DNA from: Comamonas antarctica
GTDB lineage: Bacteria; Pseudomonadota; Gammaproteobacteria; Burkholderiales; Burkholderiaceae_C
Assembly: GCF_013363755.1 (NCBI RefSeq)
Contig: NZ_CP054840.1
Coordinates: 2,969,501-3,033,500 of the forward strand
Length of the DNA stretch: 64,000 bases
Reading direction: 5' to 3'
Below, piece after piece: positions 1 through 64,000 of this stretch. The notes under the pieces are model-generated. The model was not told the origin of the DNA. It was given only the letters and a program-made list of their open reading frames with translations, and made no database searches. The position numbers and the translations under genes are program-made. Each line of letters opens with the position of its first letter. Within the stretch, counting starts at the first letter, position 1.

Positions 1-762
1 GTGGGCGAAGGCGTCACGCATCTGCAGGTCGGCCAGAACGTCGCCAGCCTCACCGGCACGGGCGGCTTCGGCAGCCATGTGATCGCGCCCGCCGCGGCCT
101 GCCTGCCGCTGCCAGAGGACTTTCCGCTGGTCGACGCGGCCGCGTTCATCATGACCTATGCCACGTCTTTCCACGCGCTGATGGACCGCGCCCAACTGCA
201 GGCGGGCGAGACCGTGCTGGTGCTGGGCGCGGCCGGCGGCGTCGGCACCGCGGCGATCCAGATCGCCAAGGCCGCAGGTGCGCGCGTGATCGCGGCGGCC
301 TCGAGCGACGAGAAGTGCGCGCTATGCCAGTCGCTAGGCGCCGATGCGACCATCAACTACAGCAGTACCGACCTGCGCGAAGCGCTCAAGGCCGCGACCG
401 GCGGCAAGGGCCCCGACGTGGTCTACGACCCGGTCGGCGGCGACCTGGCCGAGCCCGCGTTCCGCTCGATTGCCTGGCGCGGCCGCTATCTGGTGGTCGG
501 TTTCGCGGCCGGCCCCATCCCCGCCCTGCCCTGGAACCTGGCGCTGCTCAAGGGCGCGTCGCTGGTCGGCGTGTTCTGGGGTGAATTCCAGCGGCGCGAG
601 CCCAAGGCCAACGCCGCGATGATGGCCACGCTGCTCGACTGGTACCAGGAGGGCAGGATCAAGCCGGTGATTGATTCCACGATGGACCTGTCGCAACTGC
701 CCGCGGCCTACGAGCGCATGGGCTCGCGCGCGGTGATGGGCAAGCTGGTGCTGACGCGCTAG
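1..762 (+). CDS. NADPH:quinone oxidoreductase family protein (5'-truncated by window edge)
   Basis: Zinc-less medium-chain dehydrogenase/reductase of the quinone oxidoreductase family, which transfers electrons from NADPH to quinones or enones in the cytoplasm. The 253 visible residues begin in the middle of the GroES-like catalytic domain, run through the Rossmann domain with a GAAGGVG nucleotide-binding turn at about residues 76-82, and end in a typical GKLVLTR tail. The family is usually about 325 residues, so the gene begins upstream of the window; the GTG at base 1 is only an in-frame Val codon. The family is clear but the substrate is unknown. Confidence 0.9.
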   Translation: MGEGVTHLQVGQNVASLTGTGGFGSHVIAPAAACLPLPEDFPLVDAAAFIMTYATSFHALMDRAQLQAGETVLVLGAAGGVGTAAIQIAKAAGARVIAAASSDEKCALCQSLGADATINYSSTDLREALKAATGGKGPDVVYDPVGGDLAEPAFRSIAWRGRYLVVGFAAGPIPALPWNLALLKGASLVGVFWGEFQRREPKANAAMMATLLDWYQEGRIKPVIDSTMDLSQLPAAYERMGSRAVMGKLVLTR

Positions 763-772
763 AAGCGACCGG

Positions 773-788
773 CGGCGGCATGCCGCCG
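773..788. terminator. GC-rich perfect palindrome after the oxidoreductase gene
   Basis: A 16-bp perfect palindrome, CGGCGGCA followed by TGCCGCCG, begins 10 bases after the stop codon of the quinone oxidoreductase. There is no T run, so it is at best a weak or Rho-assisted terminator. Confidence 0.3.
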
Positions 789-823
789 ATGCGGGTTCTC
801 ACCTATGTTAGCCAGTGGGCGGG

Positions 824-832
824 TGCTACACT
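824..832 (+). promoter_or_regulatory. Candidate extended -10 promoter for gltS
   Basis: The sequence TGCTACACT fits an extended -10 element (TGn then TACACT) about 100 bases before the gltS start. No good -35 lies 16-18 bases upstream, which is tolerated for extended -10 promoters. This is a weak call from sequence alone. Confidence 0.3.
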
Positions 833-929
833 GCGCGCCTTTTTCCCGGCCGGCGCCCTGCGCGTGGTACCGACCGGGCCCCTGGCCGCTGGTTGCGCAC
901 CGCGCGCTGCCTCCTTGCTTTTCCCCCGC

Positions 930-2144
930 ATGCAACTGAGCTTCAGCACCTACTACACCCTCCTCTGCGCAGCCCTGGTGCTGCTGGTCGGCAAATTCCT
1001 GGTCCAGCGCATACGCTTCCTGCGCGACTTCAACATTCCCGAACCCGTGGCCGGCGGCCTGTTGGCCGCCGCGCTGATCTATGCGCTGCACGAGTTCACC
1101 GGTTACTCGCTGGCATTCAATACCGATCTGCAAACCGGCTTCATGCTGATGTTCTTCGCCTCGATCGGACTGAGCGCCAATTTCGCCAAGCTGCGCGAAG
1201 GCGGTGCGGGCCTGGTCCTGTTCCTGGTGATCATCAGCCTGTTCATCCTGGTGCAGAACGGCGTTGGCATCGGCCTGGCCGCGGCCATGGGCCTGGACCC
1301 GCTGATCGGCCTGATCGCCGGCTCGGTCACGCTGGTCGGCGGCCATGGCACGGCCGGCGCCTGGGGCGTGGTGCTTGAGAACGAGCATGGCGTGCAGGGA
1401 GCGGTCACGCTGGGCATTGCCTGCGCGACCTTCGGCCTGGTGATCGGCGGGCTGATCGGGGGCCCGATCGCCAAGGGACTGGTGACGCGATTCCAGCTCA
1501 AGGCCATTGCGGGCACGCCAGCGGCGGCGGTAGCCGCGCCCGGCGATCTCAATTTCGAGAATCCGCAGCAGGTGCGCCTCATCACCACCAGCGCCGCGAT
1601 CGAGACGCTGGCGCTGTTTGCCGCCTGCCTGGGCTTTGCCGAATTCATGACCGGCTTCACCCGCGGCACGGCGCTCCAGTTGCCGACCTTTGTCTGGGCG
1701 TTGGGCGCGGGCGTGGTCCTGCGCAACGCGCTTGACTACCTCTTCAACTTCCAGGTCTTCGACCGGGCCATCGACCTGTTCGGCAATGTCTCGCTGTCGG
1801 TCTACCTGGCGATCGCGCTGCTGTCGCTCAAGCTCTGGGAGCTCAGCGGCCTGGCCGCGCCGCTGATGGTGATCCTGCTGGCGCAGACCGTCACCATGGC
1901 GCTGTATGCGGTGTTCGTCACCTTCCGCGTGATGGGGAAGAACTACGATGCCGCGGTGCTGGCCGCTGGCCACTGCGGCTTCGGCATGGGTGCGACGCCG
2001 ACGGCGATTGCCAACATGCAGGCCATCACCAACCAGTACGGTCCCTCGCACAAGGCGTTCCTGATCGTGCCCATGGTCGGAGCGTTTTTCATCGACATCA
2101 TCAACGCCGCGATGATCCAGCTGTTCATCCGGTTCCTGCCATGA
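930..2144 (+). CDS. gltS: Sodium/glutamate symporter GltS
   Basis: Inner-membrane Na+-coupled glutamate importer of the ESS family. The 404-residue product is almost entirely hydrophobic, with about ten membrane segments in two inverted halves. It carries the family's glycine-rich re-entrant loops: the GSVTLVGGHGTAGAWG region near residues 131-146 and the HCGFGMGATPTAIANM region near residues 348-363. The length matches E. coli GltS (about 400). The frame is open further upstream, but the ATG at 930 gives the family's N-terminus and the upstream residues look like non-coding extension. The next gene starts within 90 bases, so cotranscription is possible. Confidence 0.95.
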   Translation: MQLSFSTYYTLLCAALVLLVGKFLVQRIRFLRDFNIPEPVAGGLLAAALIYALHEFTGYSLAFNTDLQTGFMLMFFASIGLSANFAKLREGGAGLVLFLVIISLFILVQNGVGIGLAAAMGLDPLIGLIAGSVTLVGGHGTAGAWGVVLENEHGVQGAVTLGIACATFGLVIGGLIGGPIAKGLVTRFQLKAIAGTPAAAVAAPGDLNFENPQQVRLITTSAAIETLALFAACLGFAEFMTGFTRGTALQLPTFVWALGAGVVLRNALDYLFNFQVFDRAIDLFGNVSLSVYLAIALLSLKLWELSGLAAPLMVILLAQTVTMALYAVFVTFRVMGKNYDAAVLAAGHCGFGMGATPTAIANMQAITNQYGPSHKAFLIVPMVGAFFIDIINAAMIQLFIRFLP

Positions 2145-2229
2145 GGTGAGCACCATGCCGCTGCGCACGCCCGGACGCTCCGGCGCCGCCACGCCGCGCC
2201 GCGAACGCGCGGTCAGGGGAGATGGAGGC

Positions 2230-3774
2230 ATGGGGCGCGGCGCGGCGCGGCCGCAAGCGCGAACCAGCTGGCGCGTGCTGCTGCTGCTTGCCTGCGGCTG
2301 GCTCGGCGCCTGCGGCCTGCCCTCGCTGGAAGGCCGCAGCACCAGCCACGCCCTGCCCCTGGATGCCGCGCGCGCGACGCGTCTGGGCCAGGCGCTGGCC
2401 CCGGCGGCTGTGGCGCATCCCGGGCACAGCGGTATCTATCCCCTGTCCGATCCGCTCGAGGCCTTTGCCGCGCGCGCCCTGCTGATGCGCGCCGCGCAGC
2501 GCACGCTCGATGTGCAGTACTACATCTGGCACGGCGACACGACCGGCGCGCTGCTGGTCCAGGAACTGCTCGCCGCGGCTGGGCGCGGCGTGCGCGTGCG
2601 CCTGTTGCTCGACGATGTCGGCACCTCGGGCCTCGACGCGCAGTGGCGCGCGCTCGACCACCATGCGCACATCGAGGTGCGCCTGTTCAACCCCATGGCC
2701 GTGCGCCGCCCCAAGGCGCTGGGCTACGTGACCGACTTCGCGCGCGCCAACCGGCGCATGCACAACAAGTCGCTGACCGCCGACAACCAGGCCACGGTGA
2801 TTGGCGGGCGCAACATCGGCGACGAGTATTTCGGCGCCACCGACGGCGTGCTGTTCACCGACCTCGACGTGCTGGCCGTGGGCGCCATCGTGCCTGAGGT
2901 GTCAGAGGATTTCGACCGCTACTGGGCCAGTGAATCGTCCTATCCGGTGAGCGCCCTGCTGCGGTCCAAGGGCCCACCCCCGGCGGACACCGAACCGCCG
3001 CCTCCCGGCACGCAGCGCTACCAGCGCGCCGTGGCCGCAACGCCCTTCCTGCAGCAGCTGCTGCAAGGGCAGCTGCCGCTGGCGTGGTCGCCGGTGCGCA
3101 TGGTCAGCGACGATCCGGCCAAGGGCCTGAACCGCGCCGCGCCCGAAGGCCTGCTGGTGACGCAGCTGGCGCCCATCATCGGCACGCCGCAGCGCACGCT
3201 GGACCTGGTGTCGCCCTACTTCGTGCCCACGCGCGCCGGCGTCGACGCCTTCGTGCAGCTGCGCCAGCGCGGCATCCGCGTGCGCGTGCTGACCAACTCG
3301 CTGCAGGCCACCGACGTGGCCGTCGTGCATGCCGGCTACGCGCGCTGGCGCCGCGCGCTGCTGGCCGCAGGGGTGGAGCTGTTTGAAATGCGCCCCGATC
3401 CCGCCGCGCCCGCGGAGCACGCACCGGGGCCGTTCGGCAGCTCGGGCGCAAGCCTGCATGCCAAGACCTTCGCCATCGACGCACAGCAGGTCTTTGTCGG
3501 TTCGTTCAACTTCGACCCGCGTTCGGCCCACCTCAACACCGAACTCGGTTTCGTCATCGACAACCCACAGCTGGCGGCCCAGGTGGCCGACGCCTTCAGC
3601 CTGCAGATTCCGCAGCGCAGCTACCGCGTGCTGCTCGATACCCACGGCCAGCTGGAATGGCATGCGGGCGCGGGAGACCAGGCGAGCGTGTACCGCAGCG
3701 AGCCCGGCAGCCACTGGCTCGAACGCCTGTGGATGCGCTTGCTGATGCTGCTGCCGATCGAATGGCTGCTGTGA
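2230..3774 (+). CDS. Phospholipase D family lipoprotein (cardiolipin synthase C-like)
   Basis: Phosphatidyltransferase/phospholipase D superfamily enzyme, probably a cardiolipin synthase of the ClsC type that acts on membrane phospholipids. Two HKD motifs are visible: HNKSLTAD with His near residue 178, and HAKTFAID with His near residue 410. Each is followed by the G-G/S-x-N segment (IGGRN and VGSFN). The N-terminus is a lipoprotein signal with lipobox LGAC near residues 22-25, suggesting membrane anchoring in the envelope. I chose ATG 2230 because it gives a normal 25-residue signal and has an AGGGGAG ribosome site 7 bases upstream. The frame also opens at GTG 2146, one base after gltS, which would bury the signal behind 28 extra residues. 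Confidence 0.88.
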   Translation: MGRGAARPQARTSWRVLLLLACGWLGACGLPSLEGRSTSHALPLDAARATRLGQALAPAAVAHPGHSGIYPLSDPLEAFAARALLMRAAQRTLDVQYYIWHGDTTGALLVQELLAAAGRGVRVRLLLDDVGTSGLDAQWRALDHHAHIEVRLFNPMAVRRPKALGYVTDFARANRRMHNKSLTADNQATVIGGRNIGDEYFGATDGVLFTDLDVLAVGAIVPEVSEDFDRYWASESSYPVSALLRSKGPPPADTEPPPPGTQRYQRAVAATPFLQQLLQGQLPLAWSPVRMVSDDPAKGLNRAAPEGLLVTQLAPIIGTPQRTLDLVSPYFVPTRAGVDAFVQLRQRGIRVRVLTNSLQATDVAVVHAGYARWRRALLAAGVELFEMRPDPAAPAEHAPGPFGSSGASLHAKTFAIDAQQVFVGSFNFDPRSAHLNTELGFVIDNPQLAAQVADAFSLQIPQRSYRVLLDTHGQLEWHAGAGDQASVYRSEPGSHWLERLWMRLLMLLPIEWLL

Positions 3775-3788
3775 GGCACCCCAAGGAA

Positions 3789-3815
3789 TATACGAAACGT
3801 AATGGAACGTATAAT
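3789..3815 (+). promoter_or_regulatory. Promoter/operator of the ParD-like antitoxin operon
   Basis: A perfect TATAAT -10 lies at 3810-3815, seven bases before the ATG at 3823, so transcription probably starts at or next to the start codon (leaderless mRNA). The -10 overlaps an inverted repeat, TATACG (3789-3794) and CGTATA (3808-3813), with two ACGnAAyG-like repeats between the arms. An operator overlapping the -10 is the usual layout for an autoregulating antitoxin. Confidence 0.55.
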
Positions 3816-3822
3816 CCAGCGC

Positions 3823-4083
3823 ATGGGAATCGTAAAAATTTCAGACGCACTGCATGACAGCGTGCGCACCGCCAGCACGGCCCTGAGCCGCTCCATCAAC
3901 GCCCAGGCAGAGCACTGGCTGCGGGTCGGCATGATGGCCGAGCTGCATCCGCTGCTGAACTATTCGGATATCTGCCAGCTGCTGATCCAGCAGGCCGCCG
4001 CACCGGGCGGTGCCGCGTCTGCGGCATTTGCCTTGCCCACGCCGGCGCGCGCACTGCAGCCAGCCAGCGGAGCGGCCCGATGA
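3823..4083 (+). CDS. ParD-like family antitoxin
   Basis: Small DNA-binding-type protein resembling the ParD-like antitoxin family (ribbon-helix-helix fold). The N-terminus MGIVKISDALHDSV followed by SRSINAQAEHWLRVG is the characteristic core. The C-terminal part, from about residue 55, is Ala/Pro-rich and probably disordered. The 86-residue form from ATG 3823 is preferred over ATG 3802 because the family begins at this position and the -10 box occupies 3810-3815, which leaves the earlier ATG upstream of transcription. No Shine-Dalgarno sequence is present, consistent with leaderless translation. Its stop overlaps the start of the methionine aminopeptidase gene (ATGA), implying translational coupling. 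There is no recognisable ParE or RelE toxin next to it. Confidence 0.8.
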   Translation: MGIVKISDALHDSVRTASTALSRSINAQAEHWLRVGMMAELHPLLNYSDICQLLIQQAAAPGGAASAAFALPTPARALQPASGAAR

Positions 4084-4877
4084 AGCGCTCCAGCACCACG
4101 CCCATCCACACCGTCTCCGATATCGCCCAGTCGCGGCTTGCGGGCCAGCTGGCCGCGCGGGTGCTGCGGATGCTGGTGCCGCATGTGCGCGCCGGTGTCA
4201 GCACCAACGAACTCGACCGGCTGTGCCACGATTACATCGTCGACGAACTCGGCTGCATTCCTGCCAACATCGGCTACCACGGCTACACCAAGACCATCTG
4301 CGCCTCGGTCAACCATGTGGTGTGCCATGGCATACCCTCCGACCGCGAGGTGCTCAAGGACGGCGACATCGTCAATGTCGATGTGGCGCTGATCAAGGAC
4401 GGCTGGTTCGGCGACACCAGCCGCATGTATGTCGTGGGCGAGCCGCGCGCCCAGGCGCGGCGCCTGGTGCGCACCGCCTACGAGGCCATGCGCGCCGGTA
4501 TCCAGGCGGTGCGTCCCGGCGCGACGCTGGGCGATGTCGGCCATGCGATTGAAAGCGTGGCCAGGCGCGAGCGCTTCACCGTGGTGCAGGAATACTGCGG
4601 CCATGGCATTGGCCAGATCTACCACGACACGCCCGACGTGCTGAACTACGGCGTGCCCGGCCAGGGGCTGAAGCTCGAGCCCGGCATGATCTTCACCATC
4701 GAGCCGATGCTCAATGCCGGCAAGGCTGCGACGCGCGAGCTCAGCGATGGCTGGACCGTCATCACCAATGACAAGTCGCTGTCGGCGCAGTGGGAGCACA
4801 TGGTCTGCGTGACCGAGACCGGCTATGAAGTGCTCACTGCCTGGCCCGAGGGCACGGGCGACTACCCCGCCATCTGA
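4080..4877 (+). CDS. map: Type I methionyl aminopeptidase
   Basis: Cytoplasmic metalloprotease that removes the initiator methionine from nascent proteins. The 265-residue product has the type I pita-bread fold. The two metal-binding Asp residues lie in the VNVDVALIKDGWFGDTSRMY segment, the His in GHGIGQ (about residue 175), and the two Glu residues in FTIEPM and QWEHM. There is no N-terminal zinc-finger extension. The start ATG shares bases with the stop of the ParD-like gene, so the two are coupled. Most betaproteobacteria have their housekeeping map beside rpsB, so this is plausibly a second paralogue; the window cannot prove that. The next gene starts 11 bases downstream. Confidence 0.93.
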   Translation: MKRSSTTPIHTVSDIAQSRLAGQLAARVLRMLVPHVRAGVSTNELDRLCHDYIVDELGCIPANIGYHGYTKTICASVNHVVCHGIPSDREVLKDGDIVNVDVALIKDGWFGDTSRMYVVGEPRAQARRLVRTAYEAMRAGIQAVRPGATLGDVGHAIESVARRERFTVVQEYCGHGIGQIYHDTPDVLNYGVPGQGLKLEPGMIFTIEPMLNAGKAATRELSDGWTVITNDKSLSAQWEHMVCVTETGYEVLTAWPEGTGDYPAI

Positions 4878-4888
4878 CCCGGGTTGCC

Positions 4889-5224
4889 ATGTCGATCAGC
4901 TATCTGTACCTCGCGCTGGCCATCGTCTGCGAAGTCATCGCCACCTCGTTCCTCAAGAGCGCCGAGGGCTTCACGCGGCTGTGGCCCTCGGTCATCACGG
5001 CCACGGGCTATGCGCTGGCCTTTTTCTTCCTGTCGCTGACGCTGCGCACCGTGCCCACGGGCGTCGCCTATGCCATCTGGTCCGGCGCGGGCATCGTGCT
5101 GGTCTCGGCCATTGCCTGGTTCTGGCAGGGCCAGACGCTCGATGCCGCGGCGCTGGTCGGCATGGGGCTGATCGTGGCGGGCGTGCTGGTGATCCAGCTG
5201 TTTTCCACTTCGGCGGGGCACTGA
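4889..5224 (+). CDS. SMR-family multidrug efflux transporter (EmrE/QacE type)
   Basis: Small multidrug resistance transporter of 111 residues with four membrane helices; it works as an antiparallel dimer exchanging protons for cationic drugs. The essential membrane Glu lies in the first helix (Glu15, in AIVCEVIATSFLK). The second and third helices carry the usual YALAFFFLSLTLRTVPTGVAY and GAGIV segments. The EGFTRLWPS loop is typical of EmrE/QacE rather than of guanidinium exporters. It begins 11 bases after map and may be cotranscribed. The exact substrate is unknown. Confidence 0.92.
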   Translation: MSISYLYLALAIVCEVIATSFLKSAEGFTRLWPSVITATGYALAFFFLSLTLRTVPTGVAYAIWSGAGIVLVSAIAWFWQGQTLDAAALVGMGLIVAGVLVIQLFSTSAGH

Positions 5225-5520
5225 CCCGGCGCGGGTCGAGGGACCGGACCCAAAGTCCGGGCCTATTTCCCGAATACCCCTTTTTCACACATATATTCCC
5301 ATGAAAATCCTCAGGAATTCGGACGAATTCATCCGATCCTGGGTTTTCTGCATTTACTGAAATATTGAAATAATTTTCAAAAACAAGGGCTTACGCTGCA
5401 GACAAAATGCGCCCGGCGAATTTTCGGGCGTTTCAAGTCTGATGTCTTATATAAAACATCATTTAGCAGAAACAAAACACTGGCAGGCGTTGCGCAGGCT
5501 TTCTACAATGGCATCCGTTC

Positions 5521-5663
5521 CTGCTTCGGGCCCGGCCTCGGCCACTTGCTGACCTCGCGTCCGCGCCCCCTGACGGCAGGAAGCAACGTACAACAGAGGA
5601 CCACCCCGGCACGTACCGGGGCGGAGGAGACCGGCCCGCATCGCAAGGTGCGGGCCATTTTTA
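5521..5663 (+). ncRNA. Candidate small RNA or leader upstream of dnaG
   Basis: A TACAAT -10-like box lies at about 5509-5514, with a TGGCAG hexamer 17 bases upstream. The following 140 bases can pair GTTCCTGC (about 5518) with GCAGGAA (about 5576). They also form a CCCCGG/CCGGGG hairpin (5604-5621) and end in a strong Rho-independent terminator (5633-5663). No open frame with a ribosome site is inside it. It could be an independent small RNA or an attenuated dnaG leader. Several GGA motifs (AGGAAG, GAGGACC, GGAGGAG) could be CsrA contacts. No family was recognised. Confidence 0.4.
5633..5663 (+). terminator. Rho-independent terminator before dnaG
   Basis: Stem GGCCCGCA (5633-5640) pairs perfectly with TGCGGGCC (5649-5656) around an 8-base loop, followed by ATTTTTA. 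A terminator before dnaG also exists in the E. coli macromolecular synthesis operon; here it may end the small transcript above. Confidence 0.75.
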
Positions 5664-5787
5664 TGGCGCGCCGGTTAACCGGTTGCCGACGTCCTGGCCG
5701 GCTGGATTCCCTGCCATGGGGGCCCCAAGCGGCTGCGCCTTGCCCCTGAAAGGCCGGGCCGGCGCCGGATGGTTCAAAATACGCCCG

Positions 5788-7791
5788 GTGTCCATTCCCC
5801 AATCGTTTATCCAAGAGCTGCTGTCCCGCGTGGATGTGGTCGACATCGTCGGCCGCTATGTGCAGCTGCGCAAAGGCGGCGCGAACTTCATGGGGCTGTG
5901 CCCCTTCCACGGCGAGAAGTCGCCGTCGTTCAGCGTCAGCCCGTCCAAACAGTTCTACCACTGCTTCGGCTGCGGCAAGAACGGCAACGCCATCGGCTTC
6001 CTGATGGAGCATGCCGGCATGGGCTTCGTCGAAGCCGTGCAGGACCTCGCCGGCCAGGTCGGCCTGGTCGTGCCCCAGGACGACATCAGTCCGCAGGAGC
6101 GCCAGCGCCAGGCCGCGCAGAAGGAAAAGCAGGCCACGCTCAGCGATGTGCTGGAAAAAGCCGGCGACGCCTACCGCCGCCACCTCAAGGACTCGCCGCA
6201 CGCGATTGCCTATCTCAAGCGCCGCGGCGTCTCGGGCCCGACGGCGGCGCGCTTCGGCCTGGGCTACGCGCCCGAAGGCTGGCGCAGCCTGGCCAGCGTC
6301 TTTGCCCAGTACGACGACCCGCTGCTGCAGGAAAGCGGCCTGGTGATCGTCAACGAGGAGGACCACAAGCGCTACGACCGTTTCCGCGACCGGCTGATGT
6401 TTCCCATCCGCAACGTCAAGGGCGAGTGCATAGGCTTTGGCGGCCGGGTGTTTGGCGACGAGAAGCCCAAATACCTGAATTCGCCCGAGACCCCGGTCTT
6501 CCACAAGGGGCGCGAGCTGTATGGCCTGTTCGAGGCGCGCAACGCGCTGCGCGAGATGGGCTATGCGCTCGTGACCGAAGGCTATATGGACGTGGTGGCG
6601 CTGGCCCAGCTGGGCTTTGCCAACGCCGTGGCCACGCTGGGCACGGCCTGCACGCCCGACCATGTGCAAAAGCTGTTTCGCTTCACCGATGCCGTCGTGT
6701 TCAGCTTCGACGGCGACAGCGCGGGCCGGCGCGCGGCGCACAAGGCGCTCGAGGCCGCGCTGCCCTATGCCACCGATACGCGCAGCCTCAAGTTCCTGTT
6801 CCTGCCCAGCGAACATGACCCCGACAGCTTCATCCGCGAATTCGGCACCGATGCGTTTGCGCGCCAGGTCGGCGACGCCAAGCCGCTGAGCCGCTTCCTG
6901 ATCGACGCGGCCAGCGAAGGCTGCGACCTGGGGCTGCCCGAGGGCCGGGCCCACATGGCCAGCAACGCCCGGCCGCTGTGGACGCTGCTGCCCGACGGCG
7001 TGCTCAAGCGCCAGCTGCTGGCCGAGATTGCCGAGCTGGCCCAGTTGCAGCTGCAGGACCTGACCGAGCTGTGGAGCAAGGAGCCGGCGCGCCCCGGCAT
7101 GCGCAGCGCCCCGGCCACCGGCATGGACGCCGGCTACAGTGCGGGGCCGCCGCCCGACCTGGGCTGGGCGCCCGACGGCGCCCCGCTGGAGAGCTACGGC
7201 CAGGGCTACAGCCCGAACGGCGGCAACGGCGGTGCCTGGACCCCGGGCCAGGGCAAGGCACGCAAATGGGAAAAAGGCAGCTGGGGGCGCGAGCGCCCGC
7301 CGGCTAACCGTTTCGAGGCCGCGTCGCGCGGTCCGCGCGGCACGCCCGCGACGCGCACCGACCAGGCCGCACGGCTGCTGATGGCGCACATGGAGTTCAT
7401 GGAAGAGCTCACGCACGAGGATTTCGATGCGCTGTCGCGCTGCACCGCGCCGCACGGGGGCTTGTTTGCGTGGCTCGAGGCCCAATTTCAGGAATATGGG
7501 CCGCAACCCTGGGCCGTGCTGCGTGAGCGGCTGCAGGAATGCATGGAGGCGCATGTCGCGCCGCTGGCCGAACGCTTGATGACCGGCCCCCACGCCCAGC
7601 CCGAAGGCGAGCTGGCCGAGCTGCGGCGCGAATTGCGCGGCGTGCTCAACCGCATCCTGATCGACGACATCAAGCAGCAGACGCATGCTGCCGCGATGGC
7701 GGTGTCGACCAATCCGCATGCGGCCCAACAGCTGCGTGACTTATACAATCGGTTACATTTTCTGCAAAATGAAACCCGCAGTTCCTCTTGA
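5788..7791 (+). CDS. dnaG: DNA primase DnaG
   Basis: Synthesises RNA primers at the replication fork together with the DnaB helicase. The 667-residue product has an N-terminal CHC2 zinc finger (Cys38, His41, Cys59, Cys62), then the primase core with the VTEGYMDVVAL toprim Glu and the FSFDGDSAGRRA toprim Asp segment. A DnaB-binding C-terminal helical domain follows at about residues 530-660. The start is GTG 5788, giving the standard VSIPQSFIQELLSRVD start; the longer upstream frame is GC-rich noise. A Gly/Pro-rich linker of roughly 80 residues (about 435-520) separates core and helicase-binding domain and is longer than in E. coli. It probably shares a macromolecular synthesis operon with rpoD. 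Confidence 0.97.
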   Translation: MSIPQSFIQELLSRVDVVDIVGRYVQLRKGGANFMGLCPFHGEKSPSFSVSPSKQFYHCFGCGKNGNAIGFLMEHAGMGFVEAVQDLAGQVGLVVPQDDISPQERQRQAAQKEKQATLSDVLEKAGDAYRRHLKDSPHAIAYLKRRGVSGPTAARFGLGYAPEGWRSLASVFAQYDDPLLQESGLVIVNEEDHKRYDRFRDRLMFPIRNVKGECIGFGGRVFGDEKPKYLNSPETPVFHKGRELYGLFEARNALREMGYALVTEGYMDVVALAQLGFANAVATLGTACTPDHVQKLFRFTDAVVFSFDGDSAGRRAAHKALEAALPYATDTRSLKFLFLPSEHDPDSFIREFGTDAFARQVGDAKPLSRFLIDAASEGCDLGLPEGRAHMASNARPLWTLLPDGVLKRQLLAEIAELAQLQLQDLTELWSKEPARPGMRSAPATGMDAGYSAGPPPDLGWAPDGAPLESYGQGYSPNGGNGGAWTPGQGKARKWEKGSWGRERPPANRFEAASRGPRGTPATRTDQAARLLMAHMEFMEELTHEDFDALSRCTAPHGGLFAWLEAQFQEYGPQPWAVLRERLQECMEAHVAPLAERLMTGPHAQPEGELAELRRELRGVLNRILIDDIKQQTHAAAMAVSTNPHAAQQLRDLYNRLHFLQNETRSSS

Positions 7792-7807
7792 AATTGCTGG
7801 ACAAAGA

Positions 7808-7813
7808 TATAAT
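7808..7813 (+). promoter_or_regulatory. -10 box of a probable rpoD promoter
   Basis: A perfect TATAAT lies in the 264-base dnaG-rpoD gap. The nearest upstream hexamer, TTGAAA (7788-7793, spanning the dnaG stop), is only 14 bases away, so the sigma-70 spacing is poor. CTTGAAA also resembles a sigma-32 -35 element, which would parallel the heat-shock promoter of E. coli rpoD, but no matching sigma-32 -10 is obvious. Transcription from here would give a leader of about 235 bases. Confidence 0.45.
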
Positions 7814-8055
7814 TAGGGGTTAGCGGCAAGAGCGACAGCAGCACCTCCGGGCCGGGTCAACGTGAAAAACACGTCAAGTAGCAGCAATTGCACGGACCCA
7901 AATACCGCAAGGACTGCACCCCAAATGTTCGCCCAGACATCTTGCCCGGGAGATCTTTCTCCGGATGTGCAATCCACGCTGCGTGGGTTCGCCTCCCATG
8001 CGCCGCATTCCTGGGCGCTTGCGTTTTCTTTGTCCGATTTTGCATAGAGGTGTCC

Positions 8056-10455
<2,400 letters not shown>

Positions 10456-10478
10456 ACACTGCCTCCAAGGCAGCACAG

Positions 10479-10505
10479 AAAGCCATCCCTCGGGATGGCT
10501 TTTTT
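10479..10505 (+). terminator. rpoD terminator
   Basis: AAGCCATCC and GGATGGCTT form a perfect stem around a CTCG loop, followed by a T run, 24 bases after the rpoD stop. Rho-independent. Confidence 0.9.
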
Positions 10506-10559
10506 CATGGGCGGCGAGGTTGCGCTGCGCCTGCGCCAGGAACCAGCTCTGCGGGCTGG

Positions 10560-10750
10560 CCATTCATCCTTCGACAGGCTCAGGACGAACGGATGCGGTG
10601 GCGGCGGGCGGGCCATTCATTCTTCGACGGGCTCAGGACGAACGGATACGGCGGCGGGTGGGCCGTTCATTCTTCGACAAGCTCAGGACGAACGGATGCG
10701 GTGGCGGGCGGGCCATTCATCCTTCGACGGGCTCAGGACGAACGGATGTG
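10560..10750. repeat. Four tandem copies of a 50-53-bp repeat
   Basis: Four copies of a unit starting CCATTCATCCTTCGAC (or a close variant) begin at about 10560, 10613, 10663 and 10713. Each has a conserved GGCTCAGGACGAACGGAT core and a diverged GCGGTGGCGGGCGGG linker. The period is 53, 50 and 50 bases. Single copies of the core also occur at 31485-31520 and, inverted, at 52521-52552. The array fills most of the 328-base gap between rpoD and the MaoC gene. It carries no credible reading frame. Confidence 0.9.
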
Positions 10751-10783
10751 GGATGGCTGCGTCCAACCCTCCATGGCCTGTGC

Positions 10784-11263
10784 TCAGGATCCCTTCCCGC
10801 GCCGGGGCACCACCAGCGTACCCACCGAAATCTGCACCGCCTGATCGTGCTGGTTGAAGGTCGTCGTGCGCAGCTTGAGCAGGCCCTGTTCGGGCCGCGA
10901 CTTCGACGGCCGCACTTCGAGCACCTCGCACTCCACGCGCAGCGTGTCGCCGGGCCGCACGGGCAGCGGCCAGCGCAGCTCGTCAAAGCCCGCACCGACG
11001 ATGCCGCCGGCCAGGGGGAAATCCTTGCCCACGAGCAGGCGCATGGTCAGCGCCGCGGTGTGCCAGCCGCTCGCGGCCAGGCCGCGAAACAGCGTGCCGC
11101 GCGCGGCGTCGTCGTCGAGATGGAAAGGCTGGGGGTCGAACTCGGCGGCAAAGGACTTGATGCGTTGCGCGTCCACCTGCAGGCGCATGCTGCCGACAAA
11201 GCGCTGCCCCGGGGCGAGGTCGTCGAGATAGGAAACGCTGGTGGAGGCATCAGTGGTGGACAT
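10784..11263 (-). CDS. MaoC family dehydratase
   Basis: Hot-dog-fold protein of 159 residues in the MaoC-like hydratase family, which typically adds water to enoyl-CoA thioesters. The catalytic Asp/His arrangement is visible in FAAEFDPQPFHLDD (about residues 38-51), with the later GFDELRWPLPVRPGDTL segment being typical. It overlaps the end of the upstream thioesterase gene by 14 bases, so the two form one operon reading away from the MarR gene. The pair suggests turnover of an acyl-CoA; the substrate is unknown. Confidence 0.9.
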   Translation of the reverse strand: MSTTDASTSVSYLDDLAPGQRFVGSMRLQVDAQRIKSFAAEFDPQPFHLDDDAARGTLFRGLAASGWHTAALTMRLLVGKDFPLAGGIVGAGFDELRWPLPVRPGDTLRVECEVLEVRPSKSRPEQGLLKLRTTTFNQHDQAVQISVGTLVVPRRGKGS

Positions 11264-11807
11264 GGGCGGACTCCTGGGCGCTGGATGGAAGATCGAAGAT
11301 CAGGCAGGTCGTGGTGGCATGCGCGTAGAGCTTGCCATCGGGGCCCACGAGCCGCCCTTCGGCGGTCGCGACCTGGCGGCCCTGGTGGATCACCTTGCCT
11401 TCGGCACGCACCAAAGGCACGCGGTCGCTGAGGGCGCGCACCATGTTGAGCTTGAGCTCCAGCGTGGTGAAGCCCTTGCCCGCGGGCAGGGTCGTGTGCA
11501 CGGCGCAGCCCACGGCCGAGTCGAGCAGGGTCGCGAACCACCCGCCGTGCACGCTGCCCAGCGGGTTGTAATGCTGGCGCTGCGGCCGGCCCTGGAACAC
11601 CGCAGTGCCGGGCTCCATGTGGATGGGAATGAAATCGAGCGTGAGCCCCATGGGCGCGCGTGGGAAGTCGCCCGCGAAAATCGCCGCGAACAACTCCATG
11701 CCGGTGAGGCCCGCGAGCGAGGCCGGCGGCCGCGCGCCAGGATTGAGGCGCGCGCGCACCGCGGTTTCCTGCGCGCTCCATTGCGCGAGCACAGCATCGA
11801 TGTCCAT
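11250..11807 (-). CDS. PaaI-family hot-dog thioesterase
   Basis: Acyl-CoA thioesterase of the PaaI/YdiI type, 185 residues. The family signature is the NPLGSVHGGWFATLLDSAVG segment (about residues 82-101), with the HGG loop and catalytic Asp, followed by FTTLELKLNMVR. ATG 11807 is used because it gives a normal N-terminus (MDIDAVLAQWSAQ); the frame continues upstream only as antisense to the divergent regulator. It is divergent from the MarR gene with a 57-base shared control region and overlaps the MaoC gene downstream. Confidence 0.88.
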   Translation of the reverse strand: MDIDAVLAQWSAQETAVRARLNPGARPPASLAGLTGMELFAAIFAGDFPRAPMGLTLDFIPIHMEPGTAVFQGRPQRQHYNPLGSVHGGWFATLLDSAVGCAVHTTLPAGKGFTTLELKLNMVRALSDRVPLVRAEGKVIHQGRQVATAEGRLVGPDGKLYAHATTTCLIFDLPSSAQESAHVHH

Positions 11808-11829
11808 TGAGGGCCTTCCTGTCAGATTA

Positions 11830-11857
11830 TTGTATATACAACCATTGCCAGTACAAT
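11830..11857. promoter_or_regulatory. MarR operator and divergent promoter
   Basis: A perfect 12-bp palindrome TTGTATATACAA occupies 11830-11841. It is followed by a TACAAT -10 box (11852-11857) for the MarR gene, eight bases before its start codon. MarR proteins commonly bind such AT-rich palindromes of TTG...CAA form, so it probably controls both divergent units. Confidence 0.65.
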
Positions 11858-11864
11858 ATAGCAG

Positions 11865-12314
11865 ATGAACACTCCCCAAGGCTGTACCAATCTGAAGCTG
11901 CGCCAGCTGACCCGGCTTGTCACGCGCCACTACGACCATTACACCGCCGCGGCCGGGCTCAAGACCACCCAGTATTCGCTGCTGTCGCATGTGGAGAAGC
12001 TCGGCCCGATACGGCCCGGCGATCTGGCCAGGTGCATGCAGATGGATGCCTCCACGCTCACGCGCAACCTGCAGCCGCTGGTCGCCCAGGGCTGGCTCGT
12101 GGTCGGCGCGGGCGAAGATGCGCGCAGCCGCCTTGTGGAAGTCACCGACTCGGGCCGCGCCAAGCGCGCCGAAGGCCAGCGCGCCTGGAAGCAGGCCCAG
12201 CTCGCGCTCAATGCGCGCCTGGGCACCGAACAGGTCGCCGCGCTGCACGCGCTGCTCGACGCGGGCATTGCCTGCTTCGATGCGGATGCGAACGCGGATG
12301 CCGGCGACGAATGA
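11865..12314 (+). CDS. MarR family transcriptional regulator
   Basis: Winged-helix repressor of 149 residues. The recognition region is PGDLARCMQMDASTLTRNLQPLVAQGWL (about residues 48-75) followed by the wing segment GAGEDARSRLVEVTDSGRAK. Such proteins usually bind as dimers to a palindrome and release on binding a small aromatic ligand. The palindrome at 11830-11841 is the obvious target, giving autoregulation and control of the thioesterase-MaoC pair. Its -10 box is so near the ATG that the mRNA would have almost no leader. Confidence 0.92.
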   Translation: MNTPQGCTNLKLRQLTRLVTRHYDHYTAAAGLKTTQYSLLSHVEKLGPIRPGDLARCMQMDASTLTRNLQPLVAQGWLVVGAGEDARSRLVEVTDSGRAKRAEGQRAWKQAQLALNARLGTEQVAALHALLDAGIACFDADANADAGDE

Positions 12315-12332
12315 CGCCGGCCCGGTGCTGCG

Positions 12333-13325
12333 TCAGTAGGCCTTGAAGTTCGCCGCCACGCGCTGGTTCAGATAATCCCCGGCCGAGATCGGCGGGTACT
12401 TGCCGCCCGGGCCTTCGATGATCGCGTCGCGGTTGGCCTGCGCAAAGAACGCCAGGCTGTAGCGCGGGCCCATGTACTCGCCGGGCAACGGGTTCTTCAC
12501 GCGGTGGAAGTTCGAGGGCAGTTGGTCGTCGCTCCAGCGCATCAGCATGTCGCCGATATTGCAGGTGATGGCTTTTTCATCGGGCTCGACCGATGTCCAC
12601 TCCTGGCTCTCCATCTCCTTGCCCGGGCAGACCTGCAGCCCGCCCTGGCCCTGGCGCTGGAACAGCAGGCTCAGGCAGTCGAAGTCGGTGTGCGCACCCG
12701 CGCGCCACAGGCCCAGGCTGGCCTGCTGCTCGGGCGGCGTCGCAAAATAGTGCAGCAGGCGCAGCGTGCTCTGGTAGCTCTGCTGCGCCGGGTCGTGCGC
12801 GCGCAGGAAGAAGCCGTCGTCGAAGCCGAGCTTGAACGCAAAGCACGACAGCACCTGCATCGCCACCTGCCAGCACTGGCCCTCGAAGGCCAGCATGGTG
12901 GCCTGGAAGCCAGCCAGCTCCTGTTCGCTGGGCCACAGGCCCTGCATGTGCGGGCGCGTGATCTGGTAGGACTCCTTCTGGTCCGGCGTGCCGGTCGAGG
13001 GGCGCACCTGGGCGCGGCTTTCCCAGCCGACGTTGAGCGCCTTCTTCAACGGGTATTGCGCCTTCACATCGTCCGGCAGCGCGAAGAAGCGCTCGGCCAT
13101 CGCAAACGCTTCGTGCACATCATCGAGCGCGATGCCATGGTTCACGACCTGGAAGAAGCCGACATCGACGGCGGCGTCCCAGAGCTGGTTGGCAATCTCG
13201 GTCTTGCGCTGCTCGAAATTCGACAGGTCGATCTTGCGGATCTCGCGGCTGCGGCTCTCGGAGCCCATCGCGCCCATGCGCGTTTCCTTTTGCAACTCGG
13301 TCAGGTCGTAGGTGGCGGTGTTCAT
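12333..13325 (-). CDS. Isopenicillin N synthase-like 2OG-Fe(II) oxygenase
   Basis: Non-haem iron, probably 2-oxoglutarate-dependent dioxygenase of 330 residues. The N-terminal DIOX_N-like half (QLWDAAVDVGFFQVVNHGI) is followed by the jelly-roll core. It carries iron ligands H-x-D in GAHTDFDCLSLLFQ, His in SNFHRV, and the 2OG-binding R-x-S in PRYSLAFF. This family includes thymine 7-hydroxylase and other small-molecule hydroxylases. A GGAG site precedes ATG 13325. It is divergent from the nucleoside deaminase and lies at the edge of the nitrogen-compound catabolic region, suggesting a hydroxylation step there. The substrate is not deducible. Confidence 0.88.
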   Translation of the reverse strand: MNTATYDLTELQKETRMGAMGSESRSREIRKIDLSNFEQRKTEIANQLWDAAVDVGFFQVVNHGIALDDVHEAFAMAERFFALPDDVKAQYPLKKALNVGWESRAQVRPSTGTPDQKESYQITRPHMQGLWPSEQELAGFQATMLAFEGQCWQVAMQVLSCFAFKLGFDDGFFLRAHDPAQQSYQSTLRLLHYFATPPEQQASLGLWRAGAHTDFDCLSLLFQRQGQGGLQVCPGKEMESQEWTSVEPDEKAITCNIGDMLMRWSDDQLPSNFHRVKNPLPGEYMGPRYSLAFFAQANRDAIIEGPGGKYPPISAGDYLNQRVAANFKAY

Positions 13326-13575
13326 GCGGTTCTCCAGAATCTAGCGGTGAAAACAAGGGTCTTCCCGCGTGCGGCTTCAGGCCGCCGGACACCCGGCATG
13401 CCGCTGAAACCACGGGCGCCTGGGCGCTTGCGGGCTTCAGAGCAATTTCCGGCTGGCCAAGTCCCATCGTCGGACCGCACAGTGAACGCTTCTACTCCTG
13501 CAACCGGTCAAGCAAGAAGAATGCCTGGCATGCAAAGTGCATGGCGCAGCGCATTGCCACTTCCTGGAGACCGCC

Positions 13576-14103
13576 ATGTCCGCCCTCGTATTCGCCACGC
13601 CCCTGCCGCTCGAAGAACCCGCGCCGCTGGGCGACACCGACGGCACCTATCTGCGCCAGGCCATTGCGCTGTCGGGCACGGCGCGCGCGCGCGGCAACCG
13701 GCCGTTTGGCGCGGTGGTGGTCGATGCGCAAGGCGCCCTGCTGGCCGAAGCCTATTGCAGCACCACCGAAACCGGCGACTGCACCGCGCATGCCGAGACC
13801 AACGCCGTGCGCCAGCTCAGCCCCCGGGTCCCGCGCGAGGTGCTGGCCCAGGCCACGCTGTACTCGTCGGCCGAGCCCTGCGTGATGTGCGCGGGCGCAA
13901 TTTTCTGGTCGGGCATCGGCCGCGTGGTGTTCGGCATCGATGCGGTGCGGCTGCGCGTGTTCCGCGGCGAGCGCGCCGAGCAGCGCGATGCCGAGCTGTC
14001 CTGCCGCGATGTGTTTGCCGCGTCGCCGCACGAGATCGAATGCATCGGCCCGGCGCTGATCGACGAGGCCAGCCTGCCGCATGTGGGCTTCTGGAAGGCA
14101 TGA
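13576..14103 (+). CDS. Nucleoside deaminase (CMP/dCMP deaminase fold)
   Basis: Zinc-dependent deaminase of 175 residues in the cytidine/guanine/tRNA-adenosine deaminase superfamily. The zinc site is visible as HAETNAVR (His ligand plus catalytic Glu) near residues 75-82 and PCVMCAGAIFWSG (two Cys ligands) near residues 102-114. ATG 13576 has a CTGGAGA ribosome site 6 bases upstream. It lies 46 bases before the TetR gene. It is not the tRNA-editing TadA by context; a free base or nucleoside substrate is more likely. Confidence 0.88.
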   Translation: MSALVFATPLPLEEPAPLGDTDGTYLRQAIALSGTARARGNRPFGAVVVDAQGALLAEAYCSTTETGDCTAHAETNAVRQLSPRVPREVLAQATLYSSAEPCVMCAGAIFWSGIGRVVFGIDAVRLRVFRGERAEQRDAELSCRDVFAASPHEIECIGPALIDEASLPHVGFWKA

Positions 14104-14149
14104 AGCAGGCAGAATCGGCAAGTTTGCTGCATCTCCCCTGCCCTTGCCC

Positions 14150-14806
14150 ATGACCGAACCCGAAGCCGAGATTCCTGCCGGCGCCCTGCCCAGCCGCGCG
14201 CGGCAAGGCCGCGAACGCATCCTGGACGCCATCCGCGAAGCGGCCATTGCCGAGTTCAGCCGGCATGGCTTCAAGGGCGCGTCGACCAAGGCCATTGCCG
14301 AGCGCGCGGGCCTCACCAAGCCCCAGCTGCACTATTACATCAGCAGCAAGGAAGAGCTTTACGAGGAACTGCTGTATTCGGTGCTGGGTGGCTGGTCGAG
14401 CGCCTTCGTGTTCGATATCGACAGCGACGACCCGCGCACGGTGCTTGCCGGCTATGTGCGCAAGAAGCTCGACTACGCGCTCGACAACCCGGGCCTGTCG
14501 CGCATCTTCACGACCGAGGTGCTGGGCGGCGGCCGCAACCTGGGCAAGTACTGGCCGGTGGCCGTGAAATCCACGCAGCAGAAGGTCGAGCTGATCAAGC
14601 GCTGGATCGCCGAAGGCCGCATGCGCGCGCTCGACCCCACGCTGCTGCTGATGCAGATCTGGGGCATGACCCAGCACTACGCCGACTACGGCGTGCAGGT
14701 GCACATCATGCTGGGCCTCGCGCCCGACGAACCCATCGACCGCGAACCCATCGTGCGCGAGCTCACCACTTTTGTGCTGCTGGGCTGCGGCCTCGCACCA
14801 GAATAG
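14150..14806 (+). CDS. TetR family regulator with RutR-like C-terminal domain
   Basis: Repressor of 218 residues. The N-terminal helix-turn-helix spans about residues 20-65 (AEFSRHGFKGASTKAIAERAGLTKPQ, then LHYYISSKEELYEELL). The C-terminal part resembles the RutR group of pyrimidine-responsive regulators (LSRIFTTEVLGGG, and IWGMTQHYADYGVQV near residues 170-185). It directly precedes the catabolic operon that begins with a TTTGACCA-type palindrome, which resembles the RutR half-site TTGACCA. Regulation of that operon by a pyrimidine-like ligand is an inference. ATG 14150 is used; the upstream in-frame part overlaps the deaminase gene. Confidence 0.88.
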   Translation: MTEPEAEIPAGALPSRARQGRERILDAIREAAIAEFSRHGFKGASTKAIAERAGLTKPQLHYYISSKEELYEELLYSVLGGWSSAFVFDIDSDDPRTVLAGYVRKKLDYALDNPGLSRIFTTEVLGGGRNLGKYWPVAVKSTQQKVELIKRWIAEGRMRALDPTLLLMQIWGMTQHYADYGVQVHIMLGLAPDEPIDREPIVRELTTFVLLGCGLAPE

Positions 14807-14890
14807 GCAGGCGCCGCACGCTGGCGGGCATCCGCGCAGCCGGCCCACGCGCTTCGTGCAGGGAGCACGCTGGCACAGCATTTGCAAGAG

Positions 14891-14921
14891 TTTGACCATT
14901 CGATCAAATCAAATGGTCAAA
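14891..14921 (+). promoter_or_regulatory. Palindromic operator of the heterocycle-type catabolic operon
   Basis: TTTGACCATT (14891-14900) and AATGGTCAAA (14912-14921) are perfect 10-bp inverted arms around 11 bases, ending one base before the ferredoxin ATG. Inside is an overlapping second half-site GATCAAA. RutR of E. coli recognises TTGACCA..TGGTCAA, and the adjacent TetR gene is RutR-like. No ribosome-binding sequence fits between operator and start codon. Confidence 0.65.
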
Positions 14922-14922
14922 C

Positions 14923-15225
14923 ATGCAAACCACTGCTTCCATTGCTGCGTCGCCTGCCATCGAACAGGCCTTTGAACTGGTGCTGGCACGCAGCCAGATG
15001 CGCCTGACGGTCGAGCCCGGCGAAAGCATGGCCGACGTGCTGCAGCTTGCCGGCATTGCCGTCGACACGCTGTGCGAGCAAGGCGTCTGCGGCACCTGCG
15101 CCACGCGCTGGCTGGACGGAAGTCCCGAACACCGCGACAGCTGCCTGAGCGCCGAGGAGCGGCGCACCCATGTCGCCGTGTGCTGCGCACGCAGCCATGG
15201 CGCTGCCCTCACCCTCGATCTCTGA
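14923..15225 (+). CDS. Plant-type 2Fe-2S ferredoxin
   Basis: Stand-alone electron carrier of 100 residues. It contains the plant-type cluster motif C-x4-C-x2-C in LCEQGVCGTC (about residues 50-59) and a fourth Cys near residue 87 (VAVCC). It resembles the C-terminal ferredoxin domain of phthalate/vanillate oxygenase reductases (FELVLARS start, EQGVCGTC core). ATG 14923 gives this whole domain, but no Shine-Dalgarno is visible and the operator abuts the ATG, so translation may be leaderless. It heads the operon. No Rieske oxygenase is present nearby, so its partner is unknown. Confidence 0.9.
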   Translation: MQTTASIAASPAIEQAFELVLARSQMRLTVEPGESMADVLQLAGIAVDTLCEQGVCGTCATRWLDGSPEHRDSCLSAEERRTHVAVCCARSHGAALTLDL

Positions 15226-15235
15226 GGGCCGGGCC

Positions 15236-15823
15236 ATGCGCGTTCTTGTCATCTATTGCCACCCGGTCGAGACCAGCTACCAGGCGGCGCTGCACACCGA
15301 GGTCGTGCTCAACCTGCGCAGCGCGGGGCATGAGGTCGACGATTGCGATCTGTATGCCGAAGACTTCAACCCGGTGCTGAGCCGCGAGGAGCGCCTGGGT
15401 TACCACGAGGTGCCCGGCAACCGCGTGCCGGTGCAGGGCTATGTCGACCGCCTGCTGTGGGCCGAGGCCGTGGTGTTTTGCTTTCCCACCTGGTGCTTCG
15501 GCATGCCGGCCATGCTCAAGGGCTTTTTCGACCGCGTGCTGATGCCCGGCGTGGCCTTCGACATCAGCGACCCGCAGCATGTCAAGTCCGCACTGACCCA
15601 TCTCAAGCGCATCTCGGCCGTCGTGACCTATGGCCGGCCGCGCTGGACCGCGCTGCTGATGGGCGATCCGCCGCGCAAGTCGGTGACGCGCTACCTGCGC
15701 CTGCTCACGGGCGGCAAGGCGCGCGTCGACTACCACGCTTGCTACCACATGAACGTGGCCACACCGCGGCGCCTCGAAGCCTTCAAGGCACGCGTGGGCG
15801 ATGCGATGGCGCGCTTTGCCTGA
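15236..15823 (+). CDS. Flavodoxin-fold NAD(P)H-dependent oxidoreductase
   Basis: FMN-binding reductase of 195 residues, related to NQO1/MdaB-type quinone reductases. The N-terminus MRVLVIYCHPVETSYQAALH is the phosphate-binding strand-loop. The FCFPTWCFGMPAMLKGFFDRVLMPG segment (about residues 81-105) is the family's flavin-contact motif. It starts 10 bases after the ferredoxin stop and ends 11 bases before the amidohydrolase, so it is clearly in one operon. It could reduce the ferredoxin or a heterocyclic intermediate. Confidence 0.88.
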   Translation: MRVLVIYCHPVETSYQAALHTEVVLNLRSAGHEVDDCDLYAEDFNPVLSREERLGYHEVPGNRVPVQGYVDRLLWAEAVVFCFPTWCFGMPAMLKGFFDRVLMPGVAFDISDPQHVKSALTHLKRISAVVTYGRPRWTALLMGDPPRKSVTRYLRLLTGGKARVDYHACYHMNVATPRRLEAFKARVGDAMARFA

Positions 15824-15834
15824 AGGAGACCGGC

Positions 15835-17148
15835 ATGCACGCTCCCGAACATCTTCTTGCTGCCCGGCTGCCACGCTGGCTGCTGCCCGCGCAATGGCCC
15901 GACATCGGGGGCCAGCCCGCGCTGGCTGATCTGCATCTGGCCCAGGGCCGCGTACTGGGCCTGGCGCCGCACGACCCGGCATTCGTTGCCCCCTCAGGCA
16001 ATGCCTGGGCCCTGCACGGCGCGCTGGTGCTGCCCGGCCTGGTCGACGCGCACACGCATCTCGACAAGACCTTCACGCTGCCGCGCATGGGCGAGGTCGA
16101 GCCCGGCCTGCTGGGGGCCATCGAAGCCATGATGGCCGACCGCCAGGACTGGACCGAGGCCGATATCCACGCCCGCGCCAGCCGCGCGCTGCAATGGGCT
16201 TGCGAAGCCGGCACGGTGCACCTGCGCACGCACTGCGACTGGTGGGAGCCCGAGGCCATGCCGCTGGCGTGGAACGTATTGCGCGAGTTGGCGCAGGAAT
16301 GGGCCGGCCGCCTGCTGCTGGAGCGCGTGGCGCTGATTCCGCTGCACCTGTTCGCCGAGCGCGATACCGCGCTGCGCCTGGCAAGCACGGTGGCCGCGAG
16401 CGGCCCGGGCGCACTGCTGGGCGGCTTCGTGCACTCCACCAACTGGAACCCGCAGGCGCTGCGCCATCTGTTCGAGGCCGCGCAAATCCATGGTCTGGAT
16501 GTCGATCTGCATGTCGACGAGGAACTGCACCCCGGCGCGCAGGGCCTGGCCACGGCGGCGGCGCTGCTGCAGGAGCTGCGCTTCGAGGGCCGGGTGGTCT
16601 GCGGCCATGCCTGCGCGCTGGCCGCGCAGGACGAAGCCGCGGCACTGGCCACGCTCGATGCCGTGGCGCAATGCCCGGTCACGCTGGTCACGCTGCCGAT
16701 CACCAACCTGCTGCTGCAGGACGCGACCACGGGCCGCACGCCGCGCCAGCGCGGGCTCACGCTGGTCAAGGAAGCGCGGGCCCGCGGCATTCCGGTGCTG
16801 GTCGCCAGCGACAACGTGCAAGACCCGTTCTGCGCGGTCGGCAGCTTCGATCCGCTCGAAGCCCTGGCCGCGGGCGTGCTCGCCGCGCAGCTCGAGCAGC
16901 CCTTCGACCGCTGGTCCGAGTCGCTGTGCCGCGCCGACTGGCTGCGCCGCGGCGCGCCCGCAGTGCCGCTGGCGCCCGGCAGCAGCGCCGATCTGATCGT
17001 CTTCCAGCAGGCAGACGCCTGGGGCTTTCCTTCGCGCACCCAGCCGCGCGTGGTGCTGCGCCAGGGCCGGGTCGTCAGCGGCGAGGCGTCCAGCGCCTGG
17101 TCTTTTGCCTCCTCTCACCGTCCCGTTCTCGCAAGGAGCCTCGCATGA
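15835..17148 (+). CDS. Cytosine deaminase-like amidohydrolase
   Basis: Metal-dependent hydrolase of 437 residues in the amidohydrolase superfamily, closest by motif to CodA cytosine deaminase and related ring-opening or deaminating enzymes. Visible metal and catalytic elements are HTHLDK (about residues 73-78), LHVDEEL (about 224-230), GHACAL (about 255-260) and ASDNVQDPF with the catalytic Asp (about 324-332). An AAGGAG site precedes ATG 15835. Its stop overlaps the RidA start (ATGA). A cyclic amidine or lactam substrate is likely given the flanking genes, but this is inference. Confidence 0.88.
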   Translation: MHAPEHLLAARLPRWLLPAQWPDIGGQPALADLHLAQGRVLGLAPHDPAFVAPSGNAWALHGALVLPGLVDAHTHLDKTFTLPRMGEVEPGLLGAIEAMMADRQDWTEADIHARASRALQWACEAGTVHLRTHCDWWEPEAMPLAWNVLRELAQEWAGRLLLERVALIPLHLFAERDTALRLASTVAASGPGALLGGFVHSTNWNPQALRHLFEAAQIHGLDVDLHVDEELHPGAQGLATAAALLQELRFEGRVVCGHACALAAQDEAAALATLDAVAQCPVTLVTLPITNLLLQDATTGRTPRQRGLTLVKEARARGIPVLVASDNVQDPFCAVGSFDPLEALAAGVLAAQLEQPFDRWSESLCRADWLRRGAPAVPLAPGSSADLIVFQQADAWGFPSRTQPRVVLRQGRVVSGEASSAWSFASSHRPVLARSLA

Positions 17149-17606
17149 GCGCCTCTCCCTCGGGCATTGCCCAACCCCTGGCACGCTACGCCGCCTGGCG
17201 CCGCGCGGGCGACCTGGTGTTCCTCTCCGGAATCATCGCCGTCGACCCGGCGGCCGGCCGCATCGTGCGCGGCTATGCCGACATTCCCGATGACGCGGCC
17301 ACGCTGATCGGCCGCACCGGCGAGTTCAGCAGCGACATCAAGGAAGGCCCGATCCTCGCGCAGAGCTGGCATGTGCTGGACGCCATCCGCCAGACCATCG
17401 AAGCCGCGGGCGGGCAGATGTCGGATGTGGTCAAGCTGGTGCAGTACTTCAGGAACCTCGACCACTTCCCGCAGTACAGCCGCGTGCGCAAGCTGTTCTT
17501 TCCGGGCGAGCCGCCCGCATCGACCGTGGTCGAGGTCAGCGCCATGCTGCCCACGCCCGAGATCCTGATCGAAGTCGAAGCCACGGCCTGGCTGCCCCAG
17601 CGCTGA
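17145..17606 (+). CDS. RidA family protein (RutC-like)
   Basis: YjgF/YER057c/UK114-type protein of 153 residues; such trimers hydrolyse reactive enamines and imines, and RutC of the uracil pathway belongs here. The family core is visible as AGDLVFLSGIIAVD (about residues 20-33), then IEAAGGQMSDVVKL and STVVEVSAMLPTPEILIEVEA near the end. The start overlaps the amidohydrolase stop by four bases (ATGA), with an AAGGAG site inside the preceding gene, so translation is coupled. In this operon it probably handles an unstable intermediate after ring opening or deamination. Confidence 0.92.
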   Translation: MSASPSGIAQPLARYAAWRRAGDLVFLSGIIAVDPAAGRIVRGYADIPDDAATLIGRTGEFSSDIKEGPILAQSWHVLDAIRQTIEAAGGQMSDVVKLVQYFRNLDHFPQYSRVRKLFFPGEPPASTVVEVSAMLPTPEILIEVEATAWLPQR

Positions 17607-17637
17607 CACCCTCCCCCCTCCGCCGAAAGACCGCTCC

Positions 17638-18501
17638 ATGCTGCATGGCTACAACCCGCCCCACCGCTTCCTGCCCTATCTGAGCTGGACCGAGATCGCC
17701 GACCTGCCCGACAAGGAAAACACCGTGATCGTGCTGCCCACGGGAGCGACCGAGCAGCACGGCCCGCACCTGCCCTGTGCCGTCGATACGGTGATCAGCG
17801 CCGGGGTCGTGGGCCATGCGCTGGCGCATCTGCCCCCCGAGGTGCCGGCGTTTGCAATGGCGCCGATCACCTACGGCAAGTCGGAGGAGCACCTGCACTT
17901 CCCGGGCACCGTGACGCTCAGCGGCGAGACGCTGCTGGCGACGATGAACGAGATCGGCGAGTCGGTCTACCGCGCGGGCTTTCGCAAGCTGCTGTTCGTC
18001 AACGGCCATGGCGGCCAGCCGCAGGTGATGGAGATGTGCGCGCGCGAGCTGCGCCTGCGCCATGGCGATTTCATCGTCGTGCCGAGTTTCACCTGGCGCG
18101 TGCCGCATGTGGCCGGCAAATACCTGTCGGACACCGAAAAGAAGCTGGCCATGCACGCGGGCCATGCCGAGACCGCGCTGATGCTCGCGCTCGCGCCCGA
18201 CACCGTGCACATGGAGCGCGCCGTCACCAACTACCCGCCCGTCTTTGACTCGCCACTGCTGTCGCCCGACGGCCGGCCGGCCTGCGCCTGGAGCGCGCGC
18301 GACTTCGGGCCGAGCGGAATCATCGGCGACCCGCTGCCCGCGACCGCCGAGCAGGGCCTGGCGATTCTCGACTCGCTGGCCAGAAGCTGGGCCGCGGCCA
18401 TCACCGAGCTGCACCAGCTGCAATGGGCGGCGCGCCCCGAGCCCACCTGGGGCCGCGCCAACCACACCGGCCATGTGGAGCACTCCAGCGCGCTGGCCTG
18501 A
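17638..18501 (+). CDS. Creatininase family amidohydrolase
   Basis: Metal-dependent cyclic-amide hydrolase of 287 residues. Metal ligands typical of the family are seen in GATEQHGPHLPCAVDT (Glu, His, Asp; about residues 39-54), in FVNGHGGQ (about 119-126) and in HAGHAET (about 177-183). Members open creatinine, formamidopyrimidine or related lactams. It starts 31 bases after the RidA gene and is followed 56 bases later by the importer. The ring-opening assignment is a family-level inference. Confidence 0.9.
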   Translation: MLHGYNPPHRFLPYLSWTEIADLPDKENTVIVLPTGATEQHGPHLPCAVDTVISAGVVGHALAHLPPEVPAFAMAPITYGKSEEHLHFPGTVTLSGETLLATMNEIGESVYRAGFRKLLFVNGHGGQPQVMEMCARELRLRHGDFIVVPSFTWRVPHVAGKYLSDTEKKLAMHAGHAETALMLALAPDTVHMERAVTNYPPVFDSPLLSPDGRPACAWSARDFGPSGIIGDPLPATAEQGLAILDSLARSWAAAITELHQLQWAARPEPTWGRANHTGHVEHSSALA

Positions 18502-18557
18502 AAACTGCGAAGCCCTCCCCGTCCCACCCCCTGTCCTGCCCCTTCCGGAGTATTGCC

Positions 18558-19550
18558 ATGCTGAAGACCGCTTCCCGCCTCCCCCAACTTGGTGCCGCCG
18601 CGCTGCTCGCTCTTGGTGCCCTCGGCACCGCGCAGGCGCAGGAAAAGTTCACCTATATGACCAACTGGTATGCGCAGGCCGAGCACGGCGGCTTCTACCA
18701 GGCCGTGGCCACGGGCCTGTACAAGAAGTACGGCCTCGACGCGACCATCAAGATGGGCGGCCCCCAGGTCAACATCGTGCAGATGATGGCCGCAGGCCAG
18801 GCCGACTGCGTGATGGGATCGAGCGACCTGCAGATGATCCAGATGCGCGAAGGCGGCGTGCCCGTGACCAATGTCGCCGCGGTGTTCCAGAAGGACCTGC
18901 AGGTGCTGATCGCGCACGACGACGTGAAGAAGTTCGAGGACCTCAAGGGCAAGACCATTCTCATCGGCTCGTCGGCGCAGCGCGGCTACTGGCCCTGGCT
19001 CAAGGCGAAGTACGGCTTCACCGATGCCCAGACGCGCCCCTACACCTTCAACATCCAGCCCTTCGTGGCCGACAGGAACACCGCCCAGCAGGGCTATCTG
19101 ACGTCCGAGCCATTTGCCATTGCCAAGGCCGGCGTCAAGACCACCACGCTGATGTTCAGCGACCAGGGCTTCCCCGCGTACGCGACCACGGTGTCGTGCA
19201 TGGACAAGACGCTCAAGGCGCGCAGCGCCGCGGTGGCGGCCTTCGTCAAGGCCTCGATGGAAGGCTGGAAGAGCTACCTCGCCGACCCGGCGCCCGGCAA
19301 CGCGCTGATCAAGAAGGACAACCCGAACATGACCGACGAACAGCTGGCCTACAGCGTCGCCAAGCTCAAGGAACTGGGCATGGTCACGGGTGGCGACGCG
19401 GCCAGCATGGGCATAGGCGTGCTGACCGATGCGCGCGCCAAGGCGAGCTACGACTTCCTCGTCGAGACCAAGCTCATCGACCCGGCCAAGGTCAAGCTGG
19501 CCGATACCTACAGCACCCAGTTCGTCAAGGACCTCAAGGTCCTGCCCTGA
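18558..19550 (+). CDS. ABC transporter substrate-binding protein, NMT1/THI5-like
   Basis: Periplasmic binding protein of 330 residues with a signal peptide ending near ALGTAQAQ (about residue 28). The first strand TNWYAQAEHGGFYQAVATG is the hallmark of the NMT1/THI5-like group that includes binding proteins for pyrimidine and thiamine precursors, and resembles those more than taurine or nitrate receptors. It is followed by the cognate ATPase and permease. With the CodA-like and creatininase genes this argues for import of a pyrimidine-like or other N-heterocycle. Confidence 0.9.
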   Translation: MLKTASRLPQLGAAALLALGALGTAQAQEKFTYMTNWYAQAEHGGFYQAVATGLYKKYGLDATIKMGGPQVNIVQMMAAGQADCVMGSSDLQMIQMREGGVPVTNVAAVFQKDLQVLIAHDDVKKFEDLKGKTILIGSSAQRGYWPWLKAKYGFTDAQTRPYTFNIQPFVADRNTAQQGYLTSEPFAIAKAGVKTTTLMFSDQGFPAYATTVSCMDKTLKARSAAVAAFVKASMEGWKSYLADPAPGNALIKKDNPNMTDEQLAYSVAKLKELGMVTGGDAASMGIGVLTDARAKASYDFLVETKLIDPAKVKLADTYSTQFVKDLKVLP

Positions 19551-19604
19551 GCCTCAGTGCAGCCCTGAAACAGAGGCTTCGGCCCCATACATCGAAAGGC
19601 GACC

Positions 19605-20444
19605 ATGAACCCCGATGCATCCCCGCCCGCCACCGCCGCGCCCGCCGCTGCACACGCCGCTGCACACGCCGTGGAGGTGCTGTCGGCCGAGAAGACCTAT
19701 CCCAACGGCACCCAGGCGCTGCTGCCCGTGGACCTGTGCATAGAGGAAGGCGAATTCGTCACGCTGCTCGGTCCCTCGGGCTGCGGCAAGAGCACGCTGC
19801 TGAAGATGGTGGCCGGGCTGCTCGAGCCCACCGACGGCCGGCTGCAGCTGTGGCGCAAGCCCGTGGCGCAGCTCGAGGAGAGCGGCAAGAAGATGGCCTT
19901 CGTGTTCCAGTCGCCGACGCTCATGCCCTGGGCCAGCGTGCAGACCAATGTGCGCCTGCCGCTGGACCTGGCGGGCGTGCCGCGCGCCGAGGCCGATGCG
20001 CGCGTGGGCGAAGCGCTGGCCCTGGTCGGCCTGGCGAAATTTTCCAAGGCGCTGCCGCGCGCGCTGTCGGGCGGCATGCAGATGCGGGTGTCGATTGCGC
20101 GCGGGCTGGTGACCCAGCCCGACCTGCTGCTCATGGACGAGCCGTTTGGCGCGCTTGACGAGATCACGCGCCACAAGCTCGATGCCGACCTGCTGGACCT
20201 GTGGCGCAAGAAGAAGCTCACCGTGATCTTCGTCACGCACTCCATCCACGAGGCGGTGTTTCTCTCCAGCCGCGTGGTGATGATGGCCGCGCGCCCGGGC
20301 CGCGTGGTCGAGGAATTCCGCATCGACGCGCCCTACCCGCGCAGCGCCGATTTCATGGTCTCGCCCGAATTCAACCGCTACGCCAGGCTGCTGCAGGACA
20401 GCCTGCTGCGTGCCAGCGCCGACTCCATGGAGGCATTTGCATGA
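19605..20444 (+). CDS. ABC transporter ATP-binding protein (NitT/TauT type)
   Basis: Cytoplasmic ATPase of 279 residues. Walker A GPSGCGKST lies near residues 63-71, the Q-loop in VFQSPTLMPW, the signature LSGGMQMR near residue 156, Walker B LLLMDEPFGALDE near 175-187 and the switch His in VTHSIHEA. An Ala/Pro-rich 25-residue leader precedes the domain. Its stop overlaps the permease start (ATGA), so the two are coupled. Confidence 0.93.
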   Translation: MNPDASPPATAAPAAAHAAAHAVEVLSAEKTYPNGTQALLPVDLCIEEGEFVTLLGPSGCGKSTLLKMVAGLLEPTDGRLQLWRKPVAQLEESGKKMAFVFQSPTLMPWASVQTNVRLPLDLAGVPRAEADARVGEALALVGLAKFSKALPRALSGGMQMRVSIARGLVTQPDLLLMDEPFGALDEITRHKLDADLLDLWRKKKLTVIFVTHSIHEAVFLSSRVVMMAARPGRVVEEFRIDAPYPRSADFMVSPEFNRYARLLQDSLLRASADSMEAFA

Positions 20445-21334
20445 GCACCCCATTTCCCTCTGTGGCTGCGGCCGACATGCCGCGCGCCGAGCCGGCTGCG
20501 CCCGCCATTGCCCAGCGCCAGCCGGCGGTGCGCACGAAGCCCGCGCGCACGCCGCTGCTGCGGCAGCCGCGCGTGCAGCGCGTGCTCTATCCCTTGCTGG
20601 TCGGCGTGGCCTTGCTTGCGCTGTGGCAGGGCCTGGTCACGGGGCTGGAGCTGCCGCCCTATCTCGTGCCCTCGCCGCTGCTGATGCTCGAGACGCTGAT
20701 CGCCGACTGGGCGCCGCTGGGCGCGTCGCTGTGGGTCACGATCAAGATCACGCTGCTGGCCTTCATTGCCGCGACCGTTGCCGGCGTGCTGATCTCCTTT
20801 CTGTTCGTGCAGAGCAAGGGCATAGAGACCGCGCTGTTTCCCTATGCCGTGCTGCTGCAGGTCACGCCCATCGTGGCCGTCGCGCCGCTGATCATCATCT
20901 GGGTCAAGGACCCGACGGCATCGATGGTGATCTGCGCGGCGCTGGTGGCGCTGTTTCCCATCATCAGCAACACCACGCTGGGCCTGCGCAGCATCGAGCC
21001 CGACCTGCAAAGCTACTTCCAGCTCAACCGCGCGACCCGGCTGCAGACGCTGGTGCGGCTGCGCATCCCGAGCGCGCTGCCCTACTTCTTTGGCGGGCTG
21101 CGCATCTCCAGCGGCCTGGCGCTGATCGGCGCCGTCGTCGCCGAGTTCGTTGCGGGCACGGGCGGCGCGGGCGCGGGCCTGGCCTACCAGATCCTGCAGG
21201 CCGGCTTCCAGCTCAACATCCCGCGCATGTTTGCCGCGCTGCTGCTGATCTCGCTGACCGGCGTGGGGATGTTCGTGCTGATGGCGTGGCTTAGCCGCCT
21301 GGCATTGGGCAGCTGGCATTCCAGCGAGAACTAA
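20441..21334 (+). CDS. ABC transporter permease (NitT/TauT type)
   Basis: Inner-membrane permease of 297 residues with about six helices after a 45-residue cytoplasmic N-terminus. The EAA-type coupling loop is in LQSYFQLNRATRLQTLVRLRIPSALPYFFGGL (split here: SYFQLNRATRLQ and IPSALPYFFGGL), typical of taurine/nitrate/pyrimidine importers. The ATG lies inside the end of the ATPase gene. A dispersed palindromic repeat starts directly after the stop codon. Confidence 0.92.
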   Translation: MSTPFPSVAAADMPRAEPAAPAIAQRQPAVRTKPARTPLLRQPRVQRVLYPLLVGVALLALWQGLVTGLELPPYLVPSPLLMLETLIADWAPLGASLWVTIKITLLAFIAATVAGVLISFLFVQSKGIETALFPYAVLLQVTPIVAVAPLIIIWVKDPTASMVICAALVALFPIISNTTLGLRSIEPDLQSYFQLNRATRLQTLVRLRIPSALPYFFGGLRISSGLALIGAVVAEFVAGTGGAGAGLAYQILQAGFQLNIPRMFAALLLISLTGVGMFVLMAWLSRLALGSWHSSEN

Positions 21335-21336
21335 CG

Positions 21337-21430
21337 CACCCCCTGAGCCGCTTCGCGTCTTCCCCCTCTCAACCTTCGGTGGAGGGGGACGGCGCCCTCG
21401 CTGCGGGGCGGCCCTTGCTCGGCGCCCCCC
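21337..21430 (+). repeat. Dispersed intergenic repeat, copy 1
   Basis: One of five copies in this window of a roughly 90-150-bp element. It begins CACCCCCTGAGC, contains CTCAACCTTCGGTGGAGGGG in the middle and ends GCGGGGCGGCCCTTGCTCG-like. The element contains several self-complementary segments and is always between genes. Here it separates the permease and FAD-oxidase genes. Confidence 0.85.
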
Positions 21431-21465
21431 ACTCTCCCGTTTTTGAACGAGCGCCTAACCAAATC

Positions 21466-22833
21466 ATGACCACCACCGCCGCCCACCAGCTCCCCGAACA
21501 ACTGCCCGATCTCGACTGGATCACCGACCCGCTGCGCGTGGGCCGTCTCTCGCAGGACTTTGCCTGGTTCAGCCCGGTGCTCAAGCGCGAACTCGCGGGC
21601 AAGCGCGCCGAGATCGCCGTGCGCCCGCGCAGCGAGGACGAGATCCGCCAGGTGGTCGCGGCCTGCGCCAGCGCCGGCATTCCGATCACCGTGCGCGGCA
21701 GCGGCACGGGCAACTACGGCCAGTGCACGCCTTTGCACGGCGGCGTGATACTGGACCTGTCGGCCTACAACGCGTTTGGCTGGGTGCGCGGCGGTGTCGG
21801 CCGGGCCCAGGCCGGCATCCGCCTCGCCGACTTCGACGCGCAGGCCAAGCCGCTGGGCCAGGAGCTGCGCTGGCTGCCCTCGACCTACCGCAGCGCGACG
21901 CTGGGCGGCCTGTTCGGCGGCGGCTTTGGCGGCGCGGGCTCGATCAACCACGGCCCGCTGGCCGCGCCCGGCAATGTGCTGGCGGTGCGCGCGATGAGCG
22001 TGGAGCCCGACCCGCAGGTCATCGAGCTGCGCGGCGCCGAAGCCATGCGGCTGCACCATACCTACGGCACCAACGGCATCGTGCTCGAACTCGAAGTCGC
22101 GCTCACGCCGGCCATCGCCTGGACAGAATGCATCGCCAGCTTCGACGACTTCGATGCGGCGCTGGAATTTGCCGACCGCTTCGCCTGCGCGCCGGGCCTG
22201 GAGAAAAAGGAAGTCTGCTTCCTGGCCGCGCCGATTCCCGAATACTTCACCAGCCTCGCCGAGCACCTGCGCGCGGGCTGCCACGCCGTGCTGCTGCTGG
22301 TCGCGCCGCACTCCGAGGCCGGCATGCGCGAGATGGCGGCGCTGCATGGCGGGCAGATCAGCTACCGCAAGACAGCCGAGGAGGTGAAGGCCGGCAACAA
22401 GACGCTGGTCGAATACACCTGGAACCACACCACGCTGCATGCGCTCAAGATCGACAAGAACCTGACCTATATCCAGAGCGGCTTCACCCCCCAGCGCCGC
22501 ATCGAACAGGTCAAGGCGCTGCAGGCCGCGCTGCAGGGCGAGGTGATGATGCACCTCGAATTCCTGCGCACCAAGGAAGGCGCGCCCAACTGCAGCGGCC
22601 TGCAGCTCATCCGCTACACCACCGAGGAACGGCTCAACCAGATCATGCAGATCCACCGCGACCATGGCGTGCAGATCAACAACCCGCATGTCTACATCGT
22701 CGAGGACGGCAAGCAGAACAACCTCGACCCGGCGGTGGTGGCCACCAAGCAGCGCTTCGATCCGCAGGGGCTGCTCAATCCGGGCAAGCTGCGCAGCTGG
22801 GAGGCCGTGCAGCCCGTGCGCCAGACGGCCTAG
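21466..22833 (+). CDS. FAD-binding (VAO/PCMH-type) oxidoreductase
   Basis: Flavoprotein of 455 residues with an FAD-binding PCMH domain. IAVRPRSEDEIRQVVAACA (about residues 47-65), then TVRGSGTGNYGQCTPLHGGV and TLGGLFGGGFGGAGSINHG carry the pyrophosphate-binding loops. The C-terminus ends FDPQGLLNPGKL, as in GlcD/D-lactate dehydrogenase relatives. It follows the importer after one dispersed repeat and may still be cotranscribed, oxidising a hydroxy-acid or alcohol product. Its stop codon overlaps the stop of the convergent Bug-receptor gene. Confidence 0.88.
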   Translation: MTTTAAHQLPEQLPDLDWITDPLRVGRLSQDFAWFSPVLKRELAGKRAEIAVRPRSEDEIRQVVAACASAGIPITVRGSGTGNYGQCTPLHGGVILDLSAYNAFGWVRGGVGRAQAGIRLADFDAQAKPLGQELRWLPSTYRSATLGGLFGGGFGGAGSINHGPLAAPGNVLAVRAMSVEPDPQVIELRGAEAMRLHHTYGTNGIVLELEVALTPAIAWTECIASFDDFDAALEFADRFACAPGLEKKEVCFLAAPIPEYFTSLAEHLRAGCHAVLLLVAPHSEAGMREMAALHGGQISYRKTAEEVKAGNKTLVEYTWNHTTLHALKIDKNLTYIQSGFTPQRRIEQVKALQAALQGEVMMHLEFLRTKEGAPNCSGLQLIRYTTEERLNQIMQIHRDHGVQINNPHVYIVEDGKQNNLDPAVVATKQRFDPQGLLNPGKLRSWEAVQPVRQTA

Positions 22834-23804
22834 TCCACTTTCACGCTGGCATTCTTGACGACTTGCGCCATGCGCTGCATCTCCGAGCGCATGAACGCCG
22901 CCGTGGCCTCGGGCGGCGTCAGCTTGATCTCGTAGCCCTGCGCGATCAGCGCATTGCGCGCCTCGGGCTGGGCCAGCGCCTGCTGGAAGCCCTGGTGCAG
23001 GCGCTGGCGCTCGGCCATGGGCAGGTCCTTGGGACCGATGGCCGCGATCCAGCCTTCGAGCGCGTAATCGGGCAGGCCCTGCTCGGCAATGGTCGGCAGC
23101 TCGGGCATCGACGGCACGCGCTGCGCCGTGGTCACGCCCAGGGCGCGCAGCATGCCGCTCTTGATGTGCGGCGCCGCGGGCGCGAGCGCCACCACGGCCC
23201 ACTGCACCTGGCCGCTGAGCAGGTCGTTCATCAGCATGCCCATGCCCTTGTAGGGAATGTGCTTCACGTCGAGCTTGGCCTGGTCGACCACCATGGCCGC
23301 GCCCAGATGCAGGATGGTGCCGTTACCCGAGGAGCCGTAGTTGAGCGTGCCGGGCTTGGCCTTGGCCAGCGCCACCAGCTCCTGGATGTTGCGCGCCGGC
23401 AGCGCCGGGTTGGCCACCAGCACGAAGGGCGTGGCGCCGATGACGGTGATGGGCGCGATGTCCTGCATCGCGTCAAACGGAATCGACGGATAGACGCTGG
23501 GATTGACCACATGGTTGTTCGACACCACGCCGATCATCGAGCCATCGCGCGGCCCGCGCACGATCTGCGCCGTGCCGGTGATGCCGCCCGCGCCCGGCAG
23601 GTTCTCGATCACCACGGGATGGCCCACGGCCTTGGCCAGCTGGCTGCTGATCGCGCGGATCGCGCCATCGGCGCCCGAGCCCGCCGACAGCGGCAGGATC
23701 ACGCGCAGCGGCTTGTCGCCCTGCGCCAGCGCGGCCAAGGGGGCAAACAGCGCGGCGGCGGCCAGGGTCAACAGCGTACGGCGTGGGGTCTTGGGGAATT
23801 GCAT
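22830..23804 (-). CDS. Bug family tripartite tricarboxylate transporter receptor
   Basis: Periplasmic solute receptor of 324 residues (TctC/Bug family, greatly expanded in Burkholderiales) that binds carboxylates. A signal peptide ends near ALAQGDKP (about residue 28). Family motifs are VILPLSAGSGADGAIRAIS, ENLPGAGGITGTA and YGSSGNGTILHLGAAM. It is followed upstream in the same direction by CoA-transferase and lyase genes, suggesting uptake of a hydroxy-dicarboxylate. No TctA/TctB membrane genes are adjacent. Its last codon overlaps the convergent FAD-oxidase stop. Confidence 0.93.
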   Translation of the reverse strand: MQFPKTPRRTLLTLAAAALFAPLAALAQGDKPLRVILPLSAGSGADGAIRAISSQLAKAVGHPVVIENLPGAGGITGTAQIVRGPRDGSMIGVVSNNHVVNPSVYPSIPFDAMQDIAPITVIGATPFVLVANPALPARNIQELVALAKAKPGTLNYGSSGNGTILHLGAAMVVDQAKLDVKHIPYKGMGMLMNDLLSGQVQWAVVALAPAAPHIKSGMLRALGVTTAQRVPSMPELPTIAEQGLPDYALEGWIAAIGPKDLPMAERQRLHQGFQQALAQPEARNALIAQGYEIKLTPPEATAAFMRSEMQRMAQVVKNASVKVD

Positions 23805-23873
23805 TTTTGTCTCCTGCTGTTTTTTATGCGAAATACAAAAAAGCCTGCGCAGTGCGCAGGCTCGGGGGCAAGC

Positions 23874-25100
23874 TCAAACCACGGCGCCGCTGGCTTCCAT
23901 GGCCTTGACCTCATCAGGGCTGTAGCCCAATCCATCGAGCAGCTGCCGCGTGTGTTCGCCCAGCGTCGGCGGGTTGTGGCGGATGCCCGGGCGCTGGCCG
24001 TCCATGCGGATCGGCAGCAGCGTGGTGCGCGCCGTCTGGCCTGCACGCTCGCCATCGGTGAGCGTGACTTCGGCCAGGCCGCCCGTGGCGTTGAGGTGCG
24101 GGTCGTCGAACAGCTGCTCGGGGCGCACGATGGGTGCATAGGGCAGGCCGTTGCGCTCGAACACGTCGGACAGCTGCTCGGTGCTGTAGGCCGCGAGGCG
24201 GCGGCGCAGCTCGGGCAGCAGCGTCGGGCGTGCACGCACGCGGTCGTTGTTGGTTGCCAGCAGCGGGTCGGCCTTGAGATCGGCGAAGTCCAGCGCGTCG
24301 CACAGCGTGCGCCATTGCGCATCGCTCACGGCGGCGAGGAATATCTGGCCATCGTCCTTGACGCTAAACACGTCATAGACCGCCCAGGCCGAGATGCGCT
24401 CGGGCATGGGCGCGGCGGCTTCGCCGGTGACCGCGTACTGCATCATGTGCTGTCCGACCAGGAACACATTGTTCTCGAACAGCGCCGAGTCGACTTCCTG
24501 GCCGCGGCCGGTGATGCCGCGCTGCATCAGCGCCGCCATCGCGCCGATCGCGCCGAACATGCCGCCCATGATGTCGTTGACGCTCGCACCCGCGCGCAGC
24601 GGGTCGCCGGGACGGCCGGTCATGTACGCCAGTCCGCCCATCATCTGCACCACTTCATCGAGCGCCGTGCGCTTGTCGTACGGCCCGGGCAGGAAACCCG
24701 CGTGGTTCACGTAGATCAGCCGCTCGTTCAGGCGCGACAGCGCGCTGTAGTCGAGGCCGTACTTCCTCATCACGCCGGGCTTGAAGTTCTGCACCACGAC
24801 ATCGGCCGAAGACGCCAGCCGGATCGCGGCCTGCAGCCCGTCGGGGTGGCGCAAATCCAGCGCAATGCTTTTCTTGTTGCGGTTGAACATCGGGAAGAAA
24901 CCCGCGCCCGCGCCCAGCAGGTGGCGCGTGCGGTCGCCCTCGACGGGCTCGACCTTGATCACCTCGGCCCCCAGGTCGGCCAGCACCATGCCACAGGTGG
25001 GCCCCATGACCATATGGGAAAACTCCACCACGCGCAGGCCCTGTAGCGGTAGCGCATTCGCCGGGGCCGCAGCCGCTGGCGCATTCAAATTCTCAGACAT
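23874..25100 (-). CDS. CaiB/BaiF family CoA-transferase
   Basis: Type III CoA-transferase of 408 residues that moves CoA between carboxylic acids. The N-terminus GLRVVEFSHMVMGPTCGMVLADLGAEVIKVEP is written here only by its ends (GLRVVEFSHM and GAEVIKVEP). The catalytic Asp is in GASVNDIMGGMFG (about residues 167-179). ATG 25100 lies 21 bases after the lyase gene, so the lyase, transferase and receptor form one operon. Together with the lyase it could activate and cleave 3-hydroxy-3-methylglutarate or citramalate-like acids. Confidence 0.93.
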   Translation of the reverse strand: MSENLNAPAAAAPANALPLQGLRVVEFSHMVMGPTCGMVLADLGAEVIKVEPVEGDRTRHLLGAGAGFFPMFNRNKKSIALDLRHPDGLQAAIRLASSADVVVQNFKPGVMRKYGLDYSALSRLNERLIYVNHAGFLPGPYDKRTALDEVVQMMGGLAYMTGRPGDPLRAGASVNDIMGGMFGAIGAMAALMQRGITGRGQEVDSALFENNVFLVGQHMMQYAVTGEAAAPMPERISAWAVYDVFSVKDDGQIFLAAVSDAQWRTLCDALDFADLKADPLLATNNDRVRARPTLLPELRRRLAAYSTEQLSDVFERNGLPYAPIVRPEQLFDDPHLNATGGLAEVTLTDGERAGQTARTTLLPIRMDGQRPGIRHNPPTLGEHTRQLLDGLGYSPDEVKAMEASGAVV

Positions 25101-25121
25101 CGCATTCCATCCAAATCCGGC

Positions 25122-26084
25122 TCAGGCGGCCACTGCCGCCGCGCCATTGAGCACCTGCGGCAGACCTGCCTGCCACAGCACACCATGCAGGGTCTCCCCT
25201 GGCAACCAGGCCCCGAGCTGCCGGCGCAATGCCAGCAGGGCCGTCACATCCAATCCCGTGGCCACGCCCATGCGCTCGAGCATGAACGCCAGGTCCTCGG
25301 TCGTCACATTGCCGCTGGCGCCAGGCGCATGCGGACAGCCGCCAATGCCGGCCAGGCAGGCATCGAAGCGCTCGATGCCGGTCTGCCAGGCGGCATAGGC
25401 ATTCGCCAGCCCCATGCCGCGCGTATCGTGGAAATGCGCGCAGGCCAGCTTGTCGCCGACTTCGCGGCGCGCGCGCTCGAACAGCCGGCGCACGCTCTCG
25501 GGATCGGCAAACCCGACAGTATCGGCGAGACTGACCCGGTCCGCGCCCGCATCGAGCAGCGCCACCATCAATCGCAGCACTTCCTCGGGCGCGACCTCGC
25601 CCTGCAGCGTGCAGCCGAAGGCCGTGCCCACGCCGCCTTCGATCAGCGTGGCGTGGCCGCCCGCATCGCGCTGCGCGCGGATGCGTGCCACCTCGGCCAC
25701 CACCTCGTCGGGTGTCTTGCGCAGATTGGCCAGGCTGTGCGCGTGGCTTGCCGACAGCGGCACCACCAGCAGGTCGGCGTCGCATTCGAGCGCCTTTTGC
25801 GCGCCCTTGAGGTTGGGCACCAGCACCGATGCCACCAGGCCGGGCAGCGTCTTGGCATGGGCCAGCACTTCGGCGGTATCGGCCAGTTGGGGCAGCAGCC
25901 GCGCGGGCACGAAGGAGCCGACCTCGATCTCGCGCTGGCCCGCGGCGTAGGCCGCATCGAGCCAGGCGATCTTGTGCGCCGTGGGCAAGGTCGGCGCCAG
26001 GCTTTGCAAGCCGTCACGCAGGCCGACTTCGCGAATGACGGCATGGCGCGGGCCTGCCGTGGCGTGGGAAGCAGTGAACGGCAT
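25122..26084 (-). CDS. Hydroxymethylglutaryl-CoA lyase family protein
   Basis: TIM-barrel lyase of 320 residues in the HMG-CoA lyase/DRE-TIM family. The DRE-like segment is VIREVGLRDGLQSL (about residues 17-30), the metal-binding His pair lies in ACAHFHDTRGMGLANA, and the catalytic Cys loop is AGIGGCPHAPGASGN (about 245-259). It is the first gene of the operon divergent from LysR. HMG-CoA cleavage to acetyl-CoA and acetoacetate is the family reaction, but citramalyl-CoA or other 3-hydroxyacyl-CoA substrates are possible. Confidence 0.92.
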   Translation of the reverse strand: MPFTASHATAGPRHAVIREVGLRDGLQSLAPTLPTAHKIAWLDAAYAAGQREIEVGSFVPARLLPQLADTAEVLAHAKTLPGLVASVLVPNLKGAQKALECDADLLVVPLSASHAHSLANLRKTPDEVVAEVARIRAQRDAGGHATLIEGGVGTAFGCTLQGEVAPEEVLRLMVALLDAGADRVSLADTVGFADPESVRRLFERARREVGDKLACAHFHDTRGMGLANAYAAWQTGIERFDACLAGIGGCPHAPGASGNVTTEDLAFMLERMGVATGLDVTALLALRRQLGAWLPGETLHGVLWQAGLPQVLNGAAAVAA

Positions 26085-26167
26085 GCCGTCTCCAAATCGT
26101 TATAGGGAAAGTGAGGATTCTAGGAATTCCTTGCGGGAACGGATAATCAATTTTGGAAGCTCTAGCC

Positions 26168-26180
26168 TTCCGAAACGGAA
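26168..26180. promoter_or_regulatory. Candidate LysR operator in the divergent gap
   Basis: TTCCG-AAA-CGGAA is a perfect short palindrome in the 118-base gap between the lyase and LysR genes. Other TTCC/GGAA motifs occur nearby at 26125-26141. LysR-type regulators usually bind in such divergent gaps. Assignment is tentative. Confidence 0.35.
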
Positions 26181-26202
26181 TACCTCAATCCTCTGCCCTG
26201 CG

Positions 26203-27069
26203 ATGCGCGACCTCGACCTCACGACCTTGCGGCTGTTTGTTGCCGTCTGCGAGCAGCGCAGCATCGCGGCCGCGGGCCTGCAGCAGGCGATGGTCGGCTC
26301 GGCCATCAGCAAGCGCCTGGCCCAGCTCGAGCACCAGATCGGCACGCAGCTGCTGGTGCGCAAGCGCCGCGGCGTGCAGCCCACGCCCGCGGGCGAAACC
26401 CTGCTAGAGCATGCGCGCGCACTGCTGGCGCGCAGCGAACTGGTGGCGCGCGACATGGCCGGCTATGCGCATGGCACGCGCGGCCATGTGCGGCTGCTGG
26501 TCACGGCGTCGGTGATCCAGGTCAGCCTCGAGGAACGCGTAAGCCCCGAGGTCGCGCGCGGCGTGCGCGAGGGCAGTGCCTCGGTCGGCATTTGCTGGGA
26601 TGCGGCCGACCTCGAAGGCCTGCAGACCGAGAGCTACCGCGGCGACCATCTGGCGATCTGCGCGCATGCGAGCCACCCGATCGCGCAGCGCGAGCGCGTG
26701 CATTTCGCCGACGCGCTGGAGCATGAATACGTCAACATGCCGGCGCTCAGCGCGGTGCAGCAGATGCTCACGCGCGCCGCGGCCGTGCATGGCAAGGTGC
26801 TGCAGTACCGCATGCAGGTCTCGCATTTCGAAGCCGCGCTGCGCGTCGTGCGCGCGAATCTGGCCATCAGCGTGGTGCCGGTGGAGATCGCGCAGCCGTT
26901 TGCCCGGGCGTATGGACTGCGGCTGGTGCCGCTGGCCGATGACTGGGCGCGGCGGCGCTTTGCGATCTGCTACCGCAGCCGGGACCAGCTGAGCCCGGCC
27001 GCACGCCTGCTGGTCGCGCATCTGCATGCCTGCGGGCCGGCACACGAGCGCGCTGCGGCCGCCCCATGA
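26203..27069 (+). CDS. LysR family transcriptional regulator
   Basis: Regulator of 288 residues. The N-terminal winged helix spans about residues 1-60 (LTTLRLFVAVCEQRSIAAAG, then SAISKRLAQLEHQIGTQLL), followed by a periplasmic-binding-like effector domain. ATG 26203 gives the standard LysR N-terminus. It is divergent from the lyase/CoA-transferase/Bug operon, which it probably controls in response to the imported acid. Confidence 0.92.
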   Translation: MRDLDLTTLRLFVAVCEQRSIAAAGLQQAMVGSAISKRLAQLEHQIGTQLLVRKRRGVQPTPAGETLLEHARALLARSELVARDMAGYAHGTRGHVRLLVTASVIQVSLEERVSPEVARGVREGSASVGICWDAADLEGLQTESYRGDHLAICAHASHPIAQRERVHFADALEHEYVNMPALSAVQQMLTRAAAVHGKVLQYRMQVSHFEAALRVVRANLAISVVPVEIAQPFARAYGLRLVPLADDWARRRFAICYRSRDQLSPAARLLVAHLHACGPAHERAAAAP

Positions 27070-27157
27070 GCCGCGGTTGGCATCGTGGCGCGGCAGCAAC
27101 ATTTGCCTGCATTTTTGGCATTTCTGCTCGCCTGCGCAGGGCGGATATGGTTCGGGA

Positions 27158-27196
27158 GCTACCAAACTTGTAGCAAGATGCTTTCCACGCTATAGT
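27158..27196 (+). promoter_or_regulatory. Promoter and operator of the HxlR-type gene
   Basis: TTGTAG (27168-27173) and TATAGT (27191-27196) are spaced 17 bases. The -35 overlaps the inverted repeat GCTAC-CAAACTT-GTAGC (27158-27174). HxlR-family regulators such as YodB bind TAC...GTA palindromes, so autoregulation is likely. Confidence 0.5.
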
Positions 27197-27262
27197 CATT
27201 CACGACTTGGCGACGCGCGTGCCGCACCGCTGAAACACCCATCGCGCAAGGAGAAGCGTTCC

Positions 27263-27568
27263 ATGAGCCCCAAGGAAAATGTCGCCATCAACCAGCTGTT
27301 CGAGCGGCTTGAATGCCGCTACGCGCTGCGGGTGTTGTGGGCGCTGCGGGACGGGCATCCGCAAACCTTCCGCCTGCTGCAGGACAGCGTCGGCGGCATC
27401 ACCCCGAATACGCTCAACACCCGCATCAAGGAACTGCGCGAGTGCGGCCTGCTCGAGCATGGCAGCGACGGCTATATCGTGACGCACACGGGCCAGGACC
27501 TGCTCAAGCGGCTCAGCGACGTGCAGGCTTTTGCCAACCGCTGGGTCACGGCGCGCGCCAAGAAGTAA
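27263..27568 (+). CDS. HxlR family helix-turn-helix regulator
   Basis: Small winged-helix protein of 101 residues. The family pattern is visible as RYALRVLWALRDGHPQTFRLLQ (given as RYALRVLWAL and FRLLQ), GITPNTLNTRIKELRECGLL (about residues 45-64) and the wing GYIVTHTGQDLLKRL. The conserved redox Cys found near the N-terminus of some HxlR sensors is missing. An AAGGAG site precedes ATG 27263. The gene is followed by the FKBP gene after 71 bases; its targets are unknown apart from the palindrome overlapping its own promoter. Confidence 0.85.
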   Translation: MSPKENVAINQLFERLECRYALRVLWALRDGHPQTFRLLQDSVGGITPNTLNTRIKELRECGLLEHGSDGYIVTHTGQDLLKRLSDVQAFANRWVTARAKK

Positions 27569-27639
27569 AGTACGGCATGCATCGCGCGCAGCTGCTGCGC
27601 CGCGCACAGTTTCACCAACGCATCTAGCAAGGATCTCCC

Positions 27640-27993
27640 ATGGCTTTCACCACCACCGCATCCGGCCTGCAATACGAAGACACCGTTGTCGGCGACGGCG
27701 CCGAAGCGCAGCACGGCGGCAACGTCACCGTGCACTACACCGGCTGGCTCTACAACGAAGGCGTGCAAGGCGCGAAGTTCGACTCCAGCAAGGACCGCAA
27801 GGACCCGTTCGTGTTCCCCCTTGGCGCCGGCATGGTCATCAAGGGCTGGGACGAAGGCGTCAAGGGCATGAAGGTCGGCGGCGCGCGCACGCTGATCATC
27901 CCCGCCGCGCTCGGCTATGGCGCCCGCGGCGCCGGCGGCGTGATCCCCCCGAACGCCACGCTCAAGTTCGACGTCGAACTCCTCGCAGTCTGA
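27640..27993 (+). CDS. FKBP-type peptidyl-prolyl cis-trans isomerase
   Basis: Single-domain FKBP of 117 residues without a signal peptide, so cytoplasmic. The active-site residues are typical: VHYTGWLYN, KFDSSKDR, MVIKGWDEGVKGMKVGG, IIPAALGYGARG and IPPNATLKFDVELL. An AAGGAT ribosome site precedes the ATG. It ends 22 bases before a bidirectional terminator shared with ppsA. Confidence 0.95.
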   Translation: MAFTTTASGLQYEDTVVGDGAEAQHGGNVTVHYTGWLYNEGVQGAKFDSSKDRKDPFVFPLGAGMVIKGWDEGVKGMKVGGARTLIIPAALGYGARGAGGVIPPNATLKFDVELLAV

Positions 27994-28014
27994 GAAACAC
28001 CTGTTTCAGGACAT

Positions 28015-28041
28015 GAAAAAAGCGGCCGAGGCCGCTTTTTT
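28015..28041. terminator. Bidirectional terminator between FKBP gene and ppsA
   Basis: AAGCGGCC-GA-GGCCGCTT has A and T runs on both sides, so it can end the FKBP transcript and the convergent ppsA transcript. Confidence 0.9.
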
Positions 28042-28059
28042 CATGGGGCAGACGCTTTT

Positions 28060-30453
<2,394 letters not shown>

Positions 30454-30511
30454 GGGAAAGCTCCAAAGTTAAAAACCGGTGCGACCGCGCCATCCGGTGA
30501 CGCGGGGTCTG

Positions 30512-30571
30512 GTCCATGCTGCGCTGCGCAGGCTTTGCTCTTGTGCTTGTGGGCCGCCGCCGAGCATGGAC
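30512..30571. promoter_or_regulatory. Inverted repeat in the ppsA/ppsR divergent region
   Basis: GTCCATGCT (30512-30520) and AGCATGGAC (30563-30571) are perfect inverted arms 42 bases apart in the 203-base gap between the two divergent genes. They might be paired binding sites or a stem; the factor is unknown. Confidence 0.3.
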
Positions 30572-30656
30572 GCGAAATTGGGAATAATGGGCGCCATTGT
30601 AGGCCCGCGACCCTTGTCCGCGTGCCTGGCTCGTAATTCACTTTTCCCGGAGCACC

Positions 30657-31478
30657 ATGCACACGCGCACCGTATTCCTGATCTCCGACGGCACCGGCAT
30701 CACCGCCGAAACTTTCGGCAAAGCCCTGATGACCCAGTTCGATGTGGCGGCGCGCTTCGTGCGCATTCCCTTCGTCACGACCGTGGACAAGGCGCACCAG
30801 ACGGTGCGCCAGATCAACCACACGGGCGAAGTGGAAGGCAAGAAGCCGATCGTGTTCACGACGCTGGTTGACATGGAGATCGTCGATGTCATCCGTGAGA
30901 ACTGCAAGGGCATGCTGATGGACATGTTCGGCACCTTCGTCAATCCGCTGGAGGAAGAGCTGGGCCTGAAATCGCACCACCGCGTGGGGCGCTTCTCGGA
31001 CATCAGCCAGAGCAAGGAATACCTTGACCGCATGGAGGCGATCAACTTCAGCCTCGCGCACGACGATGGCCAGACCAACCACGATCTCGCTGGCGCCGAT
31101 GTGATCCTGGTCGGCGTGAGCCGCAGCGGCAAGACGCCCACCAGCCTCTATCTCGCCATGCAGTTCGGCCTCAAGGTCGGCAACTATCCGCTGATTCCCG
31201 AGGATTTCGACCGGCGCCAGCTGCCGCCCGCGCTGCTGCCGGTGCGCAAGAAGCTGTTCGGCCTGTCGATCGACCCGCAGCGCCTGTCCGACATCCGCAA
31301 CGAGCGCCGTCCCAACTCGCGCTACGCCAGCCTCGAGAACTGCCGCCACGAAGTCGCCGAAGCCGAATCGATGATGCGGCGCACGGGCATCCGCTGGCTG
31401 TCGAGCACCAACAAGTCGATCGAGGAGATCGCCACCACGATCCTTCAGGAAGTAAAACCTGAAAGGCTGGGTTACTGA
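30657..31478 (+). CDS. ppsR: PEP synthase regulatory protein (kinase/pyrophosphorylase)
   Basis: Bifunctional ADP-dependent kinase and phosphate-dependent pyrophosphorylase of 273 residues that switches PEP synthase off and on by threonine phosphorylation. The N-terminus [18 protein letters not shown] is characteristic, and the P-loop is [15 protein letters not shown] (about residues 155-169). Divergence from ppsA is the usual arrangement in proteobacteria and supports the assignment. Confidence 0.97.
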
Positions 31479-31484
31479 TTCCTG

Positions 31485-31577
31485 CCCATCATCCTTCGAC
31501 AGGCTCAGGACGAACGGATTTCTGCGCTGGCGATAGAAGGGCCGAGGCTGGGGTATTCCCGTTCGTCCGGATGAACG
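31485..31577. repeat. Single dispersed repeat core with a complementary partner
   Basis: CATCCTTCGACAGGCTCAGG and ACGAACGG (31491-31518) match the unit of the tandem array at 10560-10750. About 40 bases downstream CCGTTCGTCC (31560-31569) is complementary to GGACGAACGG, so the region can fold as a long hairpin after ppsR. Confidence 0.6.
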
Positions 31578-31591
31578 ACCCCGGCAATGGA

Positions 31592-31618
31592 AAAAGGACT
31601 GCCATGGCAGTCCTTTTG
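31592..31618. terminator. Terminator between ppsR and ahpF
   Basis: AAAAAGGACTGCC-ATGGCAGTCCTTTT is a strong stem with A and T runs, placed to end the convergent ahpF and ppsR transcripts. Confidence 0.9.
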
Positions 31619-31636
31619 CATTTCACCCGCAGTGGA

Positions 31637-33202
31637 TCAATGCCGGATCAGATGGTCGAAGGCCGACAATGCCGCCGTCGCGCCCGCCCCGGCTGCAATC
31701 ACGATCTGCTTGTAGGGCACATCGGTGCAGTCGCCCGCGGCAAACACGCCCGGCACATTGGTGTGGCCCTTGGCGTCGATGATGATCTCGCCGAAGCGCG
31801 TGAGTTCGACCGTGCCCTTGAGCCAGTCGGTGTTGGGCAGCAGGCCGATCTGCACGAAGATGCCATCGAGCGCAATGTCCTGCACGCTGCCCGACACCCG
31901 GTCCTTGTAGGTCAGGCCCGTGACCTTCTTGCCGTCGCCGTTGACCTGCGTGGTCTCGGCGTTCACGATCACCGTGACGTTGGGCAGGCTGCGCAGCTTG
32001 CGCTGCAGCACCGCATCGGCGCGCAGTTCGGCGCCGAACTCGAGCAGCGTCACATGCTTGACGATGCCGGCCAGGTCGATCGCGGCTTCGACACCCGAGT
32101 TGCCGCCGCCGATCACGGCCACGGGCTTGCCCTTGAACAGCGGGCCGTCGCAGTGCGGGCAGTAGGTCACGCCCTTGGTGCGGTAGGTGTCCTCGCCGGG
32201 CACGTTCATGTTGCGCCAGCGCGCGCCGGTCGACAGGATCACCGTCTTCGAGCGCAGCGTCGCGCCCGACTCCAGCTCTACGGTCACCAGGCCGCCTTCT
32301 TCGCTCGCGGGGATCAGTGCCTTGGCGCGCTGCAGGTTCATGATGTCGACCTCATAGTCGCGCACATGGCGCTCGAGCGCGGCGGCGAACTGCGGGCCTT
32401 CGGTCTTCTGCACCGAGATGTAGTTCTCGATGTCGACGGTATCGAGCACCTGGCCGCCCAGGCGTTCCGCCGCAATGCCGGTGCGGATGCCCTTGCGCGC
32501 CGCATAGACGGCCGCAGCCGCGCCAGCGGGGCCGCCGCCGACGATCAGCACATCGAACGCATCCTTGGCGCTGATCTTCGCCGCTTCACGCGCCACAGCG
32601 CCGCTGTCGACCTTGGCGACGATCTCGGCGAGTTCCATGCGGCCCTGGCCGAAGCGCTCGCCATTGACGAACACCGTGGGCACGCCCATGATCTCGCGGG
32701 CCTCGATCTCGCCCTGGAACAGCGCGCCGTCGATGGCGGTGTGGGTGATGTTCGGATTGAGCACGCTCATCAGGTTCAGCGCCTGCACCACGTCGGGGCA
32801 GTTGTGGCACGACAGCGAGTAGTAGGTCTCGAAGTTCAGCGGCGTGTCGATGGCCTTGATCTGTTCGATCAGCTCGGCCGATTCCTTGGACGGATGGCCG
32901 CCGACCTGCAGCAGCGCCAGCACCAGCGAGGTGAACTCATGGCCCAGCGGCACGCCCGCAAAGCGCACGCCGGAGTTCACGCCCGGGTTCGTGATCAGGA
33001 AGGACGGCTTGCGCGCATCGGCGCCGGGGCTTTCGACGACGGTGATCTTGTCGCTGAGCGCCACCAAGTCGGCCAGCAGGGATTTGACTTCGCCAGACGC
33101 CTTGGAGTCATCGAGAGAGGCGACGATCTCCAGCGGCTTTTGCACGCGTTCGAGATAGGCCTTGAGTTGGGTCTTGAGTGTGGCGTCGAGCATTTTAGTC
33201 AA
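31637..33202 (-). CDS. ahpF: Alkyl hydroperoxide reductase subunit F
   Basis: Flavoprotein disulfide reductase of 521 residues that passes electrons from NADH to AhpC. An N-terminal double-thioredoxin-fold domain with CHNC (about residues 128-131) is followed by a thioredoxin-reductase-like part. That part carries the FAD loop [17 protein letters not shown] (about 215-231), the redox pair CPHC in [11 protein letters not shown] and a second dinucleotide loop [12 protein letters not shown]. ahpC lies upstream in the same direction with a terminator between, so part of transcription reads through or ahpF has its own promoter. Confidence 0.97.
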
Positions 33203-33246
33203 ATCCTATTAAATTATAATTTCGATAGCTATTGATTCAGAGTGTC

Positions 33247-33275
33247 AAAAAAAGCCCGGATCGCCCCGGGCTTTT
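33247..33275 (-). terminator. ahpC terminator
   Basis: The stem AAAAGCCCGG/CCGGGCTTTT with a T run on the minus strand lies 14 bases after the ahpC stop. It may set the excess of ahpC over ahpF mRNA. Confidence 0.85.
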
Positions 33276-33288
33276 CAGAGGCAATCTC

Positions 33289-33852
33289 TTAGATCTTGCC
33301 AACCAGGTCCAGCGAAGGAGCCAGCGTGGCTTCGCCTTCGTGCCACTTGGCGGGGCAGACTTCACCCGGGTGGGCAGCCACGTACTGTGCAGCCTTGACC
33401 TTGCGCAGCAGCTCGGTGGCGTCGCGGCCGATGCCTTCGGCGGTGATTTCCACAGCCTGGATCACGCCCTGGGGGTCGATGATGAAGGTACCGCGGTTGG
33501 CCAGGCCCTGGTCGGCGCGCAGGATCTCGAAGTTGTTCGAGATGGCCATGGTCGGGTCGCCGATCATGGTGTACTGGATCTTGGCGATGGTTTCCGAAGC
33601 GTCGTGCCAGGCCTTGTGCACGAAGTGCGTGTCGGTGGACACGGAGAAGATCTCCACGCCCATCTTCTGGAATTCTGCGTAGTGGTCAGCCACGTCGCCC
33701 AGTTCGGTGGGGCAGACGAAGGTGAAGTCGGCGGGGTAGAAGACAAACACGGCCCACTTGCCCAGCACGTCCTTTTCGGTGATGTCGATGAACTTGCCGG
33801 CCTTGAAAGCGCTGGCCTTGAAAGGTTTGATTTCGGTATTGATAACGGACAT
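33289..33852 (-). CDS. ahpC: Alkyl hydroperoxide reductase subunit C (typical 2-Cys peroxiredoxin)
   Basis: Cytoplasmic peroxidase of 187 residues that reduces H2O2, organic peroxides and peroxynitrite. The peroxidatic Cys is in FTFVCPTEL (Cys47) and the resolving Cys in [10 protein letters not shown] (about residue 166). It forms a pair with ahpF. The upstream region is AT-rich with an inverted repeat; no clear OxyR tetramer pattern was seen. Confidence 0.97.
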
Positions 33853-33943
33853 GTTGCTTCCTTATTGAGTGGATCGACTGAACACAGGTATGAAGTTTAA
33901 AGCTTCCACAAAATATATCTAATCAATTGACTTTATTATGTCG

Positions 33944-33963
33944 ATTTAATATCTCTATTAAAT
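33944..33963. promoter_or_regulatory. AT-rich inverted repeat upstream of ahpC
   Basis: ATTTAATA (33944-33951) and TATTAAAT (33956-33963) are perfect 8-bp arms around TCTC, about 92 bases upstream of ahpC in the 288-base gap to bfr. This is a possible regulator site; it does not match the OxyR spacing ATAG-N7-CTAT. The rest of the gap shows only AT-rich promoter-like sequence. Confidence 0.4.
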
Positions 33964-34140
33964 ATCGCATCTCATAGCTCCAGGGTCGAGTAGCGCGGGT
34001 TTGGCGTCACAAGGGACTTCCCACAACGCAAACACGAGTCATGCTCAAACGCAGCCATACCGCGATTGCAGGGACAAGCCGTTACAACCACGTGACGAAC
34101 AGCGACAATCGGTCCATTCACACACGCGAAGGAGTACCCC

Positions 34141-34617
34141 ATGAAAGGCGATCAACAAGCCATTGCCCACCTGCAGGCGCAACTGAAGAATGAGCTCACG
34201 GCCATCAACCAGTACTTCCTGCACTACCGCATGTACAAGCACTGGGGCTTCGACAAGCTGGCGAAGAAGGAATATGCGGAGTCGATCGGCGAGATGAAGC
34301 ACGCCGACTGGCTCATGGACCGCATCTTCACGCTGGACGGCCTGCCCAACCTGCAGGACCTGGGCAAGCTGCAGATCGGCGAAGACGTGCCCGAATGCCT
34401 GGCCTGCGACCTGCGCCTGGAACTGGCGGCGCAGCAGACCATCAAGGACGGCATCCACTACTGCGAAAGCATCCGCGACTATGTCTCGCGCGACCTGCTG
34501 CAGAAGATTCTCGACGACACCGAGGAGCACATCGACTTCCTCGAGACCCAGCTGGACCTGGTCCAGAAGGTCGGCGTGCAGAATTACCTCCAGTCCCAGA
34601 TGGGCGAGCTGGAGTAA
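34141..34617 (+). CDS. bfr: Bacterioferritin
   Basis: Haem-containing iron-storage protein of 158 residues forming a 24-subunit shell. The ferroxidase ligands are visible as Glu18 (LKNELTAINQYF), Glu51 and His54 (GEMKHADW), Glu94 and Glu127/His130 (TEEHIDFLE), and the haem-ligating Met52 is present. A GAAGGAG ribosome site precedes ATG 34141. Placement beside ahpC/ahpF fits control of iron and peroxide together. Confidence 0.97.
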   Translation: MKGDQQAIAHLQAQLKNELTAINQYFLHYRMYKHWGFDKLAKKEYAESIGEMKHADWLMDRIFTLDGLPNLQDLGKLQIGEDVPECLACDLRLELAAQQTIKDGIHYCESIRDYVSRDLLQKILDDTEEHIDFLETQLDLVQKVGVQNYLQSQMGELE

Positions 34618-34637
34618 GGTTCTCCCGGCAGAAATTG

Positions 34638-34665
34638 AAAGCGGGCTTCAAGGCCCGCTTTTTTT
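34638..34665 (+). terminator. bfr terminator
   Basis: AAAGCGGGC-TTCAAG-GCCCGCTTT followed by more T residues, 20 bases after the bfr stop. Rho-independent. Confidence 0.92.
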
Positions 34666-34710
34666 ATCCCCTGCGCGCGCTGCGACACTTGCGGCCGATA
34701 TGCTCGCCCC

Positions 34711-34983
34711 ATGCAGACCCCACCCGAGACGCCCCCCTCCCCCGCCAGGCAAGCCAACAACCCATTGCATGGCATCACGCTCAAAGCCATTGTCGAGGCC
34801 TTGCACGCGCACTACGGCTGGGAAGAGCTCGCGCGCCTGGTGCCGATCCGCTGTTTCCAGAGCCAGCCCAGCGTCAACTCCAGCCTGAAGTTCCTGCGCC
34901 AGACCCCCTGGGCGCGCGAGAAGGTCGAAAGCCTGTACCTGTTCATGCTGCGCGAGCAGCGGCGAAAAAAAATCACCCCCTGA
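34711..34983 (+). CDS. VF530 family DNA-binding protein
   Basis: Small basic protein of 90 residues. The core NPLHGITLKAIVEALHAHYG (about residues 17-36), ELARLVPIRCFQSQPSVNSS and LKFLRQTPWAREKVE are the conserved blocks of the VF530 family, known from structural work as a DNA-binding fold without a defined role. The last two residues and the stop codon (Thr-Pro-stop) lie within a dispersed intergenic repeat that begins CACCCCCTGAGCG, so the native C-terminus may have been replaced by the insertion. Confidence 0.85.
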   Translation: MQTPPETPPSPARQANNPLHGITLKAIVEALHAHYGWEELARLVPIRCFQSQPSVNSSLKFLRQTPWAREKVESLYLFMLREQRRKKITP

Positions 34984-35100
34984 GCGACTTCGTGGCCGGG
35001 CCACCCCGCGCTTCCCCATCTCAACCTTCGGTGGAGGGGGACGGCACCCTCGCTGCGGGGCGGCCCTTGCTCGGCGCCCCCGGCCTGGGCCGCGCCTGCT
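34974..35100 (+). repeat. Dispersed intergenic repeat, copy 2
   Basis: Same family as at 21337, with the central CTCAACCTTCGGTGGAGGGG and GCGGGGCGGCCCTTGCTCGG blocks. It overlaps the end of the VF530 gene and fills the gap to the convergent alpha-E gene. Confidence 0.85.
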
Positions 35101-35116
35101 TCACACGGCGTGACCT

Positions 35117-36073
35117 TTAGTTCGGCACCAGGAAATCCCGGCTGATATCGGCGCCCAGCGCATTCACGCGTTCGAGGAACTGCGTGAGGTACGCATGCAG
35201 CCCGGTGGCGAGGATCTCCTCGATGCGCGCATAGCGCAGGTCGACCAGCAGGCGGCCGGCCTTGCGCTGGGTCTCGCCCGATTGCTCGTTGGCCACCAGC
35301 GTCAGGTTCGCCACGACTTCCTGCATGCTGGCGAGCAGCGAGCGCGGCATGTCGGGGCGCAGCATCAGCAGCTCGGCGACGCGCTCGGGCGTGATCACGT
35401 CGCGGTAGACCTTGCGGTAGACCTCGAAGGCCGAGACGCTGTGCAGCAGCGTGCTCCAGTGGTAGTAGTCGAAGTGCGCCGCGCCGGCGCCGCGCTCGCT
35501 GCCATGGTAGTCGTGCTCGATGGCGTGGAACTTGACGTCCAGCAGGCGTGCGGTGTTGTCGGCGCGCTCCAGCGCCGTGCCCAGGCGCAGGAAGTGATAG
35601 GCATCATCCTGCAGCATCGTGCTTTGGGTGACGCCGCGCGCCAGATGCGAGCGGTCCTTGACCCATTCGAAGAACCGCGCCGGGTCGCGTTCGAACGCGC
35701 CGCCATCGAGCTGCCGGCCCAGGTCCAGCCAGGTCTGGTTGTGCGTTTCCCAGACTTCAGTGGTCAGCGCGCCGCGCACCGCGCGCGCGTTCTCGCGTGC
35801 GGCGCGCAGGCAGCAAAAGATCGAGGCGTTGTTGCGCTCCTCGCGCACCATGAAATGCAGCACCTCATCGCGCGTGATTTCGTCATGCATCTCCAGATAG
35901 GCGGGGACCAGCTCGCTGATCGACAGCACGCCCTGCCAGTCCTTTTGCGCCTTGCGCGCGGCCTGCGGCAGCATCGAGGTGTCATAGGTCACGTTCAGCA
36001 AGCGCGCGGTGTTGGCCGCGCGTTCGATGTAGCGGGACATCCAGTACAGATGGTCGGCGGTACGGCTCAGCAT
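35117..36073 (-). CDS. Alpha-E domain-containing protein
   Basis: All-helical protein of 318 residues (formerly DUF403). The N-terminus MLSRTADHLYWMSRYIERAANTARLLN (given by ends MLSRTADHLYWMSRY and ANTARLL) and LRLGTALERADNTARLLD are the repeated family motifs. It overlaps the end of the ATP-grasp gene by 7 bases, and the pair is widely conserved. The two are thought to work together in modifying a peptide or protein, usually with a transglutaminase-like protein that is not present here. Confidence 0.93.
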   Translation of the reverse strand: MLSRTADHLYWMSRYIERAANTARLLNVTYDTSMLPQAARKAQKDWQGVLSISELVPAYLEMHDEITRDEVLHFMVREERNNASIFCCLRAARENARAVRGALTTEVWETHNQTWLDLGRQLDGGAFERDPARFFEWVKDRSHLARGVTQSTMLQDDAYHFLRLGTALERADNTARLLDVKFHAIEHDYHGSERGAGAAHFDYYHWSTLLHSVSAFEVYRKVYRDVITPERVAELLMLRPDMPRSLLASMQEVVANLTLVANEQSGETQRKAGRLLVDLRYARIEEILATGLHAYLTQFLERVNALGADISRDFLVPN

Positions 36074-37545
36074 GCGGCGCTCCCTTCGGCAAAGCCCGTT
36101 TCCTCTTCGAGCACCCAGGTGTCCTTGGTACCTCCGCCCTGCGATGAATTGACCACCAGCGATCCTTCCTTGAGGGCCACGCGGGTCAGGCCACCCGCCA
36201 CCATCTGCACCGACTTGCCGCTGAGCACGAACGGCCGCAGGTCGATGTGGCGCGGCGCAATGCCGCTTTCGACATAGGTCGGGCAGCTCGACAGGCTCAG
36301 TGTCGGCTGGGCAATGTAGCCCGCGGGATTCGCCATCAGCACGCGGCGGAAATCCTCGATCTCGGCGCGCGTCGCGGCCGGGCCGATCAGCATGCCGTAG
36401 CCGCCGGCGCCATGCACTTCCTTGACCACGAGTTCGTCGAGGTGGTCCAGCACATAGGCCAGGTCATCGCCCTTGCGGCACATCCAGGTCGGCACGTTGG
36501 ACAGCAGCGGCTGCTCGCCCAGATAGAAGCGGATCATGTCGGGCACATAGGGGTAGACCGACTTGTCATCGGCAATGCCGGTGCCGACCGCGTTGCAGAT
36601 GGCAACCTTGCCCGCGCGATAGGCGCGCATCAGGCCGGCGCAGCCCAGCGCCGAGTCGGCGCGGAAAACTTCAGGGTCGAGGAAGTCGTCATCGATGCGG
36701 CGGTAGATCACGTCGACGCGGCGCAGGCCGTGCGTGGTGCGCATGAACACGGTGTCGTTCTCGACCACCAGGTCCTGCCCTTCGACGAGTTCCACGCCCA
36801 TCTGCTGGGCCAGGAAGGCATGCTCGAAATAGGCGCTGTTGTGCATGCCGGGCGTGAGCACCACCACCGTCGGCGCGCTCGCGCCGGACGGCGCGACCGC
36901 GCGCAGGGTGTCGAGCAGCAGGTCGGGGTAGTGCGCGACCGGTGCCACCGCATGCTGCGCGAACAGCTCGGGGAACAACCGCATCATCATGCGCCGGTTC
37001 TCGAGCATGTACGAGACGCCCGACGGCACGCGCAGGTTGTCCTCGAGCACGAAGTATTCGCCCATGCCGTCGGCATTGCCGGCGCGCACGATGTCGATGC
37101 CGGCAATCTGCGCATAGATGTCGCCCGGCACCTTGACGCCCACCATCTCCGGGCGGTACTGGGCATTGTCCAGGATCAGGTCCGTGGGCACGATGCCCGC
37201 GCGCAGGATGTCCTGGCCGTGGTAGACATCGTGGATGAAGCGGTTGAGGGCCGTGGCGCGCTGCGCCAGGCCGCGCTGCAGGTGGGACCATTCGGCCGCG
37301 GGAATGATGCGCGGTATCTGGTCGAACGGGATCAGCCGCTCCTGCCCCGCGCCTTCCTCGTCCTTGGCGCCATAGACGGCAAAGGTGATGCCGACCCGGC
37401 GAAAGATCATCTCTGCCTCGGCGCGCCGCGCCTGCATGGTCTCGCCGGGCTGGCGTGAAAGCCAGTCGCGGTAGCTCTTGTAATGCGCGCGCACATCGCT
37501 GCCCTCGAAGGGTGTGGCTGCATACATTTCATCAAATCTGTGCAT
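36067..37545 (-). CDS. Circularly permuted type 2 ATP-grasp protein
   Basis: ATP-dependent ligase-like protein of 492 residues. The family blocks RRVGITFAVYGAKDEEG, PFDQIPRIIPAAEW, VLEDNLRVPSGVSYMLENR and VGTGIADDKSVYPYVPDMI are all present. ATG 37545 with a GGAGA site is the natural start; the frame runs on upstream only as antisense to comEC. It is the first gene of a two-gene operon with the alpha-E protein. The substrate is unknown. Confidence 0.93.
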   Translation of the reverse strand: MHRFDEMYAATPFEGSDVRAHYKSYRDWLSRQPGETMQARRAEAEMIFRRVGITFAVYGAKDEEGAGQERLIPFDQIPRIIPAAEWSHLQRGLAQRATALNRFIHDVYHGQDILRAGIVPTDLILDNAQYRPEMVGVKVPGDIYAQIAGIDIVRAGNADGMGEYFVLEDNLRVPSGVSYMLENRRMMMRLFPELFAQHAVAPVAHYPDLLLDTLRAVAPSGASAPTVVVLTPGMHNSAYFEHAFLAQQMGVELVEGQDLVVENDTVFMRTTHGLRRVDVIYRRIDDDFLDPEVFRADSALGCAGLMRAYRAGKVAICNAVGTGIADDKSVYPYVPDMIRFYLGEQPLLSNVPTWMCRKGDDLAYVLDHLDELVVKEVHGAGGYGMLIGPAATRAEIEDFRRVLMANPAGYIAQPTLSLSSCPTYVESGIAPRHIDLRPFVLSGKSVQMVAGGLTRVALKEGSLVVNSSQGGGTKDTWVLEEETGFAEGSAAC

Positions 37546-37658
37546 CAACGGTGTCTCCTGCAACCATCCAAGCAAGCCGCGGGCCAGCTGCGGCCCGACG
37601 CTTGTCCAAATGTAAGTGTAGCCAGCGCCGGCCAGCCGCCAGGTAGGTCGAAAACGCA

Positions 37659-40169
37659 TTAATCGCGGCGTCCGGCCTGCCAGTAGCGCGGCGCGCGCTC
37701 GCGCTCGCACTCCAGGCGCTGCGGCTGCGCCGAGGACCAGCGCGCAGCGCCGCAGGCGGCGCTGGTCACGGGCCGCACGCCGTGGGCCGCGTAGCGCTGC
37801 ATGACCGGCGCCGCGGGATGGCCGTAGCGGTTGCGGTAGCCGGCCTGCACCAATGCATGGCGTGGCGCGACGGCGGCAATCCATTCGGCGCTCGAAGAAG
37901 TCTTGCTGCCATGGTGCGGCACCAGCAGCCAGTCGGCACGCAGATCGGCGCCACCGGCCAGCAGCGCCGCTTCCTGCGCGCGTTCGATGTCTCCGGCCAG
38001 CAATGCGGTGGCGCCGTTCGCGGCCTGGATGCGCAGCACGCAGCTGCGGGTATTGGGTGCGTCCTTGGCCGTGCGCCGCCGCCCCTGCGGCACGGCAGCG
38101 GTGGCGGGCAGGGGATGCAACACCTCGAAGGCCACGCCATCCCAGGCCCAGCGCTGGCCCGCCACGCAGGGCGCGGCCGAACGCTGCACCGCCAGCGGCC
38201 ACTCCGGGCTCACCGCGCCGCGCAGCGCGGCCTGCGGCTGCGCCCGCTGCACCGCGGCGGCGCCGCCGACATGGTCGTTGTCGCCATGGCTCAGCATCAG
38301 CATGTCGAGGCGCACGCCCGCGGCGCGCAGCAGCGGCAGCAGCACGCGCTGGCCCGCGTCGCTGCCCGGGCCGTGGCGCGGGCCGGTGTCATACAGCAGG
38401 CTGTGCGAGCGCGTGCGCACCAGCACGGCGTTGCCCTGGCCCACATCGGGCGCGAGCAGCGTGAAGCTGCCATGGACCGGCCGCGCGGGCTGCCACCAGA
38501 GCGCGGGCAGCAGCAGTGGCAGGCCGAGCAAGCGGAGGGACCAGGGCAGGCGCAGCACCAGCCAGACACCGCCGGCGACGGCGGCAAGCCCGGCCCAAAG
38601 CGGCGCCGCGGGCAGGAACAGCTGCGCCGCCGGCGCCTGCGCCAACCCTGCCAGGGCGGCGTTCAACGGCATCACGCTGACCGTGGCCAGATGCCACAGC
38701 GGCGCCCAGCACATGCCGGCCAGCGCCAGCGGCGTGACCACCAGCGTGACCCAGGGAATCGCCAGCAGGTTGGCCAGCATGCCCACCAGCGAGATCTGGC
38801 CGAACAGCAGCAGGCCCAGCGGCGTGAGCGCCAGTGTGACCACGGCCTGGGTGCGCAGCAGCGCCAGCGCGTGTCCGCCCAGGCCCGCAGCCGCAGGAGG
38901 GTCGCGCGCCGACGCTGCGAACAGCACGCCCACGGCGACGAAACTCAGCCAGAAGCCGGCCTGCCACAGCGCCCAGGGATCGGCCAGCACCACGGCGGCC
39001 AGTGCCAGCAGCCAGACCTGGTGCCAGGGCCAGCGCACGCCCGACAGCCGCAGCGCAGCCACGACGGCCAGCATGGCCACCGTGCGCTGCGCGGGCAGGC
39101 CCCAGCCGCTGAGCAGCGCATAGCCCAGCGCCAGCAGCACGCCGCCGGCCAGCGCGGCGCAAGGCGCGGGCAGCCACAGGCACAGCCGGGCCGAGCGCCG
39201 CCAGGCGCGGCCCAGCAGCGCCGCCGCGAGCCACGCAAACAGCGTGATGTGCAGCCCCGAAATGCTCATCAGATGGGCGACGCCCGTGGCGCGGAACAGC
39301 TCCCAGTCGCGCGGCGCGATCGCGCCCTGGTCGCCGATGACCAGCGCCGCCACGACGCCACGCGCACGCTGCCAGGTCTCGGGCGCCACGGTCCCCGGCC
39401 ATGCGGCGCGCAAACCCGCGGGCATCGCCTGCCCGGCCACGATGGCATCGCGCAGGCGCTGGCGCAGCAGCGCCACGGGGTGGCGCCAGGTCTGCCCCAG
39501 CGGCTGCGGCGCGGCGTGCGCCGTGCCAAGGCGCACGTAGCCCGTGGCCTGCACGCCCTGCTCCCAGAGCCACAGTTCCTGGTCGAAGGCCTGCGGATTG
39601 CGCAGCCCGTGCGGCGCCTTGAGGCGTACCGTGAGGGACCAGCGCTCGCCGGCCGCCAGCAGCAGCGGCGTGCCGCCGCGCTGCAGGGCGGGCACGCTGA
39701 GCTCGACCAGCGGCGGCAGGCGCACCGGCGCGCGCGCGCCGCCTGCGTCGGCAATGGCATGTTGCGCATGCTCGACCGCAAAGCGAAAGCGCAGGCCCCA
39801 GGGCGCGGGCTCGGGCATGGCCGCGACGATGCCAGTCACGCGCAGGTCCCGGCCTTGCAGTGCGGCATCCAGCGCCTGCGCCTGGAAAGCCAGCGCGCGC
39901 GCACCGCAACCCGCGGCCATCGCACCGCCGGCCGCCAGCGCGCAAAGCATCCACCCCAGCCAACCGCGCTGCCGGCGGGCGCGCCATGCCGCGCCAGCCA
40001 GCACCACGCTGACCAACAGCAATGCACCATAGGCCTGCGCCTGCCAAAGCGCCGGCTGCATGACCTGCCAGGCCGCGCCCGCGACGATGCCCATGAGCAC
40101 GGCCTGGAATACCGACCACGGCCGCAGCGGCCGGATGCGCAGGGGCAGAGGGCGGAGCGTGGCGCTCAT
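37659..40169 (-). CDS. comEC: DNA internalization-related competence protein ComEC/Rec2
   Basis: Polytopic membrane channel for uptake of single-stranded DNA, about 836 residues. The N-terminal soluble DUF4131-like domain follows the first helices. The competence membrane domain (VAHLMSISGLHITLFAWL, then ALLSGWGLPAQRTVAML) is central. The C-terminal metallo-beta-lactamase domain has LMLSHGDNDHVGGAAAV and LLVPHHGSKTSSS. I use ATG 40169; ATG 40193 and TTG 40238 are also open in frame, and none has a clear ribosome site. Confidence 0.92.
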   Translation of the reverse strand: MSATLRPLPLRIRPLRPWSVFQAVLMGIVAGAAWQVMQPALWQAQAYGALLLVSVVLAGAAWRARRQRGWLGWMLCALAAGGAMAAGCGARALAFQAQALDAALQGRDLRVTGIVAAMPEPAPWGLRFRFAVEHAQHAIADAGGARAPVRLPPLVELSVPALQRGGTPLLLAAGERWSLTVRLKAPHGLRNPQAFDQELWLWEQGVQATGYVRLGTAHAAPQPLGQTWRHPVALLRQRLRDAIVAGQAMPAGLRAAWPGTVAPETWQRARGVVAALVIGDQGAIAPRDWELFRATGVAHLMSISGLHITLFAWLAAALLGRAWRRSARLCLWLPAPCAALAGGVLLALGYALLSGWGLPAQRTVAMLAVVAALRLSGVRWPWHQVWLLALAAVVLADPWALWQAGFWLSFVAVGVLFAASARDPPAAAGLGGHALALLRTQAVVTLALTPLGLLLFGQISLVGMLANLLAIPWVTLVVTPLALAGMCWAPLWHLATVSVMPLNAALAGLAQAPAAQLFLPAAPLWAGLAAVAGGVWLVLRLPWSLRLLGLPLLLPALWWQPARPVHGSFTLLAPDVGQGNAVLVRTRSHSLLYDTGPRHGPGSDAGQRVLLPLLRAAGVRLDMLMLSHGDNDHVGGAAAVQRAQPQAALRGAVSPEWPLAVQRSAAPCVAGQRWAWDGVAFEVLHPLPATAAVPQGRRRTAKDAPNTRSCVLRIQAANGATALLAGDIERAQEAALLAGGADLRADWLLVPHHGSKTSSSAEWIAAVAPRHALVQAGYRNRYGHPAAPVMQRYAAHGVRPVTSAACGAARWSSAQPQRLECERERAPRYWQAGRRD

Positions 40170-40313
40170 GCCGCAGATGCTAGCCAGCGCCATCCAGGCG
40201 CGCCAGCCGCGCCCAGATCCTGCCCATGCCCGCAGCAATGGCTCTGCACCGCAAGGCCTTGTGTCACACTGCCGCGAAACCTATTTCCCTGAAATCTTGC
40301 AAAGGAAACCGTG

Positions 40314-40772
40314 ATGAGCGTTTATGACAAGCTGAAAGCACTGCAGATCGAACTGCCCGCGCTGGCCGTGCCCGCGGCCGCCTACCTGCCCTACGTGCAA
40401 AGCGGTTCGCTGGTGTTTCTCAGCGGCCATATCGCCAAGAAGGACGGCAAGGTCTGGGCCGGCCAACTGGGCCGCAATGTCACGACCGAAGAAGGCCAGG
40501 CCGCCGCGCGCGCCGTGGCCATCGACCTGCTGGGCACGCTGCAGCACGCGGCCGGCGGCGACCTCAACCGCGTGCAGCGCATCGTCAAGGTGATGAGCCT
40601 GGTCAACTCCACCGGCGACTACACCGAGCAGCACCTGGTCACCAATGGCTGCAGCGAACTGCTGGGCGAGATCTTCGGCGCGAGGGGCCAGCATGCGCGC
40701 AGCGCGTTTGGCGTGGCGCAAATCCCCATGGGCGCCTGCGTGGAAATCGAGTTGATCGCCGAACTGGCCTGA
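40314..40772 (+). CDS. RidA family protein (second copy)
   Basis: Protein of 152 residues in the RidA family, with GSLVFLSGHIAKKDGKVWAG, LNRVQRIVKVMSLVNST and MGACVEIELIAELA blocks. It is more like the 150-residue TdcF/YjgH-type subfamily than the archetypal 130-residue RidA. An AAAGGAAA ribosome site precedes ATG 40314. It stands alone, divergent from comEC and distinct from the RidA in the catabolic operon. Confidence 0.9.
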   Translation: MSVYDKLKALQIELPALAVPAAAYLPYVQSGSLVFLSGHIAKKDGKVWAGQLGRNVTTEEGQAAARAVAIDLLGTLQHAAGGDLNRVQRIVKVMSLVNSTGDYTEQHLVTNGCSELLGEIFGARGQHARSAFGVAQIPMGACVEIELIAELA

Positions 40773-40842
40773 ACTCAGCAATTCCCGCGGCTGACAGTTT
40801 CTTTGTCAGCACTTGCATCGCTCACAGCCTTTGAAACCGGCG

Positions 40843-40993
40843 TGTCCCAGCAAGGGGGCAGCGAGGAAGGGCCGCCCCTAGGCGGGCCCCCCGCACCGAG
40901 GCTGCCGTCCCTAGCCGGGCGCCCCCCTCCACCGAAGGTTGAGAGGGGAAGCCGGGGCCCGCCCAGGGCGGAAGCGGCTCAGGGGGTGCTTTG
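40843..40993 (-). repeat. Dispersed intergenic repeat, copy 3 (inverted)
   Basis: Minus-strand copy of the family at 21337: on that strand it reads AGCACCCCCTGAGCCGC, then CTCAACCTTCGGTGGAGGGG, and ends near CCCCCTTGCTGGG. It lies directly downstream of parC, one base from its stop. Confidence 0.85.
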
Positions 40994-40994
40994 A

Positions 40995-43337
40995 TTACTC
41001 CACGCGCGTGATGCGGGAAGGCTTGAAGCCCAGGTCGGCAGCCTTGCCCTTGGCGCCGCGCTTGCCGCGCGCGTTGTTGAGGCTGCGGATCTCCAGCGTC
41101 TCTTCACGCGCCTTGCCGCCGCGACCCGTGCCTTCGAGGCGGATGCTGCGCGTGTAGGCGGCTGCGCCGGCCAGGGTATCGCCGGCTTCGAGCGCCAGCA
41201 GCATCAGGCCGCGCGCGGCGCTGGTCATGGTCTTGAGCTCGCCGATCTCGAAGGTCAGGATGCGGCCGCCGACCGAGCCCACGGCCACATGGGTCGCGGG
41301 CGCGAGCGCCACGCTGCCCGAGGCGCCGCTGGCATGCGAGGGCGCGCACAGCGTCTCGCCTTCGGCCAGGTTGACGAAGGCCTTGCCGCTCTTGTTGCGC
41401 GAGACCAGGCTGTCGACATTCGCCAGGAAGCCGTAGCCACCCGAGCTGGCCAGCAGCAGCTGGGCCGAACCCGGACCGGCAAAGTAGTACTGCAGGCGCG
41501 TGCCGCTTTCCAGTTCCACCAGCGTGGTCACGGGCTGGCCGTCGCCACGGCCGCCGGGCAGCTGCGCCACCGGCACGGAATAGACCCGGCCGTTGCTGCC
41601 GAACGCCAGCAACTGGTCGACGGTGCGGCACTCGAAGGTGCCGTACAGCGCATCGCCGGCCTTGAAGGTGAAGCTCGCGGCTTCATGGCCATGGCCCTGG
41701 CGCGCGCGCACCCAGCCCTTTTCCGACACCACCACGGTGACCGGCTCGTCGGCGACCTTGACCTCGGCCACGGCCTTCTTCTCTTCCTGGATCAGCGTGC
41801 GGCGCGCATCGGCGAACTGCTTGGCGTCGGCCTCGATCTCCTTGATCATCAGCCGGCGCAGCGTGGCCGGGTTGCCCAGGATGTCCTCGAGCTTGGCCTG
41901 GTTCTCGCGCAGCGTCTTGAGCTCCTGCTCGATCTTGATGGCCTCGAGGCGCGCGAGCTGGCGCAGGCGGATTTCGAGGATGTCCTCGGCCTGGCGTTCG
42001 GACAGCGCGAAGCGCTCGATCAGCGCGGCCTTGGGCTCGTCGCTCTCGCGGATGATGGCAATCACCTCGTCGATGTTGAGCAGCACGATCTGCCGGCCTT
42101 CGAGGATGTGCGCGCGGTCGAGCACCTTGGCCAGGCGGTGCTGCGAGCGCCGCGTGATCGTCGACTGGCGGAACTCGATCCACTCCTGCAGCATCTGCAG
42201 CAGCGATTTCTGCACCGGCTTGCCGTCCAGGCCGATCATCGTCAGGTTGATCGAGCTCGAGGTCTCGAGGCTGGTGTGCGCGAGCAGCATGTGGGCCAGG
42301 TCGGACTGGCGCACCTTGGAGCTCTTGGGCTCGATGACCAGGCGCACCGGCGCATCCTTGCTGGACTCGTCGCGCACGCCGTCGAGCACCGCCAGCAGGT
42401 TGATCTTGAGCTGCTGCTGGTCCTGGCTCAGCGCCTTCTTGCCGGCCTTGATCTTGGGGTTGGACAACTCCTCGATTTCCTCGAGCACCTTCTGCGCCGA
42501 CACGCCGGGCGGCAGCTCGGTCACGACCATCTGCCACTGGCCGCGCGCCAGCTCCTCGATCTTCCAGCGCGCGCGCACCTTGAGGCTGCCGCGGCCGCTG
42601 CGGTAGGCATCGGCGATGTCCGACGGGCTGCTGATGATCTGCCCGCCGCCGGGATAGTCGGGCCCCGGAATGTGCAGCGCGAGATCGGCCGCGCTCATGT
42701 TGGGCTTCTTGATCAGCGCCACGCAGGCATCGGCCACCTCGCGCAGGTTGTGGCTCGGGATTTCGGTGGCCAGGCCCACGGCAATGCCGCTGGCGCCATT
42801 GAGCAGGCTGAACGGCAGGCGCGCCGGCAACTGGCGCGGCTCCTGCGTCGAGCCGTCGTAATTGGGCACGAAGTCCACCGTGCCCTCGTCGATCTCGTCG
42901 AGCAGCAGGCCGCAGATCTTCGACAGCCGGGCTTCGGTGTAGCGCATCGCTGCGGCGCCGTCGCCGTCGCGGCTGCCGAAGTTGCCCTGGCCGTCGACCA
43001 GCGGATAGCGCTGCGCGAAGTCCTGCGCCATGCGCACCAGCGCGTCATAGGCCGACTGGTCGCCATGCGGGTGGAAGCGGCCGAGCACATCGCCGACCAC
43101 GCGCGCGCTCTTGACCGGGCGCGGCACGGTATTGCCCGAATGGCTCAGGCCCATGCGGTCCATCGCGTAGAGAATGCGCCGCTGCACGGGCTTGAGACCG
43201 TCGCACACGTCGGGCAGGGCTCTGCCCTTGACGACCGACAGCGCGTACTCGAGGTAGGCGCGCTGGGCATAGGTTCCGAGGTCCAGTGCATCGCCATTGG
43301 ATTGCACTGCCAGGTCCAGGGTATCTTGATCGCTCAT
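40995..43337 (-). CDS. parC: DNA topoisomerase IV subunit A
   Basis: Cleavage-rejoining subunit of the type II topoisomerase that decatenates daughter chromosomes, 780 residues. The N-terminal [12 protein letters not shown] and [15 protein letters not shown] blocks are followed by the active-site Tyr in [11 protein letters not shown] (about residue 130). The coiled-coil tower and a C-terminal beta-propeller follow. The subunit pairing with the adjacent parE identifies it as topoisomerase IV rather than gyrase. Its start overlaps the stop of the lytic transglycosylase gene (TCAT on the plus strand), so the three genes form an operon. Confidence 0.96.
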
Positions 43338-44200
43338 TGTTCTCGTTTCTCGTCGAAAGTCGCGCCGGCGCTGCCCGGGGGCAGCGTCATGCGGATGCGT
43401 GGGGACCGATCATCGGGCACGCCGGCGGCGCGGCGCACTGCGGCGGCCGGCGTGGCGACGCCCGGCGTAGCGACGCCCGGTGCCAGCGGCTGGAGCTGGC
43501 GGTACAGCGCCAGCACGGTCTTCACATAGTTTTGGGTTTCCCGGAACGGCGGGATCTTGAGTCCCGCGCGGCGCACCGCGCCTTCGCCCGCGTTGTAGGC
43601 GGCCAGCGCCAGCTCCAGCCGGCCGTCGAACAGATCGAGCAGATGGCGCAGGTAGCGCGCGCCCGCGGGCACGTTGACGGCCGGATCATGCAGCTGCTGC
43701 GCCAGGCTGCGCGCCGCGGTGGCGGCCACGCCGAAGCGTTCGGCCGTGGCCGGCATCAGCTGCATCAGCCCGAGCGCGCCCTTGGGCGAGACCGCCTGCG
43801 CATCGAAACCCGATTCGGTGGCGATCACTGCCTTGAGCAGCGCATAGTCGACGCCGCTGCGCTCCGCCGCGCGCCGCAGGTGCGGGCGCACGCTCTTGTA
43901 GGCCGGCAGGATGTCGAAATACGACTGCACGCGCGAGCGCGCTGCCAACTCGGTATCAGGATCCATCGGCGCCGCGGCCATGTCGCGCTCCGAGTCGAAG
44001 CGCGGGCCGCGAAAGAACAGCGCATAGCGCTCATCGAGCTGCTCGGCGGCAAAGTGCGTGACGCCGCGCGCATCGACAAAGGCCCACAGGTCGGCGCGCG
44101 CCGTGCCCGCTGCCAGCCCCAGGCACAGCAGTGCCGCCGCCAGCAGGCGCGGGCCGAAGCGGCGCTGCGGCAATGCCAGGGAGGGGGCGGGGCAGGACAT
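43334..44200 (-). CDS. Lytic transglycosylase with DUF4124-like N-terminal domain
   Basis: Exported murein-cleaving enzyme of 288 residues. A signal peptide ends near GTARAD (about residue 37). A DUF4124-like segment ([20 protein letters not shown]) and an SLT domain with catalytic Glu in [20 protein letters not shown] follow. [28 protein letters not shown] and [12 protein letters not shown] complete the SLT motifs. The gene sits between parE and parC, coupled to parC by a 4-base overlap, which links wall turnover to chromosome decatenation at least transcriptionally. Confidence 0.92.
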
Positions 44201-44230
44201 GGTGCAGGCTTGGGTTGCGGCAGCCGTGGC

Positions 44231-46213
<1,983 letters not shown>

Positions 46214-46362
46214 GGGCTGGGATTGTAGTGCGGCGCGGCGGCGAAAGCTGTATGGACACACAGCATGGCCTCGCAAGCCTTGCAGGATCGACGGCAACAG
46301 CAACCCTGGAGGTCGCGCAGTTGCCAGCAGCCTGGGGTCAATTTGGCTACAGTCGCGTCATC

Positions 46363-47580
46363 ATGCAACAAACATTATCAAAACCAATTTCCATGATGCA
46401 GGTGCTGCTGTGCGGGGGCGCAGTGGTCACGCTGTCGATGGGCATACGCCATGGCTTCGGGCTGTGGCTGCAGCCGATCACGCAGGAGATGGGCTGGAGC
46501 CGTGAGTCCTTTGCGATGGCCATTGCCATCCAGAACATTGCCTGGGGCATCATGGGCATCTTTGCCGGCATGGTGGCCGACCGCTTTGGCGCGTTCCGCG
46601 TGCTGCTGGCCGGCGCCGCGGCCTATGCGCTGGGGCTGGCCGGCATGGCGCTATCGAGCACGCCGCTGTGGTTTGCGCTCACGGCGGGCCTGCTGATCGG
46701 CGTGGCCCAGGCTGGCACGACCTACGCCGTGGTGTTCGGCGTGCTGGGCCGGCAGATTCCCGCCGCCCGGCGCTCCTGGGCCATGGGCGTGATCGCGGCC
46801 ACGGGCTCGTTTGGCCAGTTCTTCATGGTGCCGGTCGAGGGTGCGCTGATCGCGCAGATCGGCTGGTCGAATGCGCTGCTGGTGCTCGCCATGCTGGTGC
46901 TGATCATCGTGCCGCTGGCCTTCGGCCTGCGCGAGCCCGGCCTTGCCGGCCGCAGCAGCGCGCCGCGCGAGCAAAGCGTGGCGCAGGCCGTGACCGAGGC
47001 CTTCCGCACGCCCAGCTTCCTGCTGCTGACCGCGGGCTACTTCGTCTGCGGCTTCCAGGTGATGTTCATCGGCGTGCACATGCCCAGCTACCTCAAGGAC
47101 TACGGCCTGGCGCCGCATGTCGCGAGCTATTCGCTGGCGCTGGTCGGCCTGTTCAACATCTTCGGCACCTACCTGGCCGGCAACCTGGGCCAGCATTTCC
47201 CCAAGCGCTATCTGCTGGCGGGCATCTATCTCGCGCGCTCGGTGGTGACGGTGGCCTTCCTGCTGGTGCCGCTGTCGCCCTGGTCGGTGTACGCGTTCTC
47301 GGCGGCCATGGGTTTCCTGTGGCTGTCGACGGTGCCGCTGACCAATGCCACGGTGGCGCAGATCTTCGGCGTGCAGCATCTGTCGATGCTCGGCGGCTTC
47401 GTGTTCTTCAGCCACCAGGTCGGCAGCTTCCTTGGCGTGTGGCTGGGCGGCTATCTCTATGACCGCAGCGGCAGCTACGACATCGTCTGGTACCTGTCGA
47501 TCGCGCTGGGCATCTTTGCCGCGCTGATCAACCTGCCGGTGCGCGAGGCGGCGCTGCAGCGCCGCCCGCTGGCGGCCTGA
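46363..47580 (+). CDS. MFS transporter
   Basis: Inner-membrane secondary carrier of 405 residues with twelve predicted helices in two bundles. The inter-helix 2-3 loop FAGMVADRFGAFRVLL matches the major facilitator signature, and the second half shows LAGNLGQHFPKRYLL. It resembles monocarboxylate/oxalate-formate type carriers common in Burkholderiales. ATG 46363 is used; ATG 46393 is a less complete alternative. A 50-residue membrane protein gene follows three bases downstream. Substrate unknown. Confidence 0.9.
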   Translation: MQQTLSKPISMMQVLLCGGAVVTLSMGIRHGFGLWLQPITQEMGWSRESFAMAIAIQNIAWGIMGIFAGMVADRFGAFRVLLAGAAAYALGLAGMALSSTPLWFALTAGLLIGVAQAGTTYAVVFGVLGRQIPAARRSWAMGVIAATGSFGQFFMVPVEGALIAQIGWSNALLVLAMLVLIIVPLAFGLREPGLAGRSSAPREQSVAQAVTEAFRTPSFLLLTAGYFVCGFQVMFIGVHMPSYLKDYGLAPHVASYSLALVGLFNIFGTYLAGNLGQHFPKRYLLAGIYLARSVVTVAFLLVPLSPWSVYAFSAAMGFLWLSTVPLTNATVAQIFGVQHLSMLGGFVFFSHQVGSFLGVWLGGYLYDRSGSYDIVWYLSIALGIFAALINLPVREAALQRRPLAA

Positions 47581-47583
47581 GCC

Positions 47584-47736
47584 ATGGCCGCGCAGCAAGC
47601 ACTGCCTCTGCGGCGCCGCGGCTTGCGCGTGCTGGGCGGCGTGCTGATCGCGCTGGTGCTGGCGGCGGTGTTTGGTCTTTACACCGACCCGGACTTCATG
47701 ATTTTGATGGCCGACCAGGTCTGGGCGTGTTTTTAA
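47584..47736 (+). CDS. Small single-span membrane protein (50 residues)
   Basis: A 50-codon frame begins three bases after the MFS stop. It has a basic N-terminus (LRRRGLRVLGG), one hydrophobic helix (VLIALVLAAVFGLY, about residues 20-33) and a distinctive end, TDPDFMILMADQVWACF. I recall similar DFM-x-LADQ-WACF tails on small proteins from related bacteria, but this was not searched. Close spacing suggests cotranscription and perhaps assistance to the transporter. A dispersed repeat follows immediately. Confidence 0.65.
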   Translation: MAAQQALPLRRRGLRVLGGVLIALVLAAVFGLYTDPDFMILMADQVWACF

Positions 47737-47852
47737 AGCACCCCCTGAGCGCCTTCGGCGCTTCCCCCTCTCAACCTTCGGTGGAGGGGGACGGCAGCCT
47801 CGCTGCGGGGCGGCCCTTGCTCGCTGCCCCCTTGCTGGGTCGCGCCAGTTTC
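47737..47852 (+). repeat. Dispersed intergenic repeat, copy 4
   Basis: Copy of the family at 21337, starting AGCACCCCCTGAGCGCC, with the same CTCAACCTTCGGTGGAGGGG and GCGGGGCGGCCCTTGCTCG blocks. It begins at the first base after the stop codon of the small membrane protein. Confidence 0.85.
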
Positions 47853-47893
47853 CAAGAAAGCGGATATTGCAGGCGTGCGGGAAAATCCCCGTT

Positions 47894-48433
47894 ATGACGC
47901 ACACGCCTTTTCACGCTTCGCCCTGGATCCAGCGTTTCAGCCATCTCGTGCCCGCAGGCGGCACGGTGCTCGACGTCGCCTGCGGCCAGGGCCGGCATGT
48001 GCACTGGTTCGCGCAGCGCGGCCATCCCTGCGTGGGCATCGACCGCTCGGCCGACGCGCTGGCCGCGCTGCCGGCATCGGCGCAGCGCGTCTGCGCGGAT
48101 ATCGAAGGCGGCGCCTGGCCGCTGCCGGGCACGCAGTTTGCCGCCGTCGTGGTCACCAACTATCTCTGGCGCGCGCTGCTGCCCACGCTGGTGGCCAGCG
48201 TCGCGCCCGGCGGCGTGCTGCTGTACGAGACCTTTGCCGATGGCAATGCACGTTTTGGCAAGCCCTCGCGCCCCGACTTCCTGCTGCAGCCCGGCGAGCT
48301 GCTGCGCGCCTGCGCCGGCGAGTTGCAGGTCGTGGCCTATGAAGACGGCTTCCTCGACGGCCCGCCGCGCTGCGTGCAGCGCATTGCCGCGCGGCGCCCC
48401 GCCCCCGGCGCCGGCGTGCCGGCAGCGCTGTGA
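47894..48433 (+). CDS. Class I SAM-dependent methyltransferase
   Basis: Cytoplasmic methyltransferase of 179 residues with the Rossmann-type SAM-binding motif I VLDVACGQGRHVHWFAQRGH (about residues 27-46), motif II acidic loop VGIDRSADAL and motif IV VVVTNYLWRALL. Its C-terminus is short and lacks a recognisable substrate domain. The target is unknown. It lies upstream of dapA with a 112-base gap. Confidence 0.88.
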   Translation: MTHTPFHASPWIQRFSHLVPAGGTVLDVACGQGRHVHWFAQRGHPCVGIDRSADALAALPASAQRVCADIEGGAWPLPGTQFAAVVVTNYLWRALLPTLVASVAPGGVLLYETFADGNARFGKPSRPDFLLQPGELLRACAGELQVVAYEDGFLDGPPRCVQRIAARRPAPGAGVPAAL

Positions 48434-48545
48434 GCCGGCACTTTTTGCATCCGGAAACCGTCTCCTCCCCGGGGATGCCCGGGTGAGCCAACTCAGGGTT
48501 GCGGACACTCGTTAGAATGTCCCTTTCCCGTTTTCAACTGCGGAC

Positions 48546-49442
48546 ATGACCTCTTCCACCGTCGCTCTCACCGGCAGCATTGTTGCCCTCGTCACCCCCA
48601 TGCACGAAGACGGTAGCGTCGACTACCCGAGCCTGCGCAAACTGATCGACTGGCATATCGCCGAAGGCACCGACTGCATCGGCGTGGTGGGCACCACCGG
48701 TGAATCCCCCACCGTCAATGTGGAAGAGCACTGCGAGATCATTCGCGTGGCCGTCGAGCAGGCCGCCAAGCGCGTGCCCATCATGGCCGGCTGCGGCGCG
48801 AACTCCACGCGCGAAGCCATCGAGCTGGCGCAGTTCGCCAAGTCCGTCGGCGCCGACAGCCAGCTGCAGGTCGTGCCCTACTACAACAAGCCCACGCAAG
48901 AGGGCCAGTACCAGCACTTCAAGGCGATTGCAGAAGCCGTGGGCGACCTGCCGACGATTCTCTACAACGTGCCCGGCCGCTCGGTCGCGGACATGCAGCA
49001 CGACACCGTGCTGCGCCTGGCGCAGGTGCCGGGCATCATCGGCATCAAGGAAGCCACGGGCAACATCGAGCGCGCGCAATGGCTGATCCGCGATGTGCCC
49101 GCCGGCTTCGGCGTGTATTCGGGCGACGATCCGACCGCGGTGGCCTTGATGCTCTGCGGCGGCCATGGCAACGTCAGCGTCACCGCCAACGTCGCGCCGC
49201 GCCTGATGAGCGAGCTGTGCAAGGCGGCCCTGGCCGGCGACGTGCAGCGCGCGATGCAGATCCAGCTGCAGCTGATGCCGGTGCACAAGAACCTGTTCAT
49301 CGAAGCCAACCCGATTCCCGTGAAATGGGCCGTCGCCCGCATGGGCCTGTGCGGCGCTACGATGCGCCTGCCAATGACCGACCTGAGCCCCCAACATGTG
49401 GACGCAGTCGAGGGCGCGCTGCGCTCCGCGGCGCTGATCTGA
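48546..49442 (+). CDS. dapA: 4-hydroxy-tetrahydrodipicolinate synthase
   Basis: First committed enzyme of lysine and diaminopimelate synthesis; condenses pyruvate with aspartate semialdehyde. The 298-residue TIM barrel shows [28 protein letters not shown] (catalytic Tyr) and [12 protein letters not shown] with the Schiff-base Lys (about residue 168). A TAGAAT -10-like box lies at 48513-48518, about 30 bases before the ATG. It is followed by bamC, the classical dapA-bamC order. Confidence 0.97.
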
Positions 49443-49482
49443 GCCCGCGTTCCCACTTATCAGAGCACCTAGGATTATTCGC

Positions 49483-50577
49483 GTGAAACCAACTACTGCA
49501 CGTCTGGGCCTGCTGGGCCTGGCCATGGCGCTTTCTGCCTGCACCACCTTCACTCCGGAAAAGATCGACTACAAGAGCGCCACCAAGGCGCCGACGCTGG
49601 AAGTCCCGCCCGACCTGAGCCAGCTCACGCGCGACTCGCGCTACGCCGTTCCCGGCGGCGTGGTCTCGGCCAACGCCATGCAGGCGGGCCAGGCCAAGGC
49701 GCCGACCGGCGCGCAGACCGTGGTCAGCAACATCGGCGACGTGCGCATCGAGCGCGCGGGCACCGAACGCTGGCTCGTGATCCAGCGCCCCGCCGACCAG
49801 CTCTGGGACCCGGTGCGCGAGTTCTGGCTGGAAAACGGCTTCGTGCTGGTGCAGGAAGATGCCAAGCTCGGCATCATGGAAACCGACTGGGCCGAGAACC
49901 GCGCCAAGCTGCCGCAGGACGTGATCCGCGCGGCGCTGGGCAAGGTCTTCGACTCGCTGTACTCCACCGGCGAGCGCGACAAGTTCCGCACGCGCCTGGA
50001 GCGCAAGCCTGACGGCGGCACCGAGATCTACGTCACCCACCGCGGCATGATCGAGGTCTATTCGACGCAGGCCAAGGACTCGACGGCATGGCAGCCGCGC
50101 CCCGCCGACACGGAGCTGGAGACCGAGTTCCTGCGCCGCATGATGGTCCGGCTGGGTGTGAGCCAGGAGCAGTCGCAAGCCGCCGCGGCTTCGGTGCAGT
50201 CGGCACCGCCCGCGCCCAGCGCGCGCATGGACACCGTCGACAACGTGCCCGTGGTGCTGCTGGACGAAGGCTTCGACCGCGCCTGGCGCCGTGTCGGCCT
50301 GGCGCTCGACCGCACCGGCTTCACCGTCGAAGACCGCGACCGCAGCCGCGGCATCTACTTCGTGCGCTACGTCTCGCCCGAGGAGCAGAAGGCCAAGGGC
50401 TTCTTCAGCCGCATCTTCAGCCAGGGCGGCGAGGCTTCGGCACCGGTCAAGTACCAGGTGCAGGTGCGCACCGAGGGCGATCGCTCGACGGTGACGGTGC
50501 TGACTGCGGCCGGCGCTCCCGAGACCTCGGCCAACGCCCAGCGCATCGTGCGCGTGCTGACCGACGACCTGAAGTAA
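49483..50577 (+). CDS. bamC: Outer membrane protein assembly factor BamC
   Basis: Lipoprotein of the BAM complex that inserts beta-barrel proteins in the outer membrane, 364 residues. The GTG start gives a signal with lipobox LSAC (about residues 17-20). The unstructured BamD-binding segment (LEVPPDLSQLTRDSRY) follows, then two helix-grip domains (about residues 85-200 and 245-360). Its position behind dapA, as in E. coli, supports the call. Confidence 0.94.
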   Translation: MKPTTARLGLLGLAMALSACTTFTPEKIDYKSATKAPTLEVPPDLSQLTRDSRYAVPGGVVSANAMQAGQAKAPTGAQTVVSNIGDVRIERAGTERWLVIQRPADQLWDPVREFWLENGFVLVQEDAKLGIMETDWAENRAKLPQDVIRAALGKVFDSLYSTGERDKFRTRLERKPDGGTEIYVTHRGMIEVYSTQAKDSTAWQPRPADTELETEFLRRMMVRLGVSQEQSQAAAASVQSAPPAPSARMDTVDNVPVVLLDEGFDRAWRRVGLALDRTGFTVEDRDRSRGIYFVRYVSPEEQKAKGFFSRIFSQGGEASAPVKYQVQVRTEGDRSTVTVLTAAGAPETSANAQRIVRVLTDDLK

Positions 50578-50616
50578 GCACAGCCACCGAACGGCCCCGC
50601 GCGGGCCGCTCACGAC

Positions 50617-50641
50617 AAGCCACCGCCTGCGGTGGCTTTTT
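50617..50641 (+). terminator. dapA-bamC terminator
   Basis: AAGCCACCGC-CTG-CGGTGGCTTTTT, 39 bases after bamC. Rho-independent. Confidence 0.92.
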
Positions 50642-50667
50642 CATGCCCTGTGGCAAACCGCGGACGT

Positions 50668-50698
50668 AAAAAAACCCCGGTCTTGCGAACGGGGTTTT
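50668..50698 (-). terminator. Terminator of the Ala-rich lipoprotein gene
   Basis: AAAACCCCG and CGGGGTTTT form a stem around a 10-base loop; the A run at 50668-50674 is the T tail on the minus strand. Confidence 0.85.
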
Positions 50699-50741
50699 GT
50701 GCCAGGCCAAAGCCGGCGAACCGGCTTCAGCGCCGCAGCAT

Positions 50742-51041
50742 TTACTTGGCAGCAGCAGCGCCGGCAGCGGCGTCGGCAGCAGCCTTGGCAGCATCTTCCG
50801 AAGCCTTGGCAGCGTCGGCCGAAGCGTCAGCAGCGTTGGCAGCAGCGCCAGCGGCGGCAGCGTCGGCGGCAGGAGCCGTAGCGGCAGCGTCAGCAGCGGG
50901 AGCGACCGGAGCGGTTTCCACGGGAGCAGCAGCAGGAGCTTCCACAGCAGGAGCGGCCACGGGTGCAGCTTCTTCCTTCTTGCCGCAAGCGACGAGAGCA
51001 GCAGCAGCGATCACGGTAGCCAGGACGAGGGAGTTCTTCAT
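50742..51041 (-). CDS. Small Ala-rich lipoprotein
   Basis: Product of 99 residues beginning MKNSLVLATVIAAAALVACGKKEE, with lipobox LVAC and the lipid-bearing Cys at about residue 19. The mature part is about half alanine: first an Ala/Pro stretch (APAVEAPAAAPVET), then heptad-like repeats (ADAAKASEDAAKAAADAAAG) suggesting a helix that could span the periplasm or bind the wall. A minus-strand TATAAT at 51159-51164 may be its promoter. Function unknown. The strong A/K/D bias makes homology detection difficult. Confidence 0.82.
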   Translation of the reverse strand: MKNSLVLATVIAAAALVACGKKEEAAPVAAPAVEAPAAAPVETAPVAPAADAAATAPAADAAAAGAAANAADASADAAKASEDAAKAAADAAAGAAAAK

Positions 51042-51158
51042 TTCGATTTTCCTATTTTGAGGAGCATTGAGAATTCGATATGCCATTAACGGCCAGCCTC
51101 TTGCAGCCATGGAACGTTGCGGCAGAGTCGCAAGATAATTGCTGCGACACAGCGAACG

Positions 51159-51164
51159 ATTATA
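51159..51164 (-). promoter_or_regulatory. -10 box for the Ala-rich lipoprotein gene
   Basis: A perfect TATAAT on the minus strand, about 118 bases before the start codon. A GTCAGG hexamer 17 bases upstream is a poor -35. The remaining 286-base gap shows no other gene. Confidence 0.4.
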
Positions 51165-51327
51165 GGTACGGTTTCGGCAATCCTGACGATTCCTGACAAC
51201 ACTTCTACAAATGTCCACAACTTTTTTTAGGGTCAACCCTGTGGCGGCAGCGTCGGCATGATCGAGGCCTGTCCATTCAACGCGCGAGCTTGAATCTTCG
51301 CCTGTCAGACGAATGCCCGCACACATG

Positions 51328-52449
51328 TCAGACAGCGCTACGTACCCATCCCGCCTCGTACCAGGACGACAATAATTCCAGCGCATCGTCGCTGGCCTTG
51401 GCGAGTTCGCGCGCCGACAGCGCGCGCTGGTCGGCCAGCAGGCGCATCAGCTTCGCGTCGCGGCCCCCGGCGAGATAGCTCTCGCCGTTGATGAACACAT
51501 GGCGTGCGTCGTACATCATGCGCGTGCGCCGGTCGAGCACCACGGCTTCGAGCATGACGCCCTCCTCGCCGGCCTCGAACCAGACATTGGGCTTGGGATC
51601 GGTCAGGTATTCGCCCAGCGCACGCTCCAGCGCCAGCGGCTCGGCGAGCGCGCGCTGCAGCGCGGCGCGCGCGAACTCGGCCATGCTCGCCGGAATCTCG
51701 CCCGGGTGGGCCACGGCTTCCTGCTTTGGATCCTTGTAGAGCACCGGCGTTTCGGGCTCATCGGGTTCGTCCGACATGCGCAGCAGCAGCTCGCGCGCCA
51801 GTTCCTCGCGCGCCGGGGCGCGAAAGCCGATCGAATAGGTCATGCACTCGCCTTCGGCCACGCCGTCATGGGCATAGCGCGGCGGCAGATACAGCATGTC
51901 GCCGGGCTCGAGCACGAATTCCTGCTCGGGCTCGAAATCGGCCAGGATCTTCAGCGGCACGCCTTCCTGCAGCGTCAGGTCCTTCTGCCGGCCGATGCGC
52001 CAGCGGCGCTTGCCGTGCGCCTGCAGCAGGAACACGTCATAGCTGTCGAAATGCGGGCCCACGCCGCCGCCGTCGGTGGCGTAGCTGATCATCAGGTCAT
52101 CCAGGCGGGCTTCGGGCACGAAGCGGAACTGCTGCAACAGCGCATGCACGCCCGCGTCATGCAGGTCCACGCCCTGCACCAGCAGCGACCAGGCCTTCTG
52201 GCTCAGCGCCGGCAGGTCCTGGCTGCCGAACGGGCCATGGTCCATCGTCCAGCCCTTCTTCTGCTGGCGGATCAGCCGCGACTCGACGCCATCCTGGCCG
52301 GCCAGATCAAACAGCGCATCGCGGCCCACGGGCGCCACCATGCCTGGAATGGCCTGGCGCACCAGCAGCGGCTTCTTGTGCCAGTGGCGGCGCATGAACT
52401 GGGAAGCGGTCATTCCGCCCAGCAGGGCAAGGGGTTGGTCAATATCCAT
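51328..52449 (-). CDS. roxA: Ribosomal protein uL16 3-hydroxylase (RoxA/YcfD, JmjC cupin)
   Basis: 2OG-Fe(II) oxygenase of 373 residues, the same length as E. coli RoxA, which hydroxylates an arginine of ribosomal protein L16. The N-terminus contains FMRRHWHKKPLLVRQAIPG. The JmjC core has iron ligands H-x-D in GPHFDSYDVFLLQAHGKRRW and the later His in YLPPRYAHDGVAEGECMTYSIGF (written as PPRYAHDGVAEGE). The C-terminal part is the winged dimerisation domain. It is monocistronic here. Confidence 0.93.
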   Translation of the reverse strand: MDIDQPLALLGGMTASQFMRRHWHKKPLLVRQAIPGMVAPVGRDALFDLAGQDGVESRLIRQQKKGWTMDHGPFGSQDLPALSQKAWSLLVQGVDLHDAGVHALLQQFRFVPEARLDDLMISYATDGGGVGPHFDSYDVFLLQAHGKRRWRIGRQKDLTLQEGVPLKILADFEPEQEFVLEPGDMLYLPPRYAHDGVAEGECMTYSIGFRAPAREELARELLLRMSDEPDEPETPVLYKDPKQEAVAHPGEIPASMAEFARAALQRALAEPLALERALGEYLTDPKPNVWFEAGEEGVMLEAVVLDRRTRMMYDARHVFINGESYLAGGRDAKLMRLLADQRALSARELAKASDDALELLSSWYEAGWVRSAV

Positions 52450-52520
52450 GGCAGTCAGCTACTTGCAATCTATTAATGGACTGCATTGTCCTATGTAAGC
52501 CGTGACAGGGGTTTGCTTGA

Positions 52521-52552
52521 CGTTCGCCCTGAGCCTGTCGAAGGGTGAACGG
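52521..52552 (-). repeat. Single inverted copy of the CTTCGACAGGCTCAGG repeat core
   Basis: On the minus strand the sequence reads CCGTTCACCCTTCGACAGGC then TCAGGGCGAACG, matching the unit tandemly repeated at 10560-10750. It lies between roxA and the AraC gene. Confidence 0.8.
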
Positions 52553-52585
52553 TCTGTCCTCGAAACCGTGCACGCCATGCCTGAC

Positions 52586-53533
52586 TCAACGCAATGCCCG
52601 GAACTCCGTCGGCGCCATTCCGGTATACGCCTTGAACGCGCGGCTGAAATGCGCGCTGCTGCTGAAGCCGCAGCCGAACGCGATATCAGTGATGGTGCGC
52701 GCGGCGTTGCGGGCGTCGCGCAACTCGCGCATGCACAGCTCCAGGCGCAGTTGCTGGATCCACGCGGCCAGCGCCAGCGGTTCGTCGGCAAACGCGTTGT
52801 ACAGATGGCGCTTGCTGCAGTTCATCGCGCGCGCAATGTCGTCGATGCACAGCCGCGGATCGCGCACATGGGCCGCGACATGCGCGCGGATGCGGTCCTT
52901 GAAGGCCTGCTGCTGCGTCACCGCCGTGCCGCGCCCCGACAGCTCCTGCAGCGACAGGTGCACCAGGTCGATCAGCAGCTCGCCCGCGCGTTCGGCCACG
53001 GCTGGCGCCATGGTCGGCAGTTCCTGGTAGGTGCTGCGCATGGCTTCGAGCGCGACGCGCGCGATGCCCGAGCCGCCGCCGACATTGCGCCCCATCAGCC
53101 CCTCGAGCCGGATGCCGCGCTGCTCCAGGCTGCGCCGCGGCAGCATCACGATCAGATGCTCGGACCATTCGGGATTGGCCACCTCGTAGGCCTGGCTGGT
53201 GTCGTAGATCACCCAGCTGCCGTTGCGCGCGCTGGCTTCGCGCCCCTGCTGGCTCACGGCGGCCAGCCCCTGCCAGGGCGCGACGATCTTCACCTGGTCG
53301 GCATCGTGCGAGCGCAGGCCCTGCACGCTGCGGATCACGCGGTGGCGCGCGGCCTCGAGCCGCGTCATGACCACGGCGCCGGCCTGCGAGCGCTGCAGAT
53401 GGCCTTCGAACACGGTATCGCCATAGAGGTCGGTGCCCAGGCCCGAGAACAGCTTCGCCATCCAGTCCTGCCATGCAGGAACGGCTTCATGCGCCGAAAG
53501 GCCGTCGGTGCTCAAGCTGCTTGCGGTGTCCAT
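52586..53533 (-). CDS. AraC family transcriptional regulator
   Basis: Regulator of 315 residues. An N-terminal effector/AraC-binding domain (about residues 20-190) is followed by two helix-turn-helix motifs, CIDDIARAMNCSKRHLYNAF and ITDIAFGCGFSSSAHFSRAF (about residues 223-310). It is divergent from the importer/aldehyde dehydrogenase cluster across a 177-base gap with several GTGCAT-type repeats, and so probably activates it. Confidence 0.92.
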   Translation of the reverse strand: MDTASSLSTDGLSAHEAVPAWQDWMAKLFSGLGTDLYGDTVFEGHLQRSQAGAVVMTRLEAARHRVIRSVQGLRSHDADQVKIVAPWQGLAAVSQQGREASARNGSWVIYDTSQAYEVANPEWSEHLIVMLPRRSLEQRGIRLEGLMGRNVGGGSGIARVALEAMRSTYQELPTMAPAVAERAGELLIDLVHLSLQELSGRGTAVTQQQAFKDRIRAHVAAHVRDPRLCIDDIARAMNCSKRHLYNAFADEPLALAAWIQQLRLELCMRELRDARNAARTITDIAFGCGFSSSAHFSRAFKAYTGMAPTEFRALR

Positions 53534-53607
53534 CTGCGCTACCTCCCGGGGATGTGCGGCCGATTATCCAGGCAGGCGCGCAGCCGCTGGAAAACCCTGA
53601 GCGCCGT

Positions 53608-53675
53608 GCATCCACAGTCAAGCACTTTGTGCATGCTCGGTACAGCCGCGCTAGAGGCCCCGCCCTAGCATGCGT
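53608..53675. promoter_or_regulatory. Repeats in the AraC/importer divergent region
   Basis: GTGCATCC and GTGCATGC occur as direct repeats around 53608-53636. GCATGCT (about 53632) is mirrored by AGCATGC (about 53669), with GCTAG/CTAGC arms between. Paired or repeated sites of this kind are usual for AraC-type activators, but the exact sites are not resolved. Confidence 0.35.
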
Positions 53676-53710
53676 GCACGCCCGGCAAAAGGGCGACCAA
53701 GGAGACAAGC

Positions 53711-54940
53711 ATGAAGACAGCAAGCAAACGTTTCTGGCTGCAGCAGGTGGCTGCCGCCGCCGCTCTTGCCACCATGGCGCCGCTGGCGCTGGCGCAGGAA
53801 GCGCCGAAATCGGTGCGCATCGGCTGGGCCATTGCCAAGACCGGCCACAACGCCGGCGGCACTGCCGCCACGGTGGCGCCCAACTACCAGCTCTGGGTCA
53901 AGGAGATCAACGCCGCGGGCGGCATCCTGCTCAAGGCCTACGGCAAGCGCGTGCCCATCGAGGTCGTGGAATACGACGACCGCTCGAGCACCGAGGAGGC
54001 GGTGCGTGCCACGGAACGCCTGATGACCCAGGACAAGGTCGACTTCGTGCTGCCGCCCTGGAGCACGGGCAGCAACCTGGCCGTGGGTCCGACCTATGAG
54101 AAGCACAAGTACCCGCTGCTGGCCGCAACGGCGGTGACCGACAAGGCGCCCGAGCTGGCCAAGCGCTGGAAGCATGCGTTCTTCTTCCTGGGCACGGGCG
54201 CGGGCTACGCCGAGTCGCTGGTGAGCTTCCTCGAAAGCGCCAAGAAGGACGGCAAGATCGGCAACAAGATCGCCATGATCAACATCGCCGACGGCTTTGG
54301 CGTGGAACTCGCCAACGCCACGCGCAAGGCCGCCAAGGCGCATGGCTTCGAGCTGGTCTACGACAAGAGCTATCCCGTAGGCACGCAGGACATGACGCCG
54401 CTGCTGACCGAAGTCAAGAGCAAGAACGCCGATGTGTTCATTGCCTACTCCTACCCGCCCGACACCATGCTGATCACCGAGCAGTCGCGCGTCAACGGCC
54501 TCAATCCCAAGGTGATGTTCACCGGCGTGGGCACGCAGTTCCCGATGTACAAGGCCAGGTTCGGCGCGGCCGCCGAAGGCATCATGGCGCCGGGCGGCGT
54601 CGACTTCGATGCGCCCGCGATCAAGGACTATTTCAAGCGCCACAAGGAGTCGGCCGGCTACGAGCCCGACCGCTTCGCCAGCACCATCCAGTACACCTCG
54701 CTGCAGGTGCTGCAGCAGGCGATCGAGCGCGTGGGCAGGATCGACCGCGCGGCCGTGACGCAGGAGATCAAGACCGGCACCTTCGACACCATCATCGGCC
54801 CGGTCAAGCTCGAGAACCAGATGCTGACCAAGCTCTGGTATGTGGGCCAGTGGCAGAACGGCGAGTTCTACGGCATCGCGCCGGCCAACCGCGCGGGCGC
54901 CAAGCCGGCGGTCATTCCAAAACCGGCCTGGAAGAACTGA
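53711..54940 (+). CDS. Branched-chain-type ABC transporter substrate-binding protein
   Basis: Periplasmic receptor of 409 residues (Leu/Ile/Val-binding fold). The signal peptide ends near PLALAQEA (about residue 29). Core features are VRIGWAIAKTGHNAGG, VEYDDRSSTEEAVRATERL and the PPWSTGSNLA ligand-loop region. An AAGGAGA site precedes the ATG. Followed by two permeases and two ATPases. In Comamonadaceae such systems often import aromatic or short carboxylic acids rather than amino acids; the downstream aromatic-aldehyde-type dehydrogenase supports this. Confidence 0.93.
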   Translation: MKTASKRFWLQQVAAAAALATMAPLALAQEAPKSVRIGWAIAKTGHNAGGTAATVAPNYQLWVKEINAAGGILLKAYGKRVPIEVVEYDDRSSTEEAVRATERLMTQDKVDFVLPPWSTGSNLAVGPTYEKHKYPLLAATAVTDKAPELAKRWKHAFFFLGTGAGYAESLVSFLESAKKDGKIGNKIAMINIADGFGVELANATRKAAKAHGFELVYDKSYPVGTQDMTPLLTEVKSKNADVFIAYSYPPDTMLITEQSRVNGLNPKVMFTGVGTQFPMYKARFGAAAEGIMAPGGVDFDAPAIKDYFKRHKESAGYEPDRFASTIQYTSLQVLQQAIERVGRIDRAAVTQEIKTGTFDTIIGPVKLENQMLTKLWYVGQWQNGEFYGIAPANRAGAKPAVIPKPAWKN

Positions 54941-54952
54941 AGCCCCTGCCCC

Positions 54953-55828
54953 ATGAATCCATTGGATATCCTGCTCGCGGGCAGCACCCTGGGCGGCCTC
55001 TACGGGCTGATTGCCATGGGGCTGACCCTGCAATACGGCGTGGCGCGCATCATGAACCTCTCCTATGGCGAGTTCCTGATCGCGCCGGCCTTCCTGGCCT
55101 ACCTGGGCGTGAGCGCCTGGGGCCTGTCGCCGCTGCTGATCCTGCTGCTGGTGCTGCCGCTGGGCTTTGCCGTGCAGTGGCTGGTCTACCAGCTGCTGCT
55201 CACGCCGCTGGTGCGGCGCACCGGCGCGGGCCCGGCGCTCGAGGTCGACTCCATCCTCGCCACCTTTGGCCTGATGTTTGTCGTGCAGGGCATCATGATG
55301 GTGGCCTTTGGCGGCAACTACCACAGCTACACCTACCTCTCGATCCCGGTGCAGGTCCTGGGCAGCACCGTTGCCGCCAACCGGCTGCTGGTGCTGGGCG
55401 TGGCCATCGCGCTGGGCCTGGGCCTGTACCTGCTGCTGACGCGCACGCGCATCGGCACCGTGGTGCGCGCCGTGTCGGTCGCGCCGCGCTTCGCGCCGCT
55501 GGTGGGCATCGATGTGCGCTTCACCGCGGCGCTGGCGTTCGGCCTGGGCGGCGCGATGGTGGCGGCGTCGGGCGTGCTGGTCAGCATGTTCCTGCCATTC
55601 TCGGCGGCCATGGGCACGATGTTCGCGATGAAGGCGCTGATCGTGGTGATCATGGGCGGCGTCGGCAATCTGCTGGGCTGCCTGATGGCCGCAATGATGC
55701 TCGGCTTTGCCGAGACGCTGGTGGCCACTTTCATCGACCCCGGCCTCACGCTGGCGGTGAACTATGCGCTGTTTCTCGGCGTGCTGCTGCTGCGCCCCAC
55801 GGGCCTGTTTGGAAAGGGCGCGCGATGA
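54953..55828 (+). CDS. Branched-chain-type ABC permease (LivH-like)
   Basis: Inner-membrane permease of 291 residues with about eight helices. Family blocks are GLYGLIAMGLTLQYGVARIMNL (given as GLYGLIAMGLTLQYG), LEVDSILATFGLMF and MGGVGNLLGCLMAAMMLG. It begins 12 bases after the receptor gene and ends in a 4-base overlap (ATGA) with the second permease. Confidence 0.93.
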   Translation: MNPLDILLAGSTLGGLYGLIAMGLTLQYGVARIMNLSYGEFLIAPAFLAYLGVSAWGLSPLLILLLVLPLGFAVQWLVYQLLLTPLVRRTGAGPALEVDSILATFGLMFVVQGIMMVAFGGNYHSYTYLSIPVQVLGSTVAANRLLVLGVAIALGLGLYLLLTRTRIGTVVRAVSVAPRFAPLVGIDVRFTAALAFGLGGAMVAASGVLVSMFLPFSAAMGTMFAMKALIVVIMGGVGNLLGCLMAAMMLGFAETLVATFIDPGLTLAVNYALFLGVLLLRPTGLFGKGAR

Positions 55829-56754
55829 ACCGCGGCGAATACCTTGCATGGGGCGCGGGCGCGCTCGTCATGGCGCTGCTGGCCACGGTGCCGCAGTGGC
55901 TGGACAACGATTACTACCTGTCGCTGTTGATCAGCGTGCTGATGTACAGCGTGCTGGCCTCGGCCTGGGCGCTGTTCTCCGGGCCGACGCGCTATGTCTC
56001 GCTGGCCACGGTGGCGTTCTTCGGCGTGGGCGCATACACCACGGCGGTGTTCGGCGAGGCCCTGCCCTGGGCCGCGGTGCTGCTGGTCGCGCTGGGCGTG
56101 GGCGTGGCCATGGCGCTGGTGGTGGGACTGGCGACGCTGCGGCTGTCGGGGGTGTATTTCGTGATCTTCAGCTTCGGCCTGGCCGAGTTGGTCAAGCAGC
56201 TCGTGACCTGGTACGAGGTCAACATCACCAAGGACCTGGGCCGCTATGTGTTTGTCGACATCACCGCGCAGGACATCTACTGGCAGCTGCTGGCGCTGCT
56301 GGCGCTGGTGCTGGGCCTGCGCGCGTGGATTGCACGCACCCGGCTCGGGCTGGCGCTGCGCGTGATCGGCGAGGACGAGACGGTGGCCGTGCACGTGGGC
56401 ATCAACACCACGCGCGTCAAGGTGCTGCTGTTCACGCTGAGCGCGTCGTTCATGACCGTGGCCGGCGCGATCATGGCGCCGCGCTGGACCTATCTCGACC
56501 CGACCATTGCGTTCGCGCCCGCGATCTCGTTCCAGACGCTGATCATGGCGCTGCTCGGCGGTGCCGGCTCGCTGTTCGGGCCGCTGCTCGGCGCGGTGCC
56601 GCTGGTGCTGCTGTTCGAGTTCCTGTCGGCGAACTTTCCCAACCATTTCGCCATTCTTGTCGGTCTGGTGTTCATGCTGATCGTCTATGCGGTGCCGCAA
56701 GGCATCTCGGGCTGGCTGCGCCGGCGCAAACCGCACGACGGAGGTGCGCAATGA
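55825..56754 (+). CDS. Branched-chain-type ABC permease (LivM-like)
   Basis: Second membrane subunit, 309 residues. Blocks are LFSGPTRYVSLATVAFFGVGAY, GVYFVIFSFGLAELVKQLV and LLGGAGSLFGPLLGAV. ATGA overlaps at both ends (with the LivH-like and LivG-like genes) show tight translational coupling of the importer. Confidence 0.93.
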   Translation: MNRGEYLAWGAGALVMALLATVPQWLDNDYYLSLLISVLMYSVLASAWALFSGPTRYVSLATVAFFGVGAYTTAVFGEALPWAAVLLVALGVGVAMALVVGLATLRLSGVYFVIFSFGLAELVKQLVTWYEVNITKDLGRYVFVDITAQDIYWQLLALLALVLGLRAWIARTRLGLALRVIGEDETVAVHVGINTTRVKVLLFTLSASFMTVAGAIMAPRWTYLDPTIAFAPAISFQTLIMALLGGAGSLFGPLLGAVPLVLLFEFLSANFPNHFAILVGLVFMLIVYAVPQGISGWLRRRKPHDGGAQ

Positions 56755-57500
56755 GTACGCCATTGCTGGAAATCAAGGCCTTGAGCAAGCGCTTTGGCGG
56801 CCTGGTAGCGGTCAACGGGCTGTCATTCGACGTGCATGCGGGCGAAGTCGTGGGCCTGCTGGGCCCCAATGGCTCGGGCAAGACCACGGCCATGAACCTG
56901 GTGTCGGGCGCACTCGCGCCGAGCGCCGGCGAAGTGCGCTTTGCGGGCCGCCGCATCAGCGGCCTGCCCAGCCACCAGATCGCGCGCCTGGGCGTGGCGC
57001 GCACCTTCCAGCTGGTGCGCGTGCTGGGCGGCATGAACTGCCGCGACAACGTTGCCGCGGGCCTGGCATTCCGCCCCGGCGGCCTGCATGGCCGTGCCGC
57101 GGCGCAGGCCGCGCAGCAGTTGCTCGAGCGCGTGGGCCTGGGTGCCCAGGCCGGGCTCGCCGCGAGCGAGCTGACCTATATCGACCAGAAGCGGCTGGAA
57201 CTGGCGCGCGCGCTGGCGCTCGCGCCCAAACTGCTGCTGCTCGATGAGTGGCTCGCCGGGCTCAACCCCACGGAACTGCAACAGGGCATCGCGCTGATCG
57301 CAGCGCTGCGCGACGAAGGAATGACGGTGCTGATGGTCGAACATGTGATGGACGCGGTGCATGCGCTGTGCAGCCGCTGCGTGGTGATGAACGCCGGCGC
57401 GCGCATTGCCGATGGCGCCACGCGCACGGTGCTGTCCGATCCGCGCGTGATCGAAGCCTACCTGGGCAGCGATGACGATGTGGAGGCCGCCCATGCTTGA
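56751..57500 (+). CDS. Branched-chain-type ABC ATPase (LivG-like)
   Basis: Cytoplasmic ATPase of 249 residues. Walker A is GPNGSGKTTAMNLVSGAL and Walker B LLLLDEWLAGLNPTE. The signature loop is degenerate, ELTYIDQKRLELARAL instead of the usual LSYGxQRRLEIARAL. The final switch region MVEHVMDAVHALC is normal. It starts within the LivM-like gene and ends 8 bases into the LivF-like gene. Confidence 0.92.
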   Translation: MSTPLLEIKALSKRFGGLVAVNGLSFDVHAGEVVGLLGPNGSGKTTAMNLVSGALAPSAGEVRFAGRRISGLPSHQIARLGVARTFQLVRVLGGMNCRDNVAAGLAFRPGGLHGRAAAQAAQQLLERVGLGAQAGLAASELTYIDQKRLELARALALAPKLLLLDEWLAGLNPTELQQGIALIAALRDEGMTVLMVEHVMDAVHALCSRCVVMNAGARIADGATRTVLSDPRVIEAYLGSDDDVEAAHA

Positions 57501-58206
57501 AGTACGCGAGCTGTGCGTGGCCTATGGCAAGCACCAGGCGCTGCGCGGCGTGTCGCTGCAGGTCGCCAAGGGCGAGCTGGTGGTGATGCTGGGCGCGAAC
57601 GGCGCGGGCAAGTCCTCGCTGCTCAAGGCGATTGGCGCGATGGTGCGGCCGCTGGCCGGCGCCAGCGTGCTGCTCGCGGGCCGGGAACTCACGCGCCTGC
57701 CCGCGCACCAGGTGGTCGAAACCGGCCTGGCGCTGGTGCCCGAAGGCCGCGGCGTATTTGGCGACTTGACGGTGCGCGAGAACCTGCAGCTCGGCGCCCA
57801 GCCGCGGCGCGCGCGTGCGCTCGAAGCGCAGAGCCTGGAACGCGTGCTGGAGCTGTTCCCCAAGCTCGCGCAGCGCATGGGCCAAAGCGTGCGCACCATG
57901 AGCGGCGGCGAGCAGCAGATGGTGGCCGTGGGCCGCGCGCTGATGTCGGCGCCCGATATCCTGCTGCTCGATGAACCGTCGCTCGGCCTGTCGCCGCTGA
58001 TGTGCAGGGAGCTGTTCGCGGCGCTGGCCCGTATCCGCACGCTGGGTGTGGGCGTGCTGCTGGTCGAGCAGAATGCCAGGCAGAGCCTGGCCATTGCCGA
58101 CCGCGGCTACCTGCTCGAAACCGGGTTGGTCGTGGGCGCAGGCACGGCCGCCGAACTGCAAGCCAGTGCGGCGGTGCGCAAGGCATACCTTGGAAGCACC
58201 CCCTGA
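57493..58206 (+). CDS. Branched-chain-type ABC ATPase (LivF-like)
   Basis: Second ATPase, 237 residues from ATG 57493, preceded by a TGGAGG site 6 bases upstream. ATG 57472 and 57478 are in frame but leave no family residues. It shows Walker A GANGAGKSS, signature MSGGEQQMVAVGRAL and Walker B LLLDEPSLGLSP. The last residues Ser-Thr-Pro and the stop codon come from a dispersed repeat starting AGCACCCCCTGAGCGG, as in the VF530 gene. Confidence 0.93.
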   Translation: MLEVRELCVAYGKHQALRGVSLQVAKGELVVMLGANGAGKSSLLKAIGAMVRPLAGASVLLAGRELTRLPAHQVVETGLALVPEGRGVFGDLTVRENLQLGAQPRRARALEAQSLERVLELFPKLAQRMGQSVRTMSGGEQQMVAVGRALMSAPDILLLDEPSLGLSPLMCRELFAALARIRTLGVGVLLVEQNARQSLAIADRGYLLETGLVVGAGTAAELQASAAVRKAYLGSTP

Positions 58207-58310
58207 GCGGCTTCGCCGCTTCCCCCTCTCAACCTTCGGTGGAGGGGGACGACACCCTCGCTGCGGGGCGGCCCTTGCTCGGTGTCCCCACGCCGGGCCT
58301 CGCCTGTTTC
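58196..58310 (+). repeat. Dispersed intergenic repeat, copy 5
   Basis: Copy of the family at 21337, starting AGCACCCCCTGAGCGGC, with the CTCAACCTTCGGTGGAGGGG and GCGGGGCGGCCCTTGCTCGG blocks. It overlaps the end of the LivF-like gene and separates the importer from the aldehyde dehydrogenase. Confidence 0.85.
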
Positions 58311-58378
58311 AACTAGCGTGAGCCTTGCAACCGCTACGAATGACTGCAACTTTATTTTCTTTCAACAAAGGAAGTTCC

Positions 58379-59830
58379 ATGATCGAACAACAAATGCTGA
58401 TTGGCGGCCAGTTTGCGGGCGCCACGGGCGGCGCGACTTTCGAGCGCCGCAATCCGCTCGACGGCCAGGTCGCCACGCGCGCGCCCGCCGCCACCGCCGA
58501 CGACGCGCGCGCCGCGGTCGATGCCGCGGCCAAGGCGTTTCCCGCCTGGGCCGCGATGGGCCCGGGCGAGCGCCGCGCCTTGCTGATGAAGGCTTCCGCG
58601 GCGATCGAAGCCAAGGGCGAAGCCTTTGCCGCGGCCATGGCCGCCGAGACCGGCGCCTCGGGCATCTGGGCCGGCTTCAACGTGCACCTGGCGGCCGACA
58701 TGTTTCTCGAAGCCGCGTCGCTGACCACGCAGATCAGCGGCCAGGTGATTCCCTCGAACGTGCCCGGCAGCCTGGCCATGGCCGTGCGCCAGCCCGCGGG
58801 CGTGGTCGTGGGCATCGCGCCCTGGAATGCGCCCATCATCCTGGCGGTGCGCGCGATTGCCACGCCGCTGGCCTGCGGCAACACCGTGGTGCTCAAGGGC
58901 TCGGAGCTGTGCCCCGCGACCCATGGCCTGATCATCGAGGCGCTGCAGGAAGGCGGCCTGCCGCCGGGCGTGGTGAACTTCGTCACCAACGCCCCCGCCG
59001 ATGCGGGTGCGGTGGTCGAAGCGATGATCGCCCACCCGGCCGTGCGCCGCGTCAACTTCACGGGCTCGACACGCGTCGGCCGCATCATCGGCCAGACCGC
59101 GGCCAAGTACCTCAAGCCGGCGATTCTCGAGCTCGGCGGCAAGGCGCCGTTCCTGGTGCTCGACGACGCCGACATCGACGCCGCCGTGGCCGGCGCGACC
59201 TTTGGCGCGTTTGCCAACTCGGGCCAGATCTGCATGTCGACCGAGCGCATCATCGTCGACAACCAGGTCGCCGACGCGTTCATCGCCAAGCTCGTGGCGC
59301 GCGCCACCTCGCTGCCGCTGGGCGACCCGCGCCAGGGTCCGGTGGTGCTGGGCTCGGTCGTCGACCAGACCACGGTCGAACGCGTCAATGCGCTGATCGA
59401 CGACGCCGTCGCCAAGGGCGCCAGGCTGCTGTGCGGCGGCAAGGCCGACAGCACGCTGATGCCCGCGACGCTGCTGGACCATGTGACGTCGGACATGGAG
59501 ATCTTCTACGAGGAGACCTTTGCGCCGGTGAAGGCCATCGTGCGCGTGGACGGCATCGAGCAGGCGATCGCGGTGGCCAACGACAATGAATTCGGCCTGG
59601 CCTCGGCCGTCTACGGCCGCGACACGGCGCGCGCCTGGCAGGTCGCGGCGCGCATCGAGTCGGGCATCTGCCACATCAACGGCCCCACGGTGCATGACGA
59701 AGCGCAAATGCCGTTTGGCGGCGTGAAAAGCTCGGGCTATGGCCACTTCGGCGGCCAGGCGGGCATCGATGCGTTCACCGATACGCGCTGGATCACCATG
59801 CAGACCACGCCGCGCCATTACCCCTTCTGA
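58379..59830 (+). CDS. Aldehyde dehydrogenase, salicylaldehyde dehydrogenase-like
   Basis: NAD(P)+-dependent enzyme of 483 residues. The catalytic Glu is in LELGGKAPF (about residues 252-260) and the nucleophilic Cys in NSGQICMSTER (about 279-289). The blocks WAGFNVHLAADMFLEAASLT and VRQPAGVVVGIAPWNAPIIL resemble salicylaldehyde/vanillin dehydrogenases of aromatic degradation. An AAAGGAAG site precedes ATG 58379. Placement behind the importer suggests oxidation of an imported or derived aromatic aldehyde. The substrate is inferred, not shown. Confidence 0.92.
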   Translation: MIEQQMLIGGQFAGATGGATFERRNPLDGQVATRAPAATADDARAAVDAAAKAFPAWAAMGPGERRALLMKASAAIEAKGEAFAAAMAAETGASGIWAGFNVHLAADMFLEAASLTTQISGQVIPSNVPGSLAMAVRQPAGVVVGIAPWNAPIILAVRAIATPLACGNTVVLKGSELCPATHGLIIEALQEGGLPPGVVNFVTNAPADAGAVVEAMIAHPAVRRVNFTGSTRVGRIIGQTAAKYLKPAILELGGKAPFLVLDDADIDAAVAGATFGAFANSGQICMSTERIIVDNQVADAFIAKLVARATSLPLGDPRQGPVVLGSVVDQTTVERVNALIDDAVAKGARLLCGGKADSTLMPATLLDHVTSDMEIFYEETFAPVKAIVRVDGIEQAIAVANDNEFGLASAVYGRDTARAWQVAARIESGICHINGPTVHDEAQMPFGGVKSSGYGHFGGQAGIDAFTDTRWITMQTTPRHYPF

Positions 59831-59872
59831 GGCGGGCGGCACGCCGCCAAAGCCCGGCGCAGCCGGGCGGCC

Positions 59873-59901
59873 TTGACAGGCATGGGAAAATCCCTGGCAT
59901 A
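59873..59901 (+). promoter_or_regulatory. Promoter of the SlyD-like gene
   Basis: A consensus TTGACA (59873-59878) is followed 17 bases later by GGCATA, or 18 bases later by GCATAC, a weak -10, about 50 bases before the ATG. A GCCCGGC/GCCGGGC hairpin just upstream (59852-59868) may end the aldehyde dehydrogenase transcript. Confidence 0.45.
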
Positions 59902-59950
59902 CCGGCCCCTGCCCTGCGGGGGCCTTTTCCCATTCAAAAGGCTGCAAACC

Positions 59951-60475
59951 ATGGAAATCAAGGAACAATGCGTGGTCGCTCTGACCTGGACCCTCAAGGA
60001 CACGCTGGGCGAGGAACTGGATGTGCTCGAGGAGCCGGTCGATTTCCTGGTCGGCGGCGATGACCTGCTGCCGGCGATCGAACGCGCGCTGCAGGGCCAC
60101 AGCCCGGGCGCGACGCTGGACCTGCATCTCGAACCCGAGGACGCGTTTGGCGACTACAACGAGAAGCTGATCTTTCTCGAGCCGCGCACGCTGTTCCCTG
60201 CCGAGACCGAGGAAGGCATGACCTTCGAAGGCCATGTGCTGCCCGAGGGCACCAACCCCGAGGCGCCCAAGGACGCGCTGTACACCGTCACGGACATCTA
60301 CCCCGAGCATGTGGTGCTCGACGGCAACCACCCGCTGGCCGGCATCGCGCTGCGCCTGCACCTCAAGGTCGAAGGCGTGCGCGAAGCCACCGAAGAGGAG
60401 ATCGGCCGCGGCAGCGCGGGCACGGGCTTCTTCCGTATCCAGCCGCAGGTGCCGGGCAACGACACCGTGCACTGA
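59951..60475 (+). CDS. SlyD-like FKBP-type peptidyl-prolyl isomerase
   Basis: Cytoplasmic FKBP of 174 residues with an inserted chaperone (IF) domain, as in SlyD. It shows DTLGEELDVLEEPVDFLVGG, LLPAIERALQGHSPGA, EPEDAFGDYNEKLIF and a second FKBP half with NHPLAGIALRLHLKVEGVRE. The His/Cys-rich metal-binding tail of enterobacterial SlyD is absent; the C-terminus ends GNDTVH. It is therefore a folding helper without obvious nickel storage. It ends just before a bidirectional terminator. Confidence 0.92.
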   Translation: MEIKEQCVVALTWTLKDTLGEELDVLEEPVDFLVGGDDLLPAIERALQGHSPGATLDLHLEPEDAFGDYNEKLIFLEPRTLFPAETEEGMTFEGHVLPEGTNPEAPKDALYTVTDIYPEHVVLDGNHPLAGIALRLHLKVEGVREATEEEIGRGSAGTGFFRIQPQVPGNDTVH

Positions 60476-60478
60476 AAC

Positions 60479-60506
60479 AAAAAAGGGGGCCGCAGCCCCC
60501 TTTTTT
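60479..60506. terminator. Bidirectional terminator
   Basis: AAAAAAGGGGGC-CGCA-GCCCCCTTTTTT lies between the convergent SlyD-like and glycine-zipper genes, with A and T runs on both sides. Confidence 0.93.
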
Positions 60507-60517
60507 CATTCTCCCGG

Positions 60518-61060
60518 TCAGCGCACCAGCTGATCGCCTTCGACACGCACGCGGTCGCCGATGTTCAGCTGCGGCGGGTTGGGATAGTCGAACGCGCGCA
60601 GGCTGCCGTCGCGCATTTCCACCGTCACGCGGTAGATGTCGCGCACGCTGCCGCCACCGGCATGGTTCTGCACGGCATTGCCGGCCAGCGCGCCGCCCAC
60701 GACACCGGCTGCGGTGGCCAGCGTACGGCCCGAGCCGCCGCCGATCTGGTGGCCGACCAGGCCGCCGAGCACGCCGCCGACGATGGCGCCACCGGCGCCC
60801 ACTCCGCTCGAATCCTGTACGCGCACGGTTTCAATGTTCACAATGCGGCCTTGCTGCACCTGAACCGGATAGCTTTGCGGATAACCGGCCGACGGATAGG
60901 TCTGGCCGGGGTAGGTCTGGGCCGGATAGGTGGGCTGCGAAGCCACGGGGTAGCTGGGCTGGTTGTAGCCGCCGCCTTGCGGATAGCCCGCACACGCCGT
61001 CAGCGCAGCGACAATGACACCGGCACCTGCGACGCGGCTCCAACGTTGAATGTTCTTCAT
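60518..61060 (-). CDS. Glycine-zipper 2TM domain lipoprotein
   Basis: Outer-membrane-type lipoprotein of 180 residues with lipobox LTAC (Cys about residue 23). A Tyr/Pro repeat region (YPAQTYPGQTYPSAGYPQSYP split as YPAQTYPG and QTYPSAGYPQ, about residues 43-66) follows. The glycine zipper is GAGGAIVGGVLGGLVGHQIGGG with GVVGGALAGNAVQ (about 87-130). A small C-terminal domain (VEMRDGSLRAFDYPNPPQLN) resembles SlyB/PcpY. Its role is probably envelope integrity. Confidence 0.9.
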   Translation of the reverse strand: MKNIQRWSRVAGAGVIVAALTACAGYPQGGGYNQPSYPVASQPTYPAQTYPGQTYPSAGYPQSYPVQVQQGRIVNIETVRVQDSSGVGAGGAIVGGVLGGLVGHQIGGGSGRTLATAAGVVGGALAGNAVQNHAGGGSVRDIYRVTVEMRDGSLRAFDYPNPPQLNIGDRVRVEGDQLVR

Positions 61061-61225
61061 GCAAACCTCCTGTTAGGGCATGCCGATGCGACCTGGAATC
61101 GATGGATACCCGTCCTCGGCATGGACCAGTCCATTTTGACCAGCCTGTCAACCTATAACGGTAGGCCGGCATCCAATGCCGACAGGTTTGACACTTGCTA
61201 ACAGAAAGTGCTTTCGGATACGGTT

Positions 61226-61675
61226 TCAGGCCTTGCCGGTCGAACCATAGCCGCCTTCGCCGCGCTCCGAGACCGCGCCGAACTCGTCCACGATGCGGAA
61301 GCTCGGCTGCACCACGGGCACGATCACCAGCTGCGCGAGACGGTCCATGGGCTGCAGCGTGAAGGCCGTGGGCGAGCGGTTCCAGGCGCTGACCATCAGC
61401 TGGCCCTGGTAGTCGCTGTCGATCAGCCCGACCAGGTTGCCGAGCACGATGCCATGCTTGTGGCCCAGGCCCGAGCGCGGCAGGATCATCGCGGCATAGC
61501 CCGGGTCTTCGAGGTGGATGGCCATGCCCGTGGGCACGAGCTGCCATTCGCCGGGCGCGAGCGTCAGCGGCGCGTCGAGGCAGGCACGCAGGTCGAGGCC
61601 GGCGCTGCCGGGCGTGGCATAGGCAGGCATGTTGTCGCGCAGGCGCGCGTCGAGGATCTTCAGGTCGACATTCAT
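61226..61675 (-). CDS. dut: Deoxyuridine 5'-triphosphate nucleotidohydrolase
   Basis: Trimeric dUTPase of 149 residues that removes dUTP and supplies dUMP for thymidylate. Conserved motifs are [42 protein letters not shown] and the C-terminal [12 protein letters not shown] 61675 gives the normal N-terminus ([12 protein letters not shown]). It lies downstream of coaBC and the unknown membrane protein; coaBC-dut is a common pair. Confidence 0.97.
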
Positions 61676-61812
61676 GGAATTTGCCCCGGCCCGGACGCAT
61701 GCCGGGCCGCTTCGGGCCAGTGAGGAATTGGAAAGGTACGCGCCGGCCGCAGAGCCCGCAGCCGCGCAGCGGCCGCCATCATCGCCGAAATTGCCGGCCC
61801 CGCCGCGCGGCT

Positions 61813-62283
61813 TCAGCTTTTGCTGCGCGCCTGCGCCTTGGCCACGAGCTTGAACAGGATGTTGCCGAGGAAGGCCAGCCCGATCAGCCACGAGGCCGCG
61901 GCGCCAAAGAACATGATGGCGACAAACACCACGATCCACATCGCGGCCGGCGCCAGCTTCCATGCCGCGGACTGCAGCCGCGGACGGCCGGCCGCCGGTG
62001 GGTGTGCGATCTGTGCCTGGCTGCGGCGCGTGTCGCCGGACTGCGCCGGCGCGCGCGTGCCGGGCGGGCGCGGCGCATTGCGCGTTGCGCGCGCGGCCTG
62101 CCCCTGCGGTGTCCGCGCCTGTGCCAGTTGCTGCGCTTCGGCGTCGGCCATCAATTGGTCGACATAGCGCGCGAAGTCGCCATCGGCCGGGCCGTCATAG
62201 CCGACCTCGCTGGCCCGTCCCAGCGCATGGCGGCCAAAATGCGTGGCGTTGCGCCCGCGCAGTGCGTCTGTCCAAGCGCTCAT
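61813..62283 (-). CDS. Unknown membrane protein between coaBC and dut
   Basis: Product of 156 residues not assigned to a family. The N-terminal part (1-55) contains [22 protein letters not shown] Pro/Ala/Arg-rich linker (58-105) follows, then two closely spaced hydrophobic segments ([15 protein letters not shown] and [17 protein letters not shown], about 114-148), and a basic tail. Its start overlaps the coaBC stop (4 bases), so translation is coupled. Its order in the operon is conserved only as far as this window shows. No function can be assigned. Confidence 0.75.
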
Positions 62284-63524
62284 GTGAGCACCTGCGAAAT
62301 CATGGCGGCGGGGCGATGCAGGCGCTGCGCGATCTCGGCCACCAGTTGCTGCGCCAGCACGCGCTTGGAGGCCTGCGGCAGTTCGCGGTGGCCCTCGGCA
62401 TCGACCAGCAGCAGCGCGTTGTCGTCCTGGCCGAACGTGGCCGGGCCGATGTTGCCGACCAGCAGCGGCACCTGCTTGCGCAGCCGCTTGGCCGTCGCGT
62501 GCGCCAGCAGATCATGGCTTTCGGCGGCAAATCCGACGCAGTACAGCTGGCCGGCACGCGCGCGCGGCGACTGCGCGATGCGCGCCAGGATATCGGTGTT
62601 CTCGACGAAGGCCAGCGTGGGCACCTCGCCCGAGCCGTCCTTCTTGATCTTCTGCTCCGAGGCCAGCGCCGGTCGCCAGTCGGCCACGGCAGCGGTGGCG
62701 ATGAAGATGCTCGCGGCATCGGCCGATTGCTCGACGGCGCGCAGCATCTGCTCGGCCGACTGCACGTCGATGCGGCGCACGCCGCGCGGCGTGGGCAGCG
62801 ACACCGGGCCCGCGACCAGCGTGACTTCGGCGCCGGCCTCGCGCGCCGCGCGCGCAATCGCAAAGCCCATCTTGCCGCTGGAGCGGTTGGTGATGCCGCG
62901 CACCGGGTCGATGGCCTCGAAGGTCGGCCCGGCGGTGATCAGCAGATGCTGGCCCGCGAGCTGCTTGGCCGTGAAGAAGGCGCTCAGCTCCTGCATCAGC
63001 TCGGCCGGCTCGAGCATGCGGCCGTCGCCGGTCTCGCCGCAGGCCTGCTCGCCCGTGCCCACGCCCAGCACGGTCGCGCCATCGCGCACCACCTGGGCGA
63101 AATTGCGCTGGGTCGCGGGATGCACCCACATCTCGCGGTTCATGGCCGGCGCCAGCAGCAGCGGCACGCGCTCGATCGGCCGCGCCAGGCACAGCAGGCT
63201 CAGCAGCTCATCGGACCGCCCCTGCGCGAGCCGCGCCGCGAAATCGGCGCTGCACGGCGCGATCAGGATCGCATCGGCCTCGCGGCTGAGGTTGATGTGC
63301 GGCATGTTGTTATGCTCGCGCGCATCCCACTGCGAGCCATAGACCGTGCGGCCCGACAATGCCTGCATGGTCACGGGCGTGATGAACTGCTCGGCGGCCT
63401 CGGTCATGACGACCTGCACCGTCGCGCCGGCCTTGATCAGCAGCCGGCACAGCTCCGCCGACTTGTAACAAGCCACGCCTCCACTGAGGCCCAGAACCAG
63501 ATGTTTGCCTGCGAACTCTTTCAT
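62280..63524 (-). CDS. coaBC: Bifunctional phosphopantothenoylcysteine decarboxylase/phosphopantothenate-cysteine ligase
   Basis: Two-domain enzyme of 414 residues for two successive steps of coenzyme A synthesis. The CoaC half (1-190) has [19 protein letters not shown], the active-site His region and [11 protein letters not shown]. The CoaB half (about 195-414) shows [25 protein letters not shown] (written as [13 protein letters not shown] and NRSSGKMG) and AAVADWRP. It is the first gene of an operon with the unknown membrane protein and dut, divergent from pyrG. Confidence 0.96.
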
Positions 63525-63602
63525 ACGGCGAATTTAGCAGACAAGGCCAAGCTTGGCAGGGTATATCGGCGTCAGCTCCGACAGACGAAATGGGCACGCA
63601 TC

Positions 63603-63608
63603 TATAAT
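63603..63608 (+). promoter_or_regulatory. -10 box of the pyrG promoter
   Basis: A perfect TATAAT lies 190 bases before pyrG. A CCGACA -35-like hexamer is 19 bases upstream. Transcription from here must cross the palindromic element at 63631-63790 before the start codon. Confidence 0.5.
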
Positions 63609-63630
63609 CCTTCTTTACCAACACCTATAA

Positions 63631-63790
63631 GGAAGCTCTGCGCAAATCATCGCGCCGTGGGCATCTGCGGTCTCAGGCGGCCTGCGGCGTTGCAAATCCT
63701 CGCGATAGCTGGGCTATTGCTGCGGTTTGCGCCTAGCAGTCCATCCTGATCCGCAGTGCCCACTTGCCGCTCGATTTGTGCAGAACTTCC
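63631..63790. mobile_element. 160-bp palindromic MITE-like element in the pyrG leader
   Basis: Terminal inverted repeats are 18 bp with two mismatches: GGAAGCTCTGCGCAAATC at 63631-63648 and GATTTGTGCAGAACTTCC at 63773-63790. Inner arms GTGGGCATCTGCGG (63657-63670) and CCGCAGTGCCCAC (63751-63763) pair with one bulge, and the centre GATAGC-TGG-GCTATT continues the hairpin. ATAA is duplicated on both flanks (63627-63630 and 63791-63794), as a target-site duplication. No transposase is encoded. Confidence 0.7.
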
Positions 63791-63798
63791 ATAAAGAC

Positions 63799-64000
63799 AT
63801 GACCAAATTTGTCTTCGTCACCGGCGGTGTGGTGTCTTCCCTGGGCAAGGGAATCGCCTCCGCCTCCCTTGCTGCGATCCTCGAATCGCGCGGCCTCAAA
63901 GTCACTCTGATCAAGCTCGATCCCTACATCAACGTGGATCCGGGCACCATGTCGCCGTTCCAGCATGGTGAAGTGTTCGTGACGGACGACGGCGCCGAAA
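63799..64000 (+). CDS. pyrG: CTP synthase (3' end beyond window)
   Basis: Forms CTP from UTP, ATP and glutamine. The 67 visible codons give the invariant N-terminus: [20 protein letters not shown] (P-loop), [20 protein letters not shown] and the acidic FVTDDGAE metal-binding segment. The start ATG lies 8 bases after the MITE-like element, with only the duplicated ATAA and AGAC between, and no good ribosome-binding sequence. Divergent from coaBC. Confidence 0.95.

Follow-up and report, generated by a model that had tools for sequence, protein, structure and literature searches.

Which compound is sensed by the xanthine riboswitch, and which amidohydrolase deaminates pterins, are two questions that are joined at a single locus of Comamonas antarctica, found at 12333..22833 of the window (the whole 64,000-nucleotide stretch of contig NZ_CP054840.1 that was analyzed). 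Few genes have, to our knowledge, been given a role in breaking down folate's pterin ring. The gene set of this locus is probably a catabolic operon for that ring (2-amino-4-oxopteridine), as it occurs in folate breakdown products. The type of cluster is itself already known, and what would be new is the link between a riboswitch, a RutR-like repressor and pterin catabolism; literature searches, judged by titles and the start of abstracts, found no open paper on such a cluster.

Organization of the Gene Cluster

All genes named in a preliminary description of the locus were found where it had placed them, and are listed here with the control elements and, in parentheses, the Pfam domains scoring above cut-off or other evidence.

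12333..13325, minus strand: 2OG-Fe(II) oxygenase of the isopenicillin N synthase type, pcbC-like (DIOX_N and 2OG-FeII_Oxy)
13435..13502, minus strand: xanthine riboswitch aptamer (NMT1 RNA, RF03054), leader of the 2OG gene (40.3 bits)
13576..14103, plus strand: CDA-fold nucleoside/guanine-type deaminase (dCMP_cyt_deam_1; solved relatives)
14081..14806, plus strand: RutR-like TetR repressor, start at 14081 or 14150 (TetR_N with a YcdC-like C terminus; RutR model; 3loc)
14892..14920, no strand: putative operator TTGACCA-N15-TGGTCAA before the ferredoxin gene (unique in the genome)
14923..15225, plus strand: 2Fe-2S ferredoxin, alignable to part of PDR/VanB reductases (Fer2)
15236..15823, plus strand: flavodoxin-fold NAD(P)H oxidoreductase (Flavodoxin_2)
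15835..17148, plus strand: AmH1, CodA-like amidohydrolase (Amidohydro_3; invariant metal-site residues)
17145..17606, plus strand: RidA-family enamine/imine hydrolase (Ribonuc_L-PSP)
17638..18501, plus strand: creatininase-family amide hydrolase (Creatininase, 243 bits)
18558..19550, plus strand: NMT1/THI5-type periplasmic binding protein (NMT1)
19605..20444, plus strand: ABC transporter ATPase (conserved in relatives)
20441..21334, plus strand: ABC transporter permease (conserved in relatives)
21466..22833, plus strand: FAD-dependent (VAO-fold) enzyme, proposed flavin oxygenase (FAD_binding_4; 6v42 match)

The starts given for the deaminase, flavodoxin-fold, amidohydrolase, RidA, permease and FAD enzyme genes are refined ones. 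From 14923 to 21334 the gaps are, in order, 10, 11, −4 (ATGA), 31, 56, 54 and −4 (ATGA) bp, and the FAD gene starts 131 bp after the end of the permease gene. Both gaps and domains agree with the compact set described earlier, the 2OG gene lying on the opposite strand and divergent from the deaminase gene. The nearest solved relatives of the CDA-fold deaminase are CMP/dCMP-type, TadA and guanine deaminases, and the 2OG oxygenase is a candidate pterin or purine ring hydroxylase.

Conservation among Relatives

With AmH1 as bait, 80 of 266 relatives were kept, and counts were made over the 62 loci with a length of 21 kb or more, which include a few near-identical strains; a partner gene was scored as present at 45% identity or more and within 9.5 kb. 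The NMT1 receptor, ATPase and permease were each found in all 62 long loci, the creatininase and the FAD enzyme in 61 each, the flavodoxin-fold protein in 56, TetR in 55 and RidA in 32, with the ferredoxin (20), the deaminase (19) and the 2OG oxygenase (15) less often present. The next genes downstream of the FAD gene (Bug receptor, CaiB) occur in only 2 of the 62. These counts exceed what chance would give, bear out the conserved neighborhood for which the preliminary description had proposed a comparison, and support the view that the gene set constitutes one conserved unit with importer, deaminase, and amide-hydrolase families. Rieske oxygenases accompany the cluster in some relatives.

In enterobacteria, the window's 2OG oxygenase is 70% identical to the 2OG gene that adjoins the cluster of both Klebsiella and Rahnella, its ferredoxin is 40–48% identical to the PDR of the Klebsiella, Rahnella, and Pantoea clusters, and its RidA is 69–75% identical to that of the enterobacterial clusters; the TetR gene is absent from the Klebsiella, Rahnella, and Pantoea cluster stretches compared. 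A further locus labeled Pantoea (L013) has genes 83–97% identical to those of the window and is perhaps a mislabeled record.

The FAD Enzyme and Its Relatives

The best solved match of the FAD enzyme is 6v42, a flavin oxygenase of folate catabolism according to its PDB title, with homology over nearly the whole length at 41% identity. In the tree, 6v42 is grouped with the R. etli protein at 100/99, and the window enzyme falls outside that clade, in a separate sister clade of 20 rows at 100/100; the folate link is drawn from the title of a sister-clade structure. The R. etli cluster contains a 66% relative of this oxygenase (6v42/6v43), and the operon partners were compared with this cluster rather than with the gene neighborhood of 6v42 itself. 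Its FAD enzyme, NMT1 ABC importer, creatininase, CodA-like amidohydrolase, and NAD(P)H oxidoreductase have relatives in the window, the last being 49% identical to the flavodoxin-fold protein, and a RidA relative is weak (32% over half its length). R. etli differs by the presence of LysR, amidase, and urea amidolyase; a 2OG oxygenase, TetR, and riboswitch were not found in the R. etli stretch examined. The system had been put forward as possibly undescribed, which is not supported, since the homologous FAD enzyme 6v42 was already deposited as a folate-catabolism flavin oxygenase; the preliminary description had named an identical cluster with an assigned pathway as grounds for refutation, and this holds in part, the cluster in question being homologous and not identical.

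Two Amidohydrolases Linked to the Cluster

The metal-site residues of AmH1 are invariant in 23 relatives. AmH1 scores below the cut-off of the cytosine deaminase model PRK07583 (317 of 403 bits) and carries other residues at the positions aligned to CodA Gln156 and Asp314, which we take to be functional in CodA. AmH1 is proposed to be a 2-amino deaminase of the pterin ring.

AmH2 is the name given here to a close relative of 2paj, which we take to be isoxanthopterin deaminase. By bit score it stands nearer 2paj (672) than the 8-oxoguanine deaminase 7ww2 (264), and it lies below the 8-oxoguanine deaminase cut-off. In Klebsiella and Rahnella, AmH2 adjoins the cluster; in seven of the eight family genomes with both AmH2 and the FAD gene, the two are at most 4 kb apart, and three of these seven (G395, G403, and G408) have no AmH1 on the contig. 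Both amidohydrolases are linked to the FAD gene in G345 and G456, and L048, L063, L080, and L088 also have both, so AmH1 and AmH2 are not strictly mutually exclusive. Replacement of AmH1 by AmH2 in five genomes was considered and dropped: in G300, a 43% AmH1 relative and a second FAD enzyme share a gene row with AmH2, and G308 carries a 42% AmH1 relative on a contig other than that of AmH2, leaving three clean cases. In the AmH1/AmH2 test (5 of 8 against 2 of 29, p = 0.002), G300 and G308 were scored as lacking AmH1 because at least 50% identity was demanded. As for the remaining three, G546 carries AmH1 on a separate contig, G557 has the cluster core with neither amidohydrolase on the contig, and G362 has neither on the contig and keeps the CDA-fold deaminase. 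This p value and two others (2e-21 and 9e-5) overstate significance, because related genomes are not independent.

Isoxanthopterin deaminase was described by Hall (2010, as cited in the accessible text of PMC5270733). Relatives of 2paj lie in or beside the present operon in Klebsiella, Rahnella, the Ramlibacter-type L080, and the seven family genomes, whereas the window's genome yielded no deaminase of this type (best match 28%, E = 6e-11) and has AmH1 and the CDA-fold deaminase instead. Because the FAD enzyme matches 6v42 and AmH2 is linked to the cluster, the substrate is read as a pteridine, with two fused rings.

The Xanthine Riboswitch and Purine Oxidation

The aptamer before the pcbC-like 2OG gene scores 40.3 bits against a gathering threshold of 36, is the sole RF03054 match found in the 5.0-Mb genome, and has core letters that are invariant across seven aligned copies. 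Counted by genus, 15 of the 20 in which the FAD gene occurs also have the riboswitch, as against 29 of 121. Riboswitch and FAD gene are far apart or on different contigs in 22 of the 32 genomes having both, a count to which a riboswitch scan with stricter filters contributed that can miss weak copies. According to the accessible text of PMC7373994, the reported ligands of this class are xanthine and uric acid, the riboswitch is interpreted as controlling purine oxidation, and the precise functions of the associated dioxygenases are not established. The window copy differs from that published reading in being tied to a probable pterin-type catabolic cluster.

The riboswitch therefore also speaks for purine oxidation, in which a guanine-type deaminase and the 2OG oxygenase would turn guanine or hypoxanthine into xanthine and urate, and the remaining enzymes would open the oxidized purine to urea. 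The guanine-type relatives of the CDA-fold deaminase fit this scheme, as does a 55% AmH1 relative on pADP-1 that sits after transporter genes including the receptor AtzT, reported in the accessible text of PMC6834077 to have retained guanine. The scheme is nevertheless unlikely, given that the nearest solved relative of the FAD enzyme is assigned to folate and that the FAD-linked AmH2 sides with 2paj rather than 7ww2.

The RutR-like Repressor and Single-ring Substrates

The best solved relative of the TetR repressor is E. coli RutR (3loc, E = 9e-27), and the repressor scores 131.9 bits against the RutR model, below the cut-off of 368. RutR senses uracil, presumably through Trp167 and Gln171, and the residues at both positions are kept in the repressor alignment. 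The palindrome TTGACCA-N15-TGGTCAA is unique in the 5.0 Mb of the window's own genome (control, 0) and is found, equally spaced, in 24 of 82 relatives. Its half sites, which we take to match the RutR consensus, are 15 bp apart, whereas those of RutR are 2 bp apart. The window thus resembles the Rut pathway in its RutR-like repressor and RutC-like RidA and differs in operator spacing and in scores below curated cut-offs. An earlier claim, that the set does not match known pathways, is supported for Rut and creatinine by curated models, which also set it apart from the cytosine pathway (RutR 132 of 368, RutC 54 of 169, creatininase 103 of 235, and PRK07583 317 of 403 bits). Neither the riboswitch (13435–13502) nor the palindrome (14892–14920) figures in the preliminary description.

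The retained ligand residues, along with the CodA-, RutC-, RutR-, and NMT1-like families, would suit a pathway for single-ring pyrimidine- or lactam-type substrates, for instance hydroxymethylpyrimidine or hydantoin-like compounds. We regard this as improbable, as AmH1 departs from CodA at the two positions noted above and from the cytosine deaminase model, and its partners (the 6v42-like FAD enzyme and AmH2) are pterin-linked. Of the catabolic system with an importer proposed earlier, the importer, deaminase, and amide-hydrolase families in one unit are retained, and the single-ring substrate class gives way to a pteridine. Use of creatinine by a creatinine deaminase and a creatininase is highly improbable: both broad families are present, but the cut-off of the creatininase (EC 3.5.2.10) model is not reached, and among the annotated relatives none has a gene labeled creatinase or sarcosine oxidase.

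A Proposed Route for the Pterin Ring

For a pterin substrate, the following steps and their order are read from gene families and context. Uptake of the pteridine would fall to the NMT1 ABC importer, and the 2OG oxygenase would hydroxylate its pyrazine ring toward isoxanthopterin, from which AmH1, possibly helped by the CDA-fold deaminase, would strip the 2-amino group to give a 7-oxolumazine. The FAD enzyme would then oxygenate or open the pyrazine ring, with electrons from the ferredoxin and/or the flavodoxin-fold reductase (the PDR reductase in enterobacteria). The amide formed would be hydrolyzed by the creatininase-family enzyme and the amino-uracil enamine by RidA, the leftover ureide passing to urea-handling enzymes. 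Control would be exerted by the RutR-like repressor on the palindrome and, for the oxygenase, additionally by the xanthine riboswitch; the riboswitch and the putative repressor site most likely tie a pterin-type cluster to purine control. Weighing against the pterin reading are the lack of a 2paj-type deaminase in the window's genome, the genomes with both amidohydrolases or neither, xanthine and uric acid as the reported riboswitch ligands, uracil as the signal of RutR, the clusters without TetR, and the frequent separation of riboswitch and FAD gene; the patchy presence of the ferredoxin and RidA is a further weak point.

A broader reading, tentative and on balance doubtful when taken as a whole, is that xanthine (NMT1) riboswitches as a class serve pterin catabolism, at least in part. 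Their natural regulon would include pterin hydroxylases, an isoxanthopterin deaminase, and the present cluster, and their natural ligand in these bacteria would be a lumazine-type or xanthine-like pterin breakdown product sharing the dioxopyrimidine edge of xanthine. Riboswitch and RutR-like repressor would together gate the entire path by which the pterin moiety of folate is turned into urea, with unrelated pterin deaminases (CodA-like, 2paj-like, and perhaps CDA-fold) interchanging. McNutt's route reportedly leads from isoxanthopterin to xanthine-8-carboxylate, through an isomerase for which we know of no gene, and would connect pterin breakdown with a xanthine-like product and the xanthine switch.

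Organization of the Cluster

The plus strand of the window carries genes for a CDA-fold deaminase, a RutR-like TetR repressor, a ferredoxin (Fdx), a flavodoxin-fold oxidoreductase (Flavo), the CodA-like amidohydrolase AmH1 (15835..17148), RidA, a creatininase-family hydrolase (Creat), an NMT1 receptor, an ATPase, and a permease, with intergenic gaps of -4 to 56 bp from Fdx through the permease. The FAD enzyme gene (FAD) starts 131 bp beyond the permease, and the 2OG-Fe(II) oxygenase gene (2OG) is divergent, on the minus strand. The gene families named in the preliminary description were borne out by Pfam. The cluster proteins score under the cut-offs of the curated NCBIfam models for RutR, RutC, creatininase, and cytosine deaminase, and are therefore relatives, not members, of these families. 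The observation of the gene set was confirmed and its interpretation, as a possible undescribed N-heterocycle catabolic system, is refined: judged from sequence, the cluster is probably related to the folate/pterin catabolic type, with components and regulation that are new. What the sequences show is homology, gene order, linkage, and co-occurrence; the substrate and the order of steps are proposals.

The permease-FAD gap (21335-21465) holds a GC-rich block, CCCCCTGAGCCGCTTCGCG...GGTGGAGGGGGACGGCGCC, presumably similar to one of this bacterial family's dispersed repeats. Short repeats with recurring translations (FDKLRTNG/FILRRAQDER type) at 10500-10760, after rpoD, are probably dispersed elements.

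The AmH1 metal-site residues (His73, His75, His226, Glu229, His258, and Asp326) are invariant in 23 sequences, and the positions aligned to CodA Gln156 and Asp314 are Pro and Asn. Relatives of AmH1 are also found on atrazine plasmids, after the AtzT transporter genes, by the cyanuric acid genes, and just before an IS1182-like element; the available part of PMC6834077 gives this relative no named function.

AmH1 relatives (54-55%) on atrazine plasmids
L092 (pADP-1), 15025-16356
L103, 10908-12212

Conservation of the Core Genes

Scanning species genomes with AmH1 yielded 266 relatives, and the best 80 were kept; conservation was counted over those kept loci that span at least 21 kb, 62 in all. 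Among these 62, drawn from the best 80 of 266, the core genes are nearly invariant; TetR-Fdx-Flavo-AmH1-RidA-Creat-NMT1-ATPase-permease-FAD is the most frequent order (19/62), followed by the same order minus Fdx and RidA (18/62), and the genes downstream of the window FAD gene are kept with it in only two. Pantoea, Klebsiella, and Rahnella plasmids share this core, preceded there by a PDR/VanB reductase, with which the window Fdx aligns at 40-48%; no relative of Flavo was found in these plasmid clusters. More distant versions occur on Rhizobium, Nitratireductor, and Roseateles plasmids.

In L051 (185-4169, minus strand), a second AmH1-NMT1-FAD set, itself diverged (35-41%), adjoins the main cluster in opposite orientation and may be a sister pathway that acts on a different heterocycle. 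Elsewhere a second, Nitratireductor-type FAD enzyme adjoins the main cluster or shares its genome; it may add another ring-opening reaction or mark a sister pathway.

Loci with the second FAD enzyme
L114, 2760-6213, minus strand, with its own AmH1 relative and creatininase
L115, 7459-12263, with its own AmH1 relative and creatininase
L118, 15840-17231
L110, 11910-13166
L035, 16165-17610

A Second Amidohydrolase

In Klebsiella and Rahnella, a receptor, a second amidohydrolase (AmH2; 87% identical between the two), and a 2OG oxygenase that shares 70% identity with the window enzyme stand divergent from the cluster. Klebsiella AmH2 scores 673 bits against 2paj, which we take to be isoxanthopterin deaminase, versus 236 against the 8-oxoguanine deaminase 7ww2; the Ramlibacter copy in L080 scores 672 and 264, respectively. 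The Klebsiella, Rahnella, L080, and G408 copies all pass PRK12393, here the family of AmH2, and fall under the 8-oxoguanine deaminase cut-off.

A survey of 399 family genomes found the FAD gene (E <= 1e-130) in 37, AmH2 (E <= 1e-110) in 19, and AmH1 (E <= 1e-60) in 44. The FAD gene and AmH2 co-occur in 8 of the 399, within 4 kb in seven of these. AmH1 (at least 50% identity) lies within 10 kb of the FAD gene in 29 of the 37 FAD-gene genomes, and AmH2 is linked to the FAD gene in 5/8 genomes without such a near AmH1 versus 2/29 with it. AmH2 therefore belongs to the cluster system.

Three clean cases suggest that AmH2 can replace AmH1. The order in G403 is TetR-Flavo-Creat-NMT1-ATPase-permease-FAD-RidA-Rieske-AmH2, with Flavo and Creat 22 bp apart (between match ends) at the expected place of AmH1; G395 and G408 have permease-AmH2 inside the operon, and a search of their contigs for AmH1 gave no match. 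The exchange is not strict. Both amidohydrolases occur together in G345, G456, and loci L048, L063, L080, and L088; AmH1 sits on another contig in G546; G557 has the core without either on its contig; and G362, likewise without either, keeps the CDA-fold deaminase (73%) and a riboswitch site. In G300, a 43% AmH1 relative and a second FAD enzyme, of the Nitratireductor type, lie further along the row that holds AmH2, and G308 has a similar set on another contig.

Xanthine Riboswitch

Rfam identified a xanthine riboswitch (RF03054, NMT1 RNA) at 13435-13502 on the minus strand (40.3 bits; gathering score 36), 109 nt upstream of the 2OG start. No other was found in its genome, and none in 14 control genomes. 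The family is present in 75/399 family genomes, comprising 32/37 with the FAD gene versus 43/362 without it; the two lie within 15 kb in 10 of the 32, and far apart or on other contigs in 22. AmH2 has a riboswitch within 7 kb in 9/19 AmH2 genomes. The core pattern was found in 28 of 80 genome loci (the best 80 of 266 relatives) and, with the Klebsiella stretch, in 29 of 90 loci examined. It stands ahead of 2OG, ahead of a receptor and AmH2 or, in L016 and L019, ahead of a series that reads receptor-deaminase-deaminase-TetR. Rfam matched L012, L026, L030, L048, L080, Klebsiella, and Rahnella, and none was found in the Pantoea, Nitratireductor, R. etli, and Roseateles stretches or L056.

PMC7373994 describes OFF control with xanthine (KD ~3.7 uM) and uric acid (~25 uM) as ligands and association with pcbC-like oxygenases, NMT1 genes, PRK12393 amidohydrolases, and tadA-like deaminases, and names isoxanthopterin among purchased compounds.

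L030 (1-6160) holds a second operon with an NMT1 receptor, an ABC transporter, a 2OG oxygenase (30% to the window's), a deaminase (36%), and its own xanthine riboswitch; such an operon lies upstream in several Acidovorax-type loci. Xanthine riboswitches often form head-to-head pairs about 100-350 bp apart (G649, G521, G302, and other family genomes).

Proposed Operator and Repressor

The palindrome TTGACCA-N15-TGGTCAA (14892-14920) stands immediately before the Fdx start, as one copy in the 5.0 Mb genome, and the control gave no match. Half sites and spacing are identical in 24/82 relatives, among them L055, where the middle differs. Among solved structures, E. coli RutR is the best match to the TetR repressor, which keeps the motif around RutR Trp167 and Gln171, presumably uracil contacts. 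We infer that this repressor is RutR-like and binds a ligand similar to uracil; an aminouracil formed as pterin is broken down would fit that role.

Proposed Route

Import would be followed by ring hydroxylation by 2OG, deamination by AmH1, and a flavin-dependent step that oxygenates or opens the pyrazine ring, with electrons reaching the FAD enzyme from PDR, or from Fdx and/or Flavo. Beside the hydroxylation step, L080 has two Rieske oxygenases (Pfam-confirmed) downstream of riboswitch and receptor, and L111 has one before AmH2. The creatininase-family enzyme, to which ArfB, acting on a formamidopyrimidine, is related, would then hydrolyze an amide, and RidA would act on an enamine before urea handling. 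Hints of this last step are a neighboring UreD in 15/82 loci, a urea amidolyase in R. etli, and a urease in the bacterium's own genome.
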